The notes under the pieces are model-generated. The model did not search any database and had not been told where the DNA came from. It was given only the letters and a program-made list of their open reading frames with translations. Below are positions 1-24,975 of a stretch of 24,975 nt of DNA, piece after piece. Each line of letters begins with the position of its first letter. The first letter of the stretch is position 1. The stretch comes from a virus: the IMG/VR virus record IMGVR_UViG_3300044971_001475, positions 1-24,975 of that record. One strand, written 5' to 3'. The position numbers were made by a program, and so were the translations under genes.

Positions 1-2
1 TG

Positions 3-761
3 GCCCGCCCGGAGCGGCAGAACACGTTTCGGCGGCTGTACTTGAACCAATGGACCTCGGCGAACTCGCAGTGGATACCGATACGCGACTGGGACGCCTG
101 CCGCGACGAGTTTCCGGACTTGACGGGTGTGCCGTGCTTCGGCGGCCTTGACCTTGCCAGCGTCCGCGACCTTACGGCATTCGCGCTGTGCTGGCCGTAT
201 CAGGGCAAAGTGTACTATCGAGCATGGGGATACATCCCCGAGCAGGCCGCGCGCGACAAATCGCTCTCTGACGGCGTCCGCTACGACCTCTGGGCCGACG
301 ACGGGCACGTGCGGCTGACGCCGGGGAATGTGGTCGATTGGCGGCACGTTGTCGCGCACATCACGGACTTGGCGCGGGTATTCAACATCCGCGCGATTGC
401 CTACGACCGCTGGGGAGCCCGCGACACCGCACAGCAGTTGATGGACGCGGGGATTAAGGTCGTCGAGTTCGGGCAGGGGTACGGGTCGATGTCCCCGGCC
501 AGTAAACGCTTCGAAGCTTTGATCCACGAGCGCAACCTAGTTCACGACGGAAACCCGCTGTTTCGCTGGTGCGTCGACTGCACCGAAATCAGCACCGACC
601 CGGCCGGCAATATCAAGCCGATTCACTCCGACAGACGCCGCGAGTCCAGCCGCAACGACCTCGTCATCGCGGCTGTCATGGCGACCGGCATTTGTGTTCA
701 GGACGTGCGGGCTGAGCGCAGCGTGTACGAAGACATGACGCCGCTGACGATCAGTTGGTAG
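3..761 (+). CDS. terL: Terminase large subunit, C-terminal part (5' end off the window)
   Basis: This is the nuclease half of the large terminase, the motor that packages DNA into the prohead and cuts the concatemer. The open frame runs from the left edge (first whole codon at 3) without a stop, and its first residues, ARPERQNTFRRLYLNQW, match the region between ATPase and nuclease domains of HK97/phage terminases. A TTG at 42 could be called as a start but lies inside the conserved LNQWT segment, so the gene begins outside the window. The acidic residues in FGGLDLASVRDLTA, in AYDRWGA and near the end (RRESSRNDLVIAA) fit the RNase H-like nuclease metal site. The gene is followed by an 85-base gap with operator-like repeats before the portal gene. 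The family call is from recognised motifs; the specific packaging mode (cos or pac) cannot be judged. Confidence 0.93.
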   Translation, partial: ARPERQNTFRRLYLNQWTSANSQWIPIRDWDACRDEFPDLTGVPCFGGLDLASVRDLTAFALCWPYQGKVYYRAWGYIPEQAARDKSLSDGVRYDLWADDGHVRLTPGNVVDWRHVVAHITDLARVFNIRAIAYDRWGARDTAQQLMDAGIKVVEFGQGYGSMSPASKRFEALIHERNLVHDGNPLFRWCVDCTEISTDPAGNIKPIHSDRRRESSRNDLVIAAVMATGICVQDVRAERSVYEDMTPLTISW

Positions 762-779
762 TGCCGCGAAAAAAATACC

Positions 780-840
780 CGTGCTACAGTTGACAAAATT
801 CGTGCTACGCTGTTAGCACGACTCGAAAGTTTCGTGCTAC
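780..840 (+). promoter_or_regulatory. CGTGCTAC repeat cluster with TTGACA box upstream of portal
   Basis: The gap between terminase and portal holds three exact direct copies of CGTGCTAC at 780-787, 801-808 and 833-840. One inverted copy, TAGCACG, lies at 814-820. Repeat starts are 21 and 32 bases apart, close to two and three helical turns. The middle copy and the inverted copy form an 8-bp palindrome arm pair (TCGTGCTA at 800-807, TAGCACGA at 814-821). A perfect -35-like TTGACA sits at 790-795 between copies 1 and 2. The -10 is poor: the best placed hexamers are TTAGCA at 813 or TAGCAC at 814. It looks like an operator-controlled promoter; the binding protein is unknown. Confidence 0.55.
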
Positions 841-846
841 CGCAAC

Positions 847-2034
847 ATGAACGCCTTCGGCCGACTGATGGTAAAACTCGGAGCCACCCCGCCGCCAGAT
901 AGCGACTTCTGGTACAAGCCCGTCAACGGCTCCAAGTGGTTCGTGAGCACGGACTCCGCCATGCGCATCACCGCTGTTTGGGCTTGCGTCCGCGTGATCG
1001 CCGAGTCCATCGGCAGCCTGCCCTGCGGCGTGTTCCGGCGCACGGCTGACGGGCGGCAGTTGGACCGGAATCACCCGCTGTACTACCTGCTGCACGACGC
1101 GCCTAACGACGACATGAGCGCCTTTGAGTTCTGGGAACTGGCCGCGAAGTGCCTCTGCCTCCACGGCAACTTTTACGCCCGCATCGTCACGAATATGCGC
1201 GGCGATGTTGTGCGCCTGGTGCCATTGTCGCCAGCCGGGATGCGCGTGGCGCGGGACCCGGAGACGGGCGTTCTTGTGTACACCTACGCCAACCAGATGT
1301 ACACCGCCTCCGACATCCTCCACATCCCCGGCTTGGGCTACGACGGCGAGGACAATCTCGTCGGGCATTCGCCCGTCTCGTACATGGCGCAGGCGCTGGG
1401 CATGACCCAGGACGCCGAAGGCTACGGGGCGAACTTCTTCCGCAACAACGCCACGCCGCCGTCGTATCTCACGGTCCCGCAGGCGCTATCGAACGAAGCC
1501 CGCAACAACCTGCAGACGTGGCTGATGTCCAACTTTGGCGGCGTTCGCAACGCGGGCAAAATCGGCGTGCTGGAGCAGGGCGCGGAAATACGGTCGGTCT
1601 CGATCAATCACCGGGATATGCAGTTCCTGGAGCTGAGGCAGTATCAGAAGGCCGACATCTGCTCGATCTTCCGCGTGCCGCCGCACATGATCCAAGACCT
1701 GACCCGCAGCACGAACAACAACATCGAACACCAGGGCATCGACTTCGCAACGCATACGATTCGCCCGTGGCTGGCGCGAATCGAGAAGCGGATTAACATG
1801 CAGCTATTCGGGCCGCGCGAGGCCGAGACCTACTATGCCGAATTCAACATGGACGCGCTCTTGCGCGGCGACGCGGCCAGCCGCGCCACGTTCTACAGCG
1901 CGATGCGAAACATCGGCGTCCTAAACGCGAACGAGATCCGCGCGAAGGAAAACCTGAATCCGTACGACGGCGGCGAAAAGTATCTGGTGCAGGGCGCGAT
2001 GATACCGGTTGACCAAGCGGGGGTGAGGCAGTGA
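847..2034 (+). CDS. Portal protein, HK97 family
   Basis: The portal forms the dodecameric ring at the unique capsid vertex through which DNA enters and leaves and to which the terminase and connector dock. The 395-residue length is typical of the HK97-type portal family (Phage_portal). Recognisable segments are AVWACVRVIAESIGSLP at residues 43-59 and the C-terminal RVPPHMIQDLTRSTNNNIE segment, both hallmarks of the family. The start ATG at 847 has no good Shine-Dalgarno sequence in front of it. It follows directly after the third CGTGCTAC repeat, which raises the chance that a transcript starts close to the gene. The 3' end overlaps the prohead protease by GTGA. Confidence 0.95.
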   Translation: MNAFGRLMVKLGATPPPDSDFWYKPVNGSKWFVSTDSAMRITAVWACVRVIAESIGSLPCGVFRRTADGRQLDRNHPLYYLLHDAPNDDMSAFEFWELAAKCLCLHGNFYARIVTNMRGDVVRLVPLSPAGMRVARDPETGVLVYTYANQMYTASDILHIPGLGYDGEDNLVGHSPVSYMAQALGMTQDAEGYGANFFRNNATPPSYLTVPQALSNEARNNLQTWLMSNFGGVRNAGKIGVLEQGAEIRSVSINHRDMQFLELRQYQKADICSIFRVPPHMIQDLTRSTNNNIEHQGIDFATHTIRPWLARIEKRINMQLFGPREAETYYAEFNMDALLRGDAASRATFYSAMRNIGVLNANEIRAKENLNPYDGGEKYLVQGAMIPVDQAGVRQ

Positions 2035-2651
2035 TCGAAGACATGAAGATTCAGTTGGCCGGCCAGCTACTCGCGCCGATGCCGATGCCGGAGGACGACG
2101 ACGAAGAGCCGAAGGCCGAAGGCCCGCGGCGCCGCGAGGTGTTGTTTTATTCGGGCGCCACGGTCGAGCGGTTCGACTTCTGGACGGGCGAAAGCTGGAA
2201 TCTGCGCTTTGACCTGGACTCCGCCGACCTTTCCGCGCTGTCTGCCGGCGCACCCGTTCTCGACGGCCACATGGCCCACGAAACCGAGTACGTGATCGGC
2301 GTGGTCGAGTCCGCCCGCCGCGCAGACGACGGCTACCGAGCCGTTTTGCGGTTCAGCAACCGCGAAGACGTCAATGGCACCTGGCAGGACATCCAGGACG
2401 GCATCCTGCGCAACGTAAGCATGGGCGTTCAGATCGGCGAGCTCGTTGTCGAGTCGAAGCCCGGTGCCGATGTAAAGCAGTATCTGGCGAAGAAGTGGAA
2501 GCCTTACGAAATCTCGGTCGTGCCCATCGGCGCGGACCCGAATGCCAAGATCTTATCGACGAGTTTGACGGCCGCGCCGAGCGCGGACCAGCAAAGAGCC
2601 CAGTATGAACTGGCGCTGCGGATGCGGCGTTGGCGAGTGCTGGGGAAATAG
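2031..2651 (+). CDS. Prohead maturation protease, HK97 family
   Basis: This serine protease cleaves the capsid scaffold segments during prohead maturation. It is 206 residues long, the usual size for the HK97 prohead protease family (S78-like). A likely catalytic His is in LDGHMAHE (H80 or H83) and the catalytic Ser in ILRNVSMGVQI (S130). The end of the core, KKWKPYEISVVPIGADPNA, is a strong family signature. The GTG start overlaps the portal stop as GTGA; an in-frame ATG four codons on (2043) is an alternative. The N-terminal 35 residues are acidic and low complexity, common in this family. The position between portal and capsid genes supports the role. Confidence 0.93.
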   Translation: MIEDMKIQLAGQLLAPMPMPEDDDEEPKAEGPRRREVLFYSGATVERFDFWTGESWNLRFDLDSADLSALSAGAPVLDGHMAHETEYVIGVVESARRADDGYRAVLRFSNREDVNGTWQDIQDGILRNVSMGVQIGELVVESKPGADVKQYLAKKWKPYEISVVPIGADPNAKILSTSLTAAPSADQQRAQYELALRMRRWRVLGK

Positions 2652-2659
2652 GGGGAACG

Positions 2660-3967
2660 ATGACGAAACGAGAGCTACTCTCTCAGGTCTCCGCGCTCGA
2701 AACCGAGTACAGCGCGGTTCTCGCCGCTTCCAGCGGTGCCGCCGATCCGGTGGCGCATCTGCAGGCGGTCGACGCAAAAGAAAACGAACTTAAAACCGTC
2801 CGCGAGCAACTTGCTGCGGTCGAGGCTCTCGAAGCCCGCGCCAAGGCAAACGTGACTCGTGAGCCTGCCCGCGTCACCAGCGACAACGAAGCGGCCCGCC
2901 CGTTCGAGAGTGTCGGGGAGCAGCTGGCGGCTATTGCGTACGCGCAGAGCCCGCGCGGAGCCTTCCAGGGGCTCGGCGGCCAGATCGATAAGCGACTGTT
3001 CGGGCAGAACCTGACGGCCTCGGGCGCGTCGGCTGCGGTTCCGGCTGACGGTGGCTTTGCCATCGGCACCGAGTTTTCGACGGCGCTTCTTCTGAAGGCC
3101 CGCGAAACGGCGCGGATCTTCCCGCTTTGCACCAATATCCCGATCGGCGAAGGCAGCGACTCGCTTGAGCTGCCGTACATCGACGAGACGAGCCGCGCCA
3201 ACGGTTCTCGCTGGGGTGGCGTGCAGGCCTACTGGACGGGCGAAGCTGATGCGCCGACCGCCACCAAGCCGAAGCTGTCTCGTCACGAGATCCGTCTCGA
3301 ATCGCTGAAGTGTCTGGCCTATGCTACCGAGCGTTTGCTTCGCAACGCTCCCGCGATGGCGACGGTGTTTGAAAATGCGTTTGCTTCCGAAATCGCGTTC
3401 AAACTCGACGACGCCATTTGGCGCGGCGACGGCGTCGGCAAACCGCTCGGCTTCTCAGTGCAGAACTACGGCGGCGCCCTGATGGTCTCGGTCGCCAAGA
3501 AGACCGGCCAGGCCGCCGATACGTTTGTAATTGAGAACGCTACTTCGATGCTGTCCCGTCTCTACCGCGAGCCCGGCGACCGCATCGTTTGGCTTTGCAA
3601 TCCCGACACGATCGGCCAGTTCCCGCTTCTCACCGTGGGCCAACAGCCGGTGTTCCTGCCGAACAACAGCGTCGCCGGCTCGATTCAGTACGGCACGTTC
3701 CTCGGCTTCCCGGTCATCCCCGTCGAACAGGCCGAAACGCTCGGCGACAAGGGCGACGTGGTGCTGGCGAACCTGTCGAAATATGTCGTCATCACGCAGG
3801 GCGGTCTACGCGCTGCGCAGTCGATGCACGTTCGGTTTATTTACGACGAGATGACGTTCAAGTGGTCCATCGACGTCAACGGCCAGTCGTCGGTCAAGCA
3901 GCCCATTACTCCGTTTAAGGGCTCCAACACTTTGTCGCCGTTCGTAACGGTCGACGCTCGCGCCTAA
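2660..3967 (+). CDS. Major capsid protein, HK97 fold
   Basis: This is the main shell protein. I chose ATG 2660 (435 residues) because it follows a GGGGG-type ribosome binding site; an upstream TTG at 2630 in the same frame overlaps the protease gene and is less likely. Residues 1 to about 70 are charged and predicted coiled coil, as in the HK97 delta/scaffold domain that the upstream protease removes. The mature shell domain then begins near the segment ASGASAAVPADGGFAIG. Family features include the tract SRWGGVQAYWTGEADAPTAT (E-loop and spine helix area), the DAIWRGDGVGKPLGF segment and the C-terminal VVLANLSKYVVITQGGL. These are standard for the phage_capsid family. No insertion domain is evident. 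Confidence 0.96.
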   Translation: MTKRELLSQVSALETEYSAVLAASSGAADPVAHLQAVDAKENELKTVREQLAAVEALEARAKANVTREPARVTSDNEAARPFESVGEQLAAIAYAQSPRGAFQGLGGQIDKRLFGQNLTASGASAAVPADGGFAIGTEFSTALLLKARETARIFPLCTNIPIGEGSDSLELPYIDETSRANGSRWGGVQAYWTGEADAPTATKPKLSRHEIRLESLKCLAYATERLLRNAPAMATVFENAFASEIAFKLDDAIWRGDGVGKPLGFSVQNYGGALMVSVAKKTGQAADTFVIENATSMLSRLYREPGDRIVWLCNPDTIGQFPLLTVGQQPVFLPNNSVAGSIQYGTFLGFPVIPVEQAETLGDKGDVVLANLSKYVVITQGGLRAAQSMHVRFIYDEMTFKWSIDVNGQSSVKQPITPFKGSNTLSPFVTVDARA

Positions 3968-3982
3968 CAAGGAGGAACCAAT

Positions 3983-4459
3983 ATGATCCCGTACGAACTT
4001 CTAAATAACCTCCACTTCGTCAAAGGCCTCGATCCAGTGGCCGATGCGTTTAGCGGAACGGTAGCGAGCGACGTTGTTTCGCTCGGCAACTTTGACAGCG
4101 CCTTGTTCGTGGTTTACAAGGGCGCGGGCGCCACGGGAACCTCGACCATTACGGTCGAGGCCTGTGATGACATCGTCCCAACCAACACGACCGCCGTGCC
4201 GTTCTATTCGAAGTCCATCACGTCGACCGACGTGCAGGGCGCGATGACGGCCCGCACCGCGGCTGGCTTCACCACGACGGCTGGCGCCTCGCAGATTTAC
4301 GCTATCCAGGTGCACGCCGAGGAGCTGGCCAACGCTGGCTATTCGTACGTGCGGCTGAAAGCTGTTGAGGTCGTGGACTCGCCGGTGCTGGGTGGTATTG
4401 CCATCGCCCTTGCCGGCCCGCGGTTCGGCGGCTCGGCTACTGCTACTGAGATCGACTAA
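3983..4459 (+). CDS. Small beta-rich protein, probable capsid accessory/decoration protein
   Basis: A 158-residue protein with a strong ribosome binding site (AAGGAGG, 3970-3976) just after the major capsid gene. It is rich in Thr, Ala, Ser and Val with almost no Lys, and the sequence alternates short hydrophobic strands with loops (for example SALFVVYKG, STITVEACDD, YSYVRLKAVEV), which suggests a beta sandwich. I do not recognise a named family with certainty. In HK97-like phages a gene at this place often encodes a head decoration or stabilising protein, so that role is inferred from position and composition. The stop codon overlaps the ATG of the connector gene (TAATG). Confidence 0.75.
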   Translation: MIPYELLNNLHFVKGLDPVADAFSGTVASDVVSLGNFDSALFVVYKGAGATGTSTITVEACDDIVPTNTTAVPFYSKSITSTDVQGAMTARTAAGFTTTAGASQIYAIQVHAEELANAGYSYVRLKAVEVVDSPVLGGIAIALAGPRFGGSATATEID

Positions 4460-5052
4460 TGATCGAGCACCGCCTCCAGCTGGTGACGCCGCCGACGTTC
4501 TGGGCGCTGTCCGACAGCGACTTTGAAGCGCACTCCCGCGCCATGGGTCAGCCGGTCGAGCAGTTGAGCCCTTACGTCCAGGCGGCGATTAACCATCTGG
4601 AGGTGGTCTCGAATCGTCGATTCGCGACTCAGACTTGGCGCATGTATCTGGACTACTTCCCCGATACCGGCGTCATCACCATACCCTACTCGCCGCTGGT
4701 GTCGGTGGCTTACGTCAAGTACACCGACTCCATCGGCGTACAGCACACATTTGCCAGCAGTAACTACGGAGTCTCCACCGCGCGCACGCCGGGCCAGATC
4801 GTACTGGAATACCAGAAAGACTGGCCCACGGAGACGCTTCGGAACACTGACCCCATCGAGATTGAATTTACCTGCGGCTGGCCTAACCAGGCCAGCGTAC
4901 CGACGGCCATTCGACAGGCCATCCGAATGCTCGCGTCGCACTTCTACGAGCACCGCGAGGCCGTTGTCGTTGGCACTGCGGCCGCTGTGGACGAGGCCGA
5001 GCTACCGCTGGCCGCGTCGGCGCTCATCGCCCCGTGGAGAGTGTTCATATGA
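4459..5052 (+). CDS. Head-tail connector, HK97 gp6 / phiE125 gp8 family
   Basis: A 197-residue adaptor that forms the ring under the portal. It has the hallmark helical start (segment LSPYVQAAINHLEVVSNRRF) followed by a beta stretch with DYFP and VITIPYSPLVSVAYVKY, then the helical IRQAIRMLASHFYEHREAVVVG segment, which is highly characteristic of the phiE125 gp8 family. Length is typical. The start ATG at 4459 overlaps the preceding stop. The 3' end overlaps the head closure gene through ATGA. The function follows from family and gene order. Confidence 0.9.
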   Translation: MIEHRLQLVTPPTFWALSDSDFEAHSRAMGQPVEQLSPYVQAAINHLEVVSNRRFATQTWRMYLDYFPDTGVITIPYSPLVSVAYVKYTDSIGVQHTFASSNYGVSTARTPGQIVLEYQKDWPTETLRNTDPIEIEFTCGWPNQASVPTAIRQAIRMLASHFYEHREAVVVGTAAAVDEAELPLAASALIAPWRVFI

Positions 5053-5387
5053 GAGCCGGGGCACTGCGGCACCTAATCGACATCGAGGCCAACACCATCG
5101 ACGTGGACGCCAACGGCGACCGCACGGAGACGTGGACGAGCGTCCATCAGTGTTGGGCCTCTATCGAGACCGGCAACGGGCGCGAGTTCTTCGCCGCGCG
5201 GCAGGTCATGGCGGACCTGACTCACACGATCCGCTTGCGGTTCGTGGTCGGCCTGACGCCAGCCATGCGGGTGAAATACACAGACCAGAAAACGCAGGCC
5301 GTCCGCTACTTCGATATCAAGTCAATTTTGAACCCCGACGAGCGGGACGAGATGCTGACCATGCAAGCGGTCGAGGTGCTGATATGA
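5049..5387 (+). CDS. Head closure (head-tail adaptor) protein, SPP1 gp16 / HK97 gp7-like
   Basis: A 112-residue beta-barrel protein that seals the connector after DNA packaging. The start at 5049 (ATGA overlap with the connector stop, GGAG 11-14 bases before it) gives MRAGALRHLIDIE; an in-frame GTG at 5034 is less likely. Family signatures are the opening RAGxLRHLIDIE strand, the TWTSVHQCWASIE segment with the conserved Trp-Ala, TIRLRFVVGLTPAMRV, and the late segment YFDIKSILNPDERDEMLTM. These are typical of the phage head-tail joining family. It is coupled to the next gene by ATGA. Confidence 0.9.
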   Translation: MRAGALRHLIDIEANTIDVDANGDRTETWTSVHQCWASIETGNGREFFAARQVMADLTHTIRLRFVVGLTPAMRVKYTDQKTQAVRYFDIKSILNPDERDEMLTMQAVEVLI

Positions 5388-5926
5388 AAGGCATCAAGGT
5401 CGAAGGCATGGATCATCTGGCCGGCCAACTCAAGCGCGTCATGGCGACGGCGCAGGGCCAAGAGCTACAGGCCGCGTTACTGGCAGCCGCCGAGGAGATC
5501 CGCGGCGAGGCCGCGCGGCGTGCGCCGATTGCGCCATATCCGACGCGGCAGAACGGCAGGGAGATCGCGCCGGGCGGACTCCGCGCATCGCTGAAAGCGG
5601 CAGCTGGCCGCAAATACAAATTCTTTCTGCAGGCGTTCACGTTCACGCTGGCGAAGCTAGCGCCGCACGCGCATCTCGTCCACTTCGGCACCAAGCCGCA
5701 CGCCATTGTCCCCGGACAAGGCAAGAGCAAAAAGATGAAGATCGCGGGCCGCGCCTTCGCTTGGCTCTCGCGCGTCGGCGACCAAGTCCGCACGAAAGTA
5801 TTTCACCCAGGCAGCCGCCCGAATCCGTTCTTGGCTGACGCCGTGAAGGCCAAGCGCCGCTCCATCAAGAAGCTCCTTGAAACCCGCGTAAAAGCCGCGT
5901 TCGACGCACTGGGGCGTGCCGCGTGA
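5384..5926 (+). CDS. HK97 gp10-family neck/tail completion protein
   Basis: A 180-residue protein starting at ATG 5384, overlapping the previous stop as ATGA. The open frame extends upstream to 4751 but that part lies inside two other genes and is not coding. The N-terminal KVEGMDHLAGQLKRV, the helix EEIRGEAARRAPI, and the central segment APHAHLVHFGTKPH (the HxxxFGT hallmark) are the signature of the HK97 gp10 family. The C-terminal half is strongly basic. The protein is thought to help joining of tail to head, based on family and position between head closure and terminator genes. It ends in a GTGA overlap with the next gene. Confidence 0.9.
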   Translation: MKGIKVEGMDHLAGQLKRVMATAQGQELQAALLAAAEEIRGEAARRAPIAPYPTRQNGREIAPGGLRASLKAAAGRKYKFFLQAFTFTLAKLAPHAHLVHFGTKPHAIVPGQGKSKKMKIAGRAFAWLSRVGDQVRTKVFHPGSRPNPFLADAVKAKRRSIKKLLETRVKAAFDALGRAA

Positions 5927-6345
5927 GAATCTACCAAGCACTCTACCGCTACACGCAGGCCGAGCCGACGATCTCGTCGGTCGTGGGCAATCGAGTCTAC
6001 GATATCCACGCCGAGCAGGCCCGCGCGACGAAGTACCCGGCACTGGTGATCGAGGCCATCGACGATATCCCGTTTCATAGCATCGGCGCAGCACCAACGG
6101 CCACGCGCCGGCCAGTCAACATTTACTGCATGGCGACGGGCAACTCAAAGGCCGCCGAGGATCTTGGCGACACGGTTTACAGTGCCGTCATCAATCAGCA
6201 GGCCGCGATCACTGCGGCGAGCGGGCTGACGGTGAGAAGCACGCATCTCAACGGGCGGCGCATCGAGTACGAGGAAACGCTCGAAACCAACGAAAAACTC
6301 TATGCGGTGATTTTAGAGTTCGACTTCATTCACGATTACGACTAG
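5923..6345 (+). CDS. Tail terminator/completion protein, DUF3168-like
   Basis: A 140-residue protein in the position of the tail terminator, which caps the tube and interfaces with the head. The GTG start at 5923 overlaps the preceding stop (GTGA). The opening IYQALYRYTQAEPTISSVVGNRVYDIHAEQ and the central strand pattern (TKYPALVIEAID, RRPVNIYCMA) fit the DUF3168/HK97 gp11-like group, in which an N-terminal helix is followed by the G-x-R-(I/V)-Y segment. The call rests on that pattern plus gene order; sequence conservation in this family is low. Confidence 0.82.
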   Translation: MRIYQALYRYTQAEPTISSVVGNRVYDIHAEQARATKYPALVIEAIDDIPFHSIGAAPTATRRPVNIYCMATGNSKAAEDLGDTVYSAVINQQAAITAASGLTVRSTHLNGRRIEYEETLETNEKLYAVILEFDFIHDYD

Positions 6346-6354
6346 GAGGATACA

Positions 6355-6735
6355 ATGGCAGTTCTCGCAGGAAACGCTGGCAGTTTCAAAATCAGCACTA
6401 ACACGGTGGCCGAGCTGGATACCTGGACGCTCGACGTATCGACGGGCCTCGAAGAGACCCAGTCGTTCGGCGACACCTGGAAGGAGCGAACCGCTACCAT
6501 TAAGGAATGGAGCGGGACCGCATCGGGCCGCTTCGATGATACCGACACGAATGGCCACGTTGCGCTCAACACGGCGTTCCTGGGCGGCACGACCGTTGCG
6601 GCGCGATTCTACATCGACGGCACGAACTACTACAGCGGCACGGCTTTCGTGCAGGCCGCGCTGAACGCCAGCGAAAACGGCCTGGTCACGATCAGCTACA
6701 CCTTCACCGGCAGCGGCGCACTGAGCTACACGTAA
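6355..6735 (+). CDS. Major tail tube protein, copy 1 (short)
   Basis: A 126-residue tail tube protein with a strong ribosome binding site (AGGAGG at 6344-6349). It starts MAVLAGNAGSFKIS and has the TWTLDVSTGLEETQSFGDTWKER segment and a late beta stretch ending LVTISYTFTGSGALSY, typical of the small siphovirus tube proteins. It is clearly paralogous to the next gene: the opening MAVLAG, the WTLDV...LEE.Q.FGD.WK block and the RF segment are shared, and the first 17 bases of the two genes are identical. Such proteins stack as hexamer rings around the tape measure. Which of the two copies is the main tube protein cannot be told. Confidence 0.88.
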   Translation: MAVLAGNAGSFKISTNTVAELDTWTLDVSTGLEETQSFGDTWKERTATIKEWSGTASGRFDDTDTNGHVALNTAFLGGTTVAARFYIDGTNYYSGTAFVQAALNASENGLVTISYTFTGSGALSYT

Positions 6736-6744
6736 GGAGCGACC

Positions 6745-7347
6745 ATGGCAGTTCTCGCAGGCCGCAACGCAGATATCTACCTCGCCACCGGCAGCGGCAC
6801 GGCCATGACCGGCGAAGCCACGACCAGCCTGGGCGGCAACGTGTACCAGATCACGGACGCCGCCCGCAGGGCCATCAACCCCAACGCATCGCTTACGGTT
6901 CTCGATGGAGCCACGCCGATTCCATCCAGCCGGTACCAAGTAGCCTACGGCAGCGGCAAGATCTATTTGCAGGCTGCGCCGGCGGGCACGGTGACGGTCA
7001 CCGGCGAGTTCCTGACGCTATCGAAGGTCGCGCAGGCAACGGACTGGACGCTCGACGTGCAGCCGGTACTCGAAGAAGTGCAGGTGTTTGGCGACTCTTG
7101 GAAGTCTAGGGCTCGCGTTGGCGGCGATGCGACCTGCACGTTCGCGCGCTTCTACAACGACAATTACTTTCACACGAGCGCCACGAGCTACTACGTCATC
7201 AACTGCTACGCCGATTACGCCGGCGGCGTGCGCTGGATGTTTGGCGCGATGCAAAATAGCATGAGCGTAAACACTGGCGAAAATGAGACGATCAAAGAGA
7301 ACGTCAGCTTTTCCGTGCATGGCGTGCTCGACTACCTAAACTCATGA
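6745..7347 (+). CDS. Major tail tube protein, copy 2 (long paralogue)
   Basis: A 200-residue paralogue of the preceding tube protein, nine bases downstream and with its own ribosome binding site (AAGGAG at 6734-6739). It shares the MAVLAG opening and the block DWTLDVQPVLEEVQVFGDSWK, but carries about 65-70 extra residues between them (roughly residues 15-85, rich in Ala, Thr, Gly). This extra part has the look of an inserted small beta domain (segments ASLTVLDGATPI, SGKIYLQAAPAGTVTVTGEF). The C-terminal half also diverges. It could be the real tube subunit, a second subunit in an alternating tube, or a specialised ring at the tip or terminator. It ends in an ATGA overlap with the chaperone gene. 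Confidence 0.85.
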   Translation: MAVLAGRNADIYLATGSGTAMTGEATTSLGGNVYQITDAARRAINPNASLTVLDGATPIPSSRYQVAYGSGKIYLQAAPAGTVTVTGEFLTLSKVAQATDWTLDVQPVLEEVQVFGDSWKSRARVGGDATCTFARFYNDNYFHTSATSYYVINCYADYAGGVRWMFGAMQNSMSVNTGENETIKENVSFSVHGVLDYLNS

Positions 7348-7673
7348 AACTAGCAGATAAAATCCTGGCCGTCTCTTTGAAGCAAGAAACGCTGGACGTG
7401 CCCGAGTGGGATGCAAAAATCGGCATCCGCGAAATGACAGTGGAGCAGCGCCTGAAGTTCGGCGAAGACGCGAAGAAGTGGCCAGCGGTCGCCATGGCGC
7501 GGCTGGTGATTGCCTCGACGTTTGACCCGGCGACCGGCAAGCCGATCTTTGAAGCGGCACACCACGACGCCATCGTAAATATGCCTGGCGCGGTGATCGA
7601 CCGCATCGTAACTGAAATCTGCCGCATCTCGGGCCTTGGCGCGGAACCGGCAGAAGCAGCGGAAAAAAACTAA
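7344..7673 (+). CDS. Tail assembly chaperone gpG-like (unshifted product)
   Basis: A 109-residue, mostly helical, charged protein between the tail tube and tape measure genes, the invariant place of the gpG tail assembly chaperone. Its start overlaps the tube stop by ATGA. It reads VPEWDAKIGIREMTVEQRLKF, then MARLVIASTFDPATGKPIF, a pattern seen in many gpG-like proteins where strand and helix elements precede a Thr/Pro-rich stretch. The last codons are gaA AAA AAC taa, an ideal -1 slippery site. Chaperones of this type bind the tape measure and are absent from the virion. Confidence 0.88.
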   Translation: MKLADKILAVSLKQETLDVPEWDAKIGIREMTVEQRLKFGEDAKKWPAVAMARLVIASTFDPATGKPIFEAAHHDAIVNMPGAVIDRIVTEICRISGLGAEPAEAAEKN

Positions 7674-7837
7674 CGGGCGAGCGGCGATTCGCCTTCGCCC
7701 TCGCCGAGATACTACACATGACAGTGGGGCGGCTGCTACAGGAGATGAGCAGCAGCGAGTTTACCGAGTGGGCTGCCTACCTCGAACTGAAGCACCGAGA
7801 GTCTGAGAAAGCAGCGAAGAAAAACGGGAGACGATAG
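7344..7837 (+). CDS. gpG-T fusion made by -1 frameshift (tail assembly chaperone)
   Basis: A -1 slip at A AAA AAC (7664-7670) fuses the 109 residues of gpG to 55 residues read in the -1 frame from CTA at 7670 to the TAG at 7835, giving 164 residues. The added part reads LTGERRFAFALAEILHMTVG followed by RLLQEMSSSEFTEWAAYLEL, a clear gpT-type segment (helical, TEW-YL motif) that has no start codon of its own and is found in many phages only as a frameshift extension. The next gene starts immediately after this stop (TAG GTG), which supports that the region 7674-7837 is translated. In lambda the ratio of G to G-T controls tail assembly; by analogy the same is expected here. Confidence 0.88.
7664..7700 (+). 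other. Programmed -1 ribosomal frameshift signal (slippery heptamer plus hairpin)
   Basis: The heptamer A AAA AAC lies exactly in frame at the last sense codons of gpG, just before the TAA stop. Four bases later a GC-rich hairpin begins: GGGCGA (7675-7680) pairs with TCGCCC (7695-7700), and inside it GGCG (7683-7686) pairs with CGCC (7690-7693) around an ATT loop. This is the classic layout of a frameshift stimulator, with a spacer slightly shorter than usual. Confidence 0.85.
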
Positions 7838-10270
7838 GTGCCTGTCCTAAGCAATCTAATCGTTCGAATCGGAGCCAGCACCGACGACTTCGACAAGAAA
7901 GTCAACGCCAGCCTTGGCAAGATTAAGCGGTTCGGCGCGACGATCAGCGAAGCAGGTCAAGCGCTCTCCATCGGCTTTTCCGCGCCGGTCGTAGCCGCGG
8001 GCGCTGCGGCGCTCAACGCGGCGATGCAGATGGAGACGCTGGAAAAAGGTCTCGCCGCAACGATGAAGTCCACGACGGCGGCAGCGACTGAACTTGAGAA
8101 ACTGAAAGAAGTCTCGAAGCTGCCGGGGCTGGGGCTCAAAGAGGCCGTACAGGGCTCGATCCGCCTGCAGACCCTCGGGAGCACCGCCGACGAATCCAGG
8201 CGCATCATGCGCGAGCTAGGCAACGCTCTGGCGGTCGTGGGTGGCGGAAAAGAGGACTTCTCGGAAGTCATTCGGCAGCTTTCGCAAATGGCGGCTGTGG
8301 GCAAGGTGACGAAAGAAAACCTCGACCCCATCGTTGAACGCATTCCGCAAATTGCCGCGATAATCAAAGACAAATTCGGCGCGGCGGCGCTGGGCGACCC
8401 GGCCAAGACCTTCGAGCGCATGGGCATCTCGGCGCAGCAGTTCATCGGCGTCGTGGTGAGCGAACTGGAGAAAGGCGGGCGGGCTGGCGGGGACCTCAAA
8501 ACCAGCATGGAGAATCTGCGGGAGGAGGTATTTGCCACCGCCGCCGAGTTCGGGAAGTCGCTGGTGCCGATTGGGAAGACGGTCGTCAAAGACGTGCTGA
8601 CGCCGATGGTTGAGCGAGCCAAGGAACTTGCAACGGCGTTCAACAATCTGACGCCTGAGACCAAGAGCTTCGTTGTCGAGGCCGCTGCGGCAGGCGTGGC
8701 GCTGTCGGGGGCTGTCCTGATCATCGGTACGGTGATCGAAAAGGCGGCGCTGATCGGCAGTGCACTGGTAAAGGTTATTGGCGTGCTTGGCACGCTATCG
8801 ACCGCCGTCATGGCCGCGAGCGGCAGCTTTACGACCTACCTTCTGGCGCAGAGCGGAATCGTTGCCGGATCGGCAACCGCCGCCGGGGCAATCGGTCTAT
8901 TGGCCGGCGCGTTGGCGCTGACGGCGATGAAGGCATACGAGGCCGGAGAGGCTTTCTTTGCCATGCGGGCCGCCGAGGAAAACCTCAACAAGTCGAACAA
9001 GATTTTTTCCGACGCGACCGAGAAGCTGCTTATCCAGTTGCGCGGAAAGTCGGCGGAGGTGCGCGAGCTTGAAAAGCGATACCGCTCTGGCGCAATTGGC
9101 CTTGACGAGTTCAACAAGGGACTCATCTTGGCGCAGCGCGAGCTACACGCGCAGGCACCGGCAACGGCGGCAGCAAAGACCGGACTTGATGCAACGTCTG
9201 CCGCGTTTCAGTCGCTGACGGCCGCCACCACCGCCGCCGCCGAAGCCGTCCAGCACTACGGAAGGGGCGTCGTCCAGTCCTACGAAACCGAGTTTAACAA
9301 CGCGGTCCTGAAAGAGCGTCTGTCGATCCTGCAGGCTGATTACAACACCCGCCTGAGCGATGGCGTGGCCGCGTTGGTAAAGTACGGTTCCGCTGCCGGG
9401 GCCGCCGCCGCTGCGCTGAAAGAGTTCCGCATCCTTGAAGCCGCGCCGTCCCTTGGTGGGCCCGAAACGGACGTGCGGAAGTTGCCAACGCCGACCATTG
9501 CGGGCCTGCCGTCCGAGGCTGTGCTCACCGGCTCCGACACCGCCCGCGCCGCCAAGCGCAACGCGGACATGATCCGCATCATGGCGGGGGAAGTAGGCAA
9601 GGATTGGAGCAAAACGCAGCAGGCCATCAGCCGCCAGGTCTCGACCATCGTTACGGACCTTTCGCGCGGCATCGCCGACATCATCATGGGCGGCGCAAAG
9701 ATCGGCGAGACCTTCGAGCGCATTGGCAAGCAGATCGCATCGAGCTTGATTCGCACGGTGATCGAGGGCGGAATTAACCAGGTCGTGAAGGCGCTGGGCG
9801 GGCTGCTGACGAAGTTCGGCGGCTTGGGAAAGGTTGTTGGCGGCATCTTTGGAGGCGGGGGCGGAGGCGGCGCAGCGGTTGGCGGCGGCGGGGGCGGCGC
9901 AGCTGGCGTGGTCGGCAGCGTGATGGGTATGGCGTCGGGCGGCATCCTCGGCATGGTGACGGGCATCGGGTCGCTGGTGTCGGGGATTGTCGGCAATTTC
10001 CAGATGGCCGGCATGAACAAAACCCTCGACCTGATCGAGAAAGAGGTCCGCTACTCGCAGATCCACCTTCTGCACCTGCTTGAAAAGAACAACGAATACC
10101 TGCCCAAGCTGAAGGACATCCACGACTCCATGATCCGCACTGAGGGCCGCCAGATGGCGATGGCGGGCGGTAACAACGTCACCATCAACATCAGCGCGAC
10201 CGGCGATACGAGAACGCTACTCGACGCCATCACGCGAGAGCTGAAGCAACTGGGGGTGATACCCGCGTGA
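7838..10270 (+). CDS. Tape measure protein
   Basis: An 810-residue protein that sets tail length and is ejected with the DNA. The GTG start at 7838 abuts the TAG of the frameshift product and follows GGGAG. Residues about 65-200 match the tape measure domain (TIGR02675-like): segments LEKGLAATMKSTTAAATELE, LQTLGSTADESRRIMRELGN and the NLDPIVERIPQIA stretch. Hydrophobic segments lie around residues 280-380, including VALSGAVLIIGTVIEKAALI and an alanine-rich run. A glycine-rich hinge sits near residue 670-692. The final part is a coiled-coil-like region with the terminal beta piece VTINISATGDTRTLL. At about 1.5 angstrom per residue the length predicts a tail near 120 nm (inference from the general rule). 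It overlaps the next gene by GTGA. Confidence 0.93.
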   Translation: MPVLSNLIVRIGASTDDFDKKVNASLGKIKRFGATISEAGQALSIGFSAPVVAAGAAALNAAMQMETLEKGLAATMKSTTAAATELEKLKEVSKLPGLGLKEAVQGSIRLQTLGSTADESRRIMRELGNALAVVGGGKEDFSEVIRQLSQMAAVGKVTKENLDPIVERIPQIAAIIKDKFGAAALGDPAKTFERMGISAQQFIGVVVSELEKGGRAGGDLKTSMENLREEVFATAAEFGKSLVPIGKTVVKDVLTPMVERAKELATAFNNLTPETKSFVVEAAAAGVALSGAVLIIGTVIEKAALIGSALVKVIGVLGTLSTAVMAASGSFTTYLLAQSGIVAGSATAAGAIGLLAGALALTAMKAYEAGEAFFAMRAAEENLNKSNKIFSDATEKLLIQLRGKSAEVRELEKRYRSGAIGLDEFNKGLILAQRELHAQAPATAAAKTGLDATSAAFQSLTAATTAAAEAVQHYGRGVVQSYETEFNNAVLKERLSILQADYNTRLSDGVAALVKYGSAAGAAAAALKEFRILEAAPSLGGPETDVRKLPTPTIAGLPSEAVLTGSDTARAAKRNADMIRIMAGEVGKDWSKTQQAISRQVSTIVTDLSRGIADIIMGGAKIGETFERIGKQIASSLIRTVIEGGINQVVKALGGLLTKFGGLGKVVGGIFGGGGGGGAAVGGGGGGAAGVVGSVMGMASGGILGMVTGIGSLVSGIVGNFQMAGMNKTLDLIEKEVRYSQIHLLHLLEKNNEYLPKLKDIHDSMIRTEGRQMAMAGGNNVTINISATGDTRTLLDAITRELKQLGVIPA

Positions 10271-13200
10271 GCATCGACGTCTACATTGCCGGGGCGATCC
10301 GCGAGGCGGTCCCGTATTCACTGAGCATTCAGGCGAGTCTCGGCCAGCGGGCCACGTTCAACTGCCGGATCGTCTCGACCAGCGGCGCGTATCGACCGCA
10401 GCAGGGCCACGTCATCGAACTGTACAGCGGCGCAGCGAAGCTGTGGGCTGGCAGCGTCGACGAGGTCGCCGAAGTGTCGATCACCGAAGCCGGGGCGGCC
10501 GCTGGCGCGTTCTACGACGTCCGCGGCATTACCTGGGAGCAACGACTCGACCGGCGGCGCTGCTACAACTTCTCGACGGCCCTTCCGGCGCACTACGACG
10601 GCACCATCATCGTCACCGTTGACGCGAGCACCAACACGCTCACCAGCGCCTCGGCGCACGGTCTGAGCAACGGCGCACGGGTCCGAATCAAGGCCCACGC
10701 GCAAGGCGCACTGGCGGGCGGGCTGGACTCGACCATCGAGTACTTTGTTGTCAGCGCGGCCAGCACCACGCTGCAGCTGTCACTAACCAGCGGCGGCGCA
10801 GCGGTAGACATTACCGACGCCGGGACGCTGGAGCAGGTGTTGCTGACCAACCGGGCCGGGACCATCGTAGCGGACCTGATCGCCAACTTTGCCGACAACG
10901 AAGGCATCGGCACCACCAACGTGGACCTCGGCGCGGTCCTCGACGCGGTGACCTTCGACGCAGACGCGACCGTCTCAGATGCTATAGGGCAATTGGCGAC
11001 GCTGTCGAACTTCGTCTGGTGGATCGACGAGGACCGGGAGCTGTACTTCAAGCCGCGCACGTTCGCCGCCGCGCCGTTCAGTATCTCGACTAGCAGCGCC
11101 AACTATCGCTCGCTGACGGTCCGCCGGACCCGCGAGGACAAGACGAACGCCGCCGCGTTCCGCGTGCCGTGGACGCAGATCACCGTGACCGAAGAGTCGT
11201 TCACAGGCGACGGCACGACTCGCACGTTCACCCTCGCGAACCGCCTCGGCCAGATCGTCGGCATGACAGTCAACGGGCAAGATGTGGAGTTCGGCCAGTG
11301 GCTCTCTGAGGCCGACAAGGCCTTCTATTGGGAGTACGCTTCCACCCGCATCCGGCAGGACGCGGACGTGGACGTGCTCACCAGCGGCGACACGCTCACC
11401 GTCCGCTATCAGCGCCTCGGGGCCGACATCGTGCGCGTTGAGGATAGCGCCGACATCAGTGCGACCATCACGCAGGAAGGCGGCGGCAGCGGCCGCTATG
11501 TGTCGTACCTGGAGCGTGAAGTGGGGCAGGTGCAGGCCTACAACGAGGCCCTCGCCATCATCAGCGCCAAGAAGGCGGCCGTCTCCGAAATCGAGTACGA
11601 GACCGACGAGGAGGCCGAGCCGTCCTGCGTGACGCTGCGGCCCGGCCAACTCCAGACCATCGCTAACACCCCGCGCGGGGTATCAAGCGACTCGTACCTG
11701 ATTCACGATGTGACCCTGTCCGACGTGGCCGGCCAGTATCTCCGCTTCCGCGTGCGGGCCATCACCGGCACGTCACTAACGGGCGTGCAGGAGTTTTGGA
11801 AGGCCCTTGCAGGGCAGACTGGCGGCGGCAGAGGCGCGGCGCCGGGGGCATCCACGACAACGCCCTCCGTGCCGGGAGCTCCCGATGATGTCACGGGCCT
11901 TTCCGCCAGCTACGAGTACGCCGACGACGAGCGAGTCCGCGTCAAGATCGCGTTCACCGCGCCGAGCCCGTTGGGTGACTTCGTCGGCGTCCACTGCTGG
12001 GAGGAGCCGGTAGACCAGTCGGCGTCCGCTGGCGTGCCGCTGAACAGCACGGCGACCCTCGGCGGCACGCGCAACCTTGGCGGCACCTTCGCGCCGATCG
12101 ACCGGGGCTACCATCTGGCCTCGCCGGTTACGCTGTACCTGCCGCGCCCGACCGAAACGGCCACGCGCCGGTTCTACTTGGCAAGCTACTCGGAGCAAGC
12201 CGAGGCCGAGTTGGTACGCGCTAACCAAACCGGCGCAACGCCCAACGTCACGCTATCGATTGCCGCGCTTACCTACCAGTCGGGCGAAGAGTACGCCCGC
12301 CTGGTCCGCAACGTCTCGGCCTCCGTCGAATACGACGACTCACAGGTAGCGTCGCCGAAGTATCGGCTGGTATTCGGCTGGACGACGCCACTGGAGGCGC
12401 CTGCCGCATGGCAGCGCCCGTTCGGCGGCGTGCAGATCGTGTACGAGTACGCCAACGGCCAACGGGCCAACGGACCGGCACTGAACGTCAACGAGACCTC
12501 GGCGCGGAGCGACTGGTTCGATTTGTTCGTTGGCACGAATCCGATTCGAGTCTGGTTTGTCTCGATGGACGCGAGCGAAGAACCACGCGTCAACACCATC
12601 GTCACCGGCCTGACGCCTTCGGCTGTAGCGACGGTGACCTGGCCGTTGGCGTCGCGGCCATCGCTGACACCGTACGCGGACAATGTCACCGCATTCAGCG
12701 CAGCCAACGCCCGATACGTCACGAACGCGCAGGGCCAGAAGGCGTTGCTGATCGACCTTGCCTGGACGCGGCCATCAGGTGCGGCGGCACTGGCGCGCTG
12801 GGGCGGCGCGGTCATATGGCTGCATCTGCCGAGCGGCGACAAGGTGCAGATGACCGGCGCGGAGACTGGCAGCGCCGTCACGATTGAATCCAGCGCCTTC
12901 CCTCAGAGTACGGCCACCTGGACCTTCTACGCCGTCAGCGTCGACAACAACGCCAACGCCAACACGGACGGCCGCAGCCCCGCCGTCGGCACGCCCGTTG
13001 CGACCATCTCCGTCCCGCCGCCCACGGCCGGCGCAGCGGGCACCGAGTGGACCTCCCACGTCACCGGCGCATCGTTTGCCGCGGCAACCGTCACGGCCAG
13101 CGACGGCACCACGCAACAGCGCATCACGGCCACATTCACCGCGCCGTCCGATGCGACGTGGGGCGGCGTCGAACTGCGGGTCTATAGCGGCGCAACCCTC

Positions 13201-14220
13201 CTCGCCTCGACCTCTGCCACGCCATCGCCGATTGCGGTTGTCATCCCGAATCCAGACGCTGCGACGACGGTAACAGCCAAGCTGGTGTCGTTCGATGTCA
13301 ATGGCCGCACGAATACCGAAGTGGCCGGCACGCCGCAGAACACGCTCTCGATTGGTTCGGCCAGCGGTACGCTGAACGGCGCAAAACTGGTTGTCGCGAG
13401 CGTCTCGACGGTCTCATTGAACTCAACGGAAATCAGCGTTGGCGGCGGCGGCAGCAAGCCTGGGAAATTCGGCGTGTACAACGCATCGGGCAGTCAGATC
13501 GGCTTTATCGGCGTCGAGTCGGGCAACGATGGGGCGTGGTTTAAGACGCTGTCGGTTGGCGGGACGAGCTACGCGAACGGGAAGATTAAGGCAGATTCGA
13601 GTGGGAATGTGACAATTAACGATGCAACACTGACTCTGACGCTAAATGGCGTTGTCACATCAATTCAAAATGACTTGGCCTACGGAACCTATAATGGCCT
13701 GCGAGTTTACAGCACGACATCGGGCCAAGAGAGCCCGGTCATGATTACGCCGGGAGCGATCACGATCGGAAATACCCTTACGAGCGGAACAAAATTCTAT
13801 GTCAGCGGCGCATATGGAAGCAATGCAACGATGAATTTGTACGACGCCAACAGTGCGGAGCGGTTTCGCTGGAGTGCTGGCACGCTTGGCGGCGTAATGC
13901 GAATTTACGGACCCAGCACGACCTTCGGCGAATATTCTTGGGATCAGGTAAAGTTGCTTTCTGGCGGATCGTTTGCGATTGGCACATCGACGGGCGTCAC
14001 CAACACCACCAGCCCGATCACTAGCATTAGCACAGGAAGCACGTCTTTTGTAACCGGAATCAACTCGAATCTGATTACCATCAACTACAAGGATCACTCA
14101 AACACAAACCAATCGGTTTCGTTTTTGGCCTATACCTCGACGACCAACGCCAATGGAATTTCTTCGCTGTCGTCGTCCACTACCACGCTAGCCTTCACGG
14201 GCGGAATCAGGACTACCTAA
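10267..14220 (+). CDS. Large tail hub / central fibre fusion protein (1317 residues)
   Basis: This protein follows the tape measure directly and seems to replace the separate distal tail, hub and tip genes. Residues 1-110 (VYIAGAIREAVPYSLSIQA, then GHVIELYSGAAKLWAGSVDEV, DVRGITWEQRLDRR) resemble the start of gp27-like tail hub domains. Residues about 112-195 look like an inserted beta domain (TLTSASAHGLSNGARVRIKA, YFVVSAASTTLQLSLTSGG). The hub resumes with ATVSDAIGQLATLSNFVWWI and LYFKPRTF. Around residue 535 a Pro/Gly linker starts a series of fibronectin-III-like beta modules to about residue 1035. The last 280 residues are fibre-like, rich in Gly, Ser, Thr and Asn, with lower GC. The C-terminal end is the likely receptor-contacting tip. 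The GTG start overlaps the tape measure stop. Hub and domain calls are from pattern, not alignment. Confidence 0.82.
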   Translation: MSIDVYIAGAIREAVPYSLSIQASLGQRATFNCRIVSTSGAYRPQQGHVIELYSGAAKLWAGSVDEVAEVSITEAGAAAGAFYDVRGITWEQRLDRRRCYNFSTALPAHYDGTIIVTVDASTNTLTSASAHGLSNGARVRIKAHAQGALAGGLDSTIEYFVVSAASTTLQLSLTSGGAAVDITDAGTLEQVLLTNRAGTIVADLIANFADNEGIGTTNVDLGAVLDAVTFDADATVSDAIGQLATLSNFVWWIDEDRELYFKPRTFAAAPFSISTSSANYRSLTVRRTREDKTNAAAFRVPWTQITVTEESFTGDGTTRTFTLANRLGQIVGMTVNGQDVEFGQWLSEADKAFYWEYASTRIRQDADVDVLTSGDTLTVRYQRLGADIVRVEDSADISATITQEGGGSGRYVSYLEREVGQVQAYNEALAIISAKKAAVSEIEYETDEEAEPSCVTLRPGQLQTIANTPRGVSSDSYLIHDVTLSDVAGQYLRFRVRAITGTSLTGVQEFWKALAGQTGGGRGAAPGASTTTPSVPGAPDDVTGLSASYEYADDERVRVKIAFTAPSPLGDFVGVHCWEEPVDQSASAGVPLNSTATLGGTRNLGGTFAPIDRGYHLASPVTLYLPRPTETATRRFYLASYSEQAEAELVRANQTGATPNVTLSIAALTYQSGEEYARLVRNVSASVEYDDSQVASPKYRLVFGWTTPLEAPAAWQRPFGGVQIVYEYANGQRANGPALNVNETSARSDWFDLFVGTNPIRVWFVSMDASEEPRVNTIVTGLTPSAVATVTWPLASRPSLTPYADNVTAFSAANARYVTNAQGQKALLIDLAWTRPSGAAALARWGGAVIWLHLPSGDKVQMTGAETGSAVTIESSAFPQSTATWTFYAVSVDNNANANTDGRSPAVGTPVATISVPPPTAGAAGTEWTSHVTGASFAAATVTASDGTTQQRITATFTAPSDATWGGVELRVYSGATLLASTSATPSPIAVVIPNPDAATTVTAKLVSFDVNGRTNTEVAGTPQNTLSIGSASGTLNGAKLVVASVSTVSLNSTEISVGGGGSKPGKFGVYNASGSQIGFIGVESGNDGAWFKTLSVGGTSYANGKIKADSSGNVTINDATLTLTLNGVVTSIQNDLAYGTYNGLRVYSTTSGQESPVMITPGAITIGNTLTSGTKFYVSGAYGSNATMNLYDANSAERFRWSAGTLGGVMRIYGPSTTFGEYSWDQVKLLSGGSFAIGTSTGVTNTTSPITSISTGSTSFVTGINSNLITINYKDHSNTNQSVSFLAYTSTTNANGISSLSSSTTTLAFTGGIRTT

Positions 14221-14448
14221 ATGCACATCGACCTCACCGAGCGCCAACACGCGCGAATCGCGCAACTCGCCAAAGAACTAGAAGTCATCGACGGCAAAAT
14301 CACGCCGCTACAAGACACGCGCCGCGCCTTTCAAATGGCTATCCAGGCCATGATGGCAACGATCCTCGAAGCCGCGGACGTGCCGCAAGATCAACAGTAC
14401 ACGCTGTCAGCCGACCTGAAGCGGCTGGTTTTAGCGCAGGAGGAATAG
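14221..14448 (+). CDS. Small coiled-coil protein between two fibre genes
   Basis: A 75-residue, highly helical, charged protein starting directly after the hub/fibre stop (TAA ATG). The opening LTERQHARIAQLAKELEVID and the run QDTRRAFQMAIQAMM form amphipathic heptads. There is no signal peptide or membrane segment. Its position between two fibre genes suggests a fibre assembly helper or fibre-associated structural peptide, but this is inference from context only. It ends just before an AGGAGG site that serves the next gene. Confidence 0.75.
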   Translation: MHIDLTERQHARIAQLAKELEVIDGKITPLQDTRRAFQMAIQAMMATILEAADVPQDQQYTLSADLKRLVLAQEE

Positions 14449-14451
14449 CGC

Positions 14452-15648
14452 ATGGCATGGCTTTCGCGAGTGAACTTCGTTTCATCCGACACGCTCTCGT
14501 TCACCGACATCAACAACCTCGGCAACGACATCCGCGCGTGGGGCGACAACGTCAACGGGGGCGGGTACACGCTATCCAACGTCGCCATTTCGGCGAGCAG
14601 CGGCACGATGGCGACGGTGACCGGCGGCACGGGAGCGGCCTCAACACTGACGCTGCGCTCGACCAGCGGCGTGGGCACGAGCGACGCGATTGTTTTCGTG
14701 ACCGGAAACGCCGGGGCCAATGAGGCGCTGCGACTGAGCAGCAGTGGTAGTGCGAACTTCGGGAAGATCTGGACATCCGGAGCGCAAGCCACCGGAAACG
14801 TTGTTCTTTCGCGCGGCGACCTCGCTTCCTTCGGTACGTCCCTTGACGGCGCTGCGCTTACGTGGGACGTGCAGACGACCGCCGGCAATGCATCGGTCAT
14901 GGCCCGCCTGAGGCCGCGCTGGCGGGCGAACTTGGGTTACGCTCTTGATGTGTTCGCGGGGGCGTGGAACAATGCCTACGACCCAGGCTCTGCGGTAGCA
15001 ACGTTTCAATCGACAGGAAACGTCGGCATTGGGACGGCGAGTCCGGTTCTTGCGCTTCATGTAGTCGGAACGCAGGGCGGCCCTGCAACCTCAGGGACTA
15101 CGCCGACCGGAACGGCTCGATTTGTGACTGTTAATTCGGCCATGGATATTGGTAGCCGATCTAATGGGAACACTTGGATGCAGGTTACCGACCAAACAAA
15201 TCTAGCTCTAAGCTACAACCTGGAGTTGAACCCAAACGGCGGCAACGTCGGCATTGGAACGAGTCCGGCTTATCAACTTCAGCTCTCGACCGACTCAGCC
15301 GCCAAGCCTACGACCAACACTTGGACAATCGCCTCCGACTCTCGCATAAAGACCGTAAAAGGCGAATACCAAAAGGGACTCGCAGAAATCTGTCAGGTTC
15401 GCCCTGTTCGATACGAATACAACGGCAAAGCCGGGTTTACCGCTGATAGCAAAGAGCAGATTTCAATTCTGGCGCAAGAGCTGATGCAGGTGTTTCCCGA
15501 GTGCGTTGATACGTTTAAGGGCAAGCTGGAAGAAGACGGTCCCGAGATCGATTTGTACAATTACAACGGCCACGCCATCACGTTTGCGCTCATCAACGCA
15601 ATTAAAGAACTCAAAGCAAAGATCGACATTCTCGAAGCAAGGAACTAA
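14452..15648 (+). CDS. Tail fibre / tailspike with C-terminal S74 intramolecular chaperone
   Basis: A 398-residue trimeric fibre-like protein, start ATG 14452 with AGGAGG upstream. The N-terminal half is beta-repeat sequence rich in Gly, Ser and Thr. Two copies of the NVGIGT motif near residues 191 and 265, each followed by a short hydrophobic strand, are typical of fibres carrying S74 chaperones. The C-terminal about 105 residues begin with ASDSRIKTVKGEY and continue LAEICQVRPVRYEYNGKAG and SILAQELMQVFPECV. This is the Peptidase_S74 (endosialidase-type intramolecular chaperone) signature. The Ser in SDSRIK is the expected self-cleavage residue, with a nearby Lys as partner. The chaperone trimerises the fibre and is then cut off. 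The end is a coiled coil (NAIKELKAKIDILEARN). Confidence 0.92.
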   Translation: MAWLSRVNFVSSDTLSFTDINNLGNDIRAWGDNVNGGGYTLSNVAISASSGTMATVTGGTGAASTLTLRSTSGVGTSDAIVFVTGNAGANEALRLSSSGSANFGKIWTSGAQATGNVVLSRGDLASFGTSLDGAALTWDVQTTAGNASVMARLRPRWRANLGYALDVFAGAWNNAYDPGSAVATFQSTGNVGIGTASPVLALHVVGTQGGPATSGTTPTGTARFVTVNSAMDIGSRSNGNTWMQVTDQTNLALSYNLELNPNGGNVGIGTSPAYQLQLSTDSAAKPTTNTWTIASDSRIKTVKGEYQKGLAEICQVRPVRYEYNGKAGFTADSKEQISILAQELMQVFPECVDTFKGKLEEDGPEIDLYNYNGHAITFALINAIKELKAKIDILEARN

Positions 15649-15650
15649 GC

Positions 15651-15980
15651 ATGGCAATTACCTACGATTGGATTTTTAATCCGCTCACCGTGAAGCCGGC
15701 CGACGGCAGCCTGACCGACATCGTCATCATGATCGACTGGCGGCGAACTGCGACCGATCAAACATACACGGCGAGCTGCTACGGGCAGGTCGCCATCGGG
15801 CCAGCCGACCCAAGCACGTTTACGCCATTCGCAGACCTGACGAAAGCGCAGGTGCAAGGTTGGGTGGAGGCGGCACTGACGCCCGCGGCGGTCGCGCAGT
15901 ACGACGCGTCGCTTGCGGCGGACATCGACCGCCAGCAAAACCCTCCAGTGATTCAGCTTCCGCCGCCGTGGGAAAATTAA
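15651..15980 (+). CDS. DUF7936-like protein downstream of fibre gene
   Basis: A 109-residue protein with AAGGA upstream and a start two bases after the fibre stop. Features are the opening ITYDWIFNPLTVKP, the strand DIVIMIDWRRTATDQTY, the FADLTKAQVQGWVEAAL segment and a proline-rich end PVIQLPPPWEN. This pattern (short beta strands, then a helical LT..QV.GWV segment and a proline-Trp tail) is that of the DUF7936 proteins often coded next to tail fibre genes in tailed phages. The molecular role is unknown; association with the fibre or its assembly is inferred from location. The family call is from memory of related sequences and should be confirmed by profile search. Confidence 0.8.
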   Translation: MAITYDWIFNPLTVKPADGSLTDIVIMIDWRRTATDQTYTASCYGQVAIGPADPSTFTPFADLTKAQVQGWVEAALTPAAVAQYDASLAADIDRQQNPPVIQLPPPWEN

Positions 15981-15982
15981 TC

Positions 15983-16069
15983 ATGCGGGCGTTTTTGATT
16001 GATTTGTGCGCGTTCGGCGTCATCGGGATGTGCCTGGCCGTGGCGTGGCTAGTGATTAGTGCTTGGTGA
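15983..16069 (+). CDS. Tiny single-span membrane protein (28 residues)
   Basis: ATG at 15983, two bases after the previous stop, encodes 28 residues: a short start MRAFLIDL followed by a continuous hydrophobic stretch (CAFGVIGMCLAVAWLVISAW). It is almost wholly a transmembrane helix. There is no strong ribosome binding site, so translation may depend on coupling to the gene before it. Being near the holin it might be a lysis accessory peptide, but nothing in the sequence shows this. It could also be non-coding. Confidence 0.45.
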   Translation: MRAFLIDLCAFGVIGMCLAVAWLVISAW

Positions 16070-16081
16070 GGTGAGGTGGAT

Positions 16082-16513
16082 ATGTTTCTCAACGAAGTAA
16101 AGCAATCGTTCATGGCGCAGGGCGCCGCAATCGCCGCAAAAATAAATCTGCAGGCGGAGCATGATTATCTGCAGGCGTGCAGGAACTGGGCCGCGAACGG
16201 CGGGAAGGACGGAGAGCCGAAGGCGGCGGCTGCGGTAGAGGCGCAATTTGCGTTCGATCCTACGTGGGAGATGCGGATCGTGCAGACCGATCGGCTCGTG
16301 TCGAATGTGCCGGCGGAATCGTTCCGATCGACCTACGAGACCGACAAGGACGCCATCGGCGGCCCGGTAGGTGGACCGATTCCCGGCCAGCCGGGGCGAT
16401 TTTACGCCGCGTCCAACGCTACGCCGTGGCTCGGGCAGGTGTACCGGGTCAAGGGCAAGACTTACGTCTACGCGGCCATCACGCCGTTTAATCGAGCGTG
16501 GGAGGAAATCTAA
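16082..16513 (+). CDS. Hypothetical protein (143 residues) before lysis genes
   Basis: Start ATG 16082 is chosen over the in-frame GTG at 16076 because the GAGGTGG tract (16073-16079) sits just before it. The first 50 residues are helical and alanine-rich (FMAQGAAIAAKINLQAEHDY), then a mixed part with VQTDRLVSNVP and a Gly/Pro stretch (GGPVGGPIPGQPGRFYAA). It ends with a compact beta piece VYRVKGKTYVYAAITPFNRA that might pack as a small domain. No family is recognised. It overlaps the next gene as TAATG and travels with the lysis group, so a virion or lysis-linked role is possible. Confidence 0.75.
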   Translation: MFLNEVKQSFMAQGAAIAAKINLQAEHDYLQACRNWAANGGKDGEPKAAAAVEAQFAFDPTWEMRIVQTDRLVSNVPAESFRSTYETDKDAIGGPVGGPIPGQPGRFYAASNATPWLGQVYRVKGKTYVYAAITPFNRAWEEI

Positions 16514-16830
16514 TGCCTTGGGGGTGGCTCAAAAAAATAGGCAAGGTCGGCGTGCCAGTTGCCCTACTTTTCGTTCCTGGGCCGTTCCAGTCGGTCGCGC
16601 AGACAATCTACGCTGGCGTCCGCAACGCTGAGCTGGCCGGCGGAAGCGGCGCCGCGAAGCTGGGCATGGCGATGCACTACTCGACCATGATGCTGCCGCA
16701 GATCGCAGCCGAAGTCGAAAAAATCTGCGGAAGGAAGGTGATAGATGAAGAGGCGCTAACTGAAGCGCTGGCGCACCTGACGCAGTTTTTCGTGTCGATT
16801 GAAAAGTCCGTCGGAGTGAAGCCGTCGTGA
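16513..16830 (+). CDS. Hypothetical protein (105 residues) immediately upstream of holin
   Basis: ATG 16513 overlaps the previous stop (TAATG); a GTG further up at 16498 is in frame but inside that gene. The N-terminal 30 residues contain a hydrophobic helix after a basic start (WGWLKKIGKVGVPVALLFVP), which could be a membrane anchor or an amphipathic segment. The rest is helical with KVIDEEALTEALAHLTQFFV. No family is recognised. It joins the holin gene by a GTGA overlap, so the two are probably made in fixed proportion, and a holin-accessory role is possible. Confidence 0.75.
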   Translation: MPWGWLKKIGKVGVPVALLFVPGPFQSVAQTIYAGVRNAELAGGSGAAKLGMAMHYSTMMLPQIAAEVEKICGRKVIDEEALTEALAHLTQFFVSIEKSVGVKPS

Positions 16831-17201
16831 AAAAGCTGATCGTGGCGCTGCCGGGCGCGCTGCTGGGGGTGGTGGCATCGATGCCTGTGCTTTTCTGGGG
16901 ACTGATTGGTCTGCAGGTGGCGGATTTCGCGACGGGTTTTTTGCTGGCCTGGAGCGATGGCGCGGTGTCGTCCGACGCATCCCGAAAAGGATTCGTTAAA
17001 AAGGCGATCGCGCTGCTTTTGGTGGTGGCATTAAAGATCGCCGAGAGCGTGCAGCCGATGCCGGTCGAGCTGTCCGCGTACGTGGCCGGGTGGTTCTGTT
17101 TGACGGAACTTATCTCGATCGCCGAAAACGCCGGCAAAGCGGGCCTGCCGATCCCCGCCAAGTTGACTAAAGTATTGGCGCAGTTACAAGAGAAAGAATA
17201 A
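16827..17201 (+). CDS. Holin, phage_holin_4 family
   Basis: A 124-residue membrane protein that should form the lethal inner-membrane lesions timing lysis. Hydrophobic stretches lie at residues about 4-43 (two spans, with the pair of residues D34 and G38 in ADFATGFLLAW), about 60-76 (KAIALLLVVALKIAESV) and about 84-100 (SAYVAGWFCLTELISI). The segment SSDASRKGFVKKA and the terminal ELISIAENAGKAGLPIP, then a basic/acidic tail, are signatures of the phage_holin_4 (Bacillus phi105/TcdE-like) group. GTG start overlaps the upstream stop. Length is typical. No endolysin gene is recognised beside it. Confidence 0.88.
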   Translation: MKKLIVALPGALLGVVASMPVLFWGLIGLQVADFATGFLLAWSDGAVSSDASRKGFVKKAIALLLVVALKIAESVQPMPVELSAYVAGWFCLTELISIAENAGKAGLPIPAKLTKVLAQLQEKE

Positions 17202-18058
17202 TGAACTGGAACGTGTCGAGGCTGGATTCGCAAGCGGCCGAGATACTTTTCGAGGTCTCGCCCTCGGAGAAGGTTACGGTCCTGCTTATGGCCGACGAAC
17301 ACGCCGACAACGCGCATTCCGACCTGGCGCTACTCAAGCGGCACCATGACGAGGCCCGCGAACTGAACGCGCCCATCCTCAAGTTCGGGGACACGTTTTG
17401 CGCGATGGAGGGCAAGTGGGACAAGCGCAAAAGTGAGGACGCGCTGAGGCCCGAGATGCGCGGCGGAAACTACTTTGACCGACTCGTGAGTTGGCACACC
17501 GGCCTGTATATGCCGTATGCGAAACAGATCGCCGTTATCAGCGACGGCAATCACGAGGCGTCGATCCTACAGCACCACCAGACCGACCTGGCCGAGCGCC
17601 TCGTCCACAACCTCCGCATGGTCGGCTCGCCCGCGCTGCATATGCCTTTCACGGGTTTTGTCCGCTTTCGGTTCGACCTCGGGAACAAGCATCAGACCAG
17701 TACGGTTCTGCACTATCACCACGGCTACGGCGGCGGTGGCGAGGTGACGCGCGGCATGATCGACCAGTCGCGCACGCGCGGGCAGTACGACGCCGACATC
17801 TACGTTTCCGGCCACATCCACCGCCGCAACGCGGACGAGAACGTCATGACGGGCCTCAACAACTTGGGGCGCGTCGTGCAGCGGAATCAGGTGTTCCTTC
17901 GCTCCGGCACCTACAAGGCCGAAGAACGCGGCGGTAAAGGATACCATATAGAGAAGGGCCGCGCAGCACGCCCACTCGGCGGCTGGTGGCTTGAGATGAC
18001 GCCGCGCCGGGAACGAAACGCAGTCACGCTAGACATCAGCTACAGGCCAGCCACATGA
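17201..18058 (+). CDS. Calcineurin-like metallophosphoesterase
   Basis: A 285-residue enzyme with the full two-metal phosphoesterase motif set: D32-x-H34 (ADEHADN), G63-D64 (FGDTF), G116-N117-H118-E119 (SDGNHEAS), H173-H174-G175 and G204-H205-I206-H207 (VSGHIHRR). Such enzymes hydrolyse phosphomono- or diester bonds in nucleotides, nucleic acids or phosphoproteins; the substrate cannot be read from sequence. The GD motif is not followed by the RG seen in protein phosphatases such as lambda phosphatase, so nucleotide or nucleic acid substrates seem likelier. The gene overlaps the holin stop as TAATG and the next start as ATGA, placing it in the late operon in the slot where an endolysin is often found. 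It has no signal peptide. Confidence 0.9.
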   Translation: MNWNVSRLDSQAAEILFEVSPSEKVTVLLMADEHADNAHSDLALLKRHHDEARELNAPILKFGDTFCAMEGKWDKRKSEDALRPEMRGGNYFDRLVSWHTGLYMPYAKQIAVISDGNHEASILQHHQTDLAERLVHNLRMVGSPALHMPFTGFVRFRFDLGNKHQTSTVLHYHHGYGGGGEVTRGMIDQSRTRGQYDADIYVSGHIHRRNADENVMTGLNNLGRVVQRNQVFLRSGTYKAEERGGKGYHIEKGRAARPLGGWWLEMTPRRERNAVTLDISYRPAT

Positions 18059-18687
18059 GACACCTACTTACCCTACTCCTCCTCGCCGTCTCTGCCTTCG
18101 CGCAGACGGCCACCATCAGCGACACGATCACCACGCCTTTTGGCGGCACGTTCGGCGGCACGGTCACGGTATCGCTGAACTCGCCCGCACTGGCGCAGCC
18201 GCTATATAGCGGCAACGTTACCCTTAGCGGCTGGACGCAGACCGTGACGGTTACCGCAGGCGCTTTCTCGCTGACTTTGTACGCCAACGACCAGATCACG
18301 CCGGGCGGCACCTCGTACACGGCCACCTTCGCGCCGTCCAGCGGCACGGCGTGGAAGGAAACCTGGGTGGTGCCGACAGGCGCGACGACCATCCGCGCGA
18401 TCCGCAGCACGACCGTGCCGACGCCGACCGTCAAATTCAATCTGGCGCAGCTGAACCAGAGCAGCGCCACGGTTGGCCAGGGCATCCGCTGGAACGGTAC
18501 AGCGTGGGAGGCCGCGGCCAACGTGCAGGCGGTGGTCCACATCTGGTCTGCCGGCACGGAGGCGACATGCAACAGCACGACGCGGGGGTACGTGGTCATG
18601 GTTCAAGGCGGCGCTGGCGTGGCGGACACGCTGCGGATCTGCAGGAAAGATGCCGCAGATGCGTACGCGTGGACGGCGTTGTTCTAG
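18055..18687 (+). CDS. Secreted protein with signal peptide, last gene of the late operon
   Basis: A 210-residue protein whose first 17 residues, MRHLLTLLLLAVSAFAQ, are a clean Sec signal peptide with cleavage likely after AFA; there is no lipobox Cys. The mature part is rich in Thr, Ala, Gly and Val (beta-rich), with VTVSLNSPALAQPLYSGNVT and YTATFAPSSGTAWKETWVV. A linker LNQSSATVGQGIRWNGTAWE precedes a C-terminal piece bearing two Cys (CNSTTRGYVVMVQGGAGVAD, then LRICRKDA), which could form a disulfide after export. The C-terminal piece recalls domains seen in phage tail and bacterial surface proteins. Function is unknown; cell-surface alteration or lysis are possibilities. ATGA overlap with the phosphoesterase. 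Confidence 0.83.
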   Translation: MRHLLTLLLLAVSAFAQTATISDTITTPFGGTFGGTVTVSLNSPALAQPLYSGNVTLSGWTQTVTVTAGAFSLTLYANDQITPGGTSYTATFAPSSGTAWKETWVVPTGATTIRAIRSTTVPTPTVKFNLAQLNQSSATVGQGIRWNGTAWEAAANVQAVVHIWSAGTEATCNSTTRGYVVMVQGGAGVADTLRICRKDAADAYAWTALF

Positions 18688-18721
18688 CGTGGCCTGTGAA
18701 TAATTTTTAATAGTCGAACAG

Positions 18722-18759
18722 TTGCGCTGTGGTTAGAGTTGTGTGCTAAATTCTAACCA
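18722..18759 (+). promoter_or_regulatory. Promoter and inverted-repeat operator of the early operon
   Basis: The 71-base gap after the late operon carries TTGCGC (18722-18727) and TAAATT (18746-18751) separated by 18 bases, a plausible promoter. Overlapping it is an 8-bp inverted repeat, TGGTTAGA (18730-18737) and TCTAACCA (18752-18759), 22 bases from arm start to arm start. The right arm reaches into the first base of the ATG of the next gene. A repressor bound there would cover the -10. The expected transcript start falls at or beside that ATG, so the first mRNA may be leaderless. The spacer contains GTGCTAA (18743-18749), the reverse complement of the TTAGCAC in the portal-upstream repeats (813-819). 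Confidence 0.5.
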
Positions 18760-18920
18760 TGCAGAAGCGAAACGTACTCATCAAGCTGAGTCCCGAGGCC
18801 CACGGCGAGCTAATTGCTGCTGGCCGCGCCCTCGGGCTCACGCCGACCGCCATGGCGCGGCTGATTGTTTTGAAGTGGCTGGGCGCGTCGGTCCCGGCGC
18901 TGGATGAGGTGCGGGCGTGA
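18759..18920 (+). CDS. Small ribbon-helix-helix-like regulator (53 residues)
   Basis: A 53-residue protein, too short for a usual ORF cut-off, at ATG 18759. The opening MQKRNVLIKLSPEAHGELIA resembles a ribbon-helix-helix unit: a beta strand (RNVLIKLS) followed by helix A (PEAHGELIAAGRALG) and helix B (TPTAMARLIVLKWLG). This is the fold of Arc/CopG-type DNA-binding dimers. The gene sits directly under an inverted repeat, fitting autoregulation. There is no ribosome binding site upstream, in keeping with leaderless translation. It overlaps the next gene through GTGA. The DNA-binding role is inferred from the fold pattern, not proven. Confidence 0.65.
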   Translation: MQKRNVLIKLSPEAHGELIAAGRALGLTPTAMARLIVLKWLGASVPALDEVRA

Positions 18921-19072
18921 CGGCCGCGCTGAACGCGTTGCACGTGGCCGTAATGGTGGCCACCGGCGTGATGCTGGCGGCCGACATCGGCCATCTGTAT
19001 GTGCGATTGGGGGCGGTTGCCTACCTCATGTTCCGCGCCTGGCACGACGCGCACTCGGAGGCAGGCCAGTGA
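18917..19072 (+). CDS. Small membrane protein (51 residues)
   Basis: GTG 18917 overlaps the regulator stop (GTGA). The 51 residues contain a hydrophobic helix (residues about 5-23, LNALHVAVMVATGVMLAAD) and a second shorter hydrophobic stretch (LYVRLGAVAYLMFRAW). It ends in a charged tail. No family is recognised. It is coupled to the next gene by GTGA. Small membrane proteins in the early operon may affect host membrane or exclusion, which is only inference. Confidence 0.5.
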   Translation: MTAALNALHVAVMVATGVMLAADIGHLYVRLGAVAYLMFRAWHDAHSEAGQ

Positions 19073-19206
19073 TTCGCCCGGAGGTCCACTACCGCCTGAT
19101 TCGCCGCGAGCGGCGCGGGAAGGACGCGCTGATTGTCGGCCTGAGTTTATCGGTGGTGCTCAACTGGGCACTGGCGGTTTACATCTACACCTGTCTGTCG
19201 CGCTGA
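19069..19206 (+). CDS. Small membrane protein (45 residues)
   Basis: GTG 19069 overlaps the previous stop (GTGA). The 45 residues have a strongly basic start (EVHYRLIRRERRGKDA) and one transmembrane helix (LIVGLSLSVVLNWALAVYIY) with a short CLSR tail, giving the positive-inside orientation of an inner membrane protein with the N-terminus in the cytoplasm. No family is recognised. Its stop codon lies inside the first arm of a GC-rich hairpin (19201-19228). Confidence 0.5.
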   Translation: MIRPEVHYRLIRRERRGKDALIVGLSLSVVLNWALAVYIYTCLSR

Positions 19207-19317
19207 ACGCCGCGTGCGGCGTTCGGTGAGGCCGACAGGCCTACGAAGCCCATCAGAAGGGCACTCCTTGGGTTGAGCATATGGCCGCTTGTCGTCACGG
19301 GCGGGCGGCCGATTTTT
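19201..19317 (+). ncRNA. Hairpin cluster ending in a terminator-like structure (possible small RNA or leader)
   Basis: The gap between 19207 and 19331 is dense in hairpins. First, CGCTGAACGCCG (19201-19212) pairs with CGGCGTTCGGTG (19217-19228) with three G-T pairs at most, loop CGTG. Second, AGGCC (19229-19233) pairs with GGCCT (19238-19242), loop GACA. Third, GCCC (19248-19251) pairs with GGGC (19259-19262). Fourth, GGCCGC (19283-19288) pairs with GCGGCC (19305-19310) and is followed by five T at 19313-19317. The last is terminator-like. The whole could be the 3' end of the upstream transcript, an attenuated leader for the next gene, or a small RNA. No known riboswitch family was recognised. 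Confidence 0.45.
19283..19317 (+). terminator. Probable Rho-independent terminator
   Basis: GGCCGC at 19283-19288 and GCGGCC at 19305-19310 form a six-base GC stem with a 16-base loop, then GA and TTTTT (19313-19317). The loop is long and could shorten the effective stem by inner pairing. It lies between the small membrane protein genes and the next ribosome binding site (GGAGGA, 19321-19326), so it could terminate or attenuate transcription into the recombination genes. Confidence 0.45.
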
Positions 19318-19331
19318 GTCTGGAGGACAAC

Positions 19332-19559
19332 ATGAACAGCAACAATACAGCACGCGTCATGGTCGAGCATTATATGCGACTCGGCGCCGCCAAGGTAGAG
19401 CAGGAGCGCCAGTGGCGCGAGGTGGCCGGCCAGATCTCACACGGGTATACCCGGACGAGAGGCGGCGTGGATTCCGCTGGCCGGTCCCCTGGCGTCACTG
19501 CCAGCCGCTCTCTGAGCGGTATCTCACCAAGGAGGAACCGGACGAAAAAACACGATTAG
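19332..19559 (+). CDS. Hypothetical protein (75 residues); C-terminal half of doubtful frame
   Basis: ATG 19332 has an excellent ribosome binding site (GGAGGA, six bases upstream). Residues 1-38 (MNSNNTARVMVEHYMRLGAA, then KVEQERQWREVAGQIS) look like a normal helical protein. After that the frame turns into low-complexity R/S/T/G sequence (TRTRGGVDSAGRSPGVTASR), while the -1 frame from about 19448 reads YPDERRRGFRWPVPWRHCQP and LSERYLTKEEPDEKTRLERL, which is far more protein-like. So a frameshift (mutation, sequencing error, or programmed) may sit near 19435-19450. The -1 frame has no stop until 19765, well inside the nuclease gene. No family is recognised in either frame. Confidence 0.5.
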   Translation: MNSNNTARVMVEHYMRLGAAKVEQERQWREVAGQISHGYTRTRGGVDSAGRSPGVTASRSLSGISPRRNRTKKHD

Positions 19560-19584
19560 AACGATTGGCTAACCCGACTACCGA

Positions 19585-19608
19585 GCCCCCAGTCCCACGG
19601 CTGGGGGC
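19585..19608 (+). promoter_or_regulatory. Strong GC hairpin upstream of the nuclease gene
   Basis: GCCCCCAG (19585-19592) pairs perfectly with CTGGGGGC (19601-19608) around the 8-base loop TCCCACGG. No T-run follows, so it is not a standard terminator. It ends 18 bases before the nuclease ATG, just before the ribosome binding site (AGAGGAG, 19616-19622). It may shield or set off the ribosome binding site or be an RNA processing site. Only one copy was seen. Confidence 0.5.
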
Positions 19609-19626
19609 AACTGAAGAGAGGAGATT

Positions 19627-20547
19627 ATGGACAGAACAAGGTTTATCGGCGGCAGCGACCTGGGCCACATCGTCAACGCCCCGCCCTACGGCTGCGCGAG
19701 AAAGCTCTGGTACCAGAAACAAGGCGTTGAGCCCGACTACGAGGTTGAGTTTCGCGGGCACCTGATCCGGGGCACCAAGCTTGAGCCGCTCATTGTCGAG
19801 GAGTACCAGGAGCGCACGGGCCGGAAGGTCCGCCGCACCGGCTCACGCTTTGGCGAGGAGGATTGGCAGGCCGGTGCGATGGATCGCATGATCGTTGGCG
19901 ACGAGCGCGGGCCCGGCGTTTTGGAGTGCAAGACGGCCAACGAACGCGCGTTCCGGTCGTTCATGCGCGACGGATTGCCGCTGAGCTACCAGCTTCAGAT
20001 CCAGTGGTACATGGGGCTCGCTGGCTACAAGTGGGGCGCGTTCGCGGTGCTGGAGCCGTCCAACTGGCGGTTCGAGACCTTTGAAGTGTCGTTCGATCCA
20101 AGCGCCTACGAATTGGTGCGCGAGATGGCTACGCAATTCTGGGCCATGGTAGGCGGCTGCGGGGAACCGGACCGTCTGCCGGTCAGCGACAAGCGGTGCG
20201 GGAAGTGCGAGTTTCGCCACTCGTGTCAAGGCGCCGCCTTGTTGGACCGGGTTGACGTGGACGAGGACGCCGAAACGATCGCGGGGCTTGGCAGCATCGC
20301 CGCTGAGTATCTAGCCCTGCGCGACGTTCGCGACGAGGCCGAGGAGGCCATGGAGGCGCTGAAGGCCGACGCGGCCGCCATGATCGGGGACGCGCCGGGC
20401 GGCGTGGCGCCGGGGTACCGGATTTCGTTCAAGCCGCAGGTTTCGCAGCGGGTGGATACCGTTGCGCTCAAGAAACAGTTTCCGGACATCTATGCGAAGG
20501 TGATCAAGCCAAGCGTGAGCCGTCCGTTCCGCGTGTTCCCGGCGTGA
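19627..20547 (+). CDS. YqaJ/Cas4-like exonuclease with probable Fe-S cluster
   Basis: A 306-residue PD-(D/E)XK nuclease expected to resect double-stranded DNA for the RecT-like annealer next to it. Motifs are IGGSDLGHI (residues 7-15), E53 in RGTKLEPL, D86 in AGAMDRMI, E100-x-K102 in VLECKTA, and Q122/Y128 in LSYQLQIQWYM. These are the YqaJ-type order of catalytic residues. In addition, C23 in YGCARKLWYQKQG and C191, C194, C200 in KRCGKCEFRHSC reproduce the one-plus-three Cys layout (C...CxxCxxxxxC) of the 4Fe-4S cluster of Cas4 and AddB nucleases. The C-terminal about 80 residues are a helical then beta tail. The ribosome binding site AGAGGAG precedes the ATG. It is 19 bases upstream of the annealer gene. 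Confidence 0.9.
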   Translation: MDRTRFIGGSDLGHIVNAPPYGCARKLWYQKQGVEPDYEVEFRGHLIRGTKLEPLIVEEYQERTGRKVRRTGSRFGEEDWQAGAMDRMIVGDERGPGVLECKTANERAFRSFMRDGLPLSYQLQIQWYMGLAGYKWGAFAVLEPSNWRFETFEVSFDPSAYELVREMATQFWAMVGGCGEPDRLPVSDKRCGKCEFRHSCQGAALLDRVDVDEDAETIAGLGSIAAEYLALRDVRDEAEEAMEALKADAAAMIGDAPGGVAPGYRISFKPQVSQRVDTVALKKQFPDIYAKVIKPSVSRPFRVFPA

Positions 20548-20566
20548 CGGGGAAGAGGAGTAATAA

Positions 20567-21271
20567 ATGAGCACACTTACTGAGTATATCCAGGCAGCGC
20601 AACCCGCTGCCGCTCCAGAGCAGCCGAAGCGGTCGCTACTGGATGACATCACCGACGCGACGCTAAAGAGCCGCGCCGATCAATTGCGGATCGACGCCTT
20701 CGAGGCGGGGAGGCGGGCGCAGGCGCTGGGTATTCCCGCGCCGCAGATCGAACTGAAGTATATGTACGGGCGAGACTACGGTTTCAACGAAGCGCAGTCG
20801 CTTCAGTTCATCCACCTGATTCCGCAGGGCGGAATGCTGATTCCGGCGCTGCACTACAAGGGCCGCGCGGTCCTGCTGCGGCGCGCTGGCTACAACTGGA
20901 AGGTCGTCGAGCACACGGAGAAGGCAAGCGAATATGCCTTCTATTTCATGGGCGAAGCCATGACCGACGAAGCTGGCAAGCCGCTGCGAATTCGGTACAC
21001 GCTGGACGACGCCACGCGGAGCGGACTGGTGGCGCGAAGCCGCGGCAAAGACAACAAGCCCGGTACCTACGACCAGTTCGGGCACGAGATGTTGTTCGCG
21101 CGGATGCTGTCTCGCTTCCATGCGTTCCACGCGTCCGAGGTCGCGGGCGGGGCGGCGGTGGATACCAGCGACTCGCTCATTCAGTCGGTCGTTGACGAAA
21201 CCGAGTCCCGCATGGGAGCCGCCACCGTTCTCGCTGACAAGCTCGCCGAGATCAAGGGGGCCGCTGAATGA
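20567..21271 (+). CDS. recT: RecT-family single-strand annealing protein
   Basis: A 234-residue protein of the RecT type that coats single strands and anneals complementary DNA. Signatures are the segment YGFNEAQSLQFIHLI, then GGMLIPALHYKGRAVLLRRAGYNWKVVEHTEK, and the region GKDNKPGTYDQFGHEMLFARMLSRF, in which the ordering of the conserved aromatic and charged residues matches RecT-like proteins from actinophages and other phages. The N-terminal 25 residues are Ala/Pro-rich and disordered. A GGAAGAGGAG ribosome binding site precedes the ATG. The pair with the upstream nuclease is the usual two-component phage recombinase. It overlaps the SSB-like gene by ATGA. Confidence 0.88.
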   Translation: MSTLTEYIQAAQPAAAPEQPKRSLLDDITDATLKSRADQLRIDAFEAGRRAQALGIPAPQIELKYMYGRDYGFNEAQSLQFIHLIPQGGMLIPALHYKGRAVLLRRAGYNWKVVEHTEKASEYAFYFMGEAMTDEAGKPLRIRYTLDDATRSGLVARSRGKDNKPGTYDQFGHEMLFARMLSRFHAFHASEVAGGAAVDTSDSLIQSVVDETESRMGAATVLADKLAEIKGAAE

Positions 21272-21678
21272 TCGCGCAAAGCCTACAGGACAAAACCTGG
21301 TACGACGTCCGTATTGTGGGACTGCGGAAGGTGGAACTCGGCCAAAACGGTACCCAGGCGCTCGAAGTGGTCGTTCGGTTTGCCGACGACTCACAGGGCA
21401 GCACCAATCTGTTCTTGACGCCCAAGTCGCTCAGCAACACTCGCAAGCGTCTCGAAGCCCTCGGCGCAACCGAGGCCGACCTGACCGGCGGCGACTGGCT
21501 GCGAAAGTTGAACGCGCGGTTGGCGGACGCGCAGGCGTCGGTCGTGGCAGAGGAGCAGGAGAAGTACGGTGTGCGATTGAACGGCCCGTTCCCGCGTGGC
21601 GGTGGATCGGCGGCGCGGGAAGTGGAAGCGGGGCCGTCGCCTTTCGCGGCGATTGGCGATCAGGACGTGCCGTTCTAA
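21268..21678 (+). CDS. Small probable single-strand DNA-binding protein with SSB-like acidic tip
   Basis: A 136-residue protein starting in an ATGA overlap with the annealer gene. The first half (residues 1-60: TWYDVRIVGLRKVELGQNGT, QALEVVVRFADDSQGSTNLF) reads as a beta-barrel, as in OB folds, followed by a helical part (SLSNTRKRLEALGATEADL). The C-terminus ends DQDVPF, matching the SSB tip DDDIPF that recruits SSB partners. A disordered Gly/Ala/Pro linker lies before it. The combination supports a single-strand DNA-binding protein made with nuclease and annealer. The fold assignment is inference; the tip is directly visible. Confidence 0.78.
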   Translation: MIAQSLQDKTWYDVRIVGLRKVELGQNGTQALEVVVRFADDSQGSTNLFLTPKSLSNTRKRLEALGATEADLTGGDWLRKLNARLADAQASVVAEEQEKYGVRLNGPFPRGGGSAAREVEAGPSPFAAIGDQDVPF

Positions 21679-21707
21679 AGATTGCGTGGCATCGCTGAGC
21701 AATGCTC

Positions 21708-21741
21708 GGCGTGGCCAGGCAGGGCAGGGGTAGTAGCGCAG
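21708..21741 (+). repeat. Pentamer array 1a plus GGGTAGTAGCGCAG
   Basis: GGC occurs at 21708, 21713, 21718 and 21723, every five bases, and the next unit at 21728 is the start of GGGTAGTAGCGCAG (21728-21741). The motif therefore sits exactly in phase with the array. Immediately after it begins the first hairpin element. Upstream of it, at 21697-21707, there is a small GAGC/GCTC hairpin. Confidence 0.8.
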
Positions 21742-21789
21742 TGCGGGCCGTGCCCGCAAATGGTTTTCACGCGAGAGGCATTTGCGGGC
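21742..21789 (+). promoter_or_regulatory. Structured element copy 1 with two alternative hairpins
   Basis: TGCGGGC (21742-21748) can pair with GCCCGCA (21752-21758) around CGT. Alternatively GCCCGCAAATG (21752-21762) pairs perfectly over 11 bases with CATTTGCGGGC (21779-21789) around a 16-base loop (21763-21778, containing TTTTCA, GCGAG and GG). The two structures share the arm 21752-21758 and cannot form together. A related element with different stem bases is at 22582-22630. Confidence 0.72.
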
Positions 21790-21842
21790 CGGGCCTGGCA
21801 TGGCGGGGCGAGGCCCGGCTGGGCAAGGCAAGGGTAGTACCG
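21787..21842 (+). repeat. Pentamer array 1b plus GGGTAGTACCG
   Basis: GGC recurs at 21787, 21792, 21797, 21802, 21807, 21812, 21817, 21822 and 21827 with an exact five-base period, and the tenth unit at 21832 begins GGGTAGTACCG (21832-21842). The array ends 19 bases before the next gene. The + strand is G-rich. Its first unit overlaps the last arm of the hairpin element. Confidence 0.82.
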
Positions 21843-21861
21843 ATTTAACAACGAGGACATC

Positions 21862-22479
21862 ATGGAAACAATCAAAGCGACACTGACGGGCAAAGCGCCC
21901 ATTCTTCTGCACAATGGGCATTTAGTCGACCCGCGGAACGTCTTTACGCGCGAAATTGACTCGGCGCAGAAGGCATACAAGAAAGCCAAGAGCGACGCGG
22001 CATTTGACGCGCTGGCGGCGGTTGAATGGCTTGGCGGTCTTTATACGACCGAGCCAATTATTTTTCGGCGCGACGGAAACAAGGTCGTGCTTGAGAACGA
22101 TTCGCCGATCTGCATTGATGGTGAGATGCTGACGCGGTGCTTAGTTCAGAGCGCTGGCCGGAAAGAGGTGGCGGCATTCAAGGCCGGGGTTTTTTGCGAC
22201 GGCATGTTTCAACTGCGCGTCGGCGGGAAGGCTGCGACGACGCAGCGATGTTTTTTGGATCCGCGCTATCAGTACACTCGGCCGGCCAAAATCGGCACGA
22301 GCAAGATTATGCGGACGCGGCCACGGTTTGACGCGTGGTCGGTTGAGATTGAGATTCAGTATCTGCCAGAGATTGTGACGCGGCGCGACGTTGAAGACGC
22401 GCTAGCGCGGGCTGGCAGTATCAAAGGGATTGGCGACTGGCGGCCGCGCTTTGGGCGGTTTAGCTCGGTCGTTAAATGA
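21862..22479 (+). CDS. Unknown protein flanked by pentamer/hairpin elements (205 residues)
   Basis: ATG 21862 follows GAGGA (spacing five). The 205 residues open METIKATLTGKAPILLHNG, then a helix KKAKSDAAFDALAAVEWLGG, DSPICIDGEMLTRCLVQSAG, and later TSKIMRTRPRFDAWSVEIEI. It ends GSIKGIGDWRPRFGRFSSVV. I recognise this as a recurring unknown phage protein often near recombination genes, but no experimentally known function. The opening beta strand with PILLHNG and the Gly/Arg-rich ending GIGDWRPRFGRF recall RAMP/Cas7-like RNA-binding folds, a loose resemblance only. It is the only gene between the two pentamer/hairpin regions and so looks like a cassette between repeated borders. Confidence 0.82.
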   Translation: METIKATLTGKAPILLHNGHLVDPRNVFTREIDSAQKAYKKAKSDAAFDALAAVEWLGGLYTTEPIIFRRDGNKVVLENDSPICIDGEMLTRCLVQSAGRKEVAAFKAGVFCDGMFQLRVGGKAATTQRCFLDPRYQYTRPAKIGTSKIMRTRPRFDAWSVEIEIQYLPEIVTRRDVEDALARAGSIKGIGDWRPRFGRFSSVVK

Positions 22480-22480
22480 T

Positions 22481-22579
22481 GGCAAGGCGCGGCGTGCCAG
22501 GGCTCCGCGTGGCGTGGTGTGGCGCGGCAGGGCGAGGCTAGGATAGGCATGGCGAGGCTAGGCAAGGGTAGTATCGCAG
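22481..22579 (+). repeat. Pentamer array 2a plus GGGTAGTATCGCAG
   Basis: Starting two bases after the stop of the previous gene, units of five bases run from 22481 to 22565 without a phase slip. Of 17 units, 13 start with GGC; the others (at 22496, 22506, 22516, 22541) differ by one or two bases. The 18th unit, at 22566, begins GGGTAGTATCGCAG (22566-22579). This is the longest of the four arrays. Confidence 0.85.
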
Positions 22580-22581
22580 TA

Positions 22582-22630
22582 CGGGACGCCAGTCCCGCTG
22601 GTGGCCTTCAGCGAGGGGCACAAGCGGGGC
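22582..22630 (+). promoter_or_regulatory. Structured element copy 2 with two alternative hairpins
   Basis: CGGGAC (22582-22587) pairs with GTCCCG (22592-22597) around GCCA. Alternatively GTCCCGCT (22592-22599) pairs with AGCGGGGC (22623-22630), one pair being T-G, and after one G-A mismatch GTG (22601-22603) pairs with CAC (22619-22621). The loop (22604-22618) contains CTTCA, GCGAG and GGG, as in copy 1. Compared with copy 1 the stem bases differ but pairing is kept, so the structure, not just the sequence, seems conserved. Confidence 0.72.
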
Positions 22631-22691
22631 AGGGCGCGGCAGGGCGTGGCAGGGCCGGGCTAGGCGCGGCAAGGCACGGGTAGTATCGCAG
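22628..22691 (+). repeat. Pentamer array 2b plus GGGTAGTATCGCAG
   Basis: GGC occurs at 22628, 22633, 22638, 22643, 22648, 22653, 22658, 22663, 22668 and 22673, exactly every five bases, and the next unit at 22678 begins GGGTAGTATCGCAG (22678-22691). A ribosome binding site (AAAGGAG, 22700-22706) and the next ATG at 22711 follow. The layout copies array 1b. Confidence 0.84.
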
Positions 22692-22710
22692 GGAACAACA
22701 AAGGAGCAAA

Positions 22711-23163
22711 ATGCAATATCCATTAGACTTTTCAGCGCTGGACAAGGGCCAGCTACTAGAAATTGAGACGCTGGAGGCCGTATTCGCGCAGCGTTACGAA
22801 ACCAGCAACGACTGGGATTTGCAGCTAATGAAGCTGCAGGGATTGATTCACGCGCATCGGTCGGACATTACGGTAACCATTGACCGCGACCGTCTGCGCG
22901 TGCTGACTGATGCGGAGGCCAGCGAACACAATGCGCAGCTAGTGGCGCGGGGCGCTCGGTTGATTATGAGCCGCAACGAGCGGCTTTTGTCGGTGGATCG
23001 TGGGCAGCTTGACGCGGACCAGTCAATCGCCCATGACCGGCGCGTTTTGGTGTCATCGGCGCTGGCGGCTGGCGTTGCTGAGAGCAGGCGGCGGATAGTG
23101 GCTGTGCCGGGCAACGGTCTGCCGCGTCGGTCGCAGCAGCTTGGGGTGGAGGAGATAGCCTAA
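22711..23163 (+). CDS. Unknown phage protein downstream of the second repeat region (150 residues)
   Basis: ATG 22711 with AAAGGAG four bases upstream. The first 60 residues are helical (LDKGQLLEIETLEAVFAQRY, LQLMKLQGLIHAHR), then a short beta piece (ITVTIDRDRLRVLTDAEAS), then a basic helical C-terminal part (NAQLVARGARLIMSRNERLL) and a tail with PGNGLPRRSQQ. The layout, helical start, TVT..RD.LRVLTD.EA..HN and a basic helix, recalls a recurring family of unknown proteins in tailed phages, often paired with the preceding gene. The basic surface would suit nucleic acid binding, but this is inference. It overlaps the next gene as TAATG. Confidence 0.75.
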   Translation: MQYPLDFSALDKGQLLEIETLEAVFAQRYETSNDWDLQLMKLQGLIHAHRSDITVTIDRDRLRVLTDAEASEHNAQLVARGARLIMSRNERLLSVDRGQLDADQSIAHDRRVLVSSALAAGVAESRRRIVAVPGNGLPRRSQQLGVEEIA

Positions 23164-23345
23164 TGGAAATCATCGGAGCAGTCCTAGTCCTCGCCGTCTG
23201 CGCCCTGGCCTTGGCGCTGCATCAGTACGGGCGAGCAAGCGTGTGGCTCGTCATCGCGACGCGGGCCAAGGCGAACTACGAGGCCGCGCTGCTGCGGGAG
23301 CGCCGGACGGCGGAGTTGAAGGCGGAGTGGGGGGTGGTGCGGTGA
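23163..23345 (+). CDS. Small membrane-anchored coiled-coil protein (60 residues)
   Basis: ATG 23163 overlaps the previous stop (TAATG). Residues about 3-20 form one hydrophobic helix (IIGAVLVLAVCALALAL), followed by a charged helical tail (RAKANYEAALLRERRTAELK). This resembles small Rz-like or spanin-type i-component sizes and topology, but it is in the early region away from the lysis genes, so that is only a loose thought. It is coupled to the next gene by GTGA. Confidence 0.65.
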   Translation: MEIIGAVLVLAVCALALALHQYGRASVWLVIATRAKANYEAALLRERRTAELKAEWGVVR

Positions 23346-23596
23346 CCGTTGACGATTGGAGAGCACGATACGACGGTTTGAATGCCGAGACCGACCGGCT
23401 ACGGGCCGAGGTCAAGCGGCTGCAAGCCGACGCCGAGCGGGCGCGGTGGTGCGAGGAGATAAAGGCGACCGTATCTTACAACGGCATCACGCAGAAGTGG
23501 ACGGTCATTGCCGATGAGCCAATGCCGTGGCGTCGTCGGTACTTTAACAACCCCGACCGCAACGCCGCGATTGACGCGGCACGGGGGAAAGTATGA
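23342..23596 (+). CDS. Hypothetical protein with coiled-coil start (84 residues)
   Basis: GTG 23342 overlaps the previous stop (GTGA). The first 40 residues are a charged coiled coil (WRARYDGLNAETDRLRAEVK, then RLQADAERARWCEEI) and the rest is a small mixed module (TVSYNGITQKWTVIADEPMP, RRRYFNNPDRNAAIDAAR), which is reminiscent of the compact phage modules with a conserved W and a terminal D-x-A-x-D-x-A-R element. No family can be named. It overlaps the next gene as ATGA. Confidence 0.7.
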   Translation: MTVDDWRARYDGLNAETDRLRAEVKRLQADAERARWCEEIKATVSYNGITQKWTVIADEPMPWRRRYFNNPDRNAAIDAARGKV

Positions 23597-24015
23597 ATTA
23601 CACAGAGGCAGTAGTGCAGAAGTTTGAGAGATTGCGGGCCCGCCTCGCCGCCGTCGAGGCCGAGCGGGACGCCGCCCAGGCCGGGGAGGCGCGGGCGGTG
23701 GAGGCGCTGCGGGCAGTAGTTGCTGCGGTCTTGCCGCACGAAGAAGACACCTGGACCATGAAAGGATCAGCCCTCCGTCATGTGCATCGAGTACTGGACC
23801 AATACGAGCCTACGCCCGACAATCAGCCTTCCGCCCTCGACTGGCTCGCCCGGCAGCGGGCAGAGGCGGTTGCCGCGTGGATCGAAAAGCAGGTAGCCGA
23901 GAACCTGGAGCGCTACGGAACGCACTATTACGAACGGACGACTGACGACCTTATGCGCGAGGCCGCAGCTTTCCGCGCCGCCGCGCTTCGTGCGGGGGAG
24001 GTGGACAATGACTAA
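23593..24015 (+). CDS. Hypothetical coiled-coil protein (140 residues)
   Basis: ATG 23593 overlaps the preceding stop (ATGA). Residues 1-45 are a strong coiled coil (YTEAVVQKFERLRARLAAVE, AERDAAQAGEARAVEAL). The middle has a hydrophilic HEEDTWTMKGSALRHVHRVL piece, and the C-terminal part is helical (ARQRAEAVAAWIEKQVAENL, TDDLMREAAAFRAAAL). It contains no recognisable catalytic motif. It overlaps the next gene by eight bases. Confidence 0.72.
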   Translation: MNYTEAVVQKFERLRARLAAVEAERDAAQAGEARAVEALRAVVAAVLPHEEDTWTMKGSALRHVHRVLDQYEPTPDNQPSALDWLARQRAEAVAAWIEKQVAENLERYGTHYYERTTDDLMREAAAFRAAALRAGEVDND

Positions 24016-24319
24016 CGAACAGAAGGCCGCAAGGCTGGAGGAGATCGCTACCCACTACATCCAGATCGGGCAGAAGGACGCCACGCTCCTCCGCGAGGCT
24101 GCGGCAATGATGCGGGAGCGGGGAGAGTCGGGCTGGACGGCGCAGTTTGAACGTGAGTACAAAGGCAAAACGCTCGCGGTTGTCGAGGCGGGGCCGGTTG
24201 GCTGGTACTGGTATGTTGACGGGTCCGCTGATTATGAGGCGGAAATCGCGCCCACCCTCGAAGCCGCCCAAGCCGCCGCCGTGGCGTGGGTGGACGAGCA
24301 GGAGGGGTGCGATGCCTGA
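24008..24319 (+). CDS. Hypothetical protein (103 residues)
   Basis: ATG 24008 is preferred over GTG 23990 because GGGGGAGG (23995-24002) is six bases before it. Residues 1-40 are helical (EQKAARLEEIATHYIQIGQK, LLREAAAMMRERG), and residues 45-95 form a small alpha/beta unit (FEREYKGKTLAVVEAGPVGW, YWYVDGSADYEAEIAPTLEA, then AVAWVDE). The second part looks like a compact domain found in small phage proteins, of unknown role. It overlaps the next gene by eight bases. Confidence 0.7.
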   Translation: MTNEQKAARLEEIATHYIQIGQKDATLLREAAAMMRERGESGWTAQFEREYKGKTLAVVEAGPVGWYWYVDGSADYEAEIAPTLEAAQAAAVAWVDEQEGCDA

Positions 24320-24437
24320 CGACCGCCACACCGCCGCCGACCGCGACGATCTGGCGCGGGAGCAGCGCCGGGAGCGTAGAGAACGAGAGGAGTATCTGAC
24401 CGAAGAAAGGGAGACTTATGGAACAACAGAAAGTTGA
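24312..24437 (+). CDS. Small charged helical protein, duplicated copy A (41 residues)
   Basis: ATG 24312 overlaps the previous stop. The 41 residues are almost wholly charged and helical (TAADRDDLAREQRRERRERE, EYLTEERETYGTTES). The part from LAREQ to TYG is closely similar to the gene at the right edge of the window (AREQREQRRMREEYLEDEEK, TYG). Its last 20 bases overlap the start of the next gene, and the sequence that encodes ETYG supplies the GGGAG ribosome binding region and ATG for that gene. No function is known. Confidence 0.65.
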   Translation: MPDDRHTAADRDDLAREQRRERREREEYLTEERETYGTTES

Positions 24438-24882
24438 TTTGGACGCGCTGGAAGCGGTACTAACGAGCAGTACGCCGGGGGAGGCGCGACTGCTGCCTAA
24501 TGGCGGGGCGGGATTGGAGGAGGATCGGACGTATTGGGGCGTTGTGGGTGGCAAGGGCTATTACCATGGCGCTGGGGCTGGCGGGTTTTGCCTCACCGGG
24601 TTTATCGACAAGGAGCATGCTGAACGCCTCGTCGCGTCTTACAACGCCCTCCCCGCCCTCATCGCCGAGTTGCGGCAACTCCGGGCGCGGATAACGCCGG
24701 AGGTGATCGGGGAAAAGCACCGGGACGGGAACTGGTGGCTGGTGTGGCATCCGGAATTTGAGCATTGGTTGAAGTGTCGATTCTGGCACGATCAATGGAT
24801 GGTAAGTGGTCCTGCGCAATTGGGGCTGTGTACCACCCCAACCCACGTCCTCCCCATGCCGCCCGACCCGGAGGCCCAATGA
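24418..24882 (+). CDS. Hypothetical protein (154 residues)
   Basis: ATG 24418 lies inside the end of the preceding gene, with AAGGGAG (24406-24412) six bases before it. The N-terminal third has a Gly-rich stretch (GVVGGKGYYHGAGAGGFCLT), the middle a helix (KEHAERLVASYNALPALIAE), and the last third is rich in Trp and His (NWWLVWHPEFEHWLKCRFWH). The Trp/His cluster could be a metal or ligand site, but no family is recognised. It overlaps the next gene through ATGA. Confidence 0.72.
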   Translation: MEQQKVDLDALEAVLTSSTPGEARLLPNGGAGLEEDRTYWGVVGGKGYYHGAGAGGFCLTGFIDKEHAERLVASYNALPALIAELRQLRARITPEVIGEKHRDGNWWLVWHPEFEHWLKCRFWHDQWMVSGPAQLGLCTTPTHVLPMPPDPEAQ

Positions 24883-24975
24883 GACCGCCCGATCAGGCGC
24901 GGGAGCAGCGAGAACAGAGACGAATGAGAGAGGAGTATCTGGAAGATGAGGAGAAGACCTATGGACAACAGGATT
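24879..24975 (+). CDS. Small charged helical protein, duplicated copy B (partial, runs off the window)
   Basis: ATG 24879 overlaps the previous stop (ATGA). The visible 32 residues (MRPPDQAREQREQRRMREEY, LEDEEKTYGQQD) align with the gene at 24312 over AREQR..RR.REEYL..E..TYG. At 24961, within the TYG codons, there is an ATG in another frame (MDNRI), at the same relative place where the next gene starts in copy A (MEQQK), so a further gene probably begins there and continues beyond the window. Confidence 0.6.
   Translation, partial: MRPPDQAREQREQRRMREEYLEDEEKTYGQQD

What the first reader, a model, noticed from the sequence alone, without database searches (positions are those of the whole stretch)
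21708..22691. Four phased GGCNN pentamer arrays, each ending in GGGTAGTANCG
GGC recurs every five bases in four arrays (21708-21723, 21787-21827, 22481-22561, 22628-22673). Each runs, with exact phase, into GGGTAGTANCG at 21728, 21832, 22566 and 22678. Seen directly. The exact spacing across 10 to 18 units, in non-coding DNA with varied NN positions, implies selection on GG every five bases rather than recent copying. Options are protein or RNA binding in phase, R-loop formation (G-rich non-template strand) as a replication or recombination primer, or two-layer G-quadruplexes. The place beside nuclease, annealer and SSB-like genes fits a replication or recombination site.
Basis: partly seen in the sequence, partly recalled or inferred. 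Interest (0 to 1): 0.9.

Follow-up and report, generated by a model that had tools for sequence, protein, structure and literature searches.

The report
Phage RNA-guided VIPR guide arrays
The regularly spaced GGC repeats are the guide RNAs of a VIPR system, a recently described CRISPR-like weapon that phages use against rival phages; one guide here, and one in a near relative, appear aimed at rivals' recombination and replication genes.

Summary
In detail: four arrays of GGC every five bases run in exact phase into GGGTAGTANCG. The replication/recombination-site reading is not supported. The locus matches VIPR (Viral Interference Programmable Repeat), described in a 2026 preprint (PMC13142463): vrRNAs of alternating GGY/NN plus a 3' tail, a RAMP-family Vipr protein and a Vap protein. 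The gene between the arrays (21862-22479) is a Vipr: it matches the solved SUSP1 Vipr (PDB 36pp) and its model resembles CRISPR Cas7-type RAMPs. The gene after the arrays is a Vap1 homologue. In a close relative guide 2 has 12 of 18 NN bases changed but only 1 of 27 GGC bases, with flanks 97% identical. Guide 1, read with the published one-base skip, matches a rival-phage PD-(D/E)XK exonuclease in 32 contigs with every skipped base at codon wobble; the relative's guide 2 likewise matches a primase-helicase. No coherent target was found for window guides 2-4. New member of a known kind; new here are the predicted targets and a guide with a free first base (NGCNN). Host unknown; no RNA or binding data.

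The parts
21683..21738 (+). vrRNA 1: nine NGCNN/GGCNN units (21683-21727; NN = GT AT TG AA TC GT CA AG AG) and tail GGGTAGTAGCG
   Evidence: identical in relatives L110, L024, L068, L098; predicted target
21756..21785 (+). hairpin between vrRNA 1 and vrRNA 2 (possible spacer or processing element, function inferred)
21787..21842 (+). vrRNA 2: nine GGCNN units (NN = CG CT AT GG GA CC TG AA AA) and tail GGGTAGTACCG
   Evidence: guide replaced in L110/L024
21862..22479 (+). vipr gene, 205 aa RAMP-family protein with C-terminal glycine-rich loop (GIGDWRPRFGRF)
   Evidence: phrog_4652
22481..22576 (+). vrRNA 3: 17 units, 13 with perfect GGC, and tail GGGTAGTATCG
22583..22625 (+). two hairpins between vrRNA 3 and vrRNA 4 (function inferred)
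22628..22688 (+). vrRNA 4: ten GGCNN units (NN = AG GC AG GT AG CG TA GC AA AC) and tail GGGTAGTATCG
22711..23163 (+). vap1-like gene, 150 aa
   Evidence: iterative HMM links it to SUSP1 Vap1 relatives; profile-profile comparison probability 96.7, E 3e-10

Best explanation
The locus is a phage-encoded VIPR system. Four guide RNAs (vrRNAs), each an array of NN dinucleotides on a GGY scaffold ending in a GGGTAGTANCG tail, flank the vipr gene; a vap gene follows. Vipr subunits are inferred to coat the RNA, about one per 5-nt unit, holding GGY and exposing NN. The NN pairs read double-stranded DNA of rival phages with one skipped base per pair (target NNxNNxNNx, the skip falling on codon wobble positions), and binding blocks transcription. 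Shown here: arrays, phase, tails, Vipr homology and fold, Vap homology, guide turnover between relatives, and coherent wobble-aligned target genes for guide 1 and for a relative's guide 2. Taken from the preprint on SUSP1: transcription, RNP assembly, the 1-nt skip rule, repression. Inferred: that this phage does the same, and that guide 1 acts against rivals' recombination exonuclease.
For: Vipr: phmmer to PDB 36pp 'SUSP1 Vipr protein' E 1.6e-21, profile E 2.2e-46; BLASTP to SUSP1 ALH47069 30% over 200 aa; AlphaFold pLDDT 96 with best PDB neighbours all CRISPR RAMPs such as Csm3/Csm5/Cas7. Association: Vipr HMM hits 86 of 120 array stretches; among the 115 stretches of the first scan it hits only nine array-bearing relatives and L013, which also has a short array. 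Vap1 homologue adjacent. SUSP1 carries GGTNN arrays with GGTAGT-type tails around the same two genes. Guide turnover: 12 of 18 NN but 1 of 27 GGC bases differ in array 2 of L110, flanks 8/300 different. NN of 404 guides fit codon positions 1-2 best (KL 0.07 against 0.16 and 0.23 for other phases). Guide 1 hits 32 contigs in one exonuclease family and L110 guide 2 hits 13 in one primase-helicase family, both wobble-aligned. Published system: PMC13142463.
Against: No transcript or binding data for this phage. Window guides 2, 3 and 4 gave no coherent target. Guide 1 has four units without the first G. Guide 3 has 17 units, one above the published 9-16. The tail's pseudoknot was not shown. No shuffled-guide null could be run for the targets.
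Confidence: 0.93

Rival explanations
1. The arrays are DNA sites that phase the phage's RecT-like annealase (LiRecT binds 5 bp per monomer), making a recombination hot spot or replication primer.
For: LiRecT 5 bp per monomer (PMC9772228); recombination genes lie just upstream.
Against: Arrays travel with vipr, while the window's annealase-like and SSB-like families are found in few of the array loci. It does not explain wholesale NN replacement on a fixed scaffold or the common tail.
Confidence: 0.02
2. The GG tracts form two-layer G-quadruplexes or R-loops in the leader RNA or non-template strand, acting as a regulatory element.
For: GG every five bases on the coding strand; arrays mostly lie in the direction of the upstream gene.
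Against: The third base is constrained to C or T (188 C-to-T, 6 C-to-G among 418 imperfect units), which a quadruplex does not need; the vipr association and guide turnover are unexplained.
Confidence: 0.02
3. It is a VIPR locus, but the specific targets proposed here (exonuclease for guide 1, primase-helicase for L110 guide 2) are chance matches to conserved motifs.
For: The other four guide patterns gave 8 to 13 incoherent hits each, so a background exists; a chance match in a conserved motif would repeat across its family; the last unit does not match in either case.
Against: Two of six guides hit many divergent members of one core phage gene family each, both in the wobble frame. Guide 1 is unchanged in relatives, as expected for a conserved target. 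None of the guide 1 pattern in 754 cellular genomes.
Confidence: 0.35

Closest known systems
VIPR of Escherichia phage SUSP1 (PMC13142463; KT454805; PDB 36pp)
   Same: vipr and vap1 homologues; GGYNN arrays on both sides of vipr; tails starting GGTAGT; phage-encoded.
   Different: GGC rather than mostly GGT scaffold; vap lies after the downstream arrays instead of directly after vipr; two array pairs with hairpins between; guide 1 is NGCNN; different predicted targets (SUSP1 guides hit a satellite phage).
Class 1 CRISPR-Cas effectors (Cas7/Csm3 RAMP filaments on crRNA)
   Same: RAMP fold and glycine-rich loop; protein filament on a guide RNA; DNA target reading with periodic unpaired bases.
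   Different: No repeat-spacer array, no Cas1/Cas2, Cas5, Cas6 or Cas10 seen; code is noncontiguous.
TRAP ((G/U)AGNN)11 RNA sites (recalled, not searched)
   Same: Triplet plus two-base spacer array of about 11 units read by a protein oligomer.
   Different: Triplet is GGY, NN carries information, the protein is a RAMP.

Membership tests
VIPR | Vipr protein of the RAMP fold with glycine-rich loop | tested here: met
VIPR | arrays of about 9-16 GGYNN units next to vipr | tested here: met
   9, 9, 17 and 10 units; guide 1 with relaxed first base, guide 3 one unit longer than published
VIPR | GGY conserved, NN hypervariable between relatives | tested here: met
   (12 of 18 NN against 1 of 27 GGC changed)
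VIPR | invariant 3' tail with conserved secondary structure | tested here: inconclusive
   GGGTAGTANCG is invariant in the window and resembles SUSP1 tails; no shared fold shown for the short tails
VIPR | vap accessory gene | tested here: met
   (remote homology)
VIPR | NN read targets with a 1-nt skip at codon wobble in rival phages | tested here: inconclusive
   guide 1 and L110 guide 2 yes; window guides 2-4 no target found
VIPR | encoded mainly by phages | tested here: met
   terminase, portal, capsid in the window
VIPR | vrRNAs expressed and bound by Vipr; repression of target | not testable with these tools
   needs experiments; shown for SUSP1 in PMC13142463
CRISPR-Cas | repeat-spacer array with cas genes | tested here: not met
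   no long repeats with spacers in the array region; none of the nine window proteins scanned in Pfam is a Cas protein
Rfam ribozymes (hammerhead-interspersed VIPR arrays) | covariance-model match between arrays | tested here: not met
   only sub-threshold chance matches in 21500-22900

The most novel reading that the evidence does not exclude
This VIPR lineage aims at rivals' core recombination and replication genes (guide 1 at a PD-(D/E)XK exonuclease, a relative's guide 2 at a primase-helicase), swaps guides while the rest of the locus stays nearly constant, leaves the tail-proximal unit unread, and accepts a scaffold with a free first base (NGCNN), so the code is looser than published.
Probability: 0.5. 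Interest if true: 0.65.

Novelty: new member of a known kind. Interest (0 to 1): 0.55.

Why it matters
It explains a striking non-coding pattern present in many phages, including isolated ones where the vipr gene is annotated only as a hypothetical protein. It extends VIPR to a new phage lineage with predicted targets, gives direct evidence that guides turn over between near-identical phages, and raises testable questions about the code: is the last unit read, and is the first G needed?

Tried and rejected
Literature searches for GGCNN or pentameric phage repeats gave nothing useful; the VIPR preprint surfaced under broader terms. BLASTN of the region or of a long array against named phages found nothing; one short array gave weak hits in a few phages. 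RecT 5-bp phasing was considered and rejected; a TRAP-like ring was considered from memory; two-layer G4 was rejected because the third base is constrained. Rfam: nothing. An all-guide target search in the roughly 3 Mb held locally gave too few hits to test skip rules. Targets of window guides 2, 3 and 4: only incoherent hits. An apparent 'RLIGDPC' motif among guide 2 hits was not in open frames and was dropped. The guide 1 pattern and its reversed control were both absent from 754 cellular genomes of two classes, so no host was found. The genome-contig scan for arrays returned mostly identical-unit microsatellites. Supplements of the preprint could not be read, so the VIPR type (probably II, as SUSP1) was not checked against its tree.

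Full report
Observation. The four arrays and their common ending are in the sequence as described. In-phase GGC runs of 9, 13 and 10 units exceed anything in 200 first-order Markov versions of the window (maximum 5). Array 1 looks short (four perfect units), but reading upstream in phase gives nine units with GC at positions 2-3 and a free first base.

Not a local curiosity. A scan of IMG/VR for nine GGCNN units hit its limit at 120 stretches; 114 of them carry arrays with varied NN. The same kind of scan of cellular genomes returned mainly identical-unit microsatellites. Among imperfect units C to T dominates (188 of 418; C to G only 6), so the constant triplet is GGY. Array sizes peak at 9-12 units, in a sample chosen to contain at least nine consecutive units. 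Arrays usually start a few bases after the stop of a same-strand gene; calls of the downstream gene were less reliable because shadow reading frames interfere.

Identification. A literature search surfaced PMC13142463, a preprint describing VIPR: a RAMP-family Vipr protein, vrRNAs of 9-16 YNNGG units plus a 3' tail, a vap gene, and noncontiguous DNA recognition with one skipped base per NN. The window meets the anatomical features. ORF 21862-22479 matches the solved SUSP1 Vipr (PDB 36pp) and SUSP1 ALH47069. Its AlphaFold model (pLDDT 96) has CRISPR RAMPs as its best PDB neighbours. ORF 22711-23163 is a remote Vap1 homologue. SUSP1 itself carries GGTNN arrays with GGTAGT-type tails around the same two genes. 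An HMM from the window's Vipr finds homologues in 86 of the 120 array stretches; among the 115 stretches of the first scan it finds only the nine array-bearing relatives and L013, which has a short array.

Comparative test. Relative L110 differs by 8 bases in the 300 around array 2, yet 12 of the 18 NN bases of that array differ and only one of its 27 GGC bases. Its array 4 is another guide, while array 1 is identical and array 3 differs by one base. This is guide turnover on a constant scaffold. The NN of 404 guides fit codon positions 1-2 better than other codon phases or genomic dinucleotides, in line with the published wobble-skip rule.

Targets. Six guides were scanned as eight-unit NNx patterns. 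Window guides 2, 4 and 3 gave 8, 9 and 13 hits with no coherent gene. L110 guide 4 gave 12, often in frame but in unrelated proteins. Guide 1 gave 41, of which 32 lie in one PD-(D/E)XK exonuclease family (PF12705, phrog_1218) on the antisense strand, with every skipped base at a codon third position, at the motif (R/K/N)LWTDFQIT. L110 guide 2 gave 19, of which 13 fall in one primase-helicase family (AAA_25, phrog_239), again antisense and wobble-aligned, at IPYRLP(E/D)L. In both, the tail-proximal last unit does not match; the last units of arrays are also enriched for AA-type dinucleotides across phages, which suggests that they belong to the tail. A shuffled-guide null could not be run, so these targets are held at about 65%.

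Mechanism. Shown: anatomy, homology, guide turnover, in-silico targets. From the preprint on SUSP1: expression, RNP, skip rule, transcriptional repression, enhancement by Vap1. Inferred: the same in this phage, directed at rivals' recombination and replication genes.

Limits. The contig is a 25-kb virus record without a known host; the closest capsid relatives in named phages are in Caulobacter, Bradyrhizobium and Streptomyces phages at 28-37% identity. The source describing VIPR is a preprint and its supplements were not readable here.

Noticed in passing
L121, L136, L141, L227, L231, L233, L238 (GGCA|GGC or GGCT|GGC); L125 (GGCGTTCAGGC); L143 (GGCACCGCAGGC); L216 (GGCATCGCAGGC): Other phages divide long GGCNN arrays into blocks of about 6-14 units with fixed delimiters, including a single 4-nt unit; these may be the staggered or other array architectures of further VIPR types.
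   Followed up: no
L124:6301-7010: A single in-phase array of 142 units (120 perfect GGC), far longer than any published vrRNA; function unclear.
   Followed up: no
L242:3323-3919 (Mycobacterium phage Quico), L240:5277-5843 (Cyanophage Cy-LDV1); tblastn hits in Pseudomonas phage LESphi2 and Felixounavirus-type Salmonella and Escherichia phages: Vipr homologues in isolated or named phages annotated as hypothetical proteins.
   Followed up: partly
L259 (Patescibacteria MAG), L253 (Fibrobacteres MAG), L349 (Dokdonella fugitiva), L315 (Alphaproteobacteria MAG, two Vipr hits), L346 (Bradyrhizobiaceae MAG): Diverse GGCNN arrays together with a Vipr homologue in cellular assemblies, probably prophages; context not examined.
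   Followed up: no
window 20567-21271 and 21268-21678: Annealase-like and SSB-like genes between YqaJ and the arrays have no Pfam or PHROG match; the assignment rests on position and appearance only.
   Followed up: no
L098 minus strand, about 7130-7250: In this relative the tails of arrays 3 and 4 read GGGTTGTATCGA instead of GGGTAGTATCGC, a natural tail variant.
   Followed up: no
about 34 of L120-L239; L241 (Acidovorax phage Alfacinha1, array-like match at 42-84): Array-bearing stretches in which the Vipr HMM finds nothing: truncated, divergent Vipr types, or orphan arrays.
   Followed up: no
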